Below, one piece after another: positions 1 to 64,000 of a stretch of DNA of 64,000 nt. The position numbers and the translations under genes are program-made. Each line of letters begins with the position of its first letter. Position 1 is the stretch's first letter. This DNA comes from Sphingomonas sp. LC-1 (GTDB lineage: Bacteria; Pseudomonadota; Alphaproteobacteria; Sphingomonadales; Sphingomonadaceae), in contig NZ_JANZXB010000006.1 of the NCBI RefSeq assembly GCF_025371035.1, positions 166,252 through 230,251 of the forward strand. The letters run 5' to 3'. The notes beneath the pieces are model-generated. The model was not told the origin of the DNA. It did not search any database and saw nothing but the letters and a program-made list of their open reading frames with translations.

Positions 1-172
1 TCCACCAGATGCCGGGACTGGACACCAAGTCGGAAAGTCAGCGAACACGGATTTAACACTGATAGCACGAATTTCCGTCAAGGTGGTGGAGCGGCGCCTC
101 CATTAATAGCGGCCGCCCCTTCCGCAATAAGCCTGCTTTCGTGATGCGGCTCCACCGAATGAGGACGAAAAA

Positions 173-1033
173 TTACCCGGACACTTCGGCGTTTGCGATC
201 AACCAGAATTTTTTGGCGAAGGGCGCTTTGGACGACCAGGTGAGCTTGGTGCCACATGGTATGGCGAGGATGTCGCCTCCCTTGAGTTCATGTGTCTCGC
301 CGGTACTTTCGTCGACGACCTGGAATTGGCCTTCGAGCAGCAACTCGATCTCGTCGCCGAGCGGAGACGTATAGGGAATCACCGTCGATCCGTCGGGCTC
401 GCAACCGGCTATGCCGACGCCCGCCCGCCACAGGCCGCAGAGGAGAGTTCCGGTGCTTCCCCTCGCGCGCAGTTTGAACAGTTCGCCGCATACCATGGCG
501 CCATGCTCTGGCTCGTCCCATGCAAAAGGCTCCCAATTGTCGGGATTGTCGCTGATATGACCGACATAGACATCGTCTTCCTTGACGCTGGGCGACGGCG
601 AATCCCACAAAATCCAGAATTTCTTGAGGAAGGGCGCATCGATGTCCCAGGTGAGCACCACATCCTTGGGGTCGCTGATGATCGTGCCCGCTTCAAGGCG
701 ATACTGTTTGCCGGTCGCCGCGATCGTGACGGTCGCACTTCCCTCGAGAATGACCATGGTCTCGTCGCCGAGCGGCGCGGAATAGTCGACATGGCACGAT
801 CCGTCTTCATGGCATCCTGCGATGCCCTTGCCGGTTCGCCAGAGACCAAGTTGCAACGATCCGCTTGTATTCTCGAACGGGATCGGCGCGACTTCGCCCT
901 TGGTCTGGGGGCCGAATACGGGATCGTCCCAGGCGAAGGGCGTCCACTCGGCCGGATTGCTGTTGCGAGAGCCGGTGCTGACGCTACGGGCTTTCGGTGC
1001 CGTGTCGCCTTGGGCAATGGGTTCGCTGGCCAT
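173..1033 (-). CDS. Bicupin domain protein (Cupin_3-like)
   Basis: The protein has 286 residues made of two similar cupin halves, about residues 29-145 and 162-283. Each half repeats the same blocks: WTPFAWDDP and WEPFAWDEP, GLWRTGKGIAGC and GLWRAGVGIAGC, then APLGDETMVILEG and SPLGDEIELLLEG. This is the pattern of the Cupin_3 (DUF861) group that includes ureidoglycine aminohydrolase-like proteins. The metal-binding histidines of classical cupins are not obvious, so a catalytic role cannot be assigned. The start is supported by AAGGAGA seven bases upstream of the ATG. It has no signal peptide and should be cytosolic. It stands alone, and nothing around it names a substrate. Confidence 0.8.
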   Translation of the reverse strand: MASEPIAQGDTAPKARSVSTGSRNSNPAEWTPFAWDDPVFGPQTKGEVAPIPFENTSGSLQLGLWRTGKGIAGCHEDGSCHVDYSAPLGDETMVILEGSATVTIAATGKQYRLEAGTIISDPKDVVLTWDIDAPFLKKFWILWDSPSPSVKEDDVYVGHISDNPDNWEPFAWDEPEHGAMVCGELFKLRARGSTGTLLCGLWRAGVGIAGCEPDGSTVIPYTSPLGDEIELLLEGQFQVVDESTGETHELKGGDILAIPCGTKLTWSSKAPFAKKFWLIANAEVSG

Positions 1034-1229
1034 GGGGAATCTCCTTGCTCGCGTTGCCTTCCCATATCCGTGCCACTGGCGAATTGTGTCGCTAGCAGGC
1101 GGGCGGACATGCTGAATTTGCCTCGCGAGACTATGAAGAGGGCCGATGCCAACCTAGGACCAGGGCGTCCATTTCCACTGGTGCCAGGCTGCCAGGGCTG
1201 GCTCCACCCATCGTAAGACGAAGCCCGGC

Positions 1230-1526
1230 TCACATGGGAGCGGCCCACACCGTCAGCAATTTCCCTGACCATTGGGCATGAAGCAGACGGTCGCCGGGAT
1301 TGAAGCCGATTGCGGGCCCGACCGGTGCGCCGTCCACCGTCATCACATCAGGCGTTAACATGATCCGGTAAACCACCGCGCCGGTCGCGAAGACCGCTCG
1401 CTCGGATTCAGCCGCGTCGTTGCCGATCAGGGTTGGAAGTGATGCCGGATCGAAGGCGCACTTGCCGCGCCATACCCGTTTGCCATCACGTCGAATGGAT
1501 ACCGCTGTCTCTCTCCGACGAAACAT
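1230..1526 (-). CDS. Hypothetical protein (98 aa)
   Basis: This is an open frame of 98 codons lying between the bicupin gene and the damaged cupin gene. The protein has a basic N-terminus and the segment VSIRRDGKRVWRGKCAFDP, followed by a mixed polar and hydrophobic stretch, without a signal peptide or a known motif. No clear ribosome binding site precedes the ATG. I do not recognise a family. It could be a real small gene or a chance frame in GC-rich DNA. Confidence 0.35.
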   Translation of the reverse strand: MFRRRETAVSIRRDGKRVWRGKCAFDPASLPTLIGNDAAESERAVFATGAVVYRIMLTPDVMTVDGAPVGPAIGFNPGDRLLHAQWSGKLLTVWAAPM

Positions 1527-1696
1527 CGAGCGCGATATACTACCCCATGGCAGGTCAGAATACCGCTCCTGCGATTACACCCTGTTTCGAGAAGACGGAT
1601 GACAGCGTCAGCCTTGTTCGGTCATACGGTCCACTCGGCAGGAGTTACGGTGTGTCCGATCAATCCATTAACCTCGTAGCCGTGCAGGCCGCTGAG

Positions 1697-2132
1697 GTGG
1701 CGCCGAGGATAAAGCCCTCAAACTATCCCGAACCTTTTGCATCCATGATGGCCGGACGGGTCAAACGCCCGATCGGCGACCTGTTTGGGTTACGGAGCTT
1801 CGGCGTGAACCATGTGACGCTTCCGCCCGGCGCAATATCCGCGCTCCATCACCGGCACTCGGTTCAAGACGAGTTCGTCATCGTGCTTATGGGACAGATC
1901 CACCTTGGTCCATGATGCCGGAGAGGCCGTCCTCACACCCGGCATGTGCGCCGGCTTCGCGCATGACGGAACCGCCCATCACCTTGTCAACCGCTCGGAT
2001 GCGGACGCGACCTACATGGAGGTCGGTGACCGGCAGGCGGGCGATGAGGTCAGCTATCCCCGAGACGACCTTAAGGCCGAGCGCACTGTGGAAGGCTGGC
2101 GATTTTTCCACAAAGACGGAACACCATATTAA
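1697..2132 (+). pseudogene. Cupin domain protein, broken by a frameshift
   Basis: Two adjacent frames together make one small single-domain cupin of about 145 residues. The first half carries GRVKRPIGDLFGL and LPPGAISALHHRHSVQDEF, the metal-binding cupin motif 1. It runs out of frame just after LMGQI. The second half resumes in the next frame with LVHDAGEAVLTPGMCAGF and HHLVNRSDADATYMEVGD, typical of motif 2. Removing one C from the ATCCACC run near 1896 would restore a continuous ITLVHDAGE reading, so the lesion looks like a single-base insertion. GTG at 1697 (or 1682) is the likely start. It may be a true pseudogene or a sequencing error. Confidence 0.75.
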
Positions 2133-2510
2133 GCGAGCGCCGATTCCCGCTTACCGATCCTCGCGGCAAGACCCCGGCCCTCTCGCCGCCTTCCTGTCAG
2201 GGCAGTGCATCAACTCCATTACAGCTTCCTGCCCGGCCTCAGGGGCGTAAAACCCTATCATCGGGCCCTTTCCCTAGTGGGTAGATGATCGGTGCGACCG
2301 GGCACAACGTCGTCACCTGTCTGGATGAGCGCCCGATCATCGCCAAAGGATGTGGCACTCGTGGCCCATGCGGATCCACCCGATGCCCTCGTGCGCGAGG
2401 GTCGGGATATCGAACGGTGCGTGCTGGCGCTCCGTGCGGCATCGTCTTGCCGACCGGGTCCTGCTCAACGGCGCAAAGACCATCGCCTTCACCGACTGAC
2501 GAGCCCCCGT
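2133..2510. other. Intergenic stretch without a supported gene
   Basis: These 378 bases lie between the damaged cupin gene and the phosphodiesterase gene, which end towards each other. A minus-strand open frame around 2341-2500 reads like protein (it contains PFDIPTLAHEGIGWI) but has no family I can name and no good start. I see no RNA gene and no convincing terminator. Confidence 0.5.
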
Positions 2511-3482
2511 TCAGAAGTGCAGCGCCTGCCCCTGCTGCGCCTGTATATAGTGCGCCTCGGGACCGCCGGGCTCGGCCAGTTGCGCCATCACCCGCCGTTC
2601 GACCGTATCGCTGCCCGACAGGTCCGGCTTGATATGGCCGATGACGATCGGCACGCCCGCCAGCGATCCCGCGACGTCGGCCAGCCGCGACAATTCGCTG
2701 TGCAGCCAGCGCGGCGTCAGGTGGCCGAACAATTGGCCATCCGGCCGGGGATCGGGATAGGATGTCTCGACGATGATCGCCCTCAGCCGCCCCTCGCGGA
2801 TCAAGGGCGCCACCGCCGTCCAAAGAAGCGCCAGCGCGCCGCTTCTTTCGACGGCGTCGGGACCGGTATCCCCCATGCACAGGATCGCGTCGGCGCCGGA
2901 GCGGATCAGGAAGGCGGTGGACACGGTACCGCCATGGGACAACGGGAAAGCCGATACATTCAGCCCCGTCCCGGCGATCGGCACGGGCGGCGCACCGGGT
3001 ACCAGATCGCGATAGGTATAGCGATTCAGTCGCGGCGCGGGGCCACGATCGGCCATGTTGGGCCAGGCGCTCCCGTTGAAATAGTCCGCCGCCAGCGCCG
3101 CATTGACCGCCGGTAGCGCGAAGATCGGCTTGGCCGTGTCGTCGGGCGAGGCCATCACCAGCCCCGCGACATGGTCGAGATGGGCATGGGTGATCAGATA
3201 GGCGCCGATCCGGTCGTGCAGCACGTCCGCCACCTTCGCGCCACGCCCGAACGCCCCGGCCCGAATGCCCGCCCTGATACCGGGCACCAGCGTACCCGCG
3301 TCGCAGGCGACGCCGCGGCGGCTGCCCGCCGATGCGATATACCAGGCCGTCGTTTCGCCCTCTTCGAGGCCACCCTTGACCCCCAGTGGCACGATGTCGA
3401 AGGCCTGCCGAGAACGCGCCCCGGTCGCAGGGCCCGGCAGGGCCAGCGCCACCAACGTCATAGCCAGTAAAACCCGCTTCAC
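2511..3482 (-). CDS. Class II 3',5'-cyclic-nucleotide phosphodiesterase, exported
   Basis: The 323-residue protein belongs to the class II cyclic-nucleotide phosphodiesterases (PF02112), a metallo-beta-lactamase-fold family hydrolysing cAMP or cGMP to the 5'-monophosphate. It contains HAHLDHVAGLVMASP, which fits the class II signature H-x-H-L-D-H-x-x-[GS]-...-S-[AP]. Further metal ligands are likely in SHGG, MGDTGPD and GHIKPD. The N-terminus (VKRVLLAMTLVALALPGPATG) is a signal peptide, so it probably acts in the periplasm. I chose the GTG at 3482 rather than an ATG 72 bases upstream: a GAGGGGGG box precedes it and it places the signal peptide at the N-terminus. It has no operon partner. Confidence 0.85.
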   Translation of the reverse strand: MKRVLLAMTLVALALPGPATGARSRQAFDIVPLGVKGGLEEGETTAWYIASAGSRRGVACDAGTLVPGIRAGIRAGAFGRGAKVADVLHDRIGAYLITHAHLDHVAGLVMASPDDTAKPIFALPAVNAALAADYFNGSAWPNMADRGPAPRLNRYTYRDLVPGAPPVPIAGTGLNVSAFPLSHGGTVSTAFLIRSGADAILCMGDTGPDAVERSGALALLWTAVAPLIREGRLRAIIVETSYPDPRPDGQLFGHLTPRWLHSELSRLADVAGSLAGVPIVIGHIKPDLSGSDTVERRVMAQLAEPGGPEAHYIQAQQGQALHF

Positions 3483-3666
3483 ATCGCCCCCCTCGCCAAG
3501 TCCCCCACTGGTAGCGGGCGCCGAGCGGCAGTCCAAATTGTAACATTGGCGCACATCTGCGGTGTCGCAGTCTGATCACGATGGTGCCGCGGTCAGGATA
3601 TCAAACACGAAGGGCGTATGAGACGGGCGGGCCATTCCTATTGGGGTCGTACTCCGGGAAGGGCGC

Positions 3667-3830
3667 CTAGCTGCCGATCTGACGGGCTGGAACCCCGACG
3701 ACCGTCGTTCTGTCGCCGACCTGACGGGTAACTACGGCGCCGGCACCGATCGTCGCACCTTGGCCAATATGAAGCCCCTGCGAGATGGACGCATTCAGCC
3801 CCACGAATATGTCTGGTCCGGACGTTACGC
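3667..3830 (-). pseudogene. C-terminal fragment of a hexapeptide-repeat acyltransferase
   Basis: About 54 codons read GPDIFVGLNASISQGLHIG then GQGATIGAGAVVTRQV and end in VVGVPARQIGS. This is the left-handed beta-helix end of a NeuD-like or serine O-acetyltransferase-like enzyme, as found in surface polysaccharide loci. The N-terminal three quarters are missing. The homology stops right where an IS3-family terminal sequence begins, so the gene was probably cut by an insertion. Not expected to be functional. Confidence 0.7.
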
Positions 3831-3837
3831 ACCCACT

Positions 3838-3945
3838 GAACCGCGCTGGGTTTGTCGGAGGCCCCAACTCCTGAGAGGAAGGGGCTATGGCGAGCAAGAC
3901 GATCAACAAGTTTTCGCCTGAGGTGCGCGCGGTGCGGATGGCGGG
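3838..3945 (+). mobile_element. Remnant left end of an IS3-family insertion sequence
   Basis: The sequence TGAACCGCGCTGGGTTTGTC followed by GGAGGC looks like an IS3-family terminal inverted repeat. It is followed by a ribosome binding site and an ATG at 3887 opening MASKTINKFSPEVRAVRM, the typical start of IS3-group orfA. Only about 20 codons remain before the reading switches to unrelated integrase sequence. No right end, orfB or target duplication is visible. It marks the point where the acyltransferase gene was interrupted and a later deletion joined the IS to an integrase remnant. Confidence 0.6.
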
Positions 3946-3992
3946 CGAGAAGAGCATCGTCATGGTGGACGTGGACGGCCAGCGCCGCCCGT

Positions 3993-4406
3993 CCCTGGCC
4001 CTTGCCGCTGCACAAGACGAAGAACGGCAAGGCGCACATGGTGCCCGCGACGGACACCGTCGTCGCCCTGTTGGACACGCTCAACAAGCAGGCGGTCGGC
4101 GGGTGCTGGTTCCAACTCGACAGCAACATCCACAACGACGTGAAGGCGATGGGCCACGACATCGGCGACGTCGGCCTGCACATCCTGCGGCACACCTGCA
4201 TCACCCGACTCGCGTTCGGCGGGATGGAGCTACAGCGCCTATCGATGTGGGCCGGTCACTCGGACGTCAGCATCATCACGAAGCAGTACAGCCACCTCGA
4301 CGCCTCGGCGCTCGCGGGCGGCATCATTGCCCGGTATCCGGGATCATTCCAGAGCCGGTGCTCATCGTGCCGAACTTGGTGCGGCATGATTGCGACAAAT
4401 GGCTGA
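3993..4406 (+). pseudogene. C-terminal remnant of a tyrosine recombinase (integrase)
   Basis: The frame contains LHKTKNGKAHMVPATDTVV, then GLHILRHTCITRLAFGGMEL, then MWAGHSDVSIITKQYSHLD. These are the C-terminal catalytic blocks of a phage-type integrase: the HxxR box, the GH box and the tyrosine nucleophile. The N-terminal DNA-binding domain and the first arginine block are absent, replaced by the IS fragment. After about 4340 the reading drifts into non-homologous sequence. It points at the 3' end of tRNA-Ser, the usual attachment target of such integrases, so it is probably a fossil of an old island. Confidence 0.75.
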
Positions 4407-4419
4407 TTTATGCGGGGTA

Positions 4420-4511
<92 letters not shown>

Positions 4512-4637
4512 GCGAGGACGATCCTAAGGCGCTTTGCCATCGGGGCCGGTCGATTGGAGGCGCGCTCCTAGATCAGCTTTTTATGCATTGCAAGCGCCTA
4601 AACTTGTGCGACGCGACAAAGGCATTAAATCAGACCC

Positions 4638-5018
4638 ATGGATCGTATCGACACCCTCCCCCACCCCTTGGGCCAGGAAGCGCAAGCGCCGATCGTCGCG
4701 ACCGCGCGGTTCGCGATCGGGGACGTGGTGCGCCACCGCATGTTCGACATTCGCGGCGTGATCTTCGACGTCGACCCCGTCTTCGCCAATAGCGACGAAT
4801 GGTATGACGCCATCCCCGAGAAGATTCGTCCCGCCAAGGATCAGCCCTTCTACCATCTGCTCGCGGAGAATGCCGAATCGAGCTATGTCGCCTATGTCAG
4901 CCAGCAGAATCTGCTGCACGACGACAGCGACGAACCGGTGGAACATCCGGCCATCGACGGGATGTTCACCGGCTATGTCGATGGGCGCTACCTCTTGCGG
5001 CGCGAACATCGGCATTGA
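4638..5018 (+). CDS. hspQ: Heat shock protein HspQ
   Basis: The 126-residue protein matches the HspQ/YccV family. It has the conserved core FAIGDVVRHRMFDIRGVIFD, then EWYDAIPEKIRPAKDQPFYH, then YVAYVSQQNLLHDDS and VEHPAIDGMF. In enterobacteria HspQ binds hemimethylated DNA and acts as a specificity-enhancing factor of the Lon protease. This copy carries about 20 extra N-terminal residues and a basic C-terminal tail. It is cytosolic and sits alone between tRNA-Ser and the ribosomal operon. No heat-shock promoter could be picked out by eye. Confidence 0.9.
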   Translation: MDRIDTLPHPLGQEAQAPIVATARFAIGDVVRHRMFDIRGVIFDVDPVFANSDEWYDAIPEKIRPAKDQPFYHLLAENAESSYVAYVSQQNLLHDDSDEPVEHPAIDGMFTGYVDGRYLLRREHRH

Positions 5019-5061
5019 TCCGTTCGGGGCCGGCGCATGCCCTTGAAATTCGAATCCTTGG

Positions 5062-5090
5062 TTGACAATCGGCCCACCTTTGCCTAGCTG
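5062..5090 (+). promoter_or_regulatory. Probable promoter of rplU-rpmA
   Basis: A perfect -35 hexamer TTGACA (5062-5067) is followed after 17 bases by TAGCTG (5085-5090), a poor but usable -10. It sits about 60-90 bases upstream of the rplU start, leaving a leader of roughly 55 bases, and the only genes downstream in this direction are rplU and rpmA. Confidence 0.5.
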
Positions 5091-5152
5091 GCCTTTCTTT
5101 CCCGGTGGGCATTCCCGCGCGGGAGCCATGCATTTGGGAAGTGATAAGAGCC

Positions 5153-5452
5153 ATGTTCGCAGTCGTGCGCACGGGCGGCAAGCAGTATCGCGTCGCCGCC
5201 GGAGATAAGATCGTCGTCGAGAAGATCGAGGGCGAAGCCGGCGCGTCGGTGACGCTGGGTGACGTTCTGCTGGCGGGCGAAGGCTCGGAGCTGAAGGCGG
5301 TCGACGGCATCACGGTCGCCGCCGAAATCATCGCTCAGGCGAAGGCCGACAAGGTCATCGTCTTCAAGAAGCGTCGTCGCCACAACTATCGTCGTCGCAA
5401 CGGCCACCGTCAGCAGCACACGATCCTGAAGATCGTGTCGGTCGGCGCCTGA
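5153..5452 (+). CDS. rplU: 50S ribosomal protein L21
   Basis: The 99-residue protein is bL21 of the large ribosomal subunit. It opens with [20 protein letters not shown] and contains [18 protein letters not shown], the basic rRNA-binding loop, ending [10 protein letters not shown]. The start at 5153 gives the canonical N-terminus; the frame stays open upstream but that part has no L21 homology. It is the first gene of the conserved rplU-rpmA operon, with obgE about 3.2 kb downstream, separated here by a GNAT gene and tad genes. Confidence 0.97.
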
Positions 5453-5494
5453 ACCTCAGTCGCGCCACCCAACGAAATCCAGGAGTAGTTCGCA

Positions 5495-5761
5495 ATGGCA
5501 CATAAGAAAGCAGGCGGTTCGTCGCGCAACGGTCGTGATTCGGCCGGCCGTCGCCTTGGCGTGAAGAAGTTCGGCGGCCAGGAAGCCATCGCCGGCAACA
5601 TCCTCGTGCGTCAGCGCGGGACGAAGTTCTATCCGGGTCGCAACGTGGGCATGGGCAAGGACCATACCCTGTTCGCGCTCGTCGATGGTCGCGTCTCGTT
5701 CCACGAGGGCAAGCTTGGCCGTAAATTCTGTTCGGTCGAACTGGCCGCAGCGGCCGAATAA
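5495..5761 (+). CDS. rpmA: 50S ribosomal protein L27
   Basis: The 88-residue protein is bL27. It begins [20 protein letters not shown] and contains [20 protein letters not shown] and [14 protein letters not shown]. The N-terminal tail reaches the peptidyl-transferase centre. It starts directly with MAHKKA, so there is no cleavable N-terminal extension like that of Firmicutes. A CAGGAGT box precedes the ATG. It lies 42 bases behind rplU and is followed by a strong terminator. Confidence 0.97.
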
Positions 5762-5819
5762 TCGGGTAACCGTGCCGGGTTGCCCACCAGGGTGACCCGG
5801 GTTCCGCGACGGAACCAGC

Positions 5820-5858
5820 AAAAAAGGGAGACGGGTCACCCCGGCTCCCTTTTTTTTC
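5820..5858 (+). terminator. Rho-independent terminator of rplU-rpmA
   Basis: A GGGAG...CTCCC stem with an inner CGGG/CCCCG pairing is preceded by an A-run and followed by TTTTTTTT. It lies about 60 bases after the rpmA stop and would work in both directions. Confidence 0.9.
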
Positions 5859-5949
5859 ATGCTCCCTCCACCGCTTCCGGGCCCATGTCGCCATCCCGTC
5901 ATCCAGACGTGGCAGGGGCAGGCCCGACGCGACGAGGAGTTGTCGAGTG

Positions 5950-6498
5950 ATGTTCGCGCGGACCGAAAGATTGTTGTTACGGCCGGCATGGCCGGAAGAT
6001 GCTACCCCCCTGGCGGAGGCCATCGGGCACGAGTCGATCGCCCGCATGGCGGCGCGGGTCCCCTACCCCTATACCTCGGAAGACGCGAGCAACTGGCTGG
6101 CGCAACCATGCAGCGCGACCGAGCCGCGTTTCCTCATCACCGCGCTCGATCGTGGCGGCGCGCCCGAATTGATCGGCGGCATCGCGATCATCGCTGGCGA
6201 TACGGGTCATGAGATCGGCTATTGGCTGACCCCGTCGGCATGGGGACGGGGATACGCGACCGAGGCGGGGCAGGCCATCGTCGCCATTGCCCGGCATGCG
6301 TTGCCAATTCGGCGGTTGGGCGCGTGGCATTTCGCCGACAATCCCTCCTCGGGGCGCGTGCTGACCAAGCTCGGTTTTGTGCCCACGGGTCAGCAGATGT
6401 TCCGGGCCTCGGTCGGTCGCGGAGGAAGTGCGCCGAGCATCCATTATGCTATCGACCTGGAAGCAGACCGATGCCGGACGATGCCGCTGGCGGCATGA
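5950..6498 (+). CDS. GNAT family N-acetyltransferase (RimJ/RimL type)
   Basis: The 182-residue protein has the layout of the RimJ/RimL-like GNAT branch: an N-terminal TERLLLRPAWPEDATPLAEA, a middle strand ELIGGIAIIAG, the acetyl-CoA loop region IGYWLTPSAWGRGYATEAGQ, and a C-terminal NPSSGRVLTKLGFVPTG. Such enzymes transfer acetyl from acetyl-CoA to protein N-termini or small amines; the substrate cannot be read from sequence. ATG 5950 and a GTG one codon earlier are both possible; GAGGAG lies 7-10 bases upstream. It is probably transcribed alone. Confidence 0.85.
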   Translation: MFARTERLLLRPAWPEDATPLAEAIGHESIARMAARVPYPYTSEDASNWLAQPCSATEPRFLITALDRGGAPELIGGIAIIAGDTGHEIGYWLTPSAWGRGYATEAGQAIVAIARHALPIRRLGAWHFADNPSSGRVLTKLGFVPTGQQMFRASVGRGGSAPSIHYAIDLEADRCRTMPLAA

Positions 6499-6857
6499 TG
6501 GAAGAAAAGCCGGGCGGCAGCCACAAAGATTGGCGCCGTTCCGGCATTCCGGTTCGCCCTGCCAGTTTCGGCTGATGGCAGACCCGTCGAGGCGATAAAA
6601 ATCGATCATTGATCCATGCGAATCACCGTGCCGGTTTGGCAAGGGTGATGGCCGATCTATTTTCAGTTCAACGATTATACGGCTGGTTTATTACCATTCT
6701 GGACACAAAACTTTTTGCGCGTCCACATTTCCAGCCAAAATGGCCATGAATATTGCCTAGACAAGCATAATTTGGAGCGTGGGTTCGATCTTAATCCTTT
6801 TGCAAGCAATTTCAGCAGGACTGGTGTTCGCAGGCAGTCAATCGCCGGAGAACATCG
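6499..6857. other. Intergenic stretch before the tad genes
   Basis: These 359 bases hold no supported gene. The second half (about 6650-6790) is AT-richer than its surroundings and probably carries the promoter of the tadE-tadG pair. I could not single out a convincing -35/-10 pair. Confidence 0.5.
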
Positions 6858-7331
6858 ATGGTCGGGCTCATGGGAGCGAGAACGGATATCGACGCGCGCC
6901 ACGTCACGGGATCAAGGGGCCCGGGTGTGCGAATCGTACGCAGTCAGCGCGGCGTCGCTGCGGTGGAAATGGCGCTGGTGCTGCCAGTGCTGTTATCGGT
7001 CCTGTTGGGAATTGTCAGCGTCGGCGACTATTTCCTGACCGCTCATCTTGTCCAGCAATCGGCAAGCGATGCGGCCCGCGCGGCTTTGGCGGGATTGGAC
7101 GCCCCCGAACGCAGGACGATCGCGATCGCCACCGCCCAGCGCATGCTCAATTCGACGGGCGTGTTACGCGCCGATCGCGGACGAATCGAAACAATCGAGA
7201 AGGACAATATCCTGACCGTTTCGATCCAGTACGACGCGTCGGCTGACCCTTTGCTCAACTTGCCATTCGTTCCCGCGCTTAGCCGCAAAATGACCGCGAC
7301 CAGTGCGGCGTTGGTCGGCGGCCTGTCATGA
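6858..7331 (+). CDS. TadE-like pilus assembly protein
   Basis: The 157-residue protein has a short basic N-terminus and then GVAAVEMALVLPVLLSVLLG, the TadE-like domain: a hydrophobic segment with the glutamate that follows the pseudopilin cleavage site. TadE proteins are minor pseudopilins of the Tad (Flp) pilus system and sit in the inner membrane before processing. The rest is a small extracytoplasmic domain. It overlaps the next gene by four bases, so the two are co-translated. No tad ATPase, secretin or flp pilin gene is in this window, so the rest of the machine must be encoded elsewhere. Confidence 0.8.
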   Translation: MVGLMGARTDIDARHVTGSRGPGVRIVRSQRGVAAVEMALVLPVLLSVLLGIVSVGDYFLTAHLVQQSASDAARAALAGLDAPERRTIAIATAQRMLNSTGVLRADRGRIETIEKDNILTVSIQYDASADPLLNLPFVPALSRKMTATSAALVGGLS

Positions 7332-8947
7332 TCAACGCGCTCAGGCATAATCGGCAAGGCAGCGTCAGCATTCTGACCGCCTTGGCAGGGGTGATGATCA
7401 TCGGCGGCGCGGCCTTTGGTATCGATATCGGCATGATGACCCTGTCGCAGCGCCAGCTTCAGGGCGTCGCCGACCAGGCCGCGATGGCCGCCATGGCCTC
7501 TAGCCCCAACCGCCGCGCGCAAGCCGTTGGACAGATACTGGCCGCCAATGGCGTCAGCGATGCGTCGAGCACCATGACCTTGGGCACCTATCGCGCCGAC
7601 CCAGCCGTTGCGCCCGAAGCGCGCTTTGCCGCAGGCGCGGATGGAGACGCGATCCGCGTTACATTACGACGTCCGGTTCCGTTGGTCTTCGGCCGAATCC
7701 TGACCGGCACCGCCTCGAAGCCGGTCGCGGCGAGCGCGATCGCCCGGCGAATGGATTATGCCGCCTTTTCGCTCGGCAGCCGGTTGGTCAATGTCGAAGG
7801 GGGGCTGCCCGGCGCCTTGCTCAACGGGCTGGCCGGCACCGATCTGTCTCTCTCCCTCTTCGATTATCAAGCGCTCGTCGGAGCAAAGATCGATTTGCTG
7901 AAGGCGATCCCGCTGCTGGGCACCCGCATCGGCCTGACGGGGGCGAGCTTCGACACCATATTGGCGGCGGATGTCACCTTGCCCGTTCTGCTGACGGCGA
8001 TGGCGGATACGACGGGCGATGCGGGAGCGGCGGCTGTGCTCCGACGCATCGCGCTGCGCGTGCCTGGGTCCAAGGTGCCGCTTACCCGTTTGATCGACTT
8101 GGGACCGCTGGGCACCCTCACCAAGGCCCACTCACGCGACTCTGTCTGGGTGGATGTCTATGAGATGCTGCGCGAATCACTGTCGGTCTCCAATGGACGC
8201 CGACAAGTGGCACTCGATCTCGGCGGATCCATCCCCGGACTGGCCTCGACGAAGGTGATGCTGTCGATCGGCGAGCGCCCCGTCACCACACCCTGGCTCG
8301 CCGTCGCGCGGGACGGAACGATGACCGTTCGAACGGCGCAGCAGCGGATGTTGCTGGAAACCCAGATCGGCACACCCCTGCTAGCTTCCGTGCAACTGCC
8401 GATCTTCGTCGAAACCGCAGCGGCACAGGCGCGGCTGAACAGCGTCACCTGTTCGGGGACGACGCCATCGGTGACCATCGATACGCTTCCCTCGCCCGGC
8501 ACGCTCGCCATCGCGCAGATCGATCGTGCCCGTTTCGACGACATGCAGCAGTCGCCGATCGCAGGGCCCGCCACGCTGCTCCAGGTACCGCTCGCGCGCG
8601 TGACGGGCCAGGCACAGGTCAATCTTGCCAGCGACTCCGCTTGGCAACGGGTCAGCTTTGCCGGCACGGATATCGCCAACGGCACGGTCAAGAGCGTTAC
8701 CGCCAATTCGGCCGTCCGCGGAATCGCCAGTTCGCTGATCAATCGGGTCGATCTGCGGCTTGAGCCCTTGGGCTTCGGCGTGGGATTGAATGGGCTGACC
8801 GGGATCGTCGGTGCCGCGCTGACGCCTGTCGCGCCGGCGCTCGACACGCTGATCGGCAATCTGACCGATTTGATGGGATTGCATGTCGGACAGGCGGATA
8901 TCACGGTGGATGGCGCACGGTGCGGCGCGGCGGCGCTGGTAGCCTGA
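7328..8947 (+). CDS. TadG-like pilus assembly protein
   Basis: The 539-residue protein starts with RQGSVSILTALAGVMIIGGA and GIDIGMMTLSQRQLQGVADQ, the TadG N-terminal segment that anchors the protein in the inner membrane. The long remainder is a periplasmic domain with several glycine-rich and leucine-rich stretches. It lacks an obvious von Willebrand MIDAS motif (DxSxS), unlike some TadG proteins. Its function is inferred from the family and from the overlap with tadE: it should help assemble or anchor a type IVc pilus. The gene ends 60 bases before obgE. Confidence 0.8.
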   Translation: MINALRHNRQGSVSILTALAGVMIIGGAAFGIDIGMMTLSQRQLQGVADQAAMAAMASSPNRRAQAVGQILAANGVSDASSTMTLGTYRADPAVAPEARFAAGADGDAIRVTLRRPVPLVFGRILTGTASKPVAASAIARRMDYAAFSLGSRLVNVEGGLPGALLNGLAGTDLSLSLFDYQALVGAKIDLLKAIPLLGTRIGLTGASFDTILAADVTLPVLLTAMADTTGDAGAAAVLRRIALRVPGSKVPLTRLIDLGPLGTLTKAHSRDSVWVDVYEMLRESLSVSNGRRQVALDLGGSIPGLASTKVMLSIGERPVTTPWLAVARDGTMTVRTAQQRMLLETQIGTPLLASVQLPIFVETAAAQARLNSVTCSGTTPSVTIDTLPSPGTLAIAQIDRARFDDMQQSPIAGPATLLQVPLARVTGQAQVNLASDSAWQRVSFAGTDIANGTVKSVTANSAVRGIASSLINRVDLRLEPLGFGVGLNGLTGIVGAALTPVAPALDTLIGNLTDLMGLHVGQADITVDGARCGAAALVA

Positions 8948-10054
<1,107 letters not shown>

Positions 10055-10061
10055 TCGCAGC

Positions 10062-11162
10062 ATGATCTTCCCCCCCGCCACCTTTTCGCGGCTGATCGTC
10101 AAGGTCGGTTCCGCCCTTCTCGTCTCGCCCGAAGGCGAAGTGCGCCGCGACTGGCTGACCGGCCTGGTCGCCGACATCGCCGCGCGGGTCCGCGAGGGGC
10201 AGCAGATCGCGATCGTCTCTTCCGGGGCGATCGCACTCGGTGCCCGCCGCCTCGGCCTGCCCAAGGGCGGGCGCGCCAGCCTGGAGGATGCGCAGGCGGC
10301 CGCCGCGACCGGGCAGATCGCGCTGAGCCAATGTTGGGCCGAGCTGCTCCATGCCCAGGGGCTGACCGCCGCGCAGATGCTGGTGACGCTGGACGATCTG
10401 GAGGATCGCCGTCGCTATCTGAACGCCGCCGCGACGCTCGGGCGCTTGATGGGACTGGGCGTGGTGCCGGTCATCAACGAGAATGACAGCGTCGCGACCG
10501 AGGAAATCCGCTTCGGCGACAACGACCGGCTGGCGGCACGAGTGGGTCAGGCGGCGGGCGCGAACGGCGTACTGCTGCTGTCCGACGTGGACGGATTGTA
10601 CGATAGCAACCCGCACACCAATCCGCAGGCGCGCCATATCGAACGGGTCGATCGGATCGACGCGGTCAGCGGCATGGCCGATGGCGGCTCCGCCTCGGGG
10701 ATGGGTTCGGGTGGCATGGTGTCGAAGATCGCCGCCGCGCGCATCGCGGTCAGCGCGGGTGCGCATCTTGCCATCGCTTCGGGGCGGATCGACCATCCGC
10801 TGTCGACACCGGCGCGCCACACTTTGTTCGTCGCGGAAAGAAGCGCCCCCGCCCGCAAGGCGTGGCTGGCGGGCGGCCTGACTGCGCGGGGCGCGATCAG
10901 CGTCGATGCGGGCGCGGCCAAGGCGCTGGCCGAGGGCGGCAGCCTGCTCGCCGCCGGAGCCACCGCCGTTCAGGGCCATTTCGCGCGCGGCGACCTCGTC
11001 ACCGTCGAGGGGCCGAACGGCACCATCGCACGGGGCCTCAGCGAATATGACTCGACCGAGGCCCGCGCGCTGATCGGCACGCGGTCCGACGAGCAGGCCG
11101 CGATACTGGGCCATGCGCCGCGCGCCGCGCTGATCCATCGCAACCATCTGGCCCTGCTGTGA
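10062..11162 (+). CDS. proB: Glutamate 5-kinase
   Basis: The 366-residue enzyme phosphorylates L-glutamate with ATP, the first step of proline synthesis. The amino-acid-kinase domain shows LIVKVGSALL, IVSSGAIALGARRL, VINENDSVATEEIRFGDND and LLLSDVDGLY. A C-terminal PUA domain (about residues 275-366) contains RGAISVDAGAAKAL and RGDLVTVEGPNG. The start at 10062 gives the standard N-terminus. The gene is in the obgE-proB arrangement common in alphaproteobacteria, but proA is not adjacent. It overlaps the next gene by four bases (GTGA). Confidence 0.96.
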   Translation: MIFPPATFSRLIVKVGSALLVSPEGEVRRDWLTGLVADIAARVREGQQIAIVSSGAIALGARRLGLPKGGRASLEDAQAAAATGQIALSQCWAELLHAQGLTAAQMLVTLDDLEDRRRYLNAAATLGRLMGLGVVPVINENDSVATEEIRFGDNDRLAARVGQAAGANGVLLLSDVDGLYDSNPHTNPQARHIERVDRIDAVSGMADGGSASGMGSGGMVSKIAAARIAVSAGAHLAIASGRIDHPLSTPARHTLFVAERSAPARKAWLAGGLTARGAISVDAGAAKALAEGGSLLAAGATAVQGHFARGDLVTVEGPNGTIARGLSEYDSTEARALIGTRSDEQAAILGHAPRAALIHRNHLALL

Positions 11163-12055
11163 TCGTCGCGGTGACGGGAGCGACCGGCTTTGTCGGTCGC
11201 GCGGTGGTGGACCGTGCCGCCGGTTCCGGGCTGAGCCTGCGTGCGCTGACCCGGCGGGCCCAGCCGTCGCGCGCCGGGATCACCTGGATCGCGGGTGCGC
11301 TCGACAAGCCGGAGAGTCTTGCCACGCTGGTCGAGGGCGCGGACGCGGTGCTGCATATCGCAGGCGTGGTGAATGCACCCGATCGCGAGGGTTTCGCCGC
11401 GGGCAATGTCGATGGCACCCGCGCGATGGTCGAGGCGACGAAGGCTGCGGGCATCAAGCGCTTCGTCCATGTCTCCTCGCTGTCCGCCCGCGAGCCCGAA
11501 CTGTCCATCTATGGCTGGTCCAAGCGGCAGGCCGAGAATGAGGTGACGGAAAGCGGACTCGATTGGACGATCGTGCGGCCGAGCGGCATCTATGGCCCGC
11601 ACGATACCGAGTGGCTGGACGTATTCCGCACCGCCCGGCTGGGGCTGTCCTTCATGCCGCCGCCGGGCAAGCTCTCGCTGATCGCCGTCGAGGATTTCGC
11701 CCGCCTGTTGACCATATTGGTCGCCACCGATGGCCCGCGCGCCGCGCTGGAGGTGGACGACGGGCAGGTGCTGACCCATGCCGAACTGGCCTCCGCCATG
11801 GGTGCGGCGGTGGGGCGGCGCGTGATGACGCTCCACCTGCCCAAGGGCCTCTTGAATCTGGGCGCGAGGATCGATCGAAAGCTGCGCGGGCCGGGTGCCA
11901 AGCTGACCGCCGACCGCGTCGGTTATCTCTGCCATCCCGACTGGACCGCCGATCCCGCCAAGCGCCCTTCCCCCGAGCTTTGGCAACCCGCAATCGCGCT
12001 CTCCAAGGGGCTGGCCGACACGGCGCGGTGGTATCGCGCCAACGGCTTGCTATAG
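11159..12055 (+). CDS. cerR: NAD(P)-dependent epimerase/dehydratase family protein, probable ceramide reductase CerR
   Basis: The 298-residue protein is an atypical extended short-chain dehydrogenase. It has the nucleotide-binding GATGFVG motif at the N-terminus and SIYGWSKRQAEN, carrying the catalytic Tyr-x3-Lys. In Caulobacter a gene of this family next to acp and spt encodes CerR, which reduces the 3-keto group of the oxidised ceramide formed after N-acylation. The same order (this gene, acp, spt) is present here, which is the main reason for the call; the sequence alone would also allow an NDUFA9-like reductase. Translation starts at a GTG overlapping the proB stop, so expression is coupled to proline and Obg genes. 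Confidence 0.65.
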   Translation: MIVAVTGATGFVGRAVVDRAAGSGLSLRALTRRAQPSRAGITWIAGALDKPESLATLVEGADAVLHIAGVVNAPDREGFAAGNVDGTRAMVEATKAAGIKRFVHVSSLSAREPELSIYGWSKRQAENEVTESGLDWTIVRPSGIYGPHDTEWLDVFRTARLGLSFMPPPGKLSLIAVEDFARLLTILVATDGPRAALEVDDGQVLTHAELASAMGAAVGRRVMTLHLPKGLLNLGARIDRKLRGPGAKLTADRVGYLCHPDWTADPAKRPSPELWQPAIALSKGLADTARWYRANGLL

Positions 12056-12122
12056 CAGCACGATACACGCGGTCGAAAAGCCGCCGCATTTGGGTGCCAC
12101 TGGCCCCTTTGAAAGGATCATC

Positions 12123-12368
12123 ATGAGCGACCGCCAAGCCATTTTCGACACCGTCGCGGCCCAGATCGCCCCCTTCAACAAGAAGGGCGTGGCACTGACC
12201 GAGGCGACGACCTTCCAGGGCGACCTGGAGTGGGACAGCCTGACCGTGATGGATTTCGTCGCCGCGATCGAGGACGAGTTCGACATCATCATCACGATGA
12301 ACATGCAGGCAGAGATCGAGAATGTCGGTCAGCTCGTCGACGCGGTCGAAAAGCTGAAGCAAGCCTGA
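12123..12368 (+). CDS. Acyl carrier protein dedicated to serine palmitoyltransferase
   Basis: The 81-residue acidic protein has the phosphopantetheine attachment motif in LEWDSLTVMDFV (the Ser of DSL). Conserved helices follow (FVAAIEDEFDI, IENVGQLVDAVEKL). In sphingomonads and Caulobacter an ACP gene directly upstream of spt delivers the acyl chain to the enzyme, distinct from the AcpP of fatty-acid synthesis. The 29-base gap to spt and the 67-base gap behind the reductase support one operon. An AAGGATCATC box lies upstream of the ATG. Confidence 0.9.
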   Translation: MSDRQAIFDTVAAQIAPFNKKGVALTEATTFQGDLEWDSLTVMDFVAAIEDEFDIIITMNMQAEIENVGQLVDAVEKLKQA

Positions 12369-12397
12369 CCCCTACAGCGCCCGAGACGGACCCTCCC

Positions 12398-13660
12398 ATG
12401 ACCGAAGCCGCCGCCCAGTCCCATGCCCTTCCCGCCGACGCGCCCGAAATCGCGCCGGAACGCGACCTGCTCTCCAAGTTCGACGGCCTGATCGCCGAGC
12501 GGCAGAAGCTGCTCGACTCGGGCGTCACCGATCCCTTCGCGATCGTGATGGAACAGGTGAAGTCTCCCACCGAGGCGGTGATTCGGGGCAAGGACACGAT
12601 CCTGCTCGGCACCTATAATTATATGGGCATGACCTTCGACGCGGATGTGATCGCGGCGGGCAAGACGGCACTGGAGCAGTTCGGTTCTGGCACGAACGGC
12701 AGCCGGATGCTCAACGGCACCTTCCATGACCATATGGAAGTCGAACAGGCCCTGCGCGATTTCTACGGCACGACCGGCGCGATCGTCTTTTCGACCGGTT
12801 ACATGGCGAATCTGGGCATCATTTCGACGCTGGCGGGCAAGGGTGAATATGTCATCCTCGACGCAGACAGCCATGCCTCGATCTATGACGGCTGCCAGCA
12901 GGGCAATGCCGAGATCGTCCGCTTCCGCCACAATTCGGTCGAGGATCTCGACAAGCGGCTCGGCCGGCTTCCGAAGGAACCCGCCAAGCTGGTCGTGCTG
13001 GAGGGCGTCTATTCGATGCTGGGCGACATCGCCCCGCTGAAGGAGATGGTCGCCGTCGCCAAGAAGCATGGCGCGATGGTGCTGGTCGATGAGGCGCATT
13101 CGATGGGCTTTTTCGGCCCCAACGGGCGCGGCGTGTACGAGGCGCAAGGGCTGGAAGGCCAGGTCGATTTCGTCGTCGGCACCTTCTCCAAATCGGTCGG
13201 CACGGTCGGCGGCTTCGTCGTGTCCAACCATCCGAAGTTCGAGGCGGTGCGCCTGGCCTGCCGCCCCTATATCTTTACCGCCTCGCTGCCCCCCTCGGTG
13301 GTGGCGACCGCGACGACCTCAATCCGCAAGCTGATGACCGCGCATGAGAAGCGCGAGCGGCTCTGGTCGAACGCGCGCGCATTGCACGGCGGCTTGAAGG
13401 AAATGGGATTCAAGCTGGGCACCGAAAACTGCGACAGCGCGATCGTCGCGGTGATCCTGGACGATCAGGAACAGGCCGTCATCATGTGGCAGGCGCTGCT
13501 CGACGGCGGCCTTTACGTCAACATGGCGCGGCCGCCCGCGACTCCGGCGGGCACCTTCCTGCTGCGCTGCTCCATCTGCGCCGAGCATACGCCCGAACAG
13601 ATCGAGACGGTGCTGGGCATGTTCCGCACGGCGGGCCAGGCGGTCGGCGTCATCGCCTGA
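12398..13660 (+). CDS. spt: Serine palmitoyltransferase
   Basis: The 420-residue PLP enzyme of the alpha-oxoamine synthase family condenses L-serine with palmitoyl thioester to 3-ketodihydrosphingosine, the first step of sphingolipid synthesis. With the start at 12398 the length and key residues match the soluble Sphingomonas paucimobilis enzyme: H159 (stacks on PLP), D231 and H234 in VDEAHSMGF, the PLP lysine K265 in GTFSKSVGTVGG, and R378 in NMARPP. The N-terminal 45 residues are mobile in the family. It is cytosolic, probably membrane-associated, and forms one operon with the upstream acp and reductase genes. Confidence 0.97.
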   Translation: MTEAAAQSHALPADAPEIAPERDLLSKFDGLIAERQKLLDSGVTDPFAIVMEQVKSPTEAVIRGKDTILLGTYNYMGMTFDADVIAAGKTALEQFGSGTNGSRMLNGTFHDHMEVEQALRDFYGTTGAIVFSTGYMANLGIISTLAGKGEYVILDADSHASIYDGCQQGNAEIVRFRHNSVEDLDKRLGRLPKEPAKLVVLEGVYSMLGDIAPLKEMVAVAKKHGAMVLVDEAHSMGFFGPNGRGVYEAQGLEGQVDFVVGTFSKSVGTVGGFVVSNHPKFEAVRLACRPYIFTASLPPSVVATATTSIRKLMTAHEKRERLWSNARALHGGLKEMGFKLGTENCDSAIVAVILDDQEQAVIMWQALLDGGLYVNMARPPATPAGTFLLRCSICAEHTPEQIETVLGMFRTAGQAVGVIA

Positions 13661-13706
13661 TCGCCCCATCGCGCGCGGCTTTGCATTATCCGGCGGCTGG
13701 GATAGC

Positions 13707-15635
13707 GTGAACGCCGTGATCGAGCAGGACAATCTCGGAGGGGTCGGCCGCTGGTGGACCTTTGCGCTGATCGCGATGGCGTTGGCCGGTGCGGTGACGC
13801 TGGCCATGCTGATCGTAACGATGGGCAACGCCAATCGCGAGCGCGACCAGGCGTTGGAGCGTCAGCGGCACAGCTATGAGGTGATGATCCTGGCCCGCAC
13901 GCTGGCGGGGACGATCGCACGGTCCGAAGCGTCGCTGGGTCGCTATGTCATCTCGGGCGACAGCAAGCTGGGCCAGCTTTACGTCGACGAATGGAATCTG
14001 GCGCGCGCGCAACTTGAACGGCTGGACGTGCTGATCGAGGAGACGCACCAGCAGAAGCGCGTCGAGCAGCTTCGCAAGGCTTATGAGGCGCGGGGCGACG
14101 AATTGTCGTTGATCGCACTTTCGACCACCTATCACCGCAACCGGCAGGCCTATGGCCTTTATTACCAGGCGCGACAGGCCGACGCGCTGTTGCAGATCAA
14201 CCGCCTGCTCACCGCACTGATCGAGGGGGAGCGCGTTCTGCTGGATCAGCGGAGCACGGCGGCGCAGGAAACGGTGCTCCACGCCAACCGGATCGCCGGG
14301 GGGCTGGTGATCTTCGGGATTGCGCTGGCGTTGGGGGCGATGCTGCTCGGCTGGCTGATGTTCCGCACTGTGGGCGAGCGGGCGGAGGCCCGCGCCGAGG
14401 CTTGGACCGAACGCGCCCGCGCCGAGGAACTCGCTGCCGCCGTCGATGCCGCGACCGAGGAACTGAAGGTGCAGGAAGCCAAGCTGCGCCAGGTGCAGAA
14501 GATGGACGCGCTGGGCCAGCTGACCGGCGGGATCGCGCATGATTTCAACAATATGCTGGCGGTCGTGCTGGGTGGATTGGAACTGGCACGCCGGGCCGAG
14601 GGGCGCGAGTCGGTGATCCGCCACCTCGAAAGCGCGACCGAGGGCGCGCATCGCGCCGCCGCGCTGACCCGCCGCCTGCTGATGTTCAGCCGTGAAGAGG
14701 CATTGACCCCTGAATGGCTCGCCCCGCGCCAGTTGGTGAGCGGCATGCGCGACCTGCTCGACCGCACGCTGGGCGATGGGGTGAAGGTGACGGTCGAGGA
14801 CACCACCACCGGCTGGACGATGTTCGGCGACCGGGTGCAGGTCGAAAACGCCATCCTCAATCTGGCGGTCAATGCACGCGATGCGATGGACGGGCGGGGC
14901 GAACTGACCATCCGCACCGCAGAGGTCCGGGTGGACGCCGATGCCCTGCCGCGGGCGGGGACGGGCGACTATGTCGTCCTGTCGGTGACCGACACCGGCG
15001 CGGGCATGACCCCCGAAGTGGCCGAGCGCGTCTTCGAGCCCTTTTTTACCACCAAGCCGGCGGGCAAGGGAACCGGCCTGGGGCTCAGCCAGATTTTCGG
15101 GCTGGTCGGCCAGATGGGGGGCGACGTCGCCATCCGCACGGCGCCGGGGGCCGGAACCACGGTCAGCCTCTATCTTCCTCGCCATTTCGAGACACACGCC
15201 CCCAAAGCGGAAGAAGCGCCCGCCGCCCTTCCCGAGGTGCCGGCGCTGGAAGGCTTGCGGATGCTGGTGGTGGAGGACGATCCGCGCGTGCTCGCCGCGA
15301 CGATGGGGGCGCTGCGCGAACTCGGCCATGATCCGGTCGCCTGTGGCGACCCGCGCGAGGCGGAAGAGCTGCTCGCCCGACATCCGGGCATTCGCCTGAT
15401 CGTGTCGGATGTGCTGATGCCGCATATGACCGGTCCGGAAATGATCGCCGCCCTCCGCCCCGCCCATCCCGGCATCGCGGTGCTGTTCGTCACCGGCTTT
15501 GCGGGCGAGACGCAGGCCACCGGGTTCGAGGGGCATGAGGTGTTGCGCAAGCCCTTCACGCTGGCCGGACTGGAGCGCGCTTTGGCGGCGGCGTTGAAGC
15601 GGGTGGCGTCGGGGCCTGTCTCGGCGGCGGCTTGA
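13707..15635 (+). CDS. Membrane hybrid sensor histidine kinase
   Basis: The 642-residue protein has two membrane segments (about residues 12-34 and 195-220) flanking a helical periplasmic domain of CHASE3 type, a short coiled coil, and a HisKA domain with the phosphoacceptor His278 in GGIAHDFNNMLAVV. A HATPase_c domain follows (NAILNLAVNARDAM, DTGAGM, GKGTGLGLSQIFG). A C-terminal receiver has its phosphoaspartate at 568 in VSDVLMPHMTGPE. The start is a GTG, 46 bases after spt on the same strand, so it may read through from the sphingolipid operon. The output regulator is not nearby. The ligand is unknown; a lipid or envelope cue is only a guess from position. Confidence 0.88.
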   Translation: MNAVIEQDNLGGVGRWWTFALIAMALAGAVTLAMLIVTMGNANRERDQALERQRHSYEVMILARTLAGTIARSEASLGRYVISGDSKLGQLYVDEWNLARAQLERLDVLIEETHQQKRVEQLRKAYEARGDELSLIALSTTYHRNRQAYGLYYQARQADALLQINRLLTALIEGERVLLDQRSTAAQETVLHANRIAGGLVIFGIALALGAMLLGWLMFRTVGERAEARAEAWTERARAEELAAAVDAATEELKVQEAKLRQVQKMDALGQLTGGIAHDFNNMLAVVLGGLELARRAEGRESVIRHLESATEGAHRAAALTRRLLMFSREEALTPEWLAPRQLVSGMRDLLDRTLGDGVKVTVEDTTTGWTMFGDRVQVENAILNLAVNARDAMDGRGELTIRTAEVRVDADALPRAGTGDYVVLSVTDTGAGMTPEVAERVFEPFFTTKPAGKGTGLGLSQIFGLVGQMGGDVAIRTAPGAGTTVSLYLPRHFETHAPKAEEAPAALPEVPALEGLRMLVVEDDPRVLAATMGALRELGHDPVACGDPREAEELLARHPGIRLIVSDVLMPHMTGPEMIAALRPAHPGIAVLFVTGFAGETQATGFEGHEVLRKPFTLAGLERALAAALKRVASGPVSAAA

Positions 15636-15774
15636 AGCGGCAGTTCGGGCGAAGGCCATGGGCGTTGCGCGGAAAACCCAAAGCCCAAAGGAGGGGGTGA
15701 CGCGCCCCGCCCCGCCCCGTATAGCCATGGCCGTTTTATCGCGCGAGTGATGTTCCCCGCATGAAGTCCCCCGC

Positions 15775-16974
15775 ATGAAGTCGATCGATCGCTACATGGC
15801 CCGGCTGATCGCGTTGCCCTTGTTCGCGACGCTGCTCATCTCGGCGATGCTGCTGGTGCTCGATCGCATCCGCCGCCTGTTCGAATTCGTCGCGACCGAG
15901 GGCGGGCCGATCAGCGTGGTGTGGCGGATGCTCGCCAACCTCCTGCCCGAATATCTGGGGCTGGGCATTCCGATCGGGTTGATGCTGGGCATATTGCTCG
16001 CCTTTCGCCGCCTCGCCACCTCGTCCGAACTGGACGTGATGCGCGGCGTCGGCATGAGCTATACCCGGCTGCTGCGCGTCCCCTATATGTACGCCATCAT
16101 ATTGGCGGCCCTCAACCTCGCCATCGTCGGCTATATCCAGCCGATCGCGCGCTATTATTATGAAGGGCTGCGCTACGAGTTGCGCACCGGGGCGCTGGGG
16201 GCGTCGATCAAGGTCGGCGAATTCACCCATCTGGGCGACCGCATGACGCTGCGCATCGAAGAAAGCCGCGACAATGGCCGCGACCTGTCGGGCATCTTCG
16301 TCCACGCCAACACGTCCAAGGGCGACTGGATCGGCGTGACCGCGGAGCGCGGGCGCTTCCTGGCGACCGACGATCCCAATGTCATCATCTTCCGCCTGAC
16401 CAACGGCACGCTGATCCACAACCGGCCGGAATTCCGTGCGCCGCGCGTCCTGACCTTCTCCAGCCATGACCTGCCGATCGACCTGCCCAAGTTCGACAAT
16501 TTCCGGCAGCGCGGCGGCCGCGACCTGGAATTCACGCTGCCCGAACTCGCGCGGCACGGCCAAGAGGCGCAGAGTGCGGAGGCGCGTGCGGGAAGCCGTG
16601 CCGAATTCCACTTCCGCGTGGTGGAAGTGGTGACGATGTTCCTGTTGCCGCTGCTCGCGGTCTCGTTGGGCATCCCGCCCAAGCGATCGACTTCGGCGCT
16701 GGGCGTGTTCCTGTCGATCGTCATGCTCGTCACCTATTTCAAGGTGAATCAATATGCCGCCGACATCGGCGCACTGGGGCGGGTGAATCCCGCGCTCGCC
16801 TTGTGGGGGCCGTTCACGGTCTTCGCGGGACTCGTTCTCTGGATGTATTATGTCACTGCCTATGTGCCGGGCGGCCAGCCGATCGGCGCGCTGGAGCGTG
16901 GCGTGGCGAAGCTGGCCAAGGCCATAGGCCGCTGGCTGCCGGGCCGTCGCCGCAAGAAGGGGCAGACGGCATGA
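15775..16974 (+). CDS. lptF: LPS export ABC transporter permease LptF
   Basis: The 399-residue inner-membrane protein belongs to the YjgP/YjgQ family. It has six membrane segments, three near the N-terminus (from about residue 10, SIDRYMARLIALPLFATLLI) and three near the C-terminus, around a periplasmic beta-jellyroll domain (about residues 130-270). LptF and LptG form the permease that extracts LPS for transport to the outer membrane. The order lptF then lptG with a four-base overlap is standard. In sphingomonads, whose outer leaflet is rich in glycosphingolipid, the natural cargo could differ; the sequence does not settle this. Confidence 0.9.
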   Translation: MKSIDRYMARLIALPLFATLLISAMLLVLDRIRRLFEFVATEGGPISVVWRMLANLLPEYLGLGIPIGLMLGILLAFRRLATSSELDVMRGVGMSYTRLLRVPYMYAIILAALNLAIVGYIQPIARYYYEGLRYELRTGALGASIKVGEFTHLGDRMTLRIEESRDNGRDLSGIFVHANTSKGDWIGVTAERGRFLATDDPNVIIFRLTNGTLIHNRPEFRAPRVLTFSSHDLPIDLPKFDNFRQRGGRDLEFTLPELARHGQEAQSAEARAGSRAEFHFRVVEVVTMFLLPLLAVSLGIPPKRSTSALGVFLSIVMLVTYFKVNQYAADIGALGRVNPALALWGPFTVFAGLVLWMYYVTAYVPGGQPIGALERGVAKLAKAIGRWLPGRRRKKGQTA

Positions 16975-18068
16975 GCCTGTCCAACATCTTCCCGTCGCGG
17001 ACGATCGCCATCTACATGGCGAAGATGTTCCTGATCCGCACCTTCGCCATTCTGTTCGCGGTGGCGCTGGTGCTCCAGACGCTTGACGTGCTGAGCGAGT
17101 CCGGCGCGGTGCTGGCCGCGCCCGGCAACGGGCAGGCGCAGGTATGGCGCTATGTCTCGCTGCGCGCGCCGCAGATCATATCCTTCCTGCTGCCCTTCTC
17201 GGTGCTGCTGGGTACGATCCTGACCTTCTTCACGATGAACCAGAATTCGGAGGTCATCGCGCTGAAGGCAGCGGGCATGTCGGCGCATCAGGTGCTGGCG
17301 CCGCTGCTGGTCGCCAGCGCGGGCGTCGCGGTGCTGAGCTTCGCGTTCAACGACCGGATCGTCCCGCGCGCCACCGCGACGCTGAGCGCCTGGCAGAAGG
17401 TCGAATATGGACCGCTGCCCATCGATAGCGGCGACCGGGCCAATGTCTGGGTACGCGACGGCGACGACCTGATTTCGGTCGACCTGATCCAGGGGCGCGG
17501 CGACAGGACGCAATTGGGCGGCGTGACGCTTTACGATCGCAGCGGCGGCAATTTGCGGGCGATCGTCCGCGCGCCGCGGGGACAGCGGGACGGAGCCGGC
17601 TGGCGGATCGGCCCGGCCACCCGGTTCGAGGTGGCGTCGGGCAAGCTGACCAATATTCCCTCGCTGGTCATCGGCCAGGGCGTGACGCCCGAGCAACTGA
17701 CCCTGGCCAGCGTCAACGCCGACAGCCTATCCTTCGGCGCCTTGTCTGGCGCGATCGATGATCTGCGCGAGGCGGGCCGTCCGACCAAGTCGCTGGAGGG
17801 TTCGCTCTGGCACAAGCTGTCCGCGCCGATGTCGGCGGTGCTGATGCCGCTGCTGGGCGCGGTCGCCGCCTTCGGCATCGCGCGGTCGGGCAAGCTGTTC
17901 GTTCGCGCCGTGATCGGGATGGCGCTGGGCTTCGCCTATTTCGTGGCGGACAATTTCTCGATGGCGATGGGCGATCTGGGGGCTTATCCGCCCTTCCTCG
18001 CGGCCTGGGCGCCGATCCTGCTCTTCTTCCTGATCGGTGAGGCGGTGCTGTTTCGCACTGAGGAATAA
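16971..18068 (+). CDS. lptG: LPS export ABC transporter permease LptG
   Basis: The 365-residue protein is the LptG partner. It begins IAIYMAKMFLIRTFAILFAV, contains LPFSVLLGTILTFFTMNQNS and ELTLASVNADSL-like jellyroll segments, and ends with three membrane helices after SLEGSLWHKLSAPM. The coupling helix region NQNSEVIALKAAGMS is the part expected to contact the LptB ATPase, which is not in this window. The ATG overlaps the lptF stop, which implies translational coupling and a 1:1 complex. No terminator follows; the next gene is convergent. Confidence 0.9.
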   Translation: MSLSNIFPSRTIAIYMAKMFLIRTFAILFAVALVLQTLDVLSESGAVLAAPGNGQAQVWRYVSLRAPQIISFLLPFSVLLGTILTFFTMNQNSEVIALKAAGMSAHQVLAPLLVASAGVAVLSFAFNDRIVPRATATLSAWQKVEYGPLPIDSGDRANVWVRDGDDLISVDLIQGRGDRTQLGGVTLYDRSGGNLRAIVRAPRGQRDGAGWRIGPATRFEVASGKLTNIPSLVIGQGVTPEQLTLASVNADSLSFGALSGAIDDLREAGRPTKSLEGSLWHKLSAPMSAVLMPLLGAVAAFGIARSGKLFVRAVIGMALGFAYFVADNFSMAMGDLGAYPPFLAAWAPILLFFLIGEAVLFRTEE

Positions 18069-18259
18069 GGCGGGCCCCGCCCGTCCTGCCTCCTACCTCC
18101 GTTCGCGCTGCGCGAAATCGAAGCGCACAGGCCATTATGGCGGCCTGCGTGCGGCTTCCTTGGGCTTTCGCCTTCGCTCAGGCTGAACAGGCAGCAGGGC
18201 CGATCGTCACGCCGGACGAAGTCGAGGCGCGTGCCCCGCCTTCGTCCGATGCAGGGAAA

Positions 18260-19354
18260 TCACTTCCCCCGACGAAGGGTGCTCATGCCGATCTTGGCAA
18301 CCAGCCCCGGCAGCCCGCTATAGCTCGCCTTGTGATAAGGCGAATCCGGGGTCAGCGCCGCGCTGATCCGGCGATGTGCCTCGCCTAGCGCATGATAGGG
18401 CAGCGACGGCAGCAGATGGTGCAGCGCGTGATAGCGCAGGCCCACGGGCGCCCACAGCCCCGGCAACAGAGCCGGGGGCGGCACATTGACCGAGTCGAGA
18501 TATTGCGCGGTCACCGTCATCTGCTCGCCCTCATTCTCCCACAAATGGGCGACGAGCGTGCGGACCTGGTTCAGCACCGCGACCGCCGAACCGATGGCGA
18601 ATCCGATCGCGAAGCCGCGCAGCGAAATGATGCCGACCGCCACCATCACGACCAGAGCCACCGCCCAGATCGAGGCGGCCGCATCGGTGCGGTTGAAACG
18701 CACCAGCGCTTCGCCCTCGGGCATGCGACGGCGGAACTGCGGGTTGATCGCCAGCGCCGAATAACGCTCGACCACCATCTTGCGCAGCCCCGGAACCACC
18801 CAAGACAAAGGCGACAGGATCGCAAAGCGGATCAGCAGCCCCAGCGGCGCCAGTGCCGACACCAGGATGAAGACCGGCAGCGTCCACGGCTTCATCAGCG
18901 CGAGCGGCAGATATTCGGGATCGTCGACCGTGCCATAGCGGGTCTTCGCATGGTGAAGGTTATGCACCCCCTCATACATAAAGGCGGGGGTCAGCAGCGG
19001 CACACCGACCAGCGCGTTCCAGCCCTCGCGGAAACGCGGCAGCGCCGAATGCTTCATATGGCTGACTTCGTGGATGAACAGCAGCGCGCGATAGAGAGCC
19101 AGCACCGCGACCACCGACGCGACGACGATCACTCCGGTCGAGGATGCCGTCACCGCCACGGCCAGTGCGGCATAGCCGAGCAGCGCACTGCCCGCCATGT
19201 CGGCCCAATAGAGGCGCGGATTTGGCGCGATCAGGTCGCGCGTCAGTTCGGCGGCGGCGCGCAGCATTGCCTTGTCGTCCGCGATCGGCAGGCGCGCACC
19301 GGGCATGGTGCCGGCGGCCGAGGCGCCGCGCTCGAAAGAAAGGGTCGATTCCAT
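18260..19354 (-). CDS. Fatty acid desaturase family membrane protein
   Basis: The 364-residue protein carries the three histidine clusters of membrane di-iron desaturases and hydroxylases: HEVSHMKHS, GVHNLHHAKTR and YHALHHLLPSLPYH, with hydrophobic helices between them. These enzymes use O2 to desaturate or hydroxylate acyl chains at the membrane. Substrate and position cannot be read from sequence. Location beside sphingolipid genes makes an acyl or long-chain-base modification attractive, but a glycerolipid substrate is equally possible. I chose the ATG at 19354 because AAAGGA lies seven bases upstream; frames open further upstream add unlikely sequence. Confidence 0.8.
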   Translation of the reverse strand: MESTLSFERGASAAGTMPGARLPIADDKAMLRAAAELTRDLIAPNPRLYWADMAGSALLGYAALAVAVTASSTGVIVVASVVAVLALYRALLFIHEVSHMKHSALPRFREGWNALVGVPLLTPAFMYEGVHNLHHAKTRYGTVDDPEYLPLALMKPWTLPVFILVSALAPLGLLIRFAILSPLSWVVPGLRKMVVERYSALAINPQFRRRMPEGEALVRFNRTDAAASIWAVALVVMVAVGIISLRGFAIGFAIGSAVAVLNQVRTLVAHLWENEGEQMTVTAQYLDSVNVPPPALLPGLWAPVGLRYHALHHLLPSLPYHALGEAHRRISAALTPDSPYHKASYSGLPGLVAKIGMSTLRRGK

Positions 19355-19488
19355 GGGCATATCCTTTGCCCCCATATAGTGGCGACACGGTGGCATTCCC
19401 ACGGCGGGCGATGACGATATCCTCACTCGCTATGATCGACCAAGCCGGTTAGGTACGAGGGCGAAATCATACGCTGGACCGATCCCAC

Positions 19489-20640
19489 ATGACCCTTTCC
19501 ATCCGCCCCATAGCGTCCAAGCGCGACCGCAAGACCTTTGTGGACTTCCCGTTCGGCCTCTACGCGGACGATCCGCATTGGGTGCCGCCGCTCAAGGGCG
19601 AAGCGCTGGGGCTGATCACGCCGGAAAAGAATGGCTGGTACAGCCATGCCAAGGCGCAGCTTTTCCTGGCGGAAGAGAATGGCAAGGTGGTCGGGCGCAT
19701 TTCGGCACATCTCGATATGCTGGCGCTGGAGATGGACGTGTCCAAGGGGTTCGGACCGGGCACGGGTTTCTGGGGACTGATGGATGCGACGCGCGAGGAG
19801 GTGTTCCGCGCGCTGCTGTCGGCGGCCGAGGGGTGGCTGCGCGAACAGGGCATGACACGCGCGATCGGTCCGGTGTCGCAATCGGTGTGGGAGGAGCCGG
19901 GCCTGCTGGTCCAGGGGTTCGACCAGGACCCGACGATCATGATGGGCCATGCCCGGCCGGAATATCAGGGCTGGATCGAGGCGGCGGGTTATACCACCAT
20001 CAAGCAGCTCTTCACCTATGAGCTGGACATCACGCAGGAATTCCCGCCGATCGTCCAGCGGATCATCAAGTCGGGCGAGAAGAACGAGCGCATCCGCGTG
20101 CGCGAGGTGAACAAGGCCAAGTTCGAGGAGGAGGCCGCGATCATCCTCAGCATCCTGAACGACGCATGGTCGGACAATTGGGGCTTCATCCCGCTCACGC
20201 CGCCGGAAATCAAGGACGTTGGCGTCAAGCTGAAGCCGATCGTGTTCAACGACCTGATCCGCATCGCCGAACTGGACGGCAAGCCGGTGGCGTTCATGAT
20301 CACGCTTCCCGACCTCAACGAGGCGATCAAGCCGCTCAAGGGCAGCCTGCTCCCCTTCGGCTGGGCCAGGCTGCTGCTGTGGCTGCGCGCGCCCAAGGTA
20401 CGGACGATGCGCGTGCCGTTGATGGGGGTGGTGAAGGAGCTTCAATCGTCGCGCATGGCGAGCCAGCTGGCCTTCATGATGATCGAATATATCCGCCGCG
20501 CCTCGGTCACCAAATATGGCGCGTCGCGGGGTGAGATCGGCTGGATCCTCGACGACAATCAGGGGATGCGCTCGATCGCCGAGACCATCAAGAGCGACGT
20601 GAACAAGACCTATAACATCTACGCCCGCGATCTGGGCTGA
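19489..20640 (+). CDS. Large GNAT-fold acyltransferase, candidate bacterial ceramide synthase
   Basis: The 383-residue protein is twice the size of an ordinary GNAT enzyme. It opens with RPIASKRDRKTFVDFPFGLY and DDPHWVPPLKGEALGLITPE, then NGKVVGRISAHLD, GFWGLMDA and a C-terminal acyl-CoA-binding-like half (PFGWARLLLWLRAPKVRTMR). Members are usually labelled N-acetyltransferase and occur near spt. In Caulobacter the bacterial ceramide synthase bCerS is an acyl-CoA N-acyltransferase-superfamily protein encoded close to spt. Position, size and family make this the best ceramide synthase candidate here, acylating 3-ketosphinganine before CerR acts. This is inference; no motif proves it. A hairpin terminator follows at once. 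Confidence 0.6.
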   Translation: MTLSIRPIASKRDRKTFVDFPFGLYADDPHWVPPLKGEALGLITPEKNGWYSHAKAQLFLAEENGKVVGRISAHLDMLALEMDVSKGFGPGTGFWGLMDATREEVFRALLSAAEGWLREQGMTRAIGPVSQSVWEEPGLLVQGFDQDPTIMMGHARPEYQGWIEAAGYTTIKQLFTYELDITQEFPPIVQRIIKSGEKNERIRVREVNKAKFEEEAAIILSILNDAWSDNWGFIPLTPPEIKDVGVKLKPIVFNDLIRIAELDGKPVAFMITLPDLNEAIKPLKGSLLPFGWARLLLWLRAPKVRTMRVPLMGVVKELQSSRMASQLAFMMIEYIRRASVTKYGASRGEIGWILDDNQGMRSIAETIKSDVNKTYNIYARDLG

Positions 20641-20647
20641 CATGCGC

Positions 20648-20688
20648 GGGGCGGGGCCATGCGACAGCGGTGGCCCCTACCCCCTTTT
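20648..20688 (+). terminator. Probable terminator after the large GNAT gene
   Basis: GGGG-C-GGGGCCA (20648-20659) pairs imperfectly with TGGCCCC-TA-CCCC (20671-20683), followed by CTTTTC. It starts 7 bases after the stop codon and lies between convergent genes, so it may serve both. Confidence 0.6.
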
Positions 20689-20691
20689 CGA

Positions 20692-20943
20692 TCACTTCTT
20701 GCGGCCGATATAGTTGAGCGGATCGACGCCGTTCCACAGCCACTGTTTGCGCGTCTTGCAGACCTTGCCACGCATGATGTGATCTTCCTCGACATTCAGG
20801 AAGCAATAGCGGGGCGGCTTGACCGGAGCGGAGGCGCTGGGCAGCGCGGAGGCTTCGATCGGGGTGGCCGCTGGCTTGGCGACCTCATCGCGCGGCGACG
20901 GAGCGGACAGGGAAGCAGCGGCGGCGAGCAGTGCGAACAACAT
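20692..20943 (-). CDS. Small exported protein with a Cys pair
   Basis: The 83-residue protein begins with a short signal peptide (MLFALLAAAASLSAPS). A Pro/Ala-rich linker leads to a small domain reading RYCFLNVEEDHIMRGKVCKT then RKQWLWNGVDP. The two cysteines could form a disulphide in the periplasm. It resembles the next upstream gene, so the two are paralogues. GGAGA precedes the ATG. I do not know a function. Confidence 0.65.
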   Translation of the reverse strand: MLFALLAAAASLSAPSPRDEVAKPAATPIEASALPSASAPVKPPRYCFLNVEEDHIMRGKVCKTRKQWLWNGVDPLNYIGRKK

Positions 20944-20979
20944 CGTGATTCTCCAACGAGCGGTGTGTCTGAGGGGGGA

Positions 20980-21240
20980 TCAGCGGCGCGCGATGCGGCC
21001 GGTGGGAACTTGGCCTTCGGTGGCGATCCACTCGTCCGCCGTGCGGCAGACCTTGAGGCGGATGCGCGATCCGGTCGGCGTATCGTAAATGCAAAAACGG
21101 GTATCGGCCGGGAAAGTGGACGCTGCGGAGCCCCCCGACGTCATGGCGGCCGTACTTGGCGCGGCGACCGTCGGTGCGATCGGCTCCCGGCCCGACGCGG
21201 CGGTGGACAGGGTCGATGCGATCAGCAGTGTCAGCAACAT
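20980..21240 (-). CDS. Small exported protein, paralogue of the adjacent gene
   Basis: The 86-residue protein has a signal peptide (MLLTLLIASTLSTAASG) and a linker. Its domain RFCIYDTPTGSRIRLKVCRT then ADEWIATEGQVPTG has the same C-x(n)-VC-[KR]T-x3-W pattern as the neighbour. AGGGAG lies upstream of the ATG. The 36-base gap suggests an operon of both. Proteins of this look are frequent in sphingomonads, but no role is known to me. Confidence 0.65.
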   Translation of the reverse strand: MLLTLLIASTLSTAASGREPIAPTVAAPSTAAMTSGGSAASTFPADTRFCIYDTPTGSRIRLKVCRTADEWIATEGQVPTGRIARR

Positions 21241-21766
21241 GGTAGTAACTCCCTGAATGCCGGATCACCCCGGCATGTGAGTTACTGCATTAGTTGTGCC
21301 ATACACTGAAAAAGCCGGATTTCAGCCACTTAGCTGATTCCCACATAGGACGATCCGCCAAGCTGTAGTGTTTTTCGCCAAGTGATCCGGGAAATTTTGC
21401 TACGCTGCGCCGTCGAGGCCATACACGTCGCCGCGCTGGGCGCTCAAGCTTTTCGCGTAAGCAGATAAATCGCGGGGTAGTAGGATGGGCAAGTTGCATC
21501 GCCCTATCTTACTACATATTACAAATAGATATCCCCACGCTCCCGTCATTTCTAAGCCGAGCATAAATCATCCTCCCTATATTTATCATAAGGACGAGAA
21601 TCGACAGCTTGATAGCTAAATGCAAATTGCGACATATCCGTGCATATAGGATGACATATTCGTTGCGTTATTGAGAAATCTCGTAGGCGACACGGCTCCT
21701 GTCGTGAAATTGTCACGGGTCGCTGCGAACAGGGATGGGATCGCCGCACTACGGGATGCCCATTCG
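21241..21766. other. AT-rich intergenic region with an inverted repeat
   Basis: This 526-base stretch is visibly AT-richer than the flanking genes and holds no supported gene. An inverted repeat at 21477-21515 pairs GTAGTAGGATGGGC with GCCCTATCTTACTAC around a 10-base loop. It is not followed by a T-run. It could be a weak terminator, an operator or the stem of a small RNA. The promoter of the methyltransferase gene probably lies downstream of it. Confidence 0.5.
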
Positions 21767-22432
21767 ATGGCAACGCAGATGAGTACCGCCAGCGTCACCA
21801 AGGCCTATGATCGCTGGTCACCAGTTTACGACCTGGTCTTCGGCCCCGTCTTCAGGAAAGGCCGCTCCGCCGCGATCGTCGCCGCCGAGCGGATCGGCGG
21901 GCGGATCATCGAGGTCGGCGTCGGCACCGGCATTTCCCTGCCCCAATATTCCCGCGACAACCGCATCGTCGGTGTCGATTTGTCCGAGCCCATGCTCGAC
22001 AAGGCACGCGAACGGGTGAAGCGCGGCAACCTGGCCCATGTCGAACAGATTGCTTACGGCGATGCCGAGGCGCTGCAATTCGCCGACAACAGCTTCGACG
22101 TGGTGGTCGCGCAATATGTTATCACCGCGGTCCCCAATCCGGAACGCGCGCTCGACGAATTCGCTCGCATCTGCCGCCCCGGCGGCGAGATCGTCATCAC
22201 GACGCGGGTAGGCGCGGGCGATGGGCTTCGCGGTCGCATCGAAAAGACGCTGATGCCGATCACCAGTCGCCTGGGCTTCCGCACCGATTTCCCGTTCCAC
22301 CGCTATACCGACTGGGCGGCAACGCGCGGCGACGTGGAACTGGTCGAAAGCCGCCCGCTGCCCCCGCTCGGCCATTTCTCGCTGGTCCGCTTCGCCAAGC
22401 GTCAGCCTTCCCTCCAAGGACATGTCCAATGA
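21767..22432 (+). CDS. Class I SAM-dependent methyltransferase, probable phospholipid N-methyltransferase
   Basis: The 221-residue protein has the Rossmann methyltransferase core: motif I IIEVGVGTGISLPQY, acidic strand-2 end RIVGVDLSEPML, motif II/III DNSFDVVVAQYVITAVPNPE and RICRPGGEIVI. The opening YDRWSPVYDLVFGPVFRKGR is typical of the alphaproteobacterial PmtA group, which methylates phosphatidylethanolamine towards phosphatidylcholine. A psd gene about 2.5 kb away supports a lipid substrate, but methyl-dimethyl specificity is unknown. ATG 21767 or 21779 may be used; the frame is open further upstream. It overlaps the following gene by four bases. Confidence 0.7.
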   Translation: MATQMSTASVTKAYDRWSPVYDLVFGPVFRKGRSAAIVAAERIGGRIIEVGVGTGISLPQYSRDNRIVGVDLSEPMLDKARERVKRGNLAHVEQIAYGDAEALQFADNSFDVVVAQYVITAVPNPERALDEFARICRPGGEIVITTRVGAGDGLRGRIEKTLMPITSRLGFRTDFPFHRYTDWAATRGDVELVESRPLPPLGHFSLVRFAKRQPSLQGHVQ

Positions 22433-23052
22433 CGGGTTTTCGCACGCAGCTCGCCGAACAGCGGTGGGACGATCATCGTTATTATCATCACAGCCTGGTC
22501 AATCAGAGCCTGCACTTCGTCAGCGCCTGCACCTTCCTGACCGCCTATGTCCTCTTGTTCATCGACCCGGCGGTCGCCAGCCTATTGGCCTGGGGCGTGG
22601 CGATGACCAGCCGCCAGGCCGGACATTTCTTCTTCGAGCCCAAGGGCTATGACCATGTGAACAAGGCGACGCATGAGCATAAGGAAGAGATCAAGGTCGG
22701 CTACAACCTGGCGCGCAAATATGTGCTGATGGGCATCTGGGGCGCGATCCCGCTGGTGCTGCTGGTCCAGCCGACCCTGTTCGGGACGCTGGAATATCCG
22801 GACGGCTTCATGGGCTATTTGCGCCATGTCGGCATCGGCTGGCTGGGCCTGGGCGTCAGCGCGATCATCGTGCGGGTCATGCAACTCTGGGTCGCCCGCG
22901 ATCTGGAAACGGGCCTCGTCTGGGCGACCAAGATCGTCACCGACCCGTTCAACGACTTCAAGATGTACAAGAGCGCACCGCGCCGCCTGATGAAGGGCGA
23001 GCGGATGGATCATCACGATGTCGATGATTTCGAGGATTTGAGGGCGGCGTAA
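22429..23052 (+). CDS. Mpo1-like (DUF962-type) membrane protein
   Basis: The 207-residue protein has several membrane helices and the pattern YYHHSLVNQSLHFVSACTF followed by RQAGHFFFEPKGYDHVN and HEHKEEIKVGYNLARKYV. The arrangement YHH-x3-N-x3-H and GH-x2-FE is like that of yeast Mpo1 (DUF962/PF06127), an Fe(II) dioxygenase that shortens 2-hydroxy fatty acids released from sphingolipids. Sphingomonad sphingolipids carry 2-hydroxy acyl chains, so such an enzyme would fit, but the match is by motif spacing only. It is co-translated with the methyltransferase gene (ATGA overlap). A strong double hairpin follows. Confidence 0.5.
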   Translation: MTGFRTQLAEQRWDDHRYYHHSLVNQSLHFVSACTFLTAYVLLFIDPAVASLLAWGVAMTSRQAGHFFFEPKGYDHVNKATHEHKEEIKVGYNLARKYVLMGIWGAIPLVLLVQPTLFGTLEYPDGFMGYLRHVGIGWLGLGVSAIIVRVMQLWVARDLETGLVWATKIVTDPFNDFKMYKSAPRRLMKGERMDHHDVDDFEDLRAA

Positions 23053-23111
23053 GCCTACTTCGGAACTACGTTTTCAAAGGGGGGGGCGCCCAGCCCCCAC
23101 CCCTTGCCCAA

Positions 23112-23173
23112 CCCTCTCCCCGATGGGGAGAGGGCTTTTGCCTTTCCTACTCCCTCTCCCCCCAGGGAGAGGG
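23112..23173. terminator. Tandem hairpins between convergent genes
   Basis: Two perfect hairpins follow each other: CCCTCTCCCC/GGGGAGAGGG (23112-23134, three-base loop, then CTTTT) and CCCTCTCCC/GGGAGAGGG (23152-23173). They sit between convergent genes and likely act as a bidirectional terminator. The same CCCTCTCC sequence is a common dispersed intergenic repeat in proteobacteria. Confidence 0.7.
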
Positions 23174-23210
23174 TTGGGGTGAGGGACTGGGGCTGGGCGA
23201 ACGTTATCCA

Positions 23211-24887
23211 TCACTCCCCCCGCCCCATCCGCACCGCCAGCGACTCCTTTAAAATCCGCCGCCGGATCGCCTTGTTCGCCAGTTTGAGGTCGGTTGGCGC
23301 GTCCGGAGAGGTCCACCACCAGCCATCGTCACGCATCTGTTGTCCTGCTGCAACGAAGCGGTCGCAAATCTCGGCAAACAGGGTGTCGTCGATGTCGAGG
23401 CTGAAGATCAGCCGCCCGGTCCCGACCCAGCTCAACGCCAGTCCTTCCGCCCGGAGATAATATTGCAGCATCCAGTTATAGGGCGAGGCGACCGCATAGA
23501 GGATGGTCCAGATCGTCTGGACATGCGCGACCGACAAAGGAAGCCCCGCCGCCGCCATCGCTGCGTTGAACATCGCGGCCCGCGCATTCCATCGCGCGTC
23601 CAGCCCGTCATAGAGCGCGGCGATCTCGGGCGTCTCCAGCCGCCGAAGAAAGGCGTTCATCGCGCCCATGACCATGGGGTGCGAATTGAACGTGCCGCGC
23701 GCGAAGCAGATGTCGACGGGACGATCCTCGCGCCAGCGCTTCATCAGATCGGCCGGGCCGCAGAGCACACCGACCGGCAACCCGCCGCCCAGCGTCTTGC
23801 CATAGGTGATGAGGTCGGGCCTCACCCCGAAATATTCGGGCATCCCGCCTTTCGCCAGGCGGAAGCCCATGAACACCTCGTCGAAGATCAGGACGATACC
23901 GTTCGCCCGGCACACATCGGCCAGCCGGTGCAGCCATTCGCGATAGGCGGCCATGTCCGCCCCCGCCTTGCGACCGCCATCGACCAGTTGCCCGTCGGAC
24001 GGGGCCGAGCCATTGGGGTGCATCGCCTGGAGCGGATTGACCAGCACACAGGCGATGTCCTTGCGCGTGGCGAGGACCTTCAGCGTCCGCTCCGACATGT
24101 CGGCCAGCGTCAGCGTGCGGTCGGCGGGCATGGGATTGCCGATGCCCGGCTGAACATCGCCCCACCAGCCATGATAGGCCCCGGCGAACCGCACCAGGCG
24201 CGGACGGCGTGTGTGATAGCGCGCCAGCCGGACCGCCTGCATCACCGCCTCGGTGCCCGACATATGGAAGGACACCTCGTCCATCCCCGACAATTCGGTC
24301 AGGCGGCGGACATTGTCGGCGACCACCGGGTGAAAGGACCCCAGCACCCCGCCCAGATCGGCGACCATCGCCGCCCCTTCGGCCATGGTCTGTTTGTAGA
24401 AGTCGTTCCCGAACAGATTGACGCCATAGGAGCCGGTCAGGTCGATCAGCCGGTTGTCGTCCAGATCGACCAGGATCGGCCCCTCCGACCGCTGGTAGAA
24501 GGCGCCGGTCGCGAGCGTCGTGCGGACCTTTTCGCGAAACTGGAACGGCACGCGGTAAGCGCCGGTGAATTGCAGGTCGGACAGACCGGGCCGAGTCTCG
24601 CGGGTCAGCGCGAGCGTCTGCGCGAATCGAGTCGCAAAGATGTCGCCCAGCCGCTCGAACCCCGCGCGACGTTGCCCGGCCACCGCATCGGGAGCGCCAT
24701 CGACCCGAAAGAAGCGATCCTCGCCATAGCTATAGAACGGAATCTGCCCGGCAATCCGCTTGGCCATGCGGACATGGCCGCCCAGCCCGGGATGCTTGGC
24801 GCGCGACAGGGTCAGGCGGCGATGCCCTTTGGTCAGGGCGACTGCACCGGCGGAAACGGCCAGCAGGCCAGTGAGAATCGGGTTCAT
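23211..24887 (-). CDS. Class III (GSA-type) PLP aminotransferase with N-terminal extension
   Basis: The 558-residue protein has a class III aminotransferase domain: YGVNLFGNDFYKQ, SFHMSGTEAVMQAVRLAR, AYHGWWGDVQPG, VLIFDEVFMGFRL and the PLP lysine at about residue 364 in TYGKTLGGGLPVG. The glutamate-1-semialdehyde aminomutase branch is the closest by motif. About 100 extra N-terminal residues begin with a possible membrane-anchoring segment (ILTGLLAVSAGAVALTKG), unusual for this soluble family. The start at 24887 is the first ATG of that segment, though without a clear ribosome binding site. It is divergent to psd with only 38 bases between starts, so regulation may be shared. A lipid amino-group role is a guess. 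Confidence 0.75.
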   Translation of the reverse strand: MNPILTGLLAVSAGAVALTKGHRRLTLSRAKHPGLGGHVRMAKRIAGQIPFYSYGEDRFFRVDGAPDAVAGQRRAGFERLGDIFATRFAQTLALTRETRPGLSDLQFTGAYRVPFQFREKVRTTLATGAFYQRSEGPILVDLDDNRLIDLTGSYGVNLFGNDFYKQTMAEGAAMVADLGGVLGSFHPVVADNVRRLTELSGMDEVSFHMSGTEAVMQAVRLARYHTRRPRLVRFAGAYHGWWGDVQPGIGNPMPADRTLTLADMSERTLKVLATRKDIACVLVNPLQAMHPNGSAPSDGQLVDGGRKAGADMAAYREWLHRLADVCRANGIVLIFDEVFMGFRLAKGGMPEYFGVRPDLITYGKTLGGGLPVGVLCGPADLMKRWREDRPVDICFARGTFNSHPMVMGAMNAFLRRLETPEIAALYDGLDARWNARAAMFNAAMAAAGLPLSVAHVQTIWTILYAVASPYNWMLQYYLRAEGLALSWVGTGRLIFSLDIDDTLFAEICDRFVAAGQQMRDDGWWWTSPDAPTDLKLANKAIRRRILKESLAVRMGRGE

Positions 24888-24925
24888 GCGGTCTTTGACC
24901 GCGTACCCATGACGGAGGCATGACA

Positions 24926-25786
24926 ATGCGCGGACCCATCATGCGGTTCTTCCTGAACGAGGACATCAATTTCCTCGTCACCAATCGCCTGCCCCGCCGC
25001 TTCGCCACGCAATTGGTCGGCCGAATCGCGCGGATCGAGCATCCGCTGGTGGCGAAGCCCAGCCTGGCGCTGTGGAAATTCTTTGCAGGCGTCGACCTGT
25101 CGGATGCGCGGACGAGGCGGTTCAAATCGTTGCGCGACGGCTTCGTCCGCCCTTTACGCGACGGCGCGCGCGCGTTCGATACCGATCCCGACACACTCGC
25201 CTCGCCTTGCGATGCGTTGGTCGGCGCGCATGGCCGGATCGAGGACGATCGACTCTATCAGATCAAGGGCTTTCCCTATCGCCTGGGCGATCTGGTTCCC
25301 GACCCCGAACTGGTCGAGCGGTTCCGCGACGGCTCGTTCGTCACGCTGCGGCTGACCGCGGGCATGTATCACCGCTTCCATGCCCCGACCGACATGGCGG
25401 TGGAGGGGGTGACCTATCTCTCCGGCGACTGCTGGAACGTGAACCCGATCGCGCTCAAGCGGGTGGAACGGCTTTTCTGCCGCAACGAACGCGCGGTGAT
25501 CGAGGCGCGAACGCTGGTCTCGGGGCGGCCGCTGCTGATCGTCCCGGTCGCCGCGATCCTGGTGGCGAGCATCCGCCTCCATTGCCTGGATACCGAACGC
25601 AGCCTGCGCGAACATGGCCCGGGCCGCCGCCCCTGCGCCGCGCGGATCGGCAAGGGTGAGGAGATGGGCTGGTTCGAACATGGTTCGACCATCATCCTGT
25701 TCCTGCCCCCGGACATGCGGCTGGCGGACACTCTGGTCGAGGGACAAGCGATCCGCGCAGGCACGGTGATCGGGCGAACGGCCTGA
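24926..25786 (+). CDS. psd: Phosphatidylserine decarboxylase (Psd type)
   Basis: The 286-residue protein fits the phosphatidylserine decarboxylase proenzyme family, which makes phosphatidylethanolamine using a pyruvoyl cofactor produced by self-cleavage. The cleavage motif is GWFEHGSTIILF; with the start at 24926 the serine is residue 254. Other conserved parts are GRIEDDRLYQIKGFPY, FVTLRLTAGMYHRFHAP and VTYLSGDCWNVNP. The motif is HGST rather than LGST, a common variant. GGAGG lies seven bases before this ATG, which decides between several starts. It probably associates with the inner membrane. Confidence 0.88.
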   Translation: MRGPIMRFFLNEDINFLVTNRLPRRFATQLVGRIARIEHPLVAKPSLALWKFFAGVDLSDARTRRFKSLRDGFVRPLRDGARAFDTDPDTLASPCDALVGAHGRIEDDRLYQIKGFPYRLGDLVPDPELVERFRDGSFVTLRLTAGMYHRFHAPTDMAVEGVTYLSGDCWNVNPIALKRVERLFCRNERAVIEARTLVSGRPLLIVPVAAILVASIRLHCLDTERSLREHGPGRRPCAARIGKGEEMGWFEHGSTIILFLPPDMRLADTLVEGQAIRAGTVIGRTA

Positions 25787-25824
25787 CGCGGACTGGTCGC
25801 GGGGCCCGATCCGGTGCGGCCGCA

Positions 25825-26241
25825 TCAACCCGTATCGTTCTCGTCGCGCAACGCTCGTCCGGCGATCGTGATCTCCCCCACGAAACAGGCCAGCCCCGCA
25901 ACCGCACAAAGCAACCCACCACCGAAAAAGAAGAACAGCAGCGATGCATGACCGGAATCGCGCAAGGTCCCAAGGAACAGCGTGATGGCCGAGCAACAGG
26001 TCATCGCCCCCGCCGCCGCCGTCAGGCTCACGGCAATATCGAGGATCTTAGAGCGCAGCCGCAGGCGGCGCATCTCCAGGCTGTTCGCACGCCCCTCCTT
26101 CTTCAGGGCCTGGATTCGGTCGCTGATCCGCCCCAACCGCGTCGCGAACACGTTAAGCAACGACCCCACGGCAGTCAGCAGGAATATCGGGGTCAGTGCC
26201 AATTGAATGACATGGGCGGCGGCACTCAAGGGTTCAGTCAT
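25825..26241 (-). CDS. DUF2721 family membrane protein
   Basis: The 138-residue protein has three predicted membrane helices (about residues 10-33, 68-90 and 102-125). Between the first two is a basic cytoplasmic segment ATRLGRISDRIQALKKEGR, the recognisable part of DUF2721 proteins. The family is widespread and has no known function. It is convergent with psd and has no partner gene. Confidence 0.75.
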   Translation of the reverse strand: MTEPLSAAAHVIQLALTPIFLLTAVGSLLNVFATRLGRISDRIQALKKEGRANSLEMRRLRLRSKILDIAVSLTAAAGAMTCCSAITLFLGTLRDSGHASLLFFFFGGGLLCAVAGLACFVGEITIAGRALRDENDTG

Positions 26242-26386
26242 ATCGGCTCAGTTCTCCATCCCGCATCGATCGATCAGATCGCCGCGATGTTCCGTCACTG
26301 CCGTCGAGATGGTCCTGACATGTTTGTCATGGAACGGCCGACCCGCTCCAAGACTTTGGGATAACGCCACAACATAGGAGCCCGTC

Positions 26387-26584
26387 ATGCGAATTTCCGT
26401 TATCGCCATCGCCGCTGCGACCCTGGTCGCCAGCCCGGTCTATGCCAAGGGCTGTATCCGTGGCGCGGTCGCGGGCGGCGTTGCAGGCCATATGGTCGGC
26501 AAGGGACATGGCGTCGCCGGGGCCGCGGCGGGATGCGCGCTCACCCATCACCATTATGCCAAAAAGGCGAAAAAGCAGAAGTGA
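26387..26584 (+). CDS. Small exported glycine-rich protein
   Basis: The 65-residue protein has a signal peptide (MRISVIAIAAATLVASPVYA). It then has a glycine-zipper-like stretch, GCIRGAVAGGVAGHMVGKGH and GVAGAAAGCALTHHHY, and a lysine-rich tail. Glycine-zipper segments often insert into or associate with membranes. AGGAGC precedes the ATG. It is the last gene of the conserved chromosome before the integrated element. Confidence 0.65.
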   Translation: MRISVIAIAAATLVASPVYAKGCIRGAVAGGVAGHMVGKGHGVAGAAAGCALTHHHYAKKAKKQK

Positions 26585-26847
26585 GCCCTTGCCGGTAGGG
26601 ATCGGTGCGAAAGTCGGCGTTCCGATCTCTTCCCGCACCACCTCTGGCGTATACCAGGATAGCGGCTGGGTTTGACAGCGATCCGCTGAGCGGTGCGGCC
26701 GACGCCAGCTCTGAAGACCCGTGCGATCCTGTCGGCTGATCCCATGGGACACTGGCGTGGTGACCCCGACTGGCATCTAACTAATTGGCCGCCACCGTTC
26801 GTTCCCGACCGCTTTCTCTCCTATGGTGAGAACAGATAAAGGCCATT

Positions 26848-26862
26848 TGTTCCGCAATCGTT
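26848..26862 (+). promoter_or_regulatory. SOS (LexA) box upstream of the integrase
   Basis: GTTC-CGCAATC-GTTC is an exact alphaproteobacterial LexA box (GTTC-N7-GTTC). A third GTTC follows at 26869. The site lies 55-69 bases before the integrase start and next to a promoter-like pair, TGGACG (26864) and TATAGT (26888, 18-base spacer). LexA bound here would repress the integrase until DNA damage occurs. Confidence 0.75.
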
Positions 26863-26916
26863 CGTGGACGTTCGCCACAAGCCGCGATATAGTGAGGGAA
26901 TGGTTGAGGGAGAACT

Positions 26917-28140
26917 ATGGGCAAGCTGACAGCCCTATCAGTCAGGAACGCGAGGCCGGGACGCCATGCCGATGGCCAGGGCCTGTACCTGCTCGTCAAG
27001 CCGACTGGCGCGAAGTCCTGGCTGCTCCGCGTGCAGGTCGACAGGCAGCGACGGGATATTGGTCTAGGCTCTGTCGACACCTCCAGCCGCGTTGGAGCGG
27101 ATCGCAGCACCCCTCCCCCGATCGCCATCCCAATCCTGCATAAGAAGGTCCTGACGCTGAGCGAGGCGCGGGAAAAGGCCGGGCTGCTGCGCACGGCCGC
27201 CAAGTCCGGGCTCGACCCGATAGCCGAGCGCGACCGTGAGCGGCGTAAGGCACCGACGTTCGAGGAAGCAGCGAAGGCAACGCACGAGGCGCTGAAGAGC
27301 GGTTGGGCTGAAAACACCGCCACCCTCTTCCTCAGCACCTTGGCCAATCATGCCTATCCCACCCTTGGCAAGATGCGCGTGGACCAGATCGATGCCGAGC
27401 ACATCCGGGATGCGGTTGCGCCCATCTGGACCAGCAAGCCGGAAATGGCGCGCAAGGTGAGGTTTCGAATCAGCAAGGTGCTGGACTTCGCGAAGTCGAA
27501 GGGCTGGCGGAAGAGCGAGGCACCACGCCGGTCCGTGACCGTTGGCTTGGCCAAGCAGGCGGATGGCGGGAATTATGCCGCCATGCCTTATGAGCAGGTG
27601 CCTGCGCTGGTCGCGCAGCTGAATGCCGGGGCTGCCACCAAGGGGCGCCAGGCACTGTTGCTTGCAATCCTGACGGCAGCACGATCGGGGGAAGTTCGGT
27701 CGGCACGGCGCAAGCATTTCGACCTCGACAAGGCAGAGTGGAACCGGCCGCCCGAGGTAATGAAGACTCGGATCGCGCACACCGTCACGCTGAGCAAGCC
27801 AGCGGTCGCGCTGCTGAAGCAGATATTCGAGGAAGGCGGTCACGAGCCCGACGACCTCGTCTTCCCCAACCGTAAAGGTGAGCAGCTTTCCGATATGACG
27901 TTGAGCAAGGCCCTGCGGGACGCGCGACACGCCTATACCGTGCACGGCTTCCGCAGCTCGTTCCGGGACTGGGCAGCCGAAAAGATGCCCGAGGTGCCTG
28001 ATGCGGTTGCCGAAGCCGCGCTGGCTCACGTCGTGCCGGACAAGGTGATCCGCGCGTATAAGCGTGCCAAGTTTCTCGACATGCGGCGTGGACTACTGGA
28101 GGTTTGGGGTAGCTACATTTTTTCGGGCATCAATCAATGA
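26917..28140 (+). CDS. int: P4-type tyrosine integrase
   Basis: The 407-residue protein starts with the DUF4102 arm-binding domain (KLTALSVRNARPGRHADGQG and WLLRVQVDRQRRDIGLGS). A SAM-like core-binding domain and the catalytic domain follow. Visible catalytic residues are Arg in LTAARSGEVR, HxxR in YTVHGFRSSFRDWAAE, His in ALAHVVPDKV and the Tyr in IRAYKRAK. Such integrases insert islands and prophages at tRNA or tmRNA ends. GAGGGAGAAC precedes the ATG. No attachment repeat or tRNA was found just upstream, so the left boundary remains open. The preceding promoter carries an SOS box. A four-base overlap couples it to the next gene. Confidence 0.92.
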   Translation: MGKLTALSVRNARPGRHADGQGLYLLVKPTGAKSWLLRVQVDRQRRDIGLGSVDTSSRVGADRSTPPPIAIPILHKKVLTLSEAREKAGLLRTAAKSGLDPIAERDRERRKAPTFEEAAKATHEALKSGWAENTATLFLSTLANHAYPTLGKMRVDQIDAEHIRDAVAPIWTSKPEMARKVRFRISKVLDFAKSKGWRKSEAPRRSVTVGLAKQADGGNYAAMPYEQVPALVAQLNAGAATKGRQALLLAILTAARSGEVRSARRKHFDLDKAEWNRPPEVMKTRIAHTVTLSKPAVALLKQIFEEGGHEPDDLVFPNRKGEQLSDMTLSKALRDARHAYTVHGFRSSFRDWAAEKMPEVPDAVAEAALAHVVPDKVIRAYKRAKFLDMRRGLLEVWGSYIFSGINQ

Positions 28141-28898
28141 ACGATGATGGCTTTCTGGTGGAGAATAGCATTCGCCTCGATGATGCCGCGTTTGAATTGC
28201 GCAATGCATTCGAACGGCATGGCCTGCTACCAAAGGATGAGCAAGATCCGGCCTTTCGGTTTTACGAGTCATCACCTCTTGAGCACATGAATGATGCCAC
28301 AAAGGCTGACTGGTTAAAGCGCACGACCCTTGGCATTCTGTCTGAAAAAACCTTGGAGCGATCGCTAATTCGAGGCGAGCTCGTGATATGGACAGCTGAT
28401 TCTGAGGGGGAACGGCAGCGCGATCCGAAGGTATTATTTTCGAGGAATAACTGCAATATCCATTACACACTGGTTACCGGTAAATTCATACCCATTCAGT
28501 CCCCCCGAGACACCCCTAATTATTACTATGCCCGGCTCTTTATCAAATTAATCGACTGGTCGACCTGGCTAGGTAAAATTCTTATTATGAGATACGGGGT
28601 GCAAATAAGCGAATTATTAGATCTCCCCAACGCACCCATCATTCAGAGCCAAGGCGAAGCGAGCAGCACCAAAAATGAGAATCTAAAGGCTTCTCTTCCC
28701 AATAATGCCAGACCCAACAATAAACGCCACGAAGAATATGCTCACTCCGCCGCAGAGCTTGTTCGCACAGGGGTCAGATTGTCCGAGGCCATCCGTCAAG
28801 TAGCCCCGAACGATCCAATGCGGACAGAAGCGAGCGTACAGCATGCCATTAGGCGTACATTCGATCTCATGTATGACAACATGGGTATCCCGCTCTGA
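28137..28898 (+). CDS. Unknown AT-rich cargo protein behind the integrase
   Basis: The 253-residue protein is not recognised. The sequence is visibly AT-richer than the integrase before it and the primase after it, which suggests separate acquisition. The middle part has aromatic residues (YYYARLFIKLIDWSTWLGK) that may pack against a membrane or form a helical core. The C-terminal 60 residues (EEYAHSAAELVRTGVRLSEA and VQHAIRRTFDLMYDN) look like a helical, possibly DNA-binding, segment. Its ATG overlaps the integrase stop, so it would be expressed with the integrase after SOS induction. A fitness or exclusion function is possible but not shown. Confidence 0.75.
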   Translation: MNDDGFLVENSIRLDDAAFELRNAFERHGLLPKDEQDPAFRFYESSPLEHMNDATKADWLKRTTLGILSEKTLERSLIRGELVIWTADSEGERQRDPKVLFSRNNCNIHYTLVTGKFIPIQSPRDTPNYYYARLFIKLIDWSTWLGKILIMRYGVQISELLDLPNAPIIQSQGEASSTKNENLKASLPNNARPNNKRHEEYAHSAAELVRTGVRLSEAIRQVAPNDPMRTEASVQHAIRRTFDLMYDNMGIPL

Positions 28899-28921
28899 TC
28901 AAAAATTGATCTGTTTTGATC
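28895..28921. promoter_or_regulatory. Inverted repeat upstream of the excisionase-like gene
   Basis: TGATCAAAA (28895-28903) and TTTTGATCA (28913-28921) are perfect 9-base inverted arms around another TTGATC. The repeat overlaps the stop codon of the preceding gene and lies 75 bases before the excisionase-like start. It suits an operator or a bidirectional stop for transcription. Confidence 0.5.
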
Positions 28922-28996
28922 AGACGACAAGTGACAGAAACACCACGTAATTCCGTAGTCGCCCGCTGGTGTTCGCCAGCAACGAGGAGGCGACAG

Positions 28997-29167
28997 ATGC
29001 AACCTGTTTTACACCCCATCAAGAACTTCTGTGCTGCTTACGGCGTCGGCAAGACCAAGGCCTACGAGCTTATTGCATCCGGGGAATTGCAGACGGTGAA
29101 GATCGGCCGCAAGCGGCTGATCACGGACGCGAGTGCACGTCGCGCGCTGCTCGGTGAGGCGGCGTGA
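28997..29167 (+). CDS. Excisionase-like helix-turn-helix protein
   Basis: The 56-residue protein reads IKNFCAAYGVGKTKAYELIA then SGELQTVKIGRKRLITDASA. This is the winged-helix helix-turn-helix of the AlpA/Xis/MerR-like 'excisionase family' domain. Such proteins bend DNA at attachment sites for excision or act as small regulators. The start at 28997 is fixed by GAGGAGG ten bases upstream. It begins the rightward early operon, after an inverted repeat likely to be its control site. Confidence 0.8.
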   Translation: MQPVLHPIKNFCAAYGVGKTKAYELIASGELQTVKIGRKRLITDASARRALLGEAA

Positions 29168-29173
29168 TCGGCA

Positions 29174-29404
29174 ATGGCAAATGGAAAGGGGCACTCGCGC
29201 CCTACTAAGCGAGAAAGCCGCCCGGCTGGCACCGTGCGGCTTCCCAAAACTTGTCAGCTTGCCTGCGACGAGTTTGGAAATAGCACCTCTGCGCTGCAGC
29301 TTCAACGGCTCAATGCGGCGTTTGGCATCACCGGTTTGCGTGCTGAACTGATCGCGTCCCTGCATTGGGGCGCCCTTCCCTCTTACAACGAGGGGATGCG
29401 GTGA
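29174..29404 (+). CDS. Small hypothetical phage protein (76 aa)
   Basis: The protein is basic at the N-terminus (KGHSRPTKRESRPAGTVRLP) and has a hydrophobic C-terminal half (LNAAFGITGLRAELIASLHW). It lies seven bases after the excisionase-like gene and its stop overlaps the next start. No known domain. Confidence 0.5.
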   Translation: MANGKGHSRPTKRESRPAGTVRLPKTCQLACDEFGNSTSALQLQRLNAAFGITGLRAELIASLHWGALPSYNEGMR

Positions 29405-29730
29405 TGCGCCATACAGACACATCAGCAGCAGCTTGGGCATCCATCGCCGACGCCACCGGCCATCTCGAGCGCATTGTCATGAAGACGCTGCATGCCAATC
29501 CCGGCGGTCTAACTGTCGACGAAACGTGCACGGCCGCGGGGTACCCCCGGTATTCGCTTCAACCCCGCTTTACGGCCCTAAAAGATCGCAAGGCCATCTA
29601 CGATACCGGCGTTCGTCGTCGCAATGTCAGCGGCGCGAAGGCAATCGTCTGGCGGATCAATGCTCCCTGCGCCCCGAACGATCCGCAGCCCGTGCATACC
29701 GGCGAGAGCCCCGAGGAGGCGAACGCATGA
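29404..29730 (+). CDS. Hypothetical protein, possible winged helix
   Basis: The 108-residue protein contains IVMKTLHANPGGLTVDETCT, then GYPRYSLQPRFTALKDRKAI and YDTGVRRRNVSGAKAIVWRI. This spacing (helix, short turn, helix, beta-wing) looks like a small winged-helix DNA-binding domain often encoded near phage replication genes. The ATG at 29404 overlaps the stop of the gene before; a GTG one codon earlier is also possible. The role is unknown. Confidence 0.6.
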   Translation: MRHTDTSAAAWASIADATGHLERIVMKTLHANPGGLTVDETCTAAGYPRYSLQPRFTALKDRKAIYDTGVRRRNVSGAKAIVWRINAPCAPNDPQPVHTGESPEEANA

Positions 29731-30002
29731 ACGACCATCAGATGGTCACGAAGCTGATCGACCTGTTTGCTCTGCGCGCCAGCCAGATGTCTACCGGACA
29801 GGAAACTGATCTCTGGACGCCCGCAATCGCCAATCTGGCGGTGGTGATGGCGGAAACCATTCTTGTTCTCACCCCCGAGCAGCAGAGCCTTCTTGTTGGG
29901 ATCGGCGCATTGATGACGCGCCATGCTGCGGTTGAGGTCGATTGTCGCGAGACGGCGGCGGCGATGATCTTCCAGGCAGTAAAGAAAGGCGGTGCCGCAT
30001 GA
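29727..30002 (+). CDS. Hypothetical phage protein (91 aa)
   Basis: The protein is largely helical (MVTKLIDLFALRASQMSTGQ, LAVVMAETILVLTPEQQSLL). No motif is recognised. It overlaps both neighbours by four bases, as is usual in phage early operons, and is probably translated only by coupling. Confidence 0.6.
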   Translation: MNDHQMVTKLIDLFALRASQMSTGQETDLWTPAIANLAVVMAETILVLTPEQQSLLVGIGALMTRHAAVEVDCRETAAAMIFQAVKKGGAA

Positions 30003-30220
30003 TGAACGTCGAGATGTTCAGCGGCGCGATGCCGGTCGGGGACGGGTTCACCGTCTCCTTCCGGTTCGCCAACCAGCAGCTTGAGGCGGATTGGTCCCCC
30101 CGTATGCCGATCGGGCCCTCTGGTCGGAAATACCTTCCGGCCTACCGTCTGGCACGTGACGAGTTCCTGCGCCGCATCGCTAAGCGCACCGGGATCAGCA
30201 TGATGGTGGTCGACCTATGA
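29999..30220 (+). CDS. Hypothetical phage protein (73 aa)
   Basis: The protein includes GDGFTVSFRFANQQLEADWS and YRLARDEFLRRIAKRTGISM. It is small and basic at the end. Four-base overlaps on both sides tie it to the early operon. No family is recognised. Confidence 0.6.
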   Translation: MMNVEMFSGAMPVGDGFTVSFRFANQQLEADWSPRMPIGPSGRKYLPAYRLARDEFLRRIAKRTGISMMVVDL

Positions 30221-30687
30221 GCGGCGCCATTATTCCCATCGCGTCGCGTCAGACGCCTGAAGTGCAGGCCCGCGCCATCGCCGCTGTCACCGCATTGCGG
30301 CGGCAGGTGAACGAGCCACGCAGCCTTGCCCGCGTCCTGGGCGTGGATCGTGGGATCGTCGGCTATCCGACGCTTGACGCCTGGTACCGTGCCCAGCCCG
30401 TCCCGAAGGGGCGGCTGGGTGCGCGCCTACGCCTCTCCCCCGATGAAAAGCGACTGTATGGCCTGCGCCCCTCTGCCGAACTGATCGAACTGCGCGGGCT
30501 GGGTGAAGAGTCGGAGCGCTGGTCGGTCTGCGTCTTCCCCGTCGCAGGCGGTTACATCGTCGGGGTGAAGGCCCCCATGGGCGGCGGTGGCGTCGGCGTA
30601 CGCTTCACCAAGTCGCATCAAGCATCGGATTATGCCCACCGCCTGTCGGTCGAGCATGATCTGCCGATCGTGGAGCGGTACGCATGA
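30217..30687 (+). CDS. Hypothetical phage protein (156 aa)
   Basis: The protein has an N-terminal helical part (TPEVQARAIAAVTALRRQVN) and a C-terminal beta-rich part with a glycine run (KAPMGGGGVGVRFTKSHQAS). It directly precedes the primase and overlaps it by four bases, so a role in replication is likely by context only. Confidence 0.6.
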   Translation: MSGAIIPIASRQTPEVQARAIAAVTALRRQVNEPRSLARVLGVDRGIVGYPTLDAWYRAQPVPKGRLGARLRLSPDEKRLYGLRPSAELIELRGLGEESERWSVCVFPVAGGYIVGVKAPMGGGGVGVRFTKSHQASDYAHRLSVEHDLPIVERYA

Positions 30688-31670
30688 CCCGGCGGCTCGA
30701 TACCAGAGCGCTCGCCTCCGTCGTTGCGAGCATCCGCGACCGCTTCCCATTGTCGGGGGTCGCTGCCAAGGCGGGCGTGAAGCTGCAACGTGCAGGCCGG
30801 GAATGGAAAGCATGCTGCCCGTTTCACCCTGACAGGACGCCTTCTTTTACGATCTATCAGGACGATCGACGCGCCCATTGCTTCGGGTGTGGCTGGACCG
30901 GCGACGTCCTGGACTTCGTAAAGGCGTCCTACAGAGTCTCCCTGATCGAGGCGATCGACATGCTTGACGGCGGCGTCCTGCGTGAACTCGAACAGCAGCA
31001 TGCTCCTGCCAAGCCGAAGTCCGATATGCGGGCCGTGGCTCAGCGGATCGTCGATGCGTCTGTATCGATCGATGGCACTCCTGCGGAAGCCTACCTCCGC
31101 TCGCGTGGCATCACGATGCCGCTGCCGCATACTCTGCGGTTCGCTCGGATCGCTCCCCCGAAGATCGACGGCAACGGCCTGTTGGCTGCGAACGGCCCCG
31201 CACCGCTCCCCGCCCTGATCGGAATCGTCACCGACCCGGCCGGGCAACTCGTCGGTGTCCAGCGCACCTATCTGACCGAGAATGGGCGCAAGGCAGCCAC
31301 GACGCCGACAGAGTCCGACCCAAAGCCGAAGGTGAAGTATAGCCTGGGTCAGGTGATCGGTGGCGCGATCCAACTCGGGCCGCCCGCCGCCAGCATGCTG
31401 GTCACGGAAGGGCTTGAGGACGGGCTGACGCTTACTCAAGCGTTGGGGCGGTCGGTGTGGGTGGCAGCAGGCACTTCGATGATGCCCCAGATGACGTTCG
31501 CAGACGTGACGCGGGCGATCGTCATTGGTGCCGATGGCGATGCTGCTGGGTCCGTCGCGGCGGGTAAAGCGGCAGAGGCATTCACAGCATCAGGCCTAGC
31601 GGTGCGGATCATGCGCCCGAACCCGCCATACAAAGACTTCAACGATGAGTTGATGGGGACGCGGTCATGA
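30684..31670 (+). CDS. DNA primase with CHC2 zinc finger and TOPRIM domain
   Basis: The 328-residue protein makes RNA primers for replication of the element. The N-terminal zinc finger reads CCPFHPDRTPSFTIYQ followed by AHCFGCGWTGDVLDFV. The middle is the DUF7146-type region (AYLRSRGITMPLPHTLRFAR). The TOPRIM core appears as LVTEGLEDGLTLTQAL and VIGADGDAAGS, with acidic residues for metal binding. It lacks the helicase part of bifunctional phage primases; the next gene probably supplies that. A four-base overlap links it to both neighbours. Confidence 0.88.
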   Translation: MTRRLDTRALASVVASIRDRFPLSGVAAKAGVKLQRAGREWKACCPFHPDRTPSFTIYQDDRRAHCFGCGWTGDVLDFVKASYRVSLIEAIDMLDGGVLRELEQQHAPAKPKSDMRAVAQRIVDASVSIDGTPAEAYLRSRGITMPLPHTLRFARIAPPKIDGNGLLAANGPAPLPALIGIVTDPAGQLVGVQRTYLTENGRKAATTPTESDPKPKVKYSLGQVIGGAIQLGPPAASMLVTEGLEDGLTLTQALGRSVWVAAGTSMMPQMTFADVTRAIVIGADGDAAGSVAAGKAAEAFTASGLAVRIMRPNPPYKDFNDELMGTRS

Positions 31671-33205
31671 GCGCGGCATCCATGCAATCGCGGTTCGACG
31701 ACGCAGAGTCGTTCACCTCGATGCCCTTCGAAGGGTACGCGACCACGGGTCGCACAGCTGGATGGTCGACTCCCGACATGTCGGTTACGCGCGCCAGCCT
31801 TTCGCCCGCTCCACTTTTCCCCGGCGATGTGCTGGGCGACCTGATGCCGCTCGTTCGGGATCTGGCCGCGGGCAAGGGTGCGCCCGTCGACTATGTCGCT
31901 ATCGGTGTCCTGACAGTTGCGGCGTCACTTATCGGTGGCAAGCGCTGGGTTTCTGCCTGGGAGGGCTTCGACCAGCCTTGTATCCTGTGGGGCGGTCTTG
32001 TCGGTGACCCATCGTCCAACAAGTCACCCGGCATCGATGCCGCCACCCTACCCCTGCGCGCCATGGAAGGTGAGCTGGCCGAGCAGCACCGCATGGTCCT
32101 TATGAGCCATGCCACGGTCGCAGAGCGCGCCAAGGCAGAGCGGAAGCAGTGGGAGGACAGGGTAAAGCAGGCGACCAAGGACAATGCCGAAACCCCCGAC
32201 ATGCCCGAGGAAGCCGAAGCGCCGGAGGCGCCGCAGCGCCCGCGTCTGATGGTTCAGGATTCTACGCCCGAGGAGATGGCGTCGATCCTGGCCGGTAACG
32301 TCAACGGCACACTGCACCTGCGTGACGAGCTGGCCGGATGGCTGGACAGCTTCGAGCGCTATTCGCCTGGTGGCCGGGCGTTCTGGCTCGAGGCGTACGG
32401 CGGGCGGCACTTCGTCGTCGACCGGAAAAGCCAGACCAAGCCACTCGTCGTCCCGTTCAACGGCGTCAGCGTCCTGGGCGGCATTCAGCCGGACAAGCTG
32501 CGGGACGCTCTACTTGGCGTATCGGACGATGGCCTTGTGGCACGTTTCATGTGGGTATGGCCCGAAGCGATCCGCTTCAGCCGCCCGCGTCAAATTGCTG
32601 ACACCGCGCGCTTGGATCGACTCTATCGCCGCCTTCAGCAGGTACATCGCCCCGCAGACGAGATGGTGACCATTCCGCTTGATGCACGCGCCGCTGATAT
32701 TTTCGAGGAATGGATCACTGACAACGATGCCGACGTGCGGCAAGCGGCAGGTCTTTATGCATCCTGGGCGGGCAAAGCGCGTGGCCTGGCGCTTCGCCTT
32801 GCTCTGACACTGGAGTATTTGACCTGGGCGGACACTGGCGGACGTGAACCGTCTTGCGTGTCGGTCCTGTCCCTGACCAACGCCCTGACGCTGATCGAGG
32901 ACTACCTCAAGCCGCACGCGCGGCGGGTCTTTGGCGACGCCGCTCTGCCGCCGGTTGAGAAGGACGCGGCAGCGCTTTCTCGGTTCATCGTCAAGGAGCG
33001 GCTCGAGCGGATCAATGCCCGTGAGGTGCAGCGCAACCCAAAGCTGCCGTCTCTCGGGAATAAGCAGGACGTCGAGGCGGCGGTTGAAGCGCTGATGGAA
33101 GCTGGGTGGCTTCGCGAAGGCTTCACCAGGCAAGGCGACGGCCCGGGGCGTCCGAAGAAGGACTATTTGGTCAATCCCGCAGTGCATGGTGCGGCCCATG
33201 GGTAA
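31667..33205 (+). CDS. DUF3987 domain replication protein
   Basis: The 512-residue protein has the DUF3987 P-loop-like core: LWGGLVGDPSSNKSPGIDAA, in which the usual GKS is NKS, then a charged coiled coil (about residues 150-190). TPEEMASILAGNVNGTLHLR, RDELAGWLDSFERY and FNGVSVLGGIQPDKLRDALL follow. Such proteins accompany phage primases and are thought to act as replicative helicases. A C-terminal winged-helix-like segment (EAAVEALMEAGWLREGF) ends the protein. The asparagine in the P-loop position is worth noting because it may weaken ATP binding. Confidence 0.8.
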   Translation: MSAASMQSRFDDAESFTSMPFEGYATTGRTAGWSTPDMSVTRASLSPAPLFPGDVLGDLMPLVRDLAAGKGAPVDYVAIGVLTVAASLIGGKRWVSAWEGFDQPCILWGGLVGDPSSNKSPGIDAATLPLRAMEGELAEQHRMVLMSHATVAERAKAERKQWEDRVKQATKDNAETPDMPEEAEAPEAPQRPRLMVQDSTPEEMASILAGNVNGTLHLRDELAGWLDSFERYSPGGRAFWLEAYGGRHFVVDRKSQTKPLVVPFNGVSVLGGIQPDKLRDALLGVSDDGLVARFMWVWPEAIRFSRPRQIADTARLDRLYRRLQQVHRPADEMVTIPLDARAADIFEEWITDNDADVRQAAGLYASWAGKARGLALRLALTLEYLTWADTGGREPSCVSVLSLTNALTLIEDYLKPHARRVFGDAALPPVEKDAAALSRFIVKERLERINAREVQRNPKLPSLGNKQDVEAAVEALMEAGWLREGFTRQGDGPGRPKKDYLVNPAVHGAAHG

Positions 33206-33626
33206 CTGGCGACAATCGGCGGCGGCAGCGCTGGCTGACACGGCGCCGACCTATATCCGCACATCCGCCTATGGCCTGCCTACCGCCGTAGAAGCAGGGC
33301 TTCGGGCACTCGTGAAGCAGAAGCCACCGCGACTGGCCAGCCCCGACGAATGGCACGCAACCGTTGCCGACGCGATCCGGCTGGCGTCCGAAGGCTGGGC
33401 AACCACCGCGCTGTCGATGGGGTGGACCGAGCACGACGTGTTCGGGATCGGCCCGCATGGGAGCAGCGAATGGCTGTCGCTCGCGGTCTGGATAGCGGGA
33501 CGGTCGATCGTCGCGATGGACGACCACCGCGCGTTCACGGCCGACGACGTCTATTATCTCGAACGCTGGGGTCGACCGAATACGACCTTCGTGGCCCCGG
33601 TGACGCTGTGGGAGATCGGCCGGTGA
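33186..33626 (+). CDS. Hypothetical phage protein (146 aa)
   Basis: The protein is mixed alpha/beta with EWHATVADAIRLASEGWATT, LSMGWTEHDVFGIGPHG and a C-terminal TADDVYYLERWGRPN. It overlaps the end of the DUF3987 gene by 20 bases; a second ATG at 33198 would shorten the overlap. It is the last gene before the 9-mer repeat locus. No known family. Confidence 0.6.
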   Translation: MVRPMGNWRQSAAAALADTAPTYIRTSAYGLPTAVEAGLRALVKQKPPRLASPDEWHATVADAIRLASEGWATTALSMGWTEHDVFGIGPHGSSEWLSLAVWIAGRSIVAMDDHRAFTADDVYYLERWGRPNTTFVAPVTLWEIGR

Positions 33627-33631
33627 CCGGA

Positions 33632-33795
33632 CCTATTGTCCCTATTGTCCCTATTGTCACGGGCGCTGCGTCTCGATCCCTGGGTGCCTGCGCCCTCGCG
33701 TCGTCCCCTAAAAAGACTTCTATCTATCCATATAAAAAGGAGAACACAGTGACGCACACGGAGGCTCTGACAATAGAGACAATAGCGACAATAGG
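33632..33795. repeat. Triple 9-mer repeats in opposed orientation (iteron-like locus)
   Basis: Three perfect tandem copies of CCTATTGTC (33632, 33641, 33650) face three copies of the reverse-complement GACAATAG, spaced nine bases apart (33769, 33778, 33787). Between them are about 110 bases including an AT-rich tract, CTATCTATCCATATAAAAAG. No gene is supported here. It could be a replication origin, an operator cluster or a long RNA hairpin. Confidence 0.75.
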
Positions 33796-33830
33796 TCGCG
33801 TTGGTCACGCCGTACGACGGAACGGCGCCC

Positions 33831-34259
33831 ATGGTTGAACCCCGTAATCCGGCCGAAAAATCGGGAGACGGTCGGTTCAAACCCGGCAACCCTGGAAAGC
33901 CGAAGGGGGCGCGTTCGCGGGTGACTTTGGCCATCGAGGCGCTGCTGGAAGGCCAGCATGAATCCCTGACCAAGGCAGCGATCAATAAGGCGCTGGAGGG
34001 CGACACGGTTGCCCTTCGCCTGTGCCTGGATCGTCTGGCCCCGACCCGTCGGGACGCACCAGTATCGATCGAGTTGCCCCCGGTTCGATCGGCCGCCGAT
34101 GCGGTCGCGGCGTCAGCGGCGGTCCTGGCGGCAATATCCGCCGGCGACATCACCCCGGATGAAGCCGGGCGCATCATGGCCGTGCTGACGGCGCACAAGG
34201 CGATCGTGGAGACGGGCGATCTGGAAGCCCGGATCGCGGCATTGGAGGAGAAAAACTGA
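33831..34259 (+). CDS. DUF5681 domain protein, possible small terminase-related
   Basis: The 142-residue protein starts with GDGRFKPGNPGKPKGARSRV, the DUF5681 signature found in many phage and island proteins. A helical part (INKALEGDTVALRLCLDRLA) and a C-terminal coiled coil (ETGDLEARIAALEEKN) follow. In some prophages such proteins sit where the small terminase would be. ATG 33831 was chosen; a TTG at 33801 is in frame but has no support. The stop overlaps the next start. Confidence 0.75.
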   Translation: MVEPRNPAEKSGDGRFKPGNPGKPKGARSRVTLAIEALLEGQHESLTKAAINKALEGDTVALRLCLDRLAPTRRDAPVSIELPPVRSAADAVAASAAVLAAISAGDITPDEAGRIMAVLTAHKAIVETGDLEARIAALEEKN

Positions 34260-34504
34260 TGGGCTCGATCAACGTTCGACTTGCCCGATTGGAACGTGCG
34301 GTAGCGACTGACCCAAGAATGACGGCGGAGGAGATTGATGAAGCCGCAGTCCGGTACGAGGCCGAATTGCGCAACGACGGCGTACCGGGCGGCGGCACGA
34401 TTGCCGAGGCGGTCATCGCATGGCGTTCCGTAGTAGAACGGGCCGGGGATACCTGCCTCCAGCGGATATATGCGGGCATGGCCCCTGCGGATTTTTACGC
34501 ATGA
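34259..34504 (+). CDS. Small phage protein 1 of 4 with RLxxLE start motif
   Basis: The 81-residue protein opens MGSINVRLARLERAVATD, then a charged helix (EEIDEAAVRYEAELRN) and a C-terminal half ending APADFYA. The N-terminal RLARLE motif recurs in the next three genes. It overlaps its neighbours by one and four bases. Function unknown; a short coiled coil is likely. Confidence 0.6.
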   Translation: MGSINVRLARLERAVATDPRMTAEEIDEAAVRYEAELRNDGVPGGGTIAEAVIAWRSVVERAGDTCLQRIYAGMAPADFYA

Positions 34505-34761
34505 CCGCTTCCCTGACACGCCGCCTCATGGTGCTCGAAGCAAAGCAGCCTCGTCTTGCGGGGCGTCGACTGCTTTTAATGCCGTGGGATATAATGCCAG
34601 AGCCCCGAGAAGGTGACATGATCGGCTGCTACAATTTCGTGGCCTCGACCCCAGACGGCCCCGAGCGCATCGATTACGAGCGCAATGGCATCCACCCCAA
34701 GGATGACGTCCCTGGCTCCCTAAACCGCTATCTGTACTTCGGAGAACCGCTCCATGCGTAA
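34501..34761 (+). CDS. Small phage protein 2 of 4 with RLxxLE start motif
   Basis: The 86-residue protein opens TASLTRRLMVLEAKQPRLA and continues with a different, aromatic-rich domain (MIGCYNFVASTPDGPERID). ATG 34501 overlaps the preceding stop. Only the first 15 residues resemble the neighbours. Confidence 0.6.
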   Translation: MTASLTRRLMVLEAKQPRLAGRRLLLMPWDIMPEPREGDMIGCYNFVASTPDGPERIDYERNGIHPKDDVPGSLNRYLYFGEPLHA

Positions 34762-34966
34762 TTTATCTCGGCGGCTGGCCGTAATGGAAAGGCACCCATC
34801 AAACCGCCCGATCAAACGGGTCGTCATCGTTTTTGTAGGCCAGCCCGTGCCGCCGAACAGCGATGACATCCACATCATCTACGTCGTTAAGGCCAACAAG
34901 CAGCCTGGTACAGGCGCGAACGCCATGGAACAAAAGCATGATTTTGCGGAAGGGACCGCCGCATGA
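34754..34966 (+). CDS. Small phage protein 3 of 4 with RLxxLE start motif
   Basis: The 70-residue protein opens MRNLSRRLAVMERHPSNRP, then a beta-strand-like VVIVFVGQPVPP and IHIIYVVKA. It overlaps both neighbours. Function unknown. Confidence 0.55.
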   Translation: MRNLSRRLAVMERHPSNRPIKRVVIVFVGQPVPPNSDDIHIIYVVKANKQPGTGANAMEQKHDFAEGTAA

Positions 34967-35178
34967 ACGCCGCGTTAAAGGCGCGGATCGCAAAAATGGA
35001 GAGCCGTACGCGGCGCATGCCTAATTCTTTGGATTTGAGCATGTTGACGGGTCACGAGCTTGAAACGTTGACATCTCTCCCACACGACCCGACCGCTCTA
35101 ACCGCACTCATCGAGTCTCCAGAATTTGACTGGATGCCGCTCGCTCGCATCTTCGATCGCCTAGGGTGGAGAAGCTGA
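34963..35178 (+). CDS. Small phage protein 4 of 4 with RLxxLE start motif
   Basis: The 71-residue protein opens MNAALKARIAKMESRTRRMP, then LDLSMLTGHELETLTSL and ends FDRLGWRS. It is the last of the tandem set; about 140 bases without a gene follow. Confidence 0.55.
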   Translation: MNAALKARIAKMESRTRRMPNSLDLSMLTGHELETLTSLPHDPTALTALIESPEFDWMPLARIFDRLGWRS

Positions 35179-35320
35179 CATAGGGCACTTAGCGTATAGT
35201 GCTCGCCTCCATCGGAGTGTGGCGAAACCTCGTTATCCCCGCCCCTTACCTAGCATTTCACATTATTCGGTGGCGTTGGCGGCGGTAGAGTGCATCCAGC
35301 CCCACCCCTAGCCGCCCTGC

Positions 35321-35659
35321 ATGACGGACGAACAGGCCGCCCGAATTGCAGCATTGAAGCCGGGTAAGGATTACCGACACGGCACCCGGCGTCCCTATCG
35401 CCCCTGCCCTCCCAATTTTCGCGAATATTTCCTGAAGATGGGCTGGGACGGTATCGATGAGCATTTTCACGCCAATTGGCCATGCATCGCTCGGTGGGTG
35501 CGAGAATGCGGGGACGACGAACTTCGTGAGGCACGCGCCGCTGAATCCGGACACGCATTGCCGACAATTCGACGGAGATCTGCGCTGCCGAGTTATGCAG
35601 AAGCTGTTGAGGCGATCATGGCGGCGGCGGTTACAAAACCGAGCGATAATTTGGCGTGA
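35321..35659 (+). CDS. Hypothetical protein, first of a duplicated pair
   Basis: The 112-residue protein contains FREYFLKMGWDGIDEHF then WPCIARWVRECGDDELREAR. The same pattern recurs in the next gene, so this is a paralogous pair. The shape (helix, turn, W-x3-RWV-x-E) suggests a small DNA-binding fold. It stands behind a 140-base gap that may hold a promoter. Confidence 0.6.
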   Translation: MTDEQAARIAALKPGKDYRHGTRRPYRPCPPNFREYFLKMGWDGIDEHFHANWPCIARWVRECGDDELREARAAESGHALPTIRRRSALPSYAEAVEAIMAAAVTKPSDNLA

Positions 35660-35735
35660 TGCCGCTGCGTTCGATCGCAATGAGAAAGAGGTAACGGCGG
35701 TAAGCGCTTCCGCTTCTGTGCCTATTCAATTGGGT

Positions 35736-36074
35736 ATGGAAACCCAAACACCCCCAAAAATGCCGAAGGATGGGAAAGCTGGTGCCCCGTTGAGGGCGCG
35801 GCCGACCGACTTCCGAGATCAATTCATTCGCCTTGGGTGGGACGTCGTCGACCACTACGCCACGAGCTGGAAAGTCGTCTCGCGCTGGGTTGATGAGGAA
35901 GGCCGCGAGGATCTTCAGGCAGACCGCAAGGCATATCGACAAATGCAGCATCTTCAGCAGCGATTCCAGGCGATCGCAGAAGGCCGATCCGTGATCATCG
36001 TGAAGGACTTTGCCGACACCGTAGCCAATGCCGTGGCACGATCGGCACGCAATCATGGGGCGTTACGCGCATGA
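35736..36074 (+). CDS. Hypothetical protein, second of a duplicated pair
   Basis: The 112-residue protein reads DFRDQFIRLGWDVVDHYATS then WKVVSRWVDEEGREDLQADR, closely parallel to the previous gene. It ends with a helical tail (FADTVANAVARSARNHG). I chose ATG 35736, because the longer open frame upstream overlaps the first copy in another frame and has no matching content. Its stop overlaps the tail chaperone start by four bases. Confidence 0.6.
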   Translation: METQTPPKMPKDGKAGAPLRARPTDFRDQFIRLGWDVVDHYATSWKVVSRWVDEEGREDLQADRKAYRQMQHLQQRFQAIAEGRSVIIVKDFADTVANAVARSARNHGALRA

Positions 36075-36613
36075 CGGCTCCGTTCGCACAGACCAGCCCG
36101 GCGGTCGCGCAGATCTGCGCCTATTATAATGAGATCCGCAGTCGCCCGAGGCGTGTGACGTGGATCGAAGTACCGTTCGCTGACGGCATATATCGTTTCA
36201 CCTTGCGCCTACCCCAGATCGAAGAGCTCGAACGGACGCTCGGTTATATTGGCCGCGACGGTGCCCGCATTCCAATGGGCATTGGGGCAATTTTTGCCCG
36301 GCTGGCAAAAGGCCGAGCGTTCCTCAGCAACGGTGAGCCGGACTGGTCGTCGCTGGGCGAGGCAGAAGCCTTGGCGAGTGAGATCGCCATTCGCGACAGC
36401 ATCGAGGTCATTCGCTTGGCGTTGATCGGCGGCAACCGTGCCATCGTCAACGGGATTGAGTCAGGCGTCCCCCCCCAGCGCGCCCTCCAACTAATCGACG
36501 CCTATATCGTGGGGCAACCGGTCGAAGACGCGTGGCATTATGCGTTCGCGATCGTCGGCGCATTGATCTTCGGCGTTGAACCGCCGTCCGAGCCGATCAA
36601 GGACGAAGGCTGA
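36071..36613 (+). CDS. Phage tail assembly chaperone-like protein
   Basis: The 180-residue protein contains YRFTLRLPQIEELERTLGYI then GRDGARIPMGIGAIFARLAK and a helical second half ending in FAIVGALIFGVEPP. Recognition of a tail-tube-like substrate segment LPQIEELE and its position upstream of the tape measure fit the gene-transfer-agent type tail chaperones (Phage_TAC_11). Such chaperones hold the tape measure during tail assembly. No -1 frameshift product is evident. Confidence 0.65.
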   Translation: MTAPFAQTSPAVAQICAYYNEIRSRPRRVTWIEVPFADGIYRFTLRLPQIEELERTLGYIGRDGARIPMGIGAIFARLAKGRAFLSNGEPDWSSLGEAEALASEIAIRDSIEVIRLALIGGNRAIVNGIESGVPPQRALQLIDAYIVGQPVEDAWHYAFAIVGALIFGVEPPSEPIKDEG

Positions 36614-37005
36614 TGGGCCGGGGCGGTCTCCGCCGGCTGATTACCCGTCTAGAACAGGACATTGCGCCTGCCGTCACCCAGGGTGCCCGGATCATCGAAG
36701 ATCAGGCGAAGGGTTTGATCATGCAAGGCTCGAGCAGCTTCATGCGTCACGTCGTTAGCCGCCCGGGCGAGCCCCCCAACAATGACCTAGGCGATCTGAT
36801 CCGAGGCATCGACCACGTCGAGCTCGAGCCATTGCACGCCTTGGTGGTATCAACTGCTGGGCATGCGGCGCCATTGGAATTCGGCACCAGCAAGATGGCC
36901 GCTCGTCCCTACATGGCTCCTGCTGCCGACATGCGGCGGAAAGAGGTTGCCAACCTTGTCGCGCGGGCTGCCTCTATCGCGATCAGAAAGAGTGGGAATA
37001 GCTGA
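36613..37005 (+). CDS. HK97 gp10-like head-tail protein
   Basis: The 130-residue protein contains ARIIEDQAKGLIMQGSSSFM, VSTAGHAAPLEFGTSKMAAR and PYMAPAADMRRKEV. The block HAAPLEFGTSKMAARPYMAP is typical of the HK97-gp10 family of neck or tail-completion proteins. In lambdoid maps this gene precedes the tail tube and chaperone; here it follows the chaperone and no tail tube gene is present. One-base overlaps on both sides. Confidence 0.75.
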   Translation: MGRGGLRRLITRLEQDIAPAVTQGARIIEDQAKGLIMQGSSSFMRHVVSRPGEPPNNDLGDLIRGIDHVELEPLHALVVSTAGHAAPLEFGTSKMAARPYMAPAADMRRKEVANLVARAASIAIRKSGNS

Positions 37006-39482
37006 TGACCGTCACCGCAGAAACGGTCGCGATCGAAGTGATCGCACGCCTTGATAAGGCGAAAAGCGGCATCGCCGATCTCGACCGGACATTCGAGACG
37101 TCGACCGGGCGAATGCAACAGGCCGCCAAAACGCTCGACGCCAACCTCGACCGAGTGGCTCAAAACAGCGCCACCAGCTTTACGCGCGTTGGATCGGCGT
37201 CGAAGAAGGCGGCTGATGAAGTTGATCGTTCCTCCGGTCGGATTGCCAACGCCCAGCGTAATCTTGGTCGACAGATCAGCGATGTCACGACGCAGCTCGC
37301 TGGCGGCCAGAACCCGGGCCTGATCTTTGCTCAGCAGGCACCGCAGATTGCCGATGCGCTGGCCGATACCGGTGGGCGTGCAGCCAAATTAGCTTCGTTC
37401 TTTGCCGGACCATGGGGCGCAGCTATTCTTGGCGCCGGGTCGATACTGGCCACCGTCCTCGTGCCCCGCCTTTTTGAAGGTTCGGATGCGGCGGACACCA
37501 TGTCCAAATCGCAGATCGACCTTGCCCGGTTTGTCGACGCGACGACTGGTGCCATCAACCGCCAGACCACAGCCGTACAACGGCTGGCCGCTGCCCAAGC
37601 CCGTCAGAACGATGTCGAGGCCGGAACTCGCACATACGTAACGGCCCGCAGCCGGGCAATCGGTGCGGCCAAGGACGCGGCGGGCGTTCGGGAACCAGTA
37701 TTCACCGCTGGCTTCCGCCAGCCCGACGCGGTCATCACCGATCCTGTGAAAAAGCAGTTGCGGGATCTGGCTGCCGAAGCTGCGAAGGGTACGCTGCCGA
37801 TCAACGACTTCGCGCTGGCTGTTAGAAATGCCGTCGGGGACCGGCCTGAGTATCGGTCGTTGGTAAAGACGATCACCGCCCAAGCCGCAGCCGCCGTCGA
37901 TGCTGCCCAGGGCGTCCAAAAGCTAAAGGCCGAGCAGGCTGTGCTGACCGGCACCGCCACCGCGCAGCAAAAGGCGTTGCTCGGGATCGGTGCGGCAACG
38001 ACGAGCCTTGTTGAAAAACAGGTGGCGTTGCAGACATCAACAACGGCTTTGGAGAAGGCACGCGCCCGCCTCGTGCTGGTCGAAGAGAAGGGGCGCGGCA
38101 TTCAGGCCGGGGACGCGAAAGCCCTCAATCAGTACCGCTCCGAACTGACCAGCGCCCATAATGCCGTCAACTTAGCCGAGGCGGCGGAACGGGCAGCGGC
38201 CCAATCCAAGCGGGATCATGCCAAGGCCACCCGCGATGCAGCCAAAGCCGTGCGAGAGCAGGCTCGCGAAAATCGGATTGCGGCCCGTGCCGAACGCGAA
38301 TTGCTGGCACTTCGATCGGACCGGGCATCGTCGTTGGCCGATCTTACGTCCGATCCACGCCAGCAGGACGATTTTGCCCGTCAGCGCATCAGGCTGGATC
38401 AGGCTGGCCGGATTAGCGATCTCGACGAGCGCCAATCGCGTGGGGATCTTGATGCAGCGGAGTATGCCGAGCGCAAGAAGGTAGTCGACGAGATTACCGC
38501 TAATCGCTTGCTGCTCGTGGACCGCAATGCCTCGATCAGGGAGCAGAACAACGGTCTGGAACTTGATCGTCAGCGCCTCGGCAATCAGCAAGACATTCTT
38601 CGCGCTCAACAGGGCTTGGCGCGCACATCAGAAGAGCGGCGACAGCTTGAATTGAAGCTGCTGGACCTCGGCATCGAGGAGCAGCGCCTTACAGCGCAGA
38701 AGGTGTTAGACCTCGCGGCTCAAGGCAAGGCGTCCCCACAGGAGGCGGCGCTGGCCCGGGGCACCCTCGATGCTCTGCCGGACCTTCGCCGCTATGGCGC
38801 GGCCGCTATGGAGCGCAACAATCAGGGCCCCCTCGCCTCGTACCTCAACGATATTCCGCGTGCCGGGACGGAAATGAAAGAAGCCTTGGAAGGTGTAGCG
38901 GTCAACGGCGTGGAGCGCCTCAACGACAGCCTGGCGACAGCTGCATCCAGTTTCCTCAAGTTGCGTGGCGTCGCTGGGGAAGCGATCTCCGGCATCATTG
39001 CCGATCTCGCTCGCTTATATCTACGCCGCGGCATCCTGACGCTGCTCGGCCGCTTTTTGCCCGGCGCAGGTGGCGCTGCGGGCCTGTTGACGGGGGCTGC
39101 AGCAAGCGCCGTTTCACCCGATGTTAGCAGCCTTCCCCGTCTTGCGTCGGGTGGGACAATCAGGGCGGGTGGGCTTGGTGGCGTTGATCGCAACGTCCTG
39201 AGCGTCAACGGCGTCCCGAAGGCCATGATCAGCGCCCACGAAACGTTAAGTGTATTCAATCCTGCTATGATGGCCGCGCCGATCCGGTCGGCCGTGCCCA
39301 ACATCACCATCAATCAGCATTTCAATCCGGATATGCGGGGCAGCATCACCACGAAGGAATTCACCGAACGACTGGTGAACTATGCAGACGGTCGCGCTGC
39401 ACAAGCCAGAGACTCAGCGGTTGCGATCGCGGGTCAGCAGGCCCCTGAGAGGGTCGCCCGGTACCAGCGGTTCCGATCATGA
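37005..39482 (+). CDS. Phage tail length tape measure protein
   Basis: The 825-residue protein sets the length of the phage tail. Its N-terminal third is alanine-rich and helical (VAIEVIARLDKAKSGIADLD, NLGRQISDVTTQLAGGQNPG, LIFAQQAPQIADALADTGGR), typical of lambda-like tape measures. The middle is a very long charged coiled coil (about residues 380-610). The C-terminal part has a glycine/alanine hydrophobic segment (LLGRFLPGAGGAAGLLTGAA) and ISAHETLSVFNPAMM with NITINQHFNPD. It ends at a normal-looking terminus, yet no minor tail genes follow: a host-type gene on the other strand ends six bases later. Confidence 0.9.
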   Translation: MTVTAETVAIEVIARLDKAKSGIADLDRTFETSTGRMQQAAKTLDANLDRVAQNSATSFTRVGSASKKAADEVDRSSGRIANAQRNLGRQISDVTTQLAGGQNPGLIFAQQAPQIADALADTGGRAAKLASFFAGPWGAAILGAGSILATVLVPRLFEGSDAADTMSKSQIDLARFVDATTGAINRQTTAVQRLAAAQARQNDVEAGTRTYVTARSRAIGAAKDAAGVREPVFTAGFRQPDAVITDPVKKQLRDLAAEAAKGTLPINDFALAVRNAVGDRPEYRSLVKTITAQAAAAVDAAQGVQKLKAEQAVLTGTATAQQKALLGIGAATTSLVEKQVALQTSTTALEKARARLVLVEEKGRGIQAGDAKALNQYRSELTSAHNAVNLAEAAERAAAQSKRDHAKATRDAAKAVREQARENRIAARAERELLALRSDRASSLADLTSDPRQQDDFARQRIRLDQAGRISDLDERQSRGDLDAAEYAERKKVVDEITANRLLLVDRNASIREQNNGLELDRQRLGNQQDILRAQQGLARTSEERRQLELKLLDLGIEEQRLTAQKVLDLAAQGKASPQEAALARGTLDALPDLRRYGAAAMERNNQGPLASYLNDIPRAGTEMKEALEGVAVNGVERLNDSLATAASSFLKLRGVAGEAISGIIADLARLYLRRGILTLLGRFLPGAGGAAGLLTGAAASAVSPDVSSLPRLASGGTIRAGGLGGVDRNVLSVNGVPKAMISAHETLSVFNPAMMAAPIRSAVPNITINQHFNPDMRGSITTKEFTERLVNYADGRAAQARDSAVAIAGQQAPERVARYQRFRS

Positions 39483-39487
39483 TTCCG

Positions 39488-39970
39488 CTAGCCCGCAAAG
39501 GGGTCATCAACCAACTTATTTGCGGCCTTGCCGTTGCAGCGAGCTATGGCGAGCATGGCGGCATTTGAACCCGCCAAGCTGTATCGTCCAACAAGTTGCC
39601 CGCCCCGTCGGAAGGCCACCGACCGAGCAGCCATGGCCATCGCTATGGTTTGAACGCCGTCGGTTTCGATCAGGATGCCGCCTGCGGTATCGGTTTTCAT
39701 GCCGAATGCCTTAAACGTAAGCGGATCGCCCGAGTCGAATTGGACGGTCACCTCATAGGTCTTGTTCTTGTCGATCGACTGCCACCGATCGTTCCACAGG
39801 GTGATCGAGCTGTCCTTTTGCTCGTGATCCAGTGACAGCCCCACTGTGGTGCCGTCCTCGAAAACTTTGTCCGCCGAGCATGTAGATTCGTCGCCATATA
39901 TCTCCCAGCCACGAACGGTATGATCGGACTGGTAAGATGCGAATAGGGCGAACGCTAATTTAAGCGTCAT
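39488..39970 (-). CDS. Hypothetical protein, possibly exported
   Basis: The 160-residue protein opens with a weak hydrophobic N-terminus (MTLKLAFALFASYQSD) that may be a short signal peptide. The body is beta-rich (GWEIYGDESTCSADKVFEDG, ITLWNDRWQSIDKNKTYEVT) and has two cysteines. Not recognised. It is convergent with the tape measure gene with only five bases between stops, which marks the right edge of recognisable phage genes. Confidence 0.6.
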   Translation of the reverse strand: MTLKLAFALFASYQSDHTVRGWEIYGDESTCSADKVFEDGTTVGLSLDHEQKDSSITLWNDRWQSIDKNKTYEVTVQFDSGDPLTFKAFGMKTDTAGGILIETDGVQTIAMAMAARSVAFRRGGQLVGRYSLAGSNAAMLAIARCNGKAANKLVDDPFAG

Positions 39971-40173
39971 ATTGAGGACCCCTAGTCCAAGCAGGGTAAC
40001 TTGGCGCTTAGCAGAGTATCACATGCCCTCGACCTCTTGCCCAGCCAAGAACCGAAGGCGCACATTGTGCCGGGTTCACCGATGCTCCGTTTTAGGCACG
40101 GGTTGCTAGCGCCTCGAATGGATGACGATAAAAGAACACCGAGCAATAATCGGTCAAACCGCTTCCGTGCCGC

Positions 40174-40443
40174 CTAGCGATCGATCTGGTTGGGCGACAG
40201 CGGGGCCGCGGGATCAGAGATAGGCTGATCGGGATTTTGGTGCGGCTCATATGCGATCACCCATTGCGGATAGCCTTCTGGGGACATGGTGATGTCGGCA
40301 TGCCCAACGGGGTCGCTGCCGGTCTCGACCCACCCTGCCCCGTGGCAATAGTCGCAGATTGCCCGTTTGCACCGGAAGCTGACCAGATCGATCTCGGTGT
40401 TCCATTGCCCGTATCCCCGACAGATCGGACATTTCGCATCCAA
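40174..40443 (-). CDS. Small zinc-ribbon-like protein
   Basis: The 89-residue protein opens MDAKCPICRGYGQWNTEID and later has CKRAICDYCHGAGWVETG. Two CxxC-x-G-x-G motifs like those in the DnaJ zinc finger are visible, so it likely binds one zinc ion. The C-terminal half is polar and proline-rich. Function unknown; perhaps a small regulator or chaperone-like protein. Confidence 0.6.
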   Translation of the reverse strand: MDAKCPICRGYGQWNTEIDLVSFRCKRAICDYCHGAGWVETGSDPVGHADITMSPEGYPQWVIAYEPHQNPDQPISDPAAPLSPNQIDR

Positions 40444-40641
40444 GGTCCCGTTTCGCGGCTGAAGCGGGATGATGTCAAAAGCGTGGGGGCTGTTTGGTCC
40501 GTCGCAATAGACGACGTTGCTGGCATGGGCGATCGGTCTTCTCCTCGGCTCTGGCTAACGATTCATCCGAGACGGGGTTTCCGCCATCGGCAACGGTAGA
40601 CGGATGGTCTTGGGCGATCGCAGCATGTCTGCTCGTGGTGG

Positions 40642-40896
40642 TTAGCTGCCGTTGTGCCAGCGGCTGATGATCGCGTTGATCGCGGCGCGGCTACCAAAGC
40701 CAACAACGGCGGCAACCGCCAGTGCGGCGGCGACAAGCAGCCAATCAAGATCGTGGCGGCAGGGCGCTTCGGGAACGCAGTCACCCAGCGCGCTCAATAG
40801 AATCACGCACCCAAGCAGTGGCAAACCAACCAGCGCCGCTATCCCGCAACCCCATTTGCCTCCCGGTGTGCCACCGGAGCGATAACCGTCAGCCAT
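40642..40896 (-). CDS. Small membrane protein (84 aa)
   Basis: The protein has two hydrophobic helices, GIAALVGLPLLGCVILLSAL and DWLLVAAALAVAAVVGFGSR, separated by a loop with two cysteines (CVPEAPC). A glycine-rich N-terminus precedes them. No family is known to me. Confidence 0.55.
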   Translation of the reverse strand: MADGYRSGGTPGGKWGCGIAALVGLPLLGCVILLSALGDCVPEAPCRHDLDWLLVAAALAVAAVVGFGSRAAINAIISRWHNGS

Positions 40897-40922
40897 CCGT
40901 ATAGACTAGCAATGATGGGTTT

Positions 40923-40950
40923 GTCCGCAACTGGGCGACTGCGGAACAAC
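40923..40950 (+). repeat. REP-like repeat, copy A
   Basis: The copy reads GTCCGCAACTGGGCGACTGC followed by GGAACAAC, with a CCGCA/TGCGG stem. It lies between two minus-strand genes and shares the CAAYTGGGCG core with three further copies nearby. Confidence 0.55.
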
Positions 40951-40962
40951 CGCCTTTGATAG

Positions 40963-41457
40963 TCAGTGCTTGGAGCTCAACGGACCGTTCCGCCGGCGGC
41001 ACTCGGTTATCAATCGGCCCAACAATGGGCTTGGTGGCACATGCATCCTCCACTTCTCACCCACACTGAAAATGATTGTATGCGGTGAGTGTATTAAGAG
41101 ATCAGCGACGGCGTCGTCGTCAACCAAGAGGCCGCCCATATGTCTGCTACGATCGATAGGGAAGCGCCATGCGCGACTGTCGACAATGAGTAAAAATGTG
41201 TCAGAGGGCGGAAGGCGTCCTTCGTAGCTTAATATAAGCATGGGTTTCCGGTCACACAAAGCGAGGAAGTAACTGCTCGAATTGCGGCCAAAGCGATAGA
41301 TTGCCGCCCCACGATCCTGGCCAGCGTCAAATCTATAATGCCAGCCAGCCTGTGACCACTCACGCTGTGCCGGATGCGCCGGGTGGCGAATATGGGAGCA
41401 CGTTACTGCGGCGATTCCTATCGCGACTATCAGGACAATTTGCGACAGCCGCGTCAT
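40963..41457 (-). CDS. Hypothetical exported protein (164 aa)
   Basis: The protein has a hydrophobic start, MTRLSQIVLIVAIGIAAVTC, then a mature domain (WSQAGWHYRFDAGQDRGAAI, YFLALCDRKPMLILSYEGR). The cysteine after AVT could be a lipoprotein site, but the box is not canonical. An ATG six codons upstream is possible. It has an aspartate run VDDDAVADLLIHS in the second half. Function unknown. Confidence 0.6.
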   Translation of the reverse strand: MTRLSQIVLIVAIGIAAVTCSHIRHPAHPAQREWSQAGWHYRFDAGQDRGAAIYRFGRNSSSYFLALCDRKPMLILSYEGRLPPSDTFLLIVDSRAWRFPIDRSRHMGGLLVDDDAVADLLIHSPHTIIFSVGEKWRMHVPPSPLLGRLITECRRRNGPLSSKH

Positions 41458-41480
41458 CGGGCCAAGGTGCACCAATCAAC

Positions 41481-41512
41481 GAATGTCTTCAATTGGGCGA
41501 TTACCGCCAGTC
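41481..41512 (+). repeat. REP-like repeat, copy B
   Basis: A diverged copy with the core CTTCAATTGGGCG in the region just upstream of the preceding minus-strand gene. Confidence 0.5.
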
Positions 41513-41588
41513 TGCTCCCGGTGCTGCAAACGCCCGTACTGATGGCTAAAACTGGGAAGAAAACAGCACCTCAAGAAGTTGGCGGTGC

Positions 41589-42779
41589 CTACCGAAGCCG
41601 CTCAGAATAGCCCTTAAGTTGAAGAGCCTTACGCGGAGACAACGCCCGTCCTACAGTCGCGATCATCGCGTCGCCCTCTTTCAAGCGGCCTTGCAAGAAA
41701 AGACACCGAGCCTGTTCAACCAGAGCGCGTTCGCGAACAGGCAAGTTACCATAAGGATCGAAAAACGAGTCTACTCGCGAGCCATCCTCCACACCTGTCC
41801 AGCCAAAGCGGACTTCTGCTGGCGTCTGCGCCGCCAACTTGCGGTAGCGCTGCGTTGCCTCGGCAAGCGTGATCCTTCCTGCGAGCAGTTCGAAGCGGGT
41901 GCGTAACAACGAGCTTGCCGGCCCAGGCGCGTCGGCTTCAAGGCGATCGAGAACCGAGCCGAGCCATGCCACATTGATGTTGCCCGTTTCAGCCTGCATT
42001 CCCAAGATATTAAAAGCCGCGATCGCCGCCAAATGCGTTAACGTCGTTGCCGCATTCACTTCAGCTACTGTCGGTCGAGGGTTTTCCGAAGCGCGCACCA
42101 GCTCGATCGTCGGGTCCAGCGAAAGGATCGCCTCAAGATCGGGCTTATGGAAATAGCCGATCACGACCAGCACGGTCTTGCCCGGCCTAGCCGCAGCAGC
42201 GGCACGGATCCGCTGTGCCTGCATGAAAGTGCGATAGAGGTATAGCCTACGGGGCAGATCCTGATCTGCGCGAGGCGACGGTTTGGCGGCCCAGACAGTG
42301 ACCTTTGACGTCTCCGTGGCGTCTTCGGCCGCGAAAAAGTCTCGTTTCAATGCACTCGGATCTGGGAAGGTAAGGAATCCCTGAAAACCGGATGCTCGGC
42401 GCACCTCCAAAGGTGTATCCAGATCAAGGCCGAAGCCGAGAATCTGATCCTCGACCGGTGGCATCCAGTCGATGGGACACAGCGCCGTGTGAGATGTCTC
42501 GGCATAGGGGAGGATAATGCCCTGAACCTCGTAGGTATACTCGTAATAGCTACCACGCGCTGCTTGCTCTGGCGGTCGCTCAATACAGATCGCATCGGGC
42601 CGGGTCTGCTGCAGGTAAGCGGCGAGAAAACCAGGCTGGTCCGATTGAGAGACGAGTTGCGCCCCATGATCTACCCCAAGAATAATCACACGGGTTCGAC
42701 GGGCTTGTTCGGCAGGCGCGGGCTGCGAGACCAAACCTGTCAGCAGCAGAAGACACAAAGCCACAAACCGCATGAACAT
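41589..42779 (-). CDS. Exported TraB/GumN-like protein
   Basis: The 396-residue protein has a signal peptide (MRFVALCLLLLTGLVSQPAP). The mature part starts TRVIILGVDHGAQLVSQSDQ and has RPDAICIERPPEQAARG, matching the opening of TraB/PrgY/GumN-type proteins (strand, G-x-x-H, then PD-x-[IV]-x-[IV]-E-R). A later block VLVVIGYFHKPDLEAIL corresponds to the second histidine strand. Family members are proposed metal-dependent hydrolases, but this is unproven. The C-terminal third is helical and repeat-like. I chose the ATG at 42779; sequence upstream is repeat DNA. Confidence 0.5.
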   Translation of the reverse strand: MFMRFVALCLLLLTGLVSQPAPAEQARRTRVIILGVDHGAQLVSQSDQPGFLAAYLQQTRPDAICIERPPEQAARGSYYEYTYEVQGIILPYAETSHTALCPIDWMPPVEDQILGFGLDLDTPLEVRRASGFQGFLTFPDPSALKRDFFAAEDATETSKVTVWAAKPSPRADQDLPRRLYLYRTFMQAQRIRAAAAARPGKTVLVVIGYFHKPDLEAILSLDPTIELVRASENPRPTVAEVNAATTLTHLAAIAAFNILGMQAETGNINVAWLGSVLDRLEADAPGPASSLLRTRFELLAGRITLAEATQRYRKLAAQTPAEVRFGWTGVEDGSRVDSFFDPYGNLPVRERALVEQARCLFLQGRLKEGDAMIATVGRALSPRKALQLKGYSERLR

Positions 42780-42994
42780 CGACCCTGATAGTGCTGGAGC
42801 GGCCCAGCGGACCGGCGGCTTGTCACCCGCCAATGCGAGTCGGACCCGTGTCGGGGTGTACGGTCGCGACAACGGTGGTGATACTTCTCCGCAGCGGTCA
42901 CGTTTTAGCGGCATTCTATAGGTCATCTCAGCCGCACCAAGCGACCAACGCTCACGGTACATGTCCAGAAGTGGGCAGCGCCCCAAAGGATCCA

Positions 42995-43026
42995 GAACGT
43001 CTGCAATTGGGCGATAGCGGACGTTC
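42995..43026 (+). repeat. REP-like repeat, copy C (palindromic)
   Basis: GAACGTC and GACGTTC are perfect arms around CTGCAATTGGGCGATAGCG. This is the best-formed hairpin of the family. It lies between two minus-strand genes. In sphingomonads such repeats often produce spurious reading frames containing RYRPIADV, as here. Confidence 0.7.
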
Positions 43027-43038
43027 GGGCGGGCAGAC

Positions 43039-43317
43039 TTACTGCTGCTCGCGACCGATAAACCCATATTTAACGAAGCCAACATCAGGGTGTTCAGCAA
43101 TCCAAGCAGACAAGCAGTTTGATGCGCGATCCGATCGGGTAAGTGCCAGTGTCACAGTCGCCCTATCACCGGATTGAACTATTTTTGCAGGGGCATGACA
43201 CTTCGCGATGGCTGCCTTCATCTCGCTGACCTCTGCCGCAGGGCCTTCAGCGAACGGGAAAGCTACAAGCTGTTTAGCAGGATCGGCCAACAGCAACGAC
43301 GCTATAACTAGGATCAT
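43039..43317 (-). CDS. Small exported hypothetical protein (92 aa)
   Basis: The protein has a short hydrophobic start (MILVIASLLLADPAK), then EVSEMKAAIAKCHAPAKIVQ and a second cysteine in RASNCLSAWIAEHPD. Two cysteines suggest one disulphide in the periplasm. Unknown function; similar small proteins abound in this genus. Confidence 0.55.
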   Translation of the reverse strand: MILVIASLLLADPAKQLVAFPFAEGPAAEVSEMKAAIAKCHAPAKIVQSGDRATVTLALTRSDRASNCLSAWIAEHPDVGFVKYGFIGREQQ

Positions 43318-43340
43318 CCCCCGATCATGCCCCCACTTTG

Positions 43341-43373
43341 GAATGGCTGCAATTGGGCGGAAGCTGACGCAGC
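43341..43373 (+). repeat. REP-like repeat, copy D
   Basis: GAATGGCTGCAATTGGGCGG followed by AAGCTGACGCAGC shares the CTGCAATTGGGCG core and lies upstream of a minus-strand gene, as copy C does. Confidence 0.5.
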
Positions 43374-43745
43374 TTTATTCGGAGCGAGCCCCATGAGCGG
43401 GACTCGAACCCGCCAAACAAACTCTCCGTCGAGGCTTGCCCCCCGCCGACCGTGTCAGGGACCCTGGCTAGGATAGCCGGACGCCGCTCAGTCTAGCAAC
43501 AGTACGCTGCCCTTCTGGAAACTCGGGCCGTGCCCATCGCATCGCCAAAGCAATCGCCGCGTCGCTCACACGTTAAACGGGAGTGGTTTTGCTTCCCCGT
43601 CCATCGCCGCTTAACATGCCGATCAATCCTTCGGCTCTACCGGCTCTTTCACTTCGCAAAATGAGCGCGGCGTCATCCCGCGATGATCAGGAAAAGGGGG
43701 CCGCCCTAATATAGCGATAGACGGCGCTATGCCGACTGCGCAGCT
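43374..43745. other. Intergenic region with a tRNA T-arm-like segment
   Basis: No gene is supported in these 372 bases. On the minus strand GGCGGGTTCGAGTCCCGC (43412-43395) is a perfect tRNA-type T-arm (GCGGG stem, TTCGAGT loop). No matching acceptor, D or anticodon stems form a cloverleaf and no CCA follows. It may be a pseudo-tRNA or an old attachment site. Confidence 0.4.
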
Positions 43746-44828
43746 TTATGGCTTCATGAGCCCGGCCGCCCTCAGTGCGCCATTGATCGTGGTCGTCGGG
43801 TCAAAGCGCATCGACCGTACGGATGCCTGTTTCTGCGGTACGGCCGCGACAGTGTCTACCGGCCGGGCCGGCGCTGCCGCGGGCACGATGCCCCATGCCG
43901 CAGCAATCCGGTAAGTGGAGGAAAGGCCTACAGGGAGCATATGTGGCCCCGGCACGCCACAGGCCTCATCGCCATCGGTAGCCAGTGGCGTCCCATGTCC
44001 CATGCCCGTGACCATATACTCTTCAATCACCACACGTCCGTCCTGGTTATGCCAGGTGCGGCGGCTGTGGCTATCGATCCGCTCAGTTATGTCTGGCTCG
44101 CCGACGCCGTGGATTCCCCGCCACTGGTCGACGATCAGCCCGGCGTTGACCGCGTCAACCGTGGGGTCTGCCGTGCCATGCCAGATCGAGACTGTTGGCC
44201 AGGGCCCGCCATGCGCGGCTGCCTTGCGCACCCGATCACTCAGGGTAGCGCGGTCGTGGCCGCGACCGCGCATGCGTTCGAGTGCTTCCGGCACGCTGTG
44301 AGCAGTGTCGAATGGCAGCCCCGCGATAATCGCGCCACCGGCAAAAAGCTCGGGATGACACGCCAGCATTGCGGACGTCATCGCGCCGCCCGCGGACAGG
44401 CCGGTGACGAAGACCCGTGCCGGATCGAGTTCATAGCGCCCAACCGCCGCGATAATCATCTCACGGATCGATCCGACCTCCCCGCTACCTCGCCGCGTAT
44501 CTTCGGGCACGAACCAGTTGAAACAGAGGTTGGGGTTATTGGCGCGCTGCTGCTCGGGAAACAGGAGCGCGAAACCGAACCTGTCCGCTAGCGTCGACCA
44601 GCCTGCGCCATGATCGTACGAGCCTGCGGTCTGCGTGCATCCGTGCAGCACGACGACGAGCGGCGCATGGGTGGGCAAACCGTGCGGAATGTGCAGATAC
44701 CCCCGCAGAGCACCGGGATTCTGACCAAAATCATCGATCGGCGTGAGAGGGGCGGCTTGCTGAGCCGTCAGGTTCGCGGAGGCGGCAAGGTCGCGAAGAT
44801 GGGCGATGGTGTCGGAAATTGAGCGCAT
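43746..44828 (-). CDS. PHB depolymerase family esterase
   Basis: The 360-residue alpha/beta hydrolase belongs to the Esterase_PHB/feruloyl-esterase-like family. It shows APLVVVLHGCTQTAGSYD (oxyanion region), the nucleophile elbow VTGLSAGGAMTSAML, a catalytic Asp in IWHGTADPTVDAVN and a catalytic His in VTGMGHGTPLATDG. No signal peptide is visible, unlike secreted PHB depolymerases, so an intracellular esterase is possible. A C-terminal tail of about 60 residues follows the catalytic domain. The gene stands alone. Confidence 0.85.
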   Translation of the reverse strand: MRSISDTIAHLRDLAASANLTAQQAAPLTPIDDFGQNPGALRGYLHIPHGLPTHAPLVVVLHGCTQTAGSYDHGAGWSTLADRFGFALLFPEQQRANNPNLCFNWFVPEDTRRGSGEVGSIREMIIAAVGRYELDPARVFVTGLSAGGAMTSAMLACHPELFAGGAIIAGLPFDTAHSVPEALERMRGRGHDRATLSDRVRKAAAHGGPWPTVSIWHGTADPTVDAVNAGLIVDQWRGIHGVGEPDITERIDSHSRRTWHNQDGRVVIEEYMVTGMGHGTPLATDGDEACGVPGPHMLPVGLSSTYRIAAAWGIVPAAAPARPVDTVAAVPQKQASVRSMRFDPTTTINGALRAAGLMKP

Positions 44829-45008
44829 AGCGGTGCCCCTTTTCGGCAGAGGGGAGCAATGGATAGGCTATGCCTGCCGCACACATCCTATTGTGCATTG
44901 CAGCATAATTGGTGTTCCAGGGCTCGCGGCGCAAGGCATTCTGAATTCGGGCCTTGGTCGCCCATTAAATAGAGCCATCAGCATCGACCCTGAGCCGATG
45001 GCTCCAAG

Positions 45009-45410
45009 TTAAAGGTCTCTGCGGAAAAACAGCTCCGGCTCGTCTAGCGGCAGTAGCCCATCAATCCGCCCAGCGGCGGTCCAACCGGTCCCATTGATGA
45101 GCGACAACGCCGCCGTATTAGCGCCCCCGGTAGATATATAAATTCGTCCGCTTAGCGCTGTCCCGAGGGCTTGGGTTAATGCTTGGGCAACCCCCCTGCG
45201 TCGGTAATTATCATCTACGACCAGCTTGTTGACATAGTCCTTGCCGATGCATCCACCGTGTTGCCAAGCGAGGTATCCGACGACGGTAGCGTCCACCTCC
45301 GCCACCAGCATTCGCCTTTCGACAATCTCATTAACGCGATCGCCCAAAAGACGGTCGAATTCCATCAATCGCGGCAGGTCACGCGGCTCCCCGCGCCGGA
45401 TGGCGACCAT
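45009..45410 (-). CDS. GNAT family N-acetyltransferase
   Basis: The 133-residue protein shows the GNAT fold: VAIRRGEPRDLPRLMEFD, a central strand VVGYLAWQ, and the acetyl-CoA loop NKLVVDDNYRRRGVAQALTQ, with a C-terminal AALSLINGTGWTAAGRID. The start at 45410 has GAGGGG seven bases upstream; an ATG five codons earlier has no such box. Substrate unknown; it could acetylate a small amine or antibiotic. Confidence 0.85.
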   Translation of the reverse strand: MVAIRRGEPRDLPRLMEFDRLLGDRVNEIVERRMLVAEVDATVVGYLAWQHGGCIGKDYVNKLVVDDNYRRRGVAQALTQALGTALSGRIYISTGGANTAALSLINGTGWTAAGRIDGLLPLDEPELFFRRDL

Positions 45411-45505
45411 ATGCAAGCCCCTCATATCGTTAGTCTAATTACGGCACACCGACTGAAACGTTGCAAGCGTGGCGATCGACTAACTGATACGGTTCCGGTG
45501 GAAAT

Positions 45506-47590
45506 TTAGTCGTTTGTCGCCATCATCTCATTCACCTTGCTGGTCAGCGCATCGAGCGTGAACGGCTTGGTCAAAAGCTCCATGCCTGGCTCGAGATGTC
45601 CATTCCCCACCGCCGCATTCTCTGCATAGCCCGTGATGAATAAGACCTTCAGGCCGGGGCGCAACGATCGCCCGGCGTCAGCCACCTGTCGTCCGTTCAT
45701 GCCGTTGGGCAACCCGACATCCGTAATGAGTAGATCGATACGCGCACCGGATTGCAGCACTTTCAGCCCCGCCGCACCATCTGCTGCGCCAATGACGGTA
45801 TAGCCCACCTCGTCCAGCACCTCGTCGACCAGATGCCGGATGGTCGCTTCATCGTCGACGATAAGGATCGTGCCGCTGCCGTGATCCGGCAATGCTGCCA
45901 CCATCTCTTCCACGTCGTCTTCGGCATCGCCCACATAGCGGGGCAGATAGATGCAGATGGTCGTCCCCATACCGAGCTCGGAATATATACGGACCTGCCC
46001 ACCTGACTGCCTGGCAAACCCGTAGATCATCGACAGACCCAAGCCCGTCCCGTGCCCCAGGGGCTTGGTCGTGAAGAATGGCTCAAACGCACGATCGATC
46101 GTATGCTGATCCATGCCAGTCCCGGTATCCGTGACGCAGATAGATAGGTACTGCCCTGGGGGAAGATCGCGTTCCCTGCCGCTCCGATCATCGAGCCACT
46201 TGTTGGCCGTCTCGATCGTCAGCCTTCCCCCTTCAGGCATAGCGTCGCGGGCATTGATGCACAGGTTGAGCAACGCGTTTTCGAGTTGCCCAGCATCGAT
46301 GCAAGCTGGCCACAAGCCCCCGGCGCCAACCACTTCCAGGCTGGTTTCCGGCCCCATCGTCCGGCGGAGCATGTCTTCTAGGCCGCTAATCAACCGATTG
46401 ACGTCGGTGGGGCGCGGATCAAGGGTTTGGCGGCGGGAGAACGCCAGCAGGCGCTGGGTCAGCGAGGCGGCGCGACGGCCCGCGCCTTGGGCCGCAAGAA
46501 TGAAGCGGTCCAGATCCTCCAATCGCCCCCGTGCGACGCGGTGCTGGAGGAGTTCGAGGTTGCCCATCATGCCGGTGAGCAGATTGTTGAAGTCGTGGGC
46601 CAAGCCACCCGTAAGCTGGCCCACCGCCTCCATCTTTTGCGCCTGGCGCAACGCCTCTTCGGTTCGGTGCTGCTCGGTCAGATCGCGACCGATGATGTAG
46701 AACAGGTCCGAACCTACGTCCGGTACCGCCGTCCACATGATCGTGCGAGCGCTGCCGTCGCTCGCCAGCACATGATCGACGAAGCCGGTGACCATCTCCC
46801 CCGCCGCCAGCTGCGCGACAACATCGGCAGTTTCGGCATAATCGGTCGGGTCAATGAATTCGACAAAGGGCCGTGAGAGCAATTCGGCTTCTACCCAGCC
46901 CAGCAGCCGCGTCCAGGCCGGGTTCACCTGAACCAAGTAGCCATCCAATCGGGCGGTTGCCATCAAGTCGTTGGTCAGCTGCCAAACCCGGTCCCGTTCT
47001 GCGGTGCGTTCCTCCACCCGCTGTTCGAGGATCAGGTTCGCGGCCTTCAGCTGTGCTTGGCTTTTTTCCAGCGCGGCATCTGCCAGCACGCGTGCGGTCG
47101 TCTCGTTGGTGAAGATGAAAAGGCCTGCAATCCCACCCTCTGCGTCTAGGACACGCGAATAGGAGAAGGTGAACCACGTATCGGCAGCGCCGCGATCCGT
47201 GTCGAGCTTCCATGGCAGATCGTTGAAGCGCTGGCTTCGTCCAGCAAAGGCTTCGTCAATGATGGGCTTGGCCTGTTCCCAAGCGTCAGACCAAACGTCC
47301 TTGAACGGGGTGCCCATTGCCCAGTCGCGGCGAGGCCCCAGCAGCGGGATGTAGGTATCGTTGAAGAAGAACGTCAGATCGTCCCGCCCCCATGCGAGGA
47401 TCATCGATTCCGGGGAATTGAGCAGGAGGCTCAATGCAACCTTCAGTCCCTCGGGCCACGTCTCCGGCTCACCGAGGGGATGTCCGGTCCAATCCCGTTC
47501 AAGGATCAGCCGGGCAGCTTCACCGCCACCGGATAGGAAGCCTAACGAGCGAGTGAGTTGCGGTGTATCGACTTGGTCGTGACGGGACAT
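45506..47590 (-). CDS. PAS-domain hybrid histidine kinase
   Basis: The 694-residue protein has no membrane segment. A PAS-like domain (about residues 45-170, with LTFFFNDTYIPLLGPRRDW) is followed by a short coiled coil and a second PAS domain (about 195-310, DGYLVQVNPAWTRLLGW). HisKA with His332 in GGLAHDFNNLLTGMMG, HATPase_c (NALLNLCINARDAM, GTGLGLSMIYGFA) and a C-terminal receiver with Asp624 in ITDVGLPNGMNGRQV complete it. This layout is like that of light- or redox-sensing hybrid kinases, but the first PAS lacks the NCRFL flavin motif. No response regulator gene is adjacent. Confidence 0.88.
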   Translation of the reverse strand: MSRHDQVDTPQLTRSLGFLSGGGEAARLILERDWTGHPLGEPETWPEGLKVALSLLLNSPESMILAWGRDDLTFFFNDTYIPLLGPRRDWAMGTPFKDVWSDAWEQAKPIIDEAFAGRSQRFNDLPWKLDTDRGAADTWFTFSYSRVLDAEGGIAGLFIFTNETTARVLADAALEKSQAQLKAANLILEQRVEERTAERDRVWQLTNDLMATARLDGYLVQVNPAWTRLLGWVEAELLSRPFVEFIDPTDYAETADVVAQLAAGEMVTGFVDHVLASDGSARTIMWTAVPDVGSDLFYIIGRDLTEQHRTEEALRQAQKMEAVGQLTGGLAHDFNNLLTGMMGNLELLQHRVARGRLEDLDRFILAAQGAGRRAASLTQRLLAFSRRQTLDPRPTDVNRLISGLEDMLRRTMGPETSLEVVGAGGLWPACIDAGQLENALLNLCINARDAMPEGGRLTIETANKWLDDRSGRERDLPPGQYLSICVTDTGTGMDQHTIDRAFEPFFTTKPLGHGTGLGLSMIYGFARQSGGQVRIYSELGMGTTICIYLPRYVGDAEDDVEEMVAALPDHGSGTILIVDDEATIRHLVDEVLDEVGYTVIGAADGAAGLKVLQSGARIDLLITDVGLPNGMNGRQVADAGRSLRPGLKVLFITGYAENAAVGNGHLEPGMELLTKPFTLDALTSKVNEMMATND

Positions 47591-47687
47591 ATGAGGCTGA
47601 ATGCCCCAAGCGTCTCTGCGTTCAATTTCGTCAGATCAAGTTTATGATAACGCTGTAAATTGCCTACGCTTGGTCGCGGCTGCCGGA

Positions 47688-47936
47688 TCAGGTAGTTTCA
47701 GGTTTCGCCAAGCGGACACCGACGCCGCCGGACGTCGTATCCCCGTCAGCCAAGAACTGCACGCCAGCAGCTTCGAGAACGCCCTGCATAGCCGCCAAGT
47801 TATTCGCGATCGGAGTGGACCGCTTTGCCTCGAAGTTTCGAACCGTTGACGGCCCTAGGTTCGCGGCTGCCGCCAACTCTTCCTGAGACACACCGACAAG
47901 CGCCCTTCCAGCGCGACACGTTTCAGGGGTCAACAT
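47688..47936 (-). CDS. XRE family transcriptional regulator
   Basis: The 82-residue protein is a single helix-turn-helix domain: [20 protein letters not shown] then [22 protein letters not shown]-terminal tail matches the typical end of this regulator type ([14 protein letters not shown]). It likely represses itself and the divergent operon that starts at 48100. The shared region holds repeated TTTTCGTT elements that suit its operators. Confidence 0.85.
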
Positions 47937-47954
47937 ATTCGCGGATTACCAGAA

Positions 47955-48025
47955 TAACGAAAAATACGCAAGACAACGGTTTTCGTTTGACCATCACGAT
48001 AAGCCGTGTATAACGGTTTTCGTTA
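47955..48025. promoter_or_regulatory. Divergent promoter and repeated operator elements
   Basis: AACGGTTTTCGTT occurs twice (47975-47987 and 48012-48024), 37 bases apart. TAACGAAAA (47955-47963) is the inverse of TTTTCGTTA (48017-48025). GTATAAC at 48008 may be a -10 element overlapping the right-hand operator. The sites lie between the XRE gene and the operon at 48100. Confidence 0.6.
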
Positions 48026-48099
48026 CTCGACGAGCCGAGCGGAGGATTAGGCCCCTCCACCCGGCTCTGACCACAACCGATCTATGAAGGAGATCGACT

Positions 48100-48474
48100 A
48101 TGGCTACTGCCGCGCATAGCATCCTTGCGCCTGCCGTCCAGACGGCGGATTGCATCAACGCCCCTACCCCTGCGAATGACACCGCTCCCTGCTGGACGAC
48201 CGACCGGCGCGCCCGTGCGATCCTGGCGACTGTCGCTGCGCATCCGCCTCATGGCGAATGGCACCGCCCGCGCTTCGGCAACACCGTCGACGAATATTGG
48301 ACCTATGTTGGCTATCGCTTCGACTGCCTGACGGCGATCCGGGACGCGTACGGCCAGAAGGCGCTGGAGCATTATCACGCCACCGGCAACTTCGCGGTGT
48401 TCAGCGCCTATTGCGATGCCCCCAACGTCAACGATGCGATCGAAGCGGCTCGCGAAGCCGGGCGGGAGGGCTGA
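48100..48474 (+). CDS. Unknown protein, first gene of an XRE-controlled operon
   Basis: The 124-residue protein has a disordered start and a folded part with RRARAILATVAAHPPHGEWH, DEYWTYVGYRFDCLTAIRDA and YGQKALEHYHATGNFAVFSA. It is not recognised. AAGGAGAT lies seven bases before the ATG, giving strong initiation. Six more genes follow in the same direction with gaps of only a few bases, so this is the head of an operon. Confidence 0.7.
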   Translation: MATAAHSILAPAVQTADCINAPTPANDTAPCWTTDRRARAILATVAAHPPHGEWHRPRFGNTVDEYWTYVGYRFDCLTAIRDAYGQKALEHYHATGNFAVFSAYCDAPNVNDAIEAAREAGREG

Positions 48475-48477
48475 ACG

Positions 48478-49047
48478 ATGGCCAGCTATGCAATCGCGGC
48501 AACCGTGACCGACCCCGTCACGGCCATTGCCGACATGTCGCTCGCGATCGAGCGCGTCATCGTCACAATGGACAATGCCAACAGCGAGCTCATGGAGCAG
48601 GTGGTCGGGCGGCTGAATGACCCGGCGTCGCCCATGCATCATGCCGCCTTTGGCGCGTGGTGCACGCACCAGATCGCCTCCGAGAAGCTGGTCGAGATCA
48701 GCACGGTACTGGACGAGGTGGAAGACAGGCTGTCGACCCCGCCGGACAAATCGCAGGCACAGGAAGCCGAGCATGCCGAATGGCATCGCGCGCACGCGGC
48801 CTGGACCGAGGCACACGCAACCGTTCGGCGATACAATGCGACGCCGGGCGGCGTTCCGGACGATGTGATGGACGCCGCCGTTCGGATCGAACGCGAAACC
48901 GTCTATCAACTTGCTGCCGCGCCTGCGCCGAACCGTGCCGCCGTTGGCATCAAGATCAACGCCTTGCTCGACTATCTCGAAAACTGCGCGATTGACGAGG
49001 CGGCGCTGCGCACGATCGCGGCCGACGCACTGCGGGCGGAGGGCTGA
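48478..49047 (+). CDS. Unknown helical protein
   Basis: The 189-residue protein is almost wholly helical: DMSLAIERVIVTMDNANSEL, HQIASEKLVEISTVLDEVED and AEWHRAHAAWTEAHATVRRY, with a coiled-coil tendency. It contains one Cys in each half. It follows the previous gene by three bases. No family recognised; structural or adaptor role possible. Confidence 0.65.
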   Translation: MASYAIAATVTDPVTAIADMSLAIERVIVTMDNANSELMEQVVGRLNDPASPMHHAAFGAWCTHQIASEKLVEISTVLDEVEDRLSTPPDKSQAQEAEHAEWHRAHAAWTEAHATVRRYNATPGGVPDDVMDAAVRIERETVYQLAAAPAPNRAAVGIKINALLDYLENCAIDEAALRTIAADALRAEG

Positions 49048-49050
49048 ACC

Positions 49051-49677
49051 ATGACTACCGAAACCACCCGTCGCGCCCTGTTCGGGGGCGCTGGCCTCGT
49101 CGCGCTTGCCGCTGCCGTGCCGGCAGTCGCATCGACAATGTCCGCCAGTTCGAGCGTCAGCCCTGCCCTGGCCAGGCTGATCGCGGTTAGCGCGGAAGCC
49201 TGGCAGGTGTCGGAGGACCACGACAATTTGATCCTGAAACCCGCTGATAAGGCGGCAAAGGCGCTTGCATCCCAGATCCCGCATGTCGCGGTCGACATTG
49301 ATGGTGATCCTTACTGGACCACTGCGAACCCGGGGGCGGTCAACGTCGCCCGTGGACTCGTCGAACGTGATCCGGCGCGCAACCATCCCAATAGCCCCGG
49401 ACTGCGCCGTCTGGTTGCGGCCGACCTTCAACGGCAGCGTCTCCGCACCCGTATCCATCGCGACACGGGCCTGACTGCTGCGGTCGATCGCAGCAACGCC
49501 CTGAACGACGCCTATGCCAATGCCGAGTCGGCCGTTGCGACGCACCCGGTCAGCACCGTCACCGACCTGCACGCGAAGCTGGCGTTCATGATCAAGAACG
49601 ACATGGGCGATGGCCGTGATTGGCTGGAAGAGATTGCAGACGACGTGGCCCGCATCGCGAACGTGGAGGGCCGCTGA
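49051..49677 (+). CDS. Unknown protein with a twin-arginine-like signal
   Basis: The 208-residue protein starts TTRRALFGGAGLVALAAAVP, a twin-arginine-type leader (RRxLF) followed by a hydrophobic stretch and an Ala-rich cleavage region. The remaining helical domain (ALARLIAVSAEAWQVSEDHD, AADLQRQRLRTRIHRDTGLT) has no catalytic motif I can see. It is odd to find an apparently exported protein in the middle of an operon of cytosolic-looking proteins. The gene follows its neighbour by three bases. Confidence 0.65.
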   Translation: MTTETTRRALFGGAGLVALAAAVPAVASTMSASSSVSPALARLIAVSAEAWQVSEDHDNLILKPADKAAKALASQIPHVAVDIDGDPYWTTANPGAVNVARGLVERDPARNHPNSPGLRRLVAADLQRQRLRTRIHRDTGLTAAVDRSNALNDAYANAESAVATHPVSTVTDLHAKLAFMIKNDMGDGRDWLEEIADDVARIANVEGR

Positions 49678-49678
49678 C

Positions 49679-49972
49679 ATGTCGACCACCAGCGAAGCCT
49701 TCTGCGCGCTGCTCGACGCTTCTGAAACCGCCAGCCGCCGCTTTAACCGCCTGCCGTCCGACTTGGAGGAACAAGACCCCATCACGTTTGAGCAGGAGGA
49801 ACAGGCGGTATGTGCAGCATCGCATGACGCAGACCTTGCCGAACCAACGACCTGGGCGGAATTTACCCGTCTGCTGGAACACATGTCGTATTGTGGCGCC
49901 AGCGCCATTGATGACGACAATGCTGCCCGGCTGTTGGCTCATGCGAAGCGCCTCAACGGGGAGGGGCGCTGA
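49679..49972 (+). CDS. Unknown acidic protein (97 aa)
   Basis: The protein is acidic and helical (FCALLDASETASRRFNRLPS, WAEFTRLLEHMSYCGASAID). It is translated from an ATG one base after the previous stop. Not recognised. Confidence 0.6.
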   Translation: MSTTSEAFCALLDASETASRRFNRLPSDLEEQDPITFEQEEQAVCAASHDADLAEPTTWAEFTRLLEHMSYCGASAIDDDNAARLLAHAKRLNGEGR

Positions 49973-49973
49973 C

Positions 49974-50204
49974 ATGGCCACCCTCCCCCACCCCACGTCC
50001 TTCAACCCAACCGCCTGGCTCCACGCCCTCGTTCAGATCGGCGGCGGCTATGCCCTGACGTCCGACCGCAAGCTGTGGCTGGTCATCCAGGAATGCCCAT
50101 CGGATGACCTGACGCCGCTAATGGCACAGATCGTCGGGCATCCTGACCGAGCGGAGGCGGTGCGCCAGACCATCGAGCAGCGGCACTATGGGGAGGCGGC
50201 ATGA
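49974..50204 (+). CDS. Unknown protein (76 aa)
   Basis: The protein reads TAWLHALVQIGGGYALTSDR then KLWLVIQECPSDDLTPLMAQ and ends in HYGEAA. It could be a small alpha/beta domain. The stop overlaps the next start by four bases. Confidence 0.6.
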   Translation: MATLPHPTSFNPTAWLHALVQIGGGYALTSDRKLWLVIQECPSDDLTPLMAQIVGHPDRAEAVRQTIEQRHYGEAA

Positions 50205-50560
50205 TGGGACACGCTGCCGTCACCCCACCGCCCAGCGCCCACCGTGCGATGCCCTGGCGCCGATCGCGCCGCCGTCCCTGGCATCGGCTGGACCGGGTCG
50301 CATCGCCACATGCAGTGTTGGCCACCATCCCTTCCCTGCCCCGTGCTGAATTGGCGCGGATCACCGAACGGCTGATCGACCGCATGAACGAGCTGGACGG
50401 GGATTCCGATGTAGAACTGAACGGTGACGAACTGGACGGCACCGTCGCAGAAGACGACTTCTGCGACCAGAATGCCGACTGGTTAGAGCATCCCGGCTGC
50501 CCGGTCAGCGATCCCGGAGAGGACAACGGCGATCACGAACTGGAGGAACCCCACGAATAA
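50201..50560 (+). CDS. Unknown protein with basic head and acidic tail
   Basis: The 119-residue protein has an arginine-rich first part (AMPWRRSRRRPWHRLDRVA), a short helix (ELARITERLIDRMNELDG) and a strongly acidic tail (ELDGTVAEDDFCDQNAD). Such charge separation suggests nucleic-acid contact with an auto-masking tail, but this is speculation. It overlaps the preceding stop. Confidence 0.55.
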   Translation: MMGHAAVTPPPSAHRAMPWRRSRRRPWHRLDRVASPHAVLATIPSLPRAELARITERLIDRMNELDGDSDVELNGDELDGTVAEDDFCDQNADWLEHPGCPVSDPGEDNGDHELEEPHE

Positions 50561-50594
50561 CATCGCTCTACCGTCGCCGGTCCCGTCCCGGCGC

Positions 50595-51143
50595 ATGGAA
50601 CACAGGCCCGTCGCTCGCGATCGTCGAGCGGCGGGCTCTCCGCGTGTGCATCGGTTCCGCGACAGCCTGGCCCTTTCCGAGAGCTTCGTGGACGCGGATT
50701 GGTGGCTCCCGCTGTACCGGCGCGCCTTCCCGACGATGGTGTCAGCGGTGGCCGTGCGCGAAGATGGATGGGCGCAGCGAGGCGGGATAGACCGGCTGCT
50801 CACGCTCTCCTGCGGGCGGACGTACGCCGTCGACGAGAAGGTGCGGATGCACGACTGGCCCGATGTCTTGCTGGAGCGCTGGTCAGACGAAGCGCGCCGG
50901 GTACCTGGGTGGATCCAGAAGCCGTTGGCAGCCGACTTCATAGGGTACGCCTATGCCCCGGCCGGGATGTGCCTGTTGCTGCCCGTCGTGCCGCTACAGC
51001 GCGCTTGGCGACAGCATGGGCGCAAGTGGATTAGCCTCTACGGGACGCGGTCAGCGCAGAACCCCGGGTATGTGTCCGTCGGGGTCCCGGTGCCGCGCCA
51101 CGTGCTGATGCAGGCGATCGTTGAGGCGATGGTGGTAGGCTAA
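50595..51143 (+). CDS. Possible PD-(D/E)xK nuclease-like protein
   Basis: The 182-residue protein contains GGIDRLLTLSCGRTYAVDEK, with a spacing of D then hydrophobic strand then DEK that resembles a PD-(D/E)xK nuclease active site. LLERWSDEARRVPGWIQKPL and AADFIGYAYAPAGMCLLLPV follow, as in phage-type endonuclease folds of unknown function. It is the last gene of the operon, separated by 34 bases. I regard the fold as plausible, not proven. Confidence 0.5.
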   Translation: MEHRPVARDRRAAGSPRVHRFRDSLALSESFVDADWWLPLYRRAFPTMVSAVAVREDGWAQRGGIDRLLTLSCGRTYAVDEKVRMHDWPDVLLERWSDEARRVPGWIQKPLAADFIGYAYAPAGMCLLLPVVPLQRAWRQHGRKWISLYGTRSAQNPGYVSVGVPVPRHVLMQAIVEAMVVG

Positions 51144-51379
51144 TCTTCACTCATAGGCAGGCCCAGAGTCGAGCCGACTCATATTCGCGACGAATGGAGT
51201 CGGGCACCAATTATGCGGTGTTGAACCGAGATTCCTGGGGGCTTACCAAGGTGGCGGCGGGATGCGCCGGAACACCCTTCTGCCTGAACGCCCAGTGCGT
51301 GACGGCAGCCGTTCAGATGGTTGCCCACAGGATGGTGGCCTATCGACTGATCGGTGTCAGGAAGGCCGGGGCCCGTCAC

Positions 51380-52231
51380 CTATCCCCAGCTATATCCGTA
51401 AGCCTCAAATAGTGGACGATCGTTGATGGGAATCTCGCCTTGATGCCCAAAAGGCAGCCGCAAAAGGCCGAAACCAGCTGCGCTACGCTGTTTCGGGGCT
51501 TTGGCCACGCGAGGATGAAGGGCAAGCGCAGGTTCGGTCGAATAAGCCGATGACTTACTGTCTAAACCTTGGAAGAACGCGCTTGCGGCTATGTCAGCCA
51601 ACTGAAGCCCAGCCAGCCCACTGTGCGGCCGGACGTCACACAAGCCAGCGTGAAGAACGCCAGGTACGACTTCCTTTGCCTTGAGGAACGTCCTGCCGGT
51701 TTCAGCTTGAGCACACAGAGTATCGATATACCCGCGCAAGTGCGTATAATCGTGGCCGCCGCGCTCCGAAAAAATGATGCGCGCAGCCTCTATGCCTCGT
51801 TTTTCGACCTTGGATCGGTTAGCGCACCACTGTGTCACGCGCTCCAACAGGAGGCGCAGACACCAGTTGTAAAACTCGCCGCGGCCGAACGAACTCCCAA
51901 TCCTCTTGTTTTGATAACCCCGCATGTTTGTCTTATGCGAGGCAACGATAAAAATTCGCACGTCCTTGCCAGCAAGCATGCGACACACTCGCGCCTGATT
52001 CGACCGCGATAGCTTGCGATAGTGGATCGGCGATCGGCCCTGCGCCCGTACAGCCTCCCTCATGTCGGCGATCCACGCTGGCGCATCTTGCTCTCGCGCA
52101 TCCCGGATCACCACTGCCGATACAACAAACCACTCGGACGCCGCTTCAAGCTCAGCGGCGGATTTTTGTTTCACACCAGGATCGCCCGCCTCGTCGATGT
52201 ATACGACGTATCGCGGAGTCGGCAGTTTCAT
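51380..52231 (-). CDS. DUF3800 domain protein
   Basis: The 283-residue protein starts RYVVYIDEAGDPGVKQKSAA, the DUF3800 signature (YIDEAG). A second acidic position appears in HSGLAGLQLADIAASAFFQG. DUF3800 proteins have an RNase H-like fold and often sit in mobile or defence regions, but their reaction is not established. The middle contains SERGGHDYTHLRGYIDTLCA. It stands alone on the minus strand between the XRE operon and the PIN module. Confidence 0.8.
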   Translation of the reverse strand: MKLPTPRYVVYIDEAGDPGVKQKSAAELEAASEWFVVSAVVIRDAREQDAPAWIADMREAVRAQGRSPIHYRKLSRSNQARVCRMLAGKDVRIFIVASHKTNMRGYQNKRIGSSFGRGEFYNWCLRLLLERVTQWCANRSKVEKRGIEAARIIFSERGGHDYTHLRGYIDTLCAQAETGRTFLKAKEVVPGVLHAGLCDVRPHSGLAGLQLADIAASAFFQGLDSKSSAYSTEPALALHPRVAKAPKQRSAAGFGLLRLPFGHQGEIPINDRPLFEAYGYSWG

Positions 52232-52387
52232 TGCGCCATCCTAGCGCTCAACAATCCAGAGTGCCAAACGTACATTTTTCGACTCAACGCAATCATCGGT
52301 ATCAGGACCGATGACGTGACACCAATCGCCACCATTCTTGAATCGAGGGCTGTCGGCAACTCATGTCTATGGCCATGCTTGTCGGCA

Positions 52388-52978
52388 TTAGAGCGACAAG
52401 ACATGTGCTCTTAATACGTCAACCGTCTCCGTAAGCCCGTCGGCTTCCATATCGAGCAGTAACATTTCCGCCGTCTTCTCTGGCCTTTTGAGCCTTTGCC
52501 TCATCAGTCGAATCGCGGCTACAGCACGGCCAGGATCAAGGGCAATCGTATCCGCGATGAACTGGTCCGCAGAACGGACTTCCATGTTGCGGGACCGTAA
52601 AAATTCGTCAGGAAAATCCCTGAGGTTTTCTGTGACGATAGTAGCGGCCTGGGTCTTGAGGGCAGCCGCGAGCACATGGGCATCGCCCGGATCGGGCAGC
52701 CCATCACACGCCGGAAGGAATGCTTCATAGTCTTCGACGGTCGCGTCCTCAAAGGCAGCCTCCATAACCACCCGAGCCCGATTGGCATGTCGCGTTGGGT
52801 CCGCCGCCCCCTTCCCAGTCAGTATTTTAGCAATGGCTACTTCGGTTTCATCCATCACCTTTCGCGACCAGCGCACACGAAAGAATTCGGCTTCGGCAAG
52901 CGTAAGCAACAGGTTGCGCTTCAGCGTCCCCGCAAGGGTGCAGGCATCAATGAAAGCGGTGTACCTGTTAGCGAACAA
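52388..52978 (-). CDS. PIN domain toxin
   Basis: The 196-residue protein has the acidic residues of a PIN ribonuclease: FIDACTLAGTLKRN at the N-terminus, KVMDETEVAI, PDPGDAHVLAAALK and IVTENLRDFPDEF. PIN toxins cleave RNA. The start is a TTG two bases after the antitoxin stop, which implies low, coupled translation. A helical C-terminal extension of about 60 residues (RAVAAIRLMRQRLKRPEKT) is longer than in minimal VapC toxins. It pairs with the helix-turn-helix gene upstream. Confidence 0.85.
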   Translation of the reverse strand: MFANRYTAFIDACTLAGTLKRNLLLTLAEAEFFRVRWSRKVMDETEVAIAKILTGKGAADPTRHANRARVVMEAAFEDATVEDYEAFLPACDGLPDPGDAHVLAAALKTQAATIVTENLRDFPDEFLRSRNMEVRSADQFIADTIALDPGRAVAAIRLMRQRLKRPEKTAEMLLLDMEADGLTETVDVLRAHVLSL

Positions 52979-52980
52979 AC

Positions 52981-53436
52981 CTACAGGTACTCCGCATCCA
53001 TTTCAGCAAGAGACGCCAAAGCCGCCCCCCGCTTGTCGTCTCGCGCCCGCTTGTATGAGAATAGATCCTCAGCCTTAATACGACGATGTCGACCTACCAT
53101 ATCAAACGTAATCTCCCCCTTCTCTAAAAGTGAGATCAAGAACGGACGAGATACGTTCAATATGTCAGCTGCCTGCTGGGTGGTAAGCATTTGGCTAACC
53201 GGAACCAAAGTTACGGCATCTCCACGCCCAACATGGCGCAACACCTCCATCAGGAGCTTCGAAAGCCCAGGAGTAAGGGTTACCTCTGTTGGTTTCTTGT
53301 CGTCATCAAGAAGCCGGAGCGTTGCGTCGCCCGAAACTTGTGCTGCGAGAATTTGGCGAAGCTGATTTGCCGCCGCCTTCTCGAGCGCGGAAGGCAGGCG
53401 GCTGCCGAGCTCCTCGGCAAAGGCGGGCATGGTCAT
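52981..53436 (-). CDS. Antitoxin with excisionase-type helix-turn-helix
   Basis: The 151-residue protein contains MLTTQQAADILNVSRPFLIS and LLEKGEITFDMVGRHRRIKA, an excisionase-family DNA-binding domain, followed by DLFSYKRARDDKRGAALASL. The N-terminal half may bind the toxin. GGAGACG lies upstream of the ATG at 53436. It is the first gene of the pair with the PIN toxin, and it probably represses the pair by binding the 9-base periodic repeats just upstream. Confidence 0.8.
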   Translation of the reverse strand: MTMPAFAEELGSRLPSALEKAAANQLRQILAAQVSGDATLRLLDDDKKPTEVTLTPGLSKLLMEVLRHVGRGDAVTLVPVSQMLTTQQAADILNVSRPFLISLLEKGEITFDMVGRHRRIKAEDLFSYKRARDDKRGAALASLAEMDAEYL

Positions 53437-53466
53437 TGGGGGGCGTCTCCGTTGCCAGCCGTCTAT

Positions 53467-53502
53467 GCGATAATCGCAATAAACGCAATAACCGAAATAT
53501 CT
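53467..53502. promoter_or_regulatory. 9-base periodic repeats upstream of the antitoxin
   Basis: Successive 9-mers read GCGATAATC, GCAATAAAC, GCAATAACC and GAAATATCT. They start 31 bases before the antitoxin start and fit a repeated operator for its helix-turn-helix domain. Confidence 0.5.
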
Positions 53503-53547
53503 GAAGTCCGGTATAGTTCCGGTTAACATCCCAACCCCTTGACGCAT

Positions 53548-53562
53548 GTTCCCTTTTCGTTC
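53548..53562 (+). promoter_or_regulatory. SOS (LexA) box upstream of the umuDC operon
   Basis: GTTC-CCTTTTC-GTTC is an exact alphaproteobacterial LexA box. A -35-like TTGACG (53539-53544) precedes it, so LexA would bind within the promoter. The first gene of the operon starts 31 bases downstream. Confidence 0.85.
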
Positions 53563-53592
53563 CAGCTAGGCCGGGTCACGAATCGCTGGAAT

Positions 53593-53802
53593 ATGAGCAT
53601 GATGCAGCACGACCCCCGCCTGCGCGAAGCCGCGCGCGCCATCTATGAGGCTTGCTATCCTTCAGATGAATGGGCGCAGTTCGCGTTCGAAGAGGCGGAG
53701 CGATACGGGACCGTGCATTACCGTCAGGCCGTCGATGGCGCATTGGCAGCACGTGCCTGCCTAGCTGCCGCTGGCGAACAGCTCGCGCTTCCCGTCACGT
53801 GA
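53593..53802 (+). CDS. Small hypothetical protein leading the umuDC operon
   Basis: The 69-residue protein is acidic and helical (REAARAIYEACYPSDEWAQF, RYGTVHYRQAVDGALAARAC). It lies directly behind the SOS box and ends 14 bases before umuD. It has no known family. Being SOS-controlled together with the polymerase genes, it could modulate them, but nothing shows this. Confidence 0.6.
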   Translation: MSMMQHDPRLREAARAIYEACYPSDEWAQFAFEEAERYGTVHYRQAVDGALAARACLAAAGEQLALPVT

Positions 53803-53816
53803 CACCTCAGCCTGCG

Positions 53817-54233
53817 ATGCGCCTGCATGACGTGCCGTTCGACCTCGTCCCGCGCGAGGTGCCGTTCTTCCTGTGCCGGACCCCGGCGGGCTTCCCATCG
53901 CCCGCCCAGGACGACATGGAAGAGCCGATCGATCTGGGGGCTTGGCTCGTCGAGCATCCCGCCGCCAGTTACATCATGCGGGTCGAAGGCGGATCGATGG
54001 CAGGCGCCGGGATCACGGACGGCGACCTGATCGTGGTCAACCGCGCCAAGCGAGCCCGCGCCGGTTCGATCGTCGTCGCGCTGGTTCATGGCGAACGCAC
54101 GCTGAAGCGCCTCAAGCAGATGGACGGCCGCTATTGGCTGGTCCCGGAGGCGGACGGCTTCTCCCACATTCTCGTCGACGAATATGTCGAGATATGGGGC
54201 GTCGTGGTGGGTGTAGCGCGCAAGGTCGTATGA
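53817..54233 (+). CDS. umuD: DNA polymerase V protein UmuD
   Basis: The 138-residue protein belongs to the S24 peptidase family. RecA-stimulated self-cleavage yields UmuD', the partner of UmuC in translesion synthesis. With the ATG at 53817 the cleavage site is Ala24-Gly25 (TPAGFPSPA), the nucleophile is Ser60 ([11 protein letters not shown]) and the general base is Lys97 (GERTLKRL). These are the residue numbers of Escherichia coli UmuD, which supports this start over a GTG at 53799 that overlaps the previous stop. It overlaps umuC by four bases. Confidence 0.93.
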
Positions 54234-55498
54234 CGTCGCCAATCGCCCTGATCGACTGCAACAACTACTACGTCAGCTGTGAACGAGCGTTCGACTCCAG
54301 CCTGGTGGGCGTGCCGGTCATCGTGCTGTCGAACAACGATGGCTGCGCGATCGCGCGGTCTGCCGAGGCGAAGGCGCTGGGCATTAAGATGGGTGATCCG
54401 GCCCATCACCTGCGCGATCTGATTCGACGCCACGGCATTCAGGTCCGCTCGTCCAATTACACCCTCTATGGCGACATGCAGCGCCGCGTCTTGGCTGCCT
54501 GCCAGGCGTTCGTCCGAGACTTCGAGATATACTCGATCGATGAAATATTCCTCGACCTGACCGGGTTCGATGACCGCGACCTGGTCGACCACGCCCATCG
54601 CCTCCGCGCTCAGGTCCTGCGCTGGACGACGATTCCCACCTGTGTCGGCATCGCGGACACCAAGACGCTGGCCAAGCTGGCGAACGCTGCCGCGAAGAAG
54701 CAGCCGCGCTTCGGTGGTGTCGCGGACCTGCGGGACGAACGTCTGTGCCAAGACGTGATGCAGGCTTTCCCCGTCGGTGACGTCTGGGGCGTCGGCAAGG
54801 CCACAGCGATGAAGCTGATAGCAATGGGTGTAACCACCGCCGCCGGGCTTCGGGACATGCCCATGAAGCAGGCTCGAGGCGTCGGGACGGTCGTCTTGGA
54901 GCGACTGGTCGCTGAGCTGCGCGGCATCCCTGCTGAGGCTGTTGAGACAGTCGCGCCGCAGCGGAAGGGCATGGCCGTCACGCGATCCTTCGGGACGCCC
55001 GTCACGGACTTCGACGGCCTGATGGGCGCGCTATCTCAATATGCGCTTCGGGCCGGGGAGAAACTGCGCAATCATGGTCTCGTCGCAGGGCGCCTGACGG
55101 CATTCTTCCATACCAACAAGCACAAGCCCGACCGCCCCCAATATGCCGGATCCCGAGCAGTCACGCTCCACCCGATGACGAGTGATAGCTTGGAATTGAT
55201 CGCCGCCGCCCGGCGGTGTGCCGAGCGTGCCTGGCGCGATGGATACGCCTACACGAAGGCCGGGATATTACTCGACGACCTGATGGCGGCGGATGATCGC
55301 CCCCGGACGCTATTCGAGGCAGACACGGAAAAGCGCGACCGCCTCATGGCTGCGCTCGACGAGGTGAACGGGCGCTTCGGGACGTTCACCGCGGTCACTG
55401 CTGGACAGGGCTTTAAACGGCAATGGCGCCTTCGATCGGAGATGCGGTCACCCGCTTGGACGACGCGTATCGATGAGGTGCCGACGGTTCGGGCGTGA
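54230..55498 (+). CDS. umuC: DNA polymerase V catalytic subunit UmuC
   Basis: The 422-residue protein is a Y-family translesion polymerase. It shows [20 protein letters not shown] (first catalytic Asp), [33 protein letters not shown] (second acidic pair), [20 protein letters not shown] and [20 protein letters not shown] (helix-hairpin-helix). The C-terminal little-finger and DUF4113-type region ([20 protein letters not shown]) is intact. The length equals that of the E. coli protein. It is co-translated with umuD behind an SOS box, so it should be induced by DNA damage. A hairpin follows the stop. Confidence 0.95.
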
Positions 55499-55507
55499 AG
55501 CAAATCA

Positions 55508-55541
55508 CCACTGGCCGCTCTGGAAAAGGAATGGCCAGTGG
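55508..55541. terminator. Inverted repeat after umuC
   Basis: CCACTGGCC (55508-55516) and GGCCAGTGG (55533-55541) are perfect arms with a 16-base loop. It lies between umuC and a convergent small gene. There is no T-run, so termination is likely but not certain. Confidence 0.5.
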
Positions 55542-55554
55542 CTTGATCGGCCAA

Positions 55555-55764
55555 TTAGTCGCAGGACGACTCCTCAGTGAAGCTATCAGGTCCCGGCCGT
55601 CCGAAAAATTGAGACGTACCATCGCAGTAGATAATCGACTCTCCGACAAATTCGCCGCGATCGTAATAGAGGGTCCGCAGATGGACGCCGCCCGCCTGTG
55701 CCAGAGCAATAGTCGGGGTAACGGCACACATCGCTGTCAAAATGCCGAGCACCAAACGCTTCAT
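55555..55764 (-). CDS. DUF6289-like small exported protein
   Basis: The 69-residue protein has a signal peptide (MKRLVLGILTAMCAVTPTIA). The mature part reads YYDRGEFVGESIIYCDGTSQ then FFGRPGPDSFTEESSCD. The Y-Y-x3-G-x-x-V-G...YC-x-G...C pattern is that of DUF6289, a family of tiny exported proteins of unknown function with two cysteines. Convergent with umuC. Confidence 0.65.
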   Translation of the reverse strand: MKRLVLGILTAMCAVTPTIALAQAGGVHLRTLYYDRGEFVGESIIYCDGTSQFFGRPGPDSFTEESSCD

Positions 55765-56093
55765 AACGACTCTCCCTTTGTGGCCAGGGCAGCCTACATG
55801 AATAAAACTTCACGGAAAGACATTTACAGCGGTTTGGCAATGCTGCGTGTTGGGAAAACCGGCATCTAATTTTTTATGCGCTAAGTGGAATATAGGCGTT
55901 GGCGTCCGAAGGGATCCTCGGCTCGACCACTACGGCTTACGGGGCGGCATCCGGCGACGAAACATGCGGTTGATCGCGCCCGTGCCGGCAACTGCCTGCT
56001 GTAACAAATCATGTCGCGGGGACCCTGTCCAAGACAGCCCCGTTTGAAGCGTCTCTAACCTACATTCGCCTAGACGCTTTTGGGAGCGGTTGC
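55765..56093. other. Intergenic stretch after the DUF6289-like gene
   Basis: These 329 bases show no supported gene and no clear RNA or repeat. The first part should hold the promoter of the minus-strand gene, the last part that of the small gene at 56094. Confidence 0.5.
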
Positions 56094-56303
56094 ATGAAAC
56101 GAACCACCGGGTTTTTAGGCGTCGGTCTTATCGGTGCCATGGTGTTGGGCGGCTCGATCGCTGGAGGGTACTTGGACCAGCGCTTCAAGCCTCAGACCGC
56201 CGCCACGTCGTCGTTCGGACAGGGCGCGTCGCCTGCGCAGGAGATGGAACGCCGGAGAGGTAGAGCCGCAACCGCCGCAGTAGCCGAGGCAGCCGTCCGC
56301 TAG
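56094..56303 (+). CDS. Small protein with one membrane segment
   Basis: The 69-residue protein starts MKRTTGFLGVGLIGAMVLGG and continues SIAGGYLDQRFKP with a basic tail (EMERRRGRAATAAVAEAAV). It is either membrane-anchored or exported. A GGGAGCGG box lies upstream. Unknown function. Confidence 0.5.
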   Translation: MKRTTGFLGVGLIGAMVLGGSIAGGYLDQRFKPQTAATSSFGQGASPAQEMERRRGRAATAAVAEAAVR

Positions 56304-56445
56304 GCAAATTGAACGGTCTCACCCCAGCAATCGGGATATTGCCGCAGTCGGTTGAAATGTTGGTCGTCTTCCTCGGCGTTTCACATCAGCGAGACACGCA
56401 TCGTCCGCCCGCCACCCCGAAATGGAGCGGCGAGCGTTTTGCCAT

Positions 56446-57915
56446 CTAGCGGAGCTTTGCTTTGTCCGACTGGGGAATGGCTTTGACGATCGCAGTAACT
56501 GCTACAGCATAGGGGTGGACGCCTTCGGGCGTCGGCTGGCTTGCAAGAACCGGCCAGGTCCCAGGCGAGGCTGCGTCATACCAGAAGGGCTTGGTGTCAA
56601 TATAAGCAGCTATACGGCCCTCAGCGCCCGCTTCCTTATAGGCCTCCAACTGCCACTTGAAGCCACTGCCCCAGCCACCCGTGGGGGTTCCCCATTCGTT
56701 GCCGGTCGCAGCCGTTTGCCCTGCCCGGCTCATCCACAGGTCGGTGCTCGTCGTGCGAGGAAGAACGCCGGTCGCAACGACGCGTATCCCAGGGTAACGC
56801 GCCGCGAACCGGTCGATGAAGCCGACATAGTAGGCCTTCATCGTCGTGTACTTGCTGTTCAGGTCATTCTGGCCCAGCTGGTTGATCAACACCGTGAAGG
56901 GCAACGCGCGCCCAGTGTTGAACTCCGCCGCTTGATCAATCACCTGCCAGCGCAAAAGCGCGCCGGTATTCAGCTCGAGGTTCGACTTGGCTCCCGGCAT
57001 GCCAATCATGAAGTGCGGCACGCGCCCATAGGTCGTATCTGCGGTGTCCAGCCATTTGCGTAGCCAGCCCAGATTGCCACGGGTGTCGGCCTCGACTGCA
57101 TATTCCTGACGAGACTCGCCGATGCTGTCCACCGTGCCTAGCGCGACTGGGCGACCATCCCATCCCTTCGCGACGCACAGGTCAGGGCCATAATAAGCAG
57201 GCTGTGATTGGCCGCTTCCGGTATCGAGCGAAGCGGTACTGAAGTCATTGGGGGTGTCCAGATGTGCCGTGACGCTTGCTAGGTCAGCACCGCCCCATAC
57301 GCGTTCACCGCGTCCTGGCTGAATACGATAGACCGGGATCTGTTTCTCGCCAGCGGCGGTGTGATAGGCGGTGGTCATCGCGACGTCGCTGTTCGCGGGG
57401 ATACCACCCGGCAAGTCAATGGCGTCGGTCCACACGCCAGTTGAGCCGCTATCGATCGTTGCCGCAGAGGTATTATTAAAAGTCGCGCGAACCTTCGTGG
57501 CGCCGATCGACATCCAGAAGCCGTCGACAGTCGTTGCGTTGCCCGGCAGAATCGACTCCTGCGGCGCGCTGCCGCCTTCGGTCGAGGCGAAACCGGCAAA
57601 GTGGCAGCGGACCGACGTAACGGCGCTCTGAGGAGAGCCAACCAATATCCGCGTCATAACGAACGGCGTTTCGTTCGCGGCGGTAACTAACGAACCACTC
57701 GGCATGCGCAACCGGGTAAAGGCAATCATGTAACGGTCGGGATTCCCGGCCGCCGGGGTCGGCGTCGCTGTGGGAGTTGGTGTCGGAGTTGGCGTAGGTG
57801 TGGGCATGACGATCGGTAGCCCATCAGGCGAATTAAATGAGCCATTCATCGCGACGGTGCAGCTGCCGATCATCAAAGACAGCGCGAGCGGAATGCTCGT
57901 TGCAGCGGTACCCAT
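56446..57915 (-). CDS. SGNH/GDSL-type hydrolase lipoprotein
   Basis: The 489-residue protein starts MGTAATSIPLALSLMIGSC, a lipoprotein-like signal whose cysteine would be acylated. A Thr-Pro repeat linker (about residues 35-55, encoded near 57765-57815) leads to a large domain. The SGNH blocks are recognisable: GTVDSIGESR (nucleophile Ser), LINQLGQNDLN (Asn) and TPEGVHPYAVA (His). Such enzymes remove acyl groups from polysaccharide, lipid or ester substrates at the cell surface. A beta-rich region of about 180 residues precedes the catalytic blocks. The Thr-Pro repeat is a slippery sequence that could vary in length. Confidence 0.7.
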   Translation of the reverse strand: MGTAATSIPLALSLMIGSCTVAMNGSFNSPDGLPIVMPTPTPTPTPTPTATPTPAAGNPDRYMIAFTRLRMPSGSLVTAANETPFVMTRILVGSPQSAVTSVRCHFAGFASTEGGSAPQESILPGNATTVDGFWMSIGATKVRATFNNTSAATIDSGSTGVWTDAIDLPGGIPANSDVAMTTAYHTAAGEKQIPVYRIQPGRGERVWGGADLASVTAHLDTPNDFSTASLDTGSGQSQPAYYGPDLCVAKGWDGRPVALGTVDSIGESRQEYAVEADTRGNLGWLRKWLDTADTTYGRVPHFMIGMPGAKSNLELNTGALLRWQVIDQAAEFNTGRALPFTVLINQLGQNDLNSKYTTMKAYYVGFIDRFAARYPGIRVVATGVLPRTTSTDLWMSRAGQTAATGNEWGTPTGGWGSGFKWQLEAYKEAGAEGRIAAYIDTKPFWYDAASPGTWPVLASQPTPEGVHPYAVAVTAIVKAIPQSDKAKLR

Positions 57916-58077
57916 ATCAATTGCCCCCAGACTTTCCCTGTTCAGGGGCAACTGCAATCAATCGAGAATTACGTCTAATCTAGAATAATTTGCGCAAATC
58001 TCAAATGTGGACGGATGGCACGATCAGTCTATGACGTCATGAAACTCCGACTTTACGGCTAGCATATCGGCTGGCAT

Positions 58078-58719
58078 TCACTTCGCCGTTTTATCGAGGT
58101 TACGGGTCGGAAAGACCGGCCCCCGTACTCTCATCCTATCGGCGGGATATGGCCGCTGAAGCGCCACAGCCTCGTCTGCCGGCGCGCGCAACCAAGTCGT
58201 TATATCCTCTGGATGCAGGACGGTAATCATCGCCTTCGGGTGAATGGGCTCGACCAACTCGTTCGCGTCGCAGGTGACCATCGCAAACGACCGCCCCTCG
58301 ACCGTCTGCTTCCAGAACCCGGCGATGGCGAAAATCGGCTGATCGGTGACGCTGAACCACATCTCACCTTTTAGCGGCGGCTTGCCGTCCCCCAGGTCGT
58401 GGCGTTCGGGGGTGAACTCGCAGAACTCGGTGAGCGGGATGATACAGCGGTTCGCCGGATCAGCGGCTAGGCGACGCCACTGCGGCAGTTCCAGGTTTCG
58501 CACGTTGGTCATGGGGTATGGAGCTTTCCCGCCCAGCACGTCCCAGGACATGACATCCCAGGCGCGCTCGCCGTCCTGTTCGCGGATCACATAGCTACGC
58601 GCCTTGGGACGCAATTCCTGCGGGTGGAAGCGGTTGTCGCGCGGCCGCTCGTCAAACAGCTTGGCGGCCGATTGGAATATCGTCTGTGGCTCACCATCAA
58701 ATCGGGCTCGGTTACACAT
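58078..58719 (-). CDS. SRAP (SOS response-associated peptidase) family protein
   Basis: The 213-residue protein belongs to the YedK/HMCES family, which protects abasic sites in single-stranded DNA by forming a covalent bond through Cys2. The start at 58719 gives MCNRARFDGEP, which places the cysteine at position 2 after Met removal; a longer start would bury it. Further conserved residues are in RCIIPLTEFCEFTP (Glu) and HPKAMITVLHPEDI (His). It fits with the umuDC operon 2.6 kb away as a DNA-damage gene, though no exact LexA box lies before it. Confidence 0.93.
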   Translation of the reverse strand: MCNRARFDGEPQTIFQSAAKLFDERPRDNRFHPQELRPKARSYVIREQDGERAWDVMSWDVLGGKAPYPMTNVRNLELPQWRRLAADPANRCIIPLTEFCEFTPERHDLGDGKPPLKGEMWFSVTDQPIFAIAGFWKQTVEGRSFAMVTCDANELVEPIHPKAMITVLHPEDITTWLRAPADEAVALQRPYPADRMRVRGPVFPTRNLDKTAK

Positions 58720-58873
58720 GTGCTCGACTGCCCTATGGTTACCGTAAGCCACTTCAACGTTCTAGTAAGGGTCTGTTTCCTATGGCTTTAGGCTGACCAG
58801 AGGCTTGGTGAGCCGCGCTGGCTCACCCCTGCTCAAACGAGGCCCGACTGCGCGGAAGCTGCCGGGGGTCTTC

Positions 58874-60694
58874 TCAAAATTCCGACCAATCCTCGGAAAA
58901 TGCTGCGCTGCCTCCGGAGACAAGACGCATTGCAGCTTTCGGGGCCAGCCGAGTCCGTGAGCCAGTAGCTTGGGTCGCGCGGATCCCCGACGCACGAATC
59001 TGGAAGCGAGAGACATGTCCCGCCAACTCGTCCGCCTTGTCCGTCAGCTCACGAGCCGCCGCAGTCGTTTCTTCGACCATAGCCGCGTTGCGCTGGGTCA
59101 CACCGTCCATCTCCTCGACAGCAACATTAACCTGCCCCAAGCCAATAGCCTGCTGTTCCGCCGAGTTGGCCAAGCTATTGATCAATGCCGTAATCTCCTG
59201 GACTCGGCCGATGATTTGATCGAGAGATCGCCCTGTCTCCGCCACCAGTTCAACACCAGTCCCAATCTGCTGATTGCTGGCCAAGATTCGCGCCTTTACG
59301 TCCTTGGCCGCATCTGCCGAACGCTGTGCCAGCGCTCGAACTTCAGAGGCGACGACAGCGAAGCCCTTGCCCGCGTCGCCGGCACGCGCCGCCTCGACTC
59401 CGGCGTTCAGCGCCAACAGATTGGTCTGGAACGCGATGCCATCGATCACGCTGATTATCTCCGAGATCTCATGGCTGGACCGCTCGATACCGCTCATCGC
59501 GGCGACTGCATCGCGTACGACCTGCCCACCATTTTGCGCCGCGCTGCTGGCGTCAGCTGCCACCGTATCGGCACGTTTCGCATCCGATGCCGAACGCCCA
59601 ACCATATCCGTGATCTGCTGCATTGAGGCAGCGGTCTCTTCCAAGCTCGCGGCCTGCTGCTCAGTGCGCTGGGACAGGTCCTCGGAAGCTAAACGTATCT
59701 CTCCCGAGGCCGCACGAAGGCCTTCGGAAACACCACTTACCGCGATCATCGCCTGCTCAACCTGAGCCATGGCGTTATTGAAGTCGGTGGCCAGAGAAGC
59801 AAAGGGCTCGTCCAGTTCGACATTGATACGAGCAGTTAAATCACCGGCCGCCAATGACTGCATCCCCGCACCGATCGTGGAAACGATTAGTGCCGCTTGA
59901 TCTTCTTTCTGACGGTCGGCTTGTGCAAGTTGATCGCGCAGGGCCATGGCCGCGCGCATCATTTCCCCAACCTCATCCCGAGCATCGTTCGCGGGGATGG
60001 CGACGGCGCGCTCCCCAGCCGCCAGCTTGCCAAGCACGCCGCTCATCGCCCCTACAGGGCGGGCAACGAGGCGAACCAATAGAATCAGCATGGCGATGGT
60101 CAGCAGTGCGACCGACAACACAGTCCCGATCATGATCCGATGACTGGTGACGTAATTGGCCTCAGCCTCTTCAACCAGCACATCGATAGCTCGGGATTGC
60201 TTGAGACGCAGCGTATCAGCCGCCTTGTTGACGGTTACGAAATAGGGCCGAGCGATACGAAAAAGCTCGATCGCATTCGGTGAGCCTACTGCTGCCGCCT
60301 GCAATGTTTCCTTGGCGTGGGACTGATACTCATTCCAGTCGCGGACGAAGGTATCGAGCGCGGTTCGTGTTTCGTCGTCAGCCAGACGTGGCCGAAGCCA
60401 GCGCGTCCGCTCCGCTATCTGGTCCCGCAGTTCGTCCAGCCGCCGTTGCGCAACCGCACGATCTTCGCGGGTAACGGATAAAAGATGTTGCCCGACGGTG
60501 GCGCGATACGTCGCTGTACTAGCGTTGATGACAGCGATCGCCTCGAACTGGGACCGCTGCTCACCACCCAGATTGACCGCAACGTCGCGCATATCGCCCA
60601 AGCGAACGACGGCGAGTGCCGCTAGTCCCATGAGCGCGATCAGCAGAATGGAAAAGCACGCGATGAGCTTTCCGGAGATGCGGAGATTTTGCAC
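58874..60694 (-). CDS. Methyl-accepting chemotaxis protein
   Basis: The 606-residue receptor has two membrane segments (about residues 9-31 and 188-210) around a helical 4-helix-bundle ligand domain (TAR/CHASE-like). A HAMP domain follows (about 212-265), then a long coiled coil with the conserved signalling tip [20 protein letters not shown] and [20 protein letters not shown]. Adaptation sites lie in the flanking EETAAS-type helices. No CheW, CheA or other chemotaxis genes are nearby, so it must join an existing array. The C-terminus ends without a CheR-binding pentapeptide. Confidence 0.93.
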
Positions 60695-60933
60695 GGAGGC
60701 AGTCCCTTCGATCCATTGGCGCCCCCCAGCGCTGGGCGCGCCAACTGCCTACCGAGAATTAACTTTATAATATTAATCAAGGTTAAAATTGATTAAGACT
60801 TCTCATGCCCATCATGAGGATGATACGCCTGACATAACCGACCATTGCTGTAAGCACCGGCAGCGCCATCACCAGCGCAAGGGCGCCGATCTGAACCCAG
60901 TCCAGAACGTTGCGCCACCTGCTCGCCGGCGGA

Positions 60934-61131
60934 TTATTTGATCGGCTTCGCACCAGGCGTACCGCACTTGGCGAACTTCCCATTCGCAGCCTTACAGCGC
61001 GTGGCCTTCGGTGCGGCCGCCTCAGGACACTTCACAAATTTGCCCTTCGCGTCGCGGCACGGCGCTGCGATCGATGGCGTAGCAACGGCGATGAGTGACA
61101 GAGCGGATGCGATAACGGCAAGCGAGCGCAT
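60934..61131 (-). CDS. Small exported protein with a repeated Cys motif
   Basis: The 65-residue protein has a signal peptide (SLAVIASALSLIAVATPSIA). Its mature part has two repeats, PCRDAKGKFVKCPE and RCKAANGKFAKCGT (C-x-x-A-x-G-K-F-x-K-C). Each repeat could form one disulphide loop or bind a metal. AGGAGAAG precedes the start on the minus strand. The motif is frequent in small sphingomonad proteins but has no assigned role. Confidence 0.65.
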   Translation of the reverse strand: MRSLAVIASALSLIAVATPSIAAPCRDAKGKFVKCPEAAAPKATRCKAANGKFAKCGTPGAKPIK

Positions 61132-61250
61132 TGGTCTTCTCCTGCCCGCGAGTCGGGCTAGTGCGATGGTATTACTCGTTACGCCTCCGCGCTAGGGATA
61201 GGGGTGCGATTCAAGAAATGCCCCATCTTCCTTATGTAAAACGACGCCTC

Positions 61251-62324
61251 TCAAAAAATATCGCCATTATCGCGCTCAATGTAGTCTTGATCACCTCGGG
61301 CTCCAGCTAAACTCTTTGCACCCCGGCCATCATCGGGTCTGCGAACATATTCATTGAAGCGATCATGCCCGCGTTGACCGCCATGACAATGCACACTTCC
61401 TTGGCCTCCCTCGCCTGCTCGACCACCTCGACCAGGCTGGCCAACAAAACCCGGTTCTCCGGGCACGCCACCTTCCTGCCGCACCGAGAAGAATTTCAGC
61501 ATCTCTATGGGATCGGAAGCGGCAACGAAGAACACTGCGGCTCCATTGCCACCCCGACCTGCATCACCGCCCCGGCCTGGCATCCCACCATAGCCCCCGT
61601 GGCCGCCGTCACCCCCGCCAGAACGACAAAAGCCGAACCCGCTCGATGAGCGTTGGCCATTAGCACCAATACCGCCGTTGCCCCCACGCCCGCCTTTGCC
61701 GCCGCGTCCACCAGGCAAACCATCAAAGAATAGTTCAACGCACTCTGACTGAGGCTTGGTTCCCGTTCCAAGCCGTATCCTTTTTATAAAAAGAAAAATT
61801 GGCGGCAAATTGAGTGTGCCACCCGTTCCGCCTGGCGGCCCTTCATATCCGTTACCGCCATCCACACCGCGTCGTTGCGATGTGCCTTGGCCGGGAACGC
61901 CGTCTTGCGCTTTCCCGCCATCAGCACCCTTCAACATCTCAGCTATTTGAAGATCAAATTCGATTCCAACCGGCCGACAGATGATTGCCCTGACCTGCGG
62001 GTTATCAATAATCACCTCATCCGCTGCAATGGCAATGAAAGGAAAGCTAAGCATATTCGAAAATGCCAGTTTCCCGCTATTAAAAACTTTTAATGTTTTT
62101 ACTCTGAGAACCGCGTCCTCAAAAATTACAGTCCCTTTTATATCAAAGGCACCCCTTTTTGCAGTCGCCTTTATGACTCGAACTGCTTCCTCTATACCAG
62201 CAGCGATACTAGCGCCAATATCTTCGGATTGCCGCCCCTTTTCATCTCCATTTCCGAAAAACGTATCAACGTCATCTTCGGTGAGATGAAAGTCAGAAGG
62301 ATTTGCTTCGGAATCATCAATCAT
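61251..62324 (-). CDS. Glycine-rich collagen-like protein with beta-helical head
   Basis: The 357-residue protein has an acidic N-terminus without a signal peptide, then a beta-rich part (IKGTVIFEDAVLRVKTLKVF, FIAIAADEVIIDNPQVRAII) that looks like a parallel beta-helix rung set. From about residue 135 it is glycine-rich (DGGKAQDGVPGQG, GLPGGRGGKGGRGGNGG, GGDGGHGGYGGMPGRGGDAG), partly collagen-like GXY and partly GGXGG. The N-terminal coding half is AT-richer than the Gly half. It stands alone and is not recognised; a structural or surface role without visible export signal is puzzling. Confidence 0.75.
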   Translation of the reverse strand: MIDDSEANPSDFHLTEDDVDTFFGNGDEKGRQSEDIGASIAAGIEEAVRVIKATAKRGAFDIKGTVIFEDAVLRVKTLKVFNSGKLAFSNMLSFPFIAIAADEVIIDNPQVRAIICRPVGIEFDLQIAEMLKGADGGKAQDGVPGQGTSQRRGVDGGNGYEGPPGGTGGTLNLPPIFLFIKRIRLGTGTKPQSECVELFFDGLPGGRGGKGGRGGNGGIGANGQRSSSGFGFCRSGGGDGGHGGYGGMPGRGGDAGRGGNGAAVFFVAASDPIEMLKFFSVRQEGGVPGEPGFVGQPGRGGRAGEGGQGSVHCHGGQRGHDRFNEYVRRPDDGRGAKSLAGARGDQDYIERDNGDIF

Positions 62325-62578
62325 ACCAACCCCTGTTGTGATGTGATGCCACGACAGCGATACTATATGAAATTATAGATCTGCGCCACAATCGCATTTA
62401 TTGGCTAGTAGAAAAATTTTGAACCACCGCTTATAACATAATTCGTATATTTAGATCATATATCTAAAACTTATTTATAACCAATTAGGGAATAACAATA
62501 GTCATAGTAACTTATACCACTCCATACTAATTTCCCTAATTATTAACATTGGCAGCATGCGGGGAGCATGCATTTTAG

Positions 62579-63493
62579 TCATCGGACTAGTAGCGCGCTA
62601 ACCGGGCAGTGGTCGGAAAGGTGCTTCTGGCCCGGCGCATAGGTCGTCTCCGTGAACCCACTCGCCTGCCCCGCCGCCCGACGATCAAAGACGATGTGAT
62701 CAATGAAAGAGCGATACCGAGGATCGCAACGCGGCGTCACACCTTCATCAGCCAGCCGTAGATCGGCGTTGGCGGGGTCGCCATCGTCCAGTTCGGTCCA
62801 GACCGCATCGTCAGGTTCAGCCAAGCGACGGTTCCAGTCCCCCAGGACAATGAATCGATCAGGACCAACAGCCGCTCGGTCAATCCAGTCCTCCAACACC
62901 GGCACCTGCTGTTGCAGAACACCACAGGCCTGAGCGCGGTCGCCTTGGAAGCAGCCGGACTTGAGATGGACCGCCAGCAAGCGGACAGGCTGATGTCCTG
63001 GCGCCCTCACGCGAATATCGACACCGGAACGCAACTTTGGGTTGCCGAGCTGTAGCGCCGTGACATCCGGGTTGCGGTCAAACGGCACGCCCTTCCTGAT
63101 CGCGAACCCAACGGCTTGGCGGATAAACTGCTGTCCCGGCTGCTTGCCGCCACAACTGCCCGACGCGGCACCGGGGCGCTGCTCCATCACGATTGTGTAC
63201 CGCCTCGTGTCGAACACCCGCGCCGCGGCCGCCTCGTTCTCTGCCTCTTGGAAAGCAATCACGTCAGCATCGAGTGTGTCCACGATTTGGCGCATGGCCA
63301 CATAGTCGGCATCAGTTCGCGGCTCGCATCCTGCGCCGTCCTTCTCGGCTAAGAACTCCAGATTCCAGGACGCCACCTTGAGTGGGCGGGTTGCGATCGC
63401 GCCCTCGACGCCATCACGGGGAGCGACCTGCGGGACGGTGCAGGACGCCAGAATGGCAAGCGATGATGCAAAAAAAACAGAGCGAATGGTCAT
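62579..63493 (-). CDS. Endonuclease/exonuclease/phosphatase family lipoprotein
   Basis: The 304-residue protein starts MTIRSVFFASSLAILASCTV, a lipoprotein signal with the box LASC. The mature domain shows the EEP fold: VASWNLEFLAEKDG (first strand, Asn), VIAFQEAENEAAAARVF (catalytic Glu), IVLGDWNRRLAEPDD (Asp/Asn pair) and LSDHCPVSALLV (Asp-His). Such enzymes cleave phosphodiesters in DNA, RNA, inositol phosphates or sphingomyelin. As an envelope lipoprotein, it would act on nutrients or lipids outside the cytoplasm. The start at 63493 is chosen because it begins the signal peptide. Confidence 0.88.
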   Translation of the reverse strand: MTIRSVFFASSLAILASCTVPQVAPRDGVEGAIATRPLKVASWNLEFLAEKDGAGCEPRTDADYVAMRQIVDTLDADVIAFQEAENEAAAARVFDTRRYTIVMEQRPGAASGSCGGKQPGQQFIRQAVGFAIRKGVPFDRNPDVTALQLGNPKLRSGVDIRVRAPGHQPVRLLAVHLKSGCFQGDRAQACGVLQQQVPVLEDWIDRAAVGPDRFIVLGDWNRRLAEPDDAVWTELDDGDPANADLRLADEGVTPRCDPRYRSFIDHIVFDRRAAGQASGFTETTYAPGQKHLSDHCPVSALLVR

Positions 63494-63558
63494 GCCTGAG
63501 GTGTGCCAAGGCATGCGCTAGGGCACAATGCCTTCAGAGCCCAGATGCAGCCGAATAC

Positions 63559-63592
63559 CGCCTATCGGCGGCAAATGCCAACCGGATAGGCG
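63559..63592. repeat. Inverted repeat near the right end
   Basis: CGCCTATC (63559-63566) and GATAGGCG (63585-63592) are perfect arms. It lies 66 bases upstream of the lipoprotein start. Possibly an operator or a REP-like element. Confidence 0.4.
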
Positions 63593-63772
63593 TATCCACC
63601 CCTGATCACCTATGCCTACCGATGCCGCCAAACATGTATGGGGGTTTGAGATTCATCCACACCCTACGCAAGCTTCGCTTAGGAAAAAGGGAGCATTCCT
63701 GCGGGTTTACGGATACGGCTCTGCCGATCCCAAACGACTAATTTTTGATCCCATCCGATCCCAATGGCCAAG

Positions 63773-63970
63773 TCATTGACGCGCGTTGCAAAAATCGTAG
63801 TCGATCGGGATCACGTAGCCTGCAGCGTTGAGGATCCAAGCTGCTTGTTCTTTGTCGTCGAACCGGCCTAAGTTGTAGCGCGACGATCTGGATGAGAAGT
63901 TAGCGACGATCAGGATGAGAAGCGCTGATCGCGACGAGGTCGTTTTGGTGTGTTTGATTGCCGCTGGCAA
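63773..63970 (-). CDS. Possible small protein or gene end (65 aa)
   Basis: The frame reads NLGRFDDKEQAAWILNAAGY and ends in YDFCNARQ. The first part (LGRFDDKEQAAW) is like the end of an AP2/HNH-type DNA-binding segment, while the start (TKTTSSRSALLILIVAN) is not convincing. It may be a shorter gene or the remains of one. Start and function are uncertain. Confidence 0.3.
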   Translation of the reverse strand: MPAAIKHTKTTSSRSALLILIVANFSSRSSRYNLGRFDDKEQAAWILNAAGYVIPIDYDFCNARQ

Positions 63971-64000
63971 GACCTATGTCTCAGGTTGATTGTCGGGGAG

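What the first reader, a model, noticed from the sequence alone, without database searches (positions are those of the whole stretch)
11159..20640. A near-complete ceramide pathway around spt, with LptFG and a hybrid kinase in the middle
Seen: a CerR-type reductase, a dedicated ACP and spt in one operon, then a hybrid histidine kinase, lptF-lptG, a desaturase and a 383-residue GNAT-fold protein. Known: in Caulobacter, ceramide synthesis needs spt, a GNAT-superfamily ceramide synthase and the CerR reductase. Inferred: the large GNAT protein is the ceramide synthase, and the kinase and LptFG belong functionally to the locus, for example in sensing or exporting sphingolipid.
Basis: partly seen in the sequence, partly recalled or inferred. 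Interest (0 to 1): 0.7.

Follow-up and report, generated by a model that had tools for sequence, protein, structure and literature searches.

The report
Sphingolipid synthesis genes with dedicated exporter
This bacterium appears to make no lipopolysaccharide, and beside its ceramide-making genes sits its only copy of two membrane parts of the lipopolysaccharide exporter; they belong to a sister type that elsewhere also lies beside ceramide genes, which suggests that the export machine was re-fitted to carry sphingolipid.

Summary
The locus has cerR, an acyl carrier protein, spt, lptF-lptG, a desaturase-family gene and a 383-aa orthologue of the Caulobacter ceramide synthase (about 40% identical, same gene order in named Caulobacter). 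aasR is not in the window. The kinase is not a conserved part: about 11 of 30 spt loci of its family, none of 19 from other families. The strong result is lptFG, the only copy in a 99.99% complete genome without LpxC that keeps LptA, B, C and D. In 193 alphaproteobacteria, four or more LptF/G genes occur in 11 of 13 genomes with CerS and LpxC, 0 of 19 with CerS alone and 1 of 161 without CerS; but 5 of 118 LpxC-less genomes of the order also have four or five. By phylogeny the window's pair is of the spt/cerS-linked type, and at the ancestral pepA-lptFG-lptD site lptFG is gone. LptG position 40, which binds a lipid A phosphate in Shigella, is basic in canonical pairs and rarely here. Best reading: the Lpt bridge was kept and its LptFG replaced by a sphingolipid type. 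A 2024 paper proposed this role for Caulobacter; transport is untested.

The parts
11159..12055 (+). cerR: NAD-binding SDR, ceramide reductase orthologue, 298 aa, overlaps proB by 4 bp
   Evidence: Pfam NAD_binding_10 / Epimerase; 35-38% identical to the gene before acpR-spt in three Caulobacter strains
12123..12368 (+). acpR: dedicated acyl carrier protein
   Evidence: PF00550; acpR match beside spt in 30 of 30 spt loci of the family
12398..13660 (+). spt: serine palmitoyltransferase
   Evidence: NF047603 832 bits; 905 bits to PDB 2jg2
13707..15635 (+). hybrid histidine kinase (CHASE3-HisKA-HATPase-receiver); neighbour, probably not a core part
   Evidence: linkage in about 11 of 30 spt loci
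15775..16974 (+). lptF of the spt/cerS-linked type; only LptF in the genome; Arg31 and Arg304 set it apart from canonical alphaproteobacterial LptF
16971..18068 (+). lptG of the spt/cerS-linked type; only LptG in the genome; Gly45-Ala46 where canonical alphaproteobacterial pairs mostly have Arg-Arg (E. coli Lys40-Lys41)
18260..19357 (-). fatty acid desaturase-family gene; candidate ceramide acyl hydroxylase (inference)
   Evidence: PF00487; between lptG and cerS in 19 of 22 fetched loci of the family that hold both
19489..20640 (+). cerS: bacterial ceramide synthase orthologue, 383 aa

Best explanation
The locus makes ceramide and supplies the inner-membrane permease that exports the finished sphingolipid. 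Spt condenses serine with an acyl chain carried on AcpR, CerS adds the amide-linked acyl chain, CerR reduces the keto group; the desaturase-family enzyme probably hydroxylates the amide-linked chain. LptF-LptG, powered by LptB and continued by LptC-LptA-LptD encoded elsewhere, take the sphingolipid from the inner membrane across the bridge to the outer membrane, the place LPS holds in other Gram-negatives. This LptFG is a second type. Ancestors had both types, as several alphaproteobacteria still do; when lipid A synthesis was lost the canonical pair at pepA-lptFG-lptD was lost too, while LptA/B/C/D stayed and now serve the other pair. Shown here: gene content, absence of LpxC, single LptFG, its phylogenetic type, the emptied ancestral site, type-specific residues. 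Inferred: the substrate, the history, and the function of each enzyme by orthology.
For: Only two PF03739 genes in the genome, both here. LpxC in 0 of 118 genomes of the order, with E. coli and Caulobacter controls positive, while CerS is in 112, spt in 112 (E <= 1e-110) and LptF/G in 109 of the same 118. Own genome: lptC-lptA-lptB-rpoN and pepA|lptD-surA-pdxA-ksgA, confirmed by Pfam. Class level, 193 genomes (cross-tabulated by me; Fisher tests): four or more LptF/G genes in 11 of 13 CerS+LpxC+ genomes, 0 of 19 CerS+LpxC- and 1 of 161 CerS-. Tree of 61 pairs: one branch (SH-aLRT 100) parts 19 canonical-site pairs from 42 of the other type, which include all 31 pairs taken from LPS-less genomes; LptF alone 97, LptG alone 100; setting the pairs of two-pair genomes apart from those of LPS-less genomes is rejected, AU p 3.5e-8. 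11 of 12 named pairs (Caulobacter, Phenylobacterium, Roseomonas, Roseospira, Hydrocarboniphaga, Ramlibacter and others) fall in the same clade. pepA stands beside lptD without lptFG in 8 of 14 LPS-less LptD loci, own included; none of the 14 has LptFG beside lptD. E. coli K-12 itself has pepA|lptF-lptG. LptG position 40 basic in 17 of 19 canonical and 2 of 52 of the other type, rows not used before 17 of 18 and 2 of 66; in Shigella K40 binds the 4'-phosphate of LPS (PMC6744409, passages). Extra LptF/G genes of two LPS-less genomes, G013 and G019, are nearest to the spt/cerS type, not the canonical one.
Against: In the order, where LpxC was found in none, 5 of 118 genomes have four or five LptF/G genes (G003, G058, G064, G079, G093) and 8 have three; only two of these 13 were looked at, so the copy-number rule is not strict. 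G164 (one contig, 100% complete) has cerS, spt, acpR and cerR, no LpxC, and no LptF/G or LptA/LptD match, so Lpt is not needed by every sphingolipid maker. G173 has spt and cerS with only a canonical pair. G131 has four LptF/G genes without CerS. The spt-linked pair of G296 and the pair in an Acidocella lie outside both clades. LptG K40E/K41E did not affect growth in the authors' assay (PMC5548808, passages), so the signature may be a marker rather than the cause. LptG 41 is a weak marker (basic in 15 of 66 new rows), and E. coli LptF itself has the basic residues at 30 and 292 that mark the spt/cerS type among alphaproteobacteria. At LptG K34 and R136, whose charge reversal is lethal in E. 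coli, both alphaproteobacterial types differ from E. coli.
Confidence: 0.75

Rival explanations
1. The Lpt machine here is a general exporter of outer-membrane lipid; the type difference and the linkage reflect common ancestry and operon inertia, not substrate choice.
For: G173 has spt and cerS and only a canonical pair; K40E/K41E was silent in E. coli; E. coli LptF shares two of the marker residues.
Against: Genomes with both lipids keep two pairs in 11 of 13 cases; in LPS-less genomes the pair found is of the spt/cerS type in 31 of 31 loci tested in the first tree.
Confidence: 0.13
2. LptFG here exports another surface glycolipid or a polysaccharide-lipid, and lies next to ceramide genes because envelope genes cluster.
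For: No transport was measured; the substrate is inferred.
Against: The link to cerS is tighter than that of spt to cerS: 95 of 101 against 79 of 109 genomes, and lptFG-cerS neighbours recur in named alpha-, beta- and gammaproteobacteria.
Confidence: 0.08
3. The hybrid kinase senses sphingolipid or envelope state and regulates this locus.
For: It lies between spt and lptF in the window and follows spt in about 11 of 30 loci of the family. A kinase match also lies near cerS in one Caulobacter MAG (L266), without spt in that stretch.
Against: Missing beside spt in most loci of the family and in all 19 spt-bearing stretches from other families of the order.
Confidence: 0.12
4. The 383-aa protein is a GNAT-like enzyme other than ceramide synthase.
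For: About 40% identity to the Caulobacter protein; weak Pfam GNAT score.
Against: Single copy in the genome, same position after lptFG as in named Caulobacter, 33 invariant columns over 40 sequences, co-occurrence with spt over the order.
Confidence: 0.03

Closest known systems
Caulobacter crescentus sphingolipid region CC_1168-CC_1152 (PMC11324152)
   Same: cerR-acpR-spt, lptF2-lptG2 and cerS together; the authors suggest that LptF2, LptG2 and LptC2 transport phosphosphingolipid
   Different: Caulobacter has LPS and, by that paper, second versions of LptF and LptG; here LpxC and the canonical pair are gone, only a kinase lies between spt and lptF, and aasR is not nearby
Canonical LPS exporter LptB2FGCAD (E. 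coli, Shigella)
   Same: LptA, B, C, D, F and G are all encoded in the genome
   Different: LptFG is of another clade and place and lacks the basic pair at E. coli LptG 40-41
Sphingomonas wittichii and Zymomonas mobilis orthologues (PMC11324152, section 9)
   Same: reported to hold most of the Caulobacter gene products
   Different: reported there as scattered over the genome; loss of canonical lptFG is not mentioned in the passages and section read

Membership tests
bacterial ceramide synthase (bCerS, CC_1154) | homology over the full length to the Caulobacter protein | tested here: met
   39.8-40.3% identity over 381-384 aa to three named Caulobacter strains; the C. crescentus record itself was not fetched
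bacterial ceramide synthase (bCerS, CC_1154) | GNAT superfamily | tested here: inconclusive
   PF00583 below cut-off in the window protein, above it in two of three relatives; no model available
bacterial ceramide synthase (bCerS, CC_1154) | acyltransferase activity on the sphingoid base | not testable with these tools
   needs a deletion strain or enzyme assay
CerR ceramide reductase | NAD-binding SDR beside acpR-spt | tested here: met
alphaproteobacterial serine palmitoyltransferase | curated NCBIfam score over cut-off | tested here: met
   832 bits against 670
five-gene ceramide set of Caulobacter | aasR present in the locus | tested here: not met
   no credible match in the window; the rest of the genome was not searched for it
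LptF/LptG | curated scores over cut-off | tested here: met
canonical LPS-export LptFG | lies in the canonical (pepA-lptFG-lptD) clade | tested here: not met
canonical LPS-export LptFG | genome makes lipid A | tested here: not met
   LpxC absent; other lpx genes not searched
spt/cerS-linked LptFG (LptF2/LptG2 type) | same clade as the cerS-linked pairs of Caulobacter | tested here: met
spt/cerS-linked LptFG (LptF2/LptG2 type) | transports sphingolipid | not testable with these tools
   suggested, not tested, in PMC11324152

The most novel reading that the evidence does not exclude
LPS was replaced by sphingolipid several times in alphaproteobacteria, each time by the same swap: the LPS-type LptFG was deleted from its ancient pepA-lptD site, and the shared LptB/C/A/D bridge was left to a sphingolipid-type LptFG whose gate residues choose the cargo. 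The outer-membrane lipid is then set by one exchangeable permease pair.
Probability: 0.5. Interest if true: 0.78.

Novelty: new variant of a known kind. Interest (0 to 1): 0.63.

Why it matters
A 2024 paper states that it is not known how sphingolipids get from the inner to the outer membrane (PMC11324152, introduction passage). Here comparative genomics points to the permease, shows that in the window's LpxC-less genome it is the only one, and gives residues to test. If true, Lpt is a general lipid bridge whose cargo is set by an exchangeable LptFG pair; inhibitors of canonical LptFG might then not act on sphingomonads (inference).

Tried and rejected
Tried without result: structure of CerS (switched off); PDB sequence search with CerS and with its profile (chance-level matches only). 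Considered and rejected: that the canonical LptFG simply moved to the cerS locus; that the kinase belongs to the locus; that LptG position 41 marks the type.

Literature: searches; I saw listings, and of papers: PMC11324152 passages and section 9, PMC11087976 abstract, outline and discussion, PMC6744409 and PMC5548808 passages, PMC13028669 and PMC3087551 passages (no mention of Lpt genes in the first, none of sphingomonads or sphingolipid in the second for the terms asked). None listed the loss of canonical lptFG in LPS-less sphingolipid makers. Subscription papers and preprints are not held; PMC9393093 was not available.

Limits of the counts: the curated cut-off of NF047603 is passed by 36 of 118 genomes only, and the E. 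coli control also rings at the threshold used, so E <= 1e-110 alone does not prove an spt; all but one of the 112 best matches score 498 bits or more. CerS was counted at E <= 0.001 and E <= 1e-15. Of the 27 LpxC- genomes, seven were not printed and are deduced from their absence among the positives. Five of G134's and some of G284's LptF/G matches are contig fragments. G140, one of the two CerS+LpxC+ genomes with two matches, has them on separate contigs. One search covered 39 genomes with PF03968; several matched only once, so a missing LptA or LptD there is not evidence of absence. LptD loci were fetched for 14 of the 19 CerS+LpxC- genomes. Rows dropped: loci without exactly two full LptF/G frames were left out of the trees (among those fetched for the purpose L126, L127, L128, L191, and some named loci); the G296 and Acidocella pairs were left out of the residue counts. 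In the first tree 29 of the 31 LPS-less loci come from genomes with exactly two LptF/G genes; G019 has three and G003 four. Trees are quick searches with SH-aLRT, without bootstrap.

Full report
What is there. The window lies at G000:C45:166252-230251 of a 4.15-Mb genome, 99.99% complete. The order on the plus strand is obgE-proB-cerR-acpR-spt-kinase, then lptF-lptG, a desaturase-family gene on the minus strand, and cerS. cerR overlaps proB by 4 bp and lptG overlaps lptF by 4 bp. Spt aligns over 419 residues, nearly identical, with PDB 2jg2 (905 bits; I recall that entry as the Sphingomonas paucimobilis enzyme). An AMP-binding enzyme, the probable aasR, lies just before cerR in two named loci (L286 and L297; Pfam on L297) but has no credible match in the window.

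The 383-residue protein. It is single copy at E <= 1. Pfam gives a sub-threshold GNAT score; two of three relatives pass. It is 39.8-40.3% identical over its length to the cerS of Caulobacter sp. Root343, C. sp. 32-67-35 and C. endophyticus. In Root343 and 32-67-35 the order is cerR-acpR-spt-...-lptF-lptG-cerS, that of CC_1164-1163-1162-...-1156-1155-1154 in PMC11324152 (passages; section 9). It is therefore taken as the bCerS orthologue; activity is inferred. The 2024 JBC paper (abstract; discussion) places Spt and bCerS in the cytoplasm and CerR in the periplasm.

The kinase. One search examined 30 of the 35 spt loci found in the window's family (window included): 12 have a match to the kinase within 1.5 kb, one of them (L045) only to the receiver domain. 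Of 20 stretches fetched from other families of the order, 19 hold spt and none has the kinase. Weak matches away from spt occur in L124, L155 and L159 and one near cerS in a Caulobacter MAG, L266. It is an occasional neighbour.

LptFG: copy number and lipid A. The genome has two PF03739 genes, both in this locus. In 118 genomes of the order: CerS 112, spt 112, LptF/G 109, LpxC 0; the LpxC control rings in E. coli and Caulobacter. The window's genome has lptC-lptA-lptB-rpoN at L121 and pepA|lptD-surA-pdxA-ksgA at L120. So the bridge is there without the committed enzyme of lipid A synthesis (that LpxC is the committed enzyme: established knowledge).

Class-wide pattern. In 193 alphaproteobacterial genomes at least 95% complete: CerS in 32, LptF/G in 186, LpxC in 166. 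Cross-tabulated by me: CerS+LpxC+ 13, CerS+LpxC- 19, CerS-LpxC- 8, CerS-LpxC+ 153. Four or more LptF/G genes: 11 of 13, 0 of 19, and 1 of 161 CerS- genomes (G131). Fisher p 6e-7 for 11/13 against 0/19, 4.8e-12 for CerS against LpxC absence; relatedness is not corrected for. The rule is not strict: in the order sample, all LpxC-less, 5 of 118 genomes have four or five LptF/G genes and 8 have three. Of these 13 I could place the extra genes of two only: in G013 the pair on another contig is of the spt/cerS type (45-47% identical to it, 25-27% to canonical), and in G019 the third gene is a lone LptF-like one nearest the same type at 29%. In two families (codes f26 and f75) one sampled genome has LpxC without CerS and another CerS without LpxC, which hints at repeated loss; no species tree was made.

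Phylogeny. LptF and LptG of 61 loci, aligned and concatenated: one branch with SH-aLRT 100 separates 19 pairs at the canonical site from 42 others: all 31 taken from LPS-less genomes, 10 from genomes with LpxC and two pairs (nine linked to spt or cerS in the stretch, L151 alone on a short contig) and one of G301 without spt or cerS in its stretch. LptF alone 97, LptG alone 100; holding the pairs of two-pair genomes apart from the rest is rejected (AU p 3.5e-8). With E. coli and 12 named loci added, 11 of the 12 named fall in the same clade (52 rows, 100); the 19 canonical rows remain together (100); the pair of G296 and that of an Acidocella form a third lineage outside both.

The emptied site. 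In LPS-bearing genomes the canonical pair stands with pepA divergently upstream and lptD-surA downstream: of the 19 loci, pepA within 0.5 kb in 13 and within 6 kb in 17, lptD next in 16 (my count); of 20 further loci from CerS- genomes, pepA in 17 and lptD in 16. E. coli K-12 also has pepA|lptF-lptG. In the window's genome pepA and lptD are 55 bp apart as reading frames, with no lptFG. Of 13 other LPS-less genomes, 7 show the same pepA|lptD without lptFG, and none has lptFG beside lptD.

Linkage. From coordinates (one LptF/G row a genome): cerS and lptFG lie within 10 kb in 95 of 101 genomes with both, that is in all 95 that have them on one contig; cerS and spt within 20 kb in 79 of 109; spt and lptFG within 15 kb in 77 of 100. 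Six genomes with LptF/G were not in the printed rows and are not counted. In sphingomonads where spt has moved away (for example L103, L104, L177-L180) lptF-lptG-desaturase-cerS stays together.

Residues. In Shigella LptB2FG, LptG K40 and LptF K317 bind the 4'-phosphate of LPS, LptG K41 the inner core, LptG K34 and LptF R33 (with others) the 1'-phosphate (PMC6744409, passages). At LptG 40, 17 of 19 canonical alphaproteobacterial pairs are basic against 2 of 52 of the other type; at LptF 30, 0 of 19 against 52 of 52; at LptF 292, 1 of 19 against 51 of 52. On rows not used to find this: 17 of 18 against 2 of 66, 0 of 18 against 60 of 66, and 1 of 18 against 66 of 66. LptG 41 is weaker (16 of 18 against 15 of 66). 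The window has Gly45-Ala46 in LptG and Arg31 and Arg304 in LptF. Against a causal role: E. coli LptF has Lys30 and Arg292, so those two positions part the types only among alphaproteobacteria; K40E/K41E was tolerated in the assay of PMC5548808 (passages); at LptG K34 and R136 both alphaproteobacterial types depart from E. coli.

Exceptions. G164 has the ceramide genes and neither LpxC nor any Lpt match. G173 has ceramide genes and only a canonical pair. G158, G161 and G217 have LptF/G without LpxC or CerS.

Novelty. That LptF2/LptG2 of Caulobacter may transport sphingolipid was suggested in 2024, so the idea is not new. Not found in the searches listed under Tried and rejected: that the sphingomonad pair is of this type, that it is the only pair left in such a genome, that the canonical pair vanished from its ancient site, the class-wide copy-number pattern, and the residue signature. 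Transport itself is untested.

Noticed in passing
L119 (genome G164): A one-contig, 100% complete genome with cerR-acpR-spt-cerS but no LpxC, LptF/G, LptA or LptD match: a sphingolipid maker with no recognisable Lpt machine.
   Followed up: partly
L149 and L228: The spt-linked LptFG of G296 and the pair in an Acidocella form a third LptFG lineage outside both main clades.
   Followed up: partly
genomes G003, G058, G064, G079, G093: LpxC-less genomes of the order with four or five LptF/G genes; places of the extra genes were not printed.
   Followed up: no
L133, L141, L150: In three two-pair genomes lptD is not next to the canonical lptFG-surA; in G245 an LptD lies on another contig (L219).
   Followed up: partly
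window 21671-22432, 24920-25786: A PmtA-like phospholipid methyltransferase and a phosphatidylserine decarboxylase family gene lie a few kb past cerS; among L102-L201 the first had a match in L127 only.
   Followed up: partly
window 22429-23052: 207-aa protein without NCBIfam match; from memory it resembles the DUF962/Mpo1 family (2-hydroxy fatty acid oxidation). Not tested: the Pfam call failed and was not repeated.
   Followed up: no
window 26917-28140: A phage-type integrase reading frame (judged by eye) begins about 6 kb past cerS; possible edge of a mobile element.
   Followed up: no
genomes G158, G161, G217: LptF/G kept without LpxC and without CerS: either a missed LpxC or yet another lipid.
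   Followed up: no
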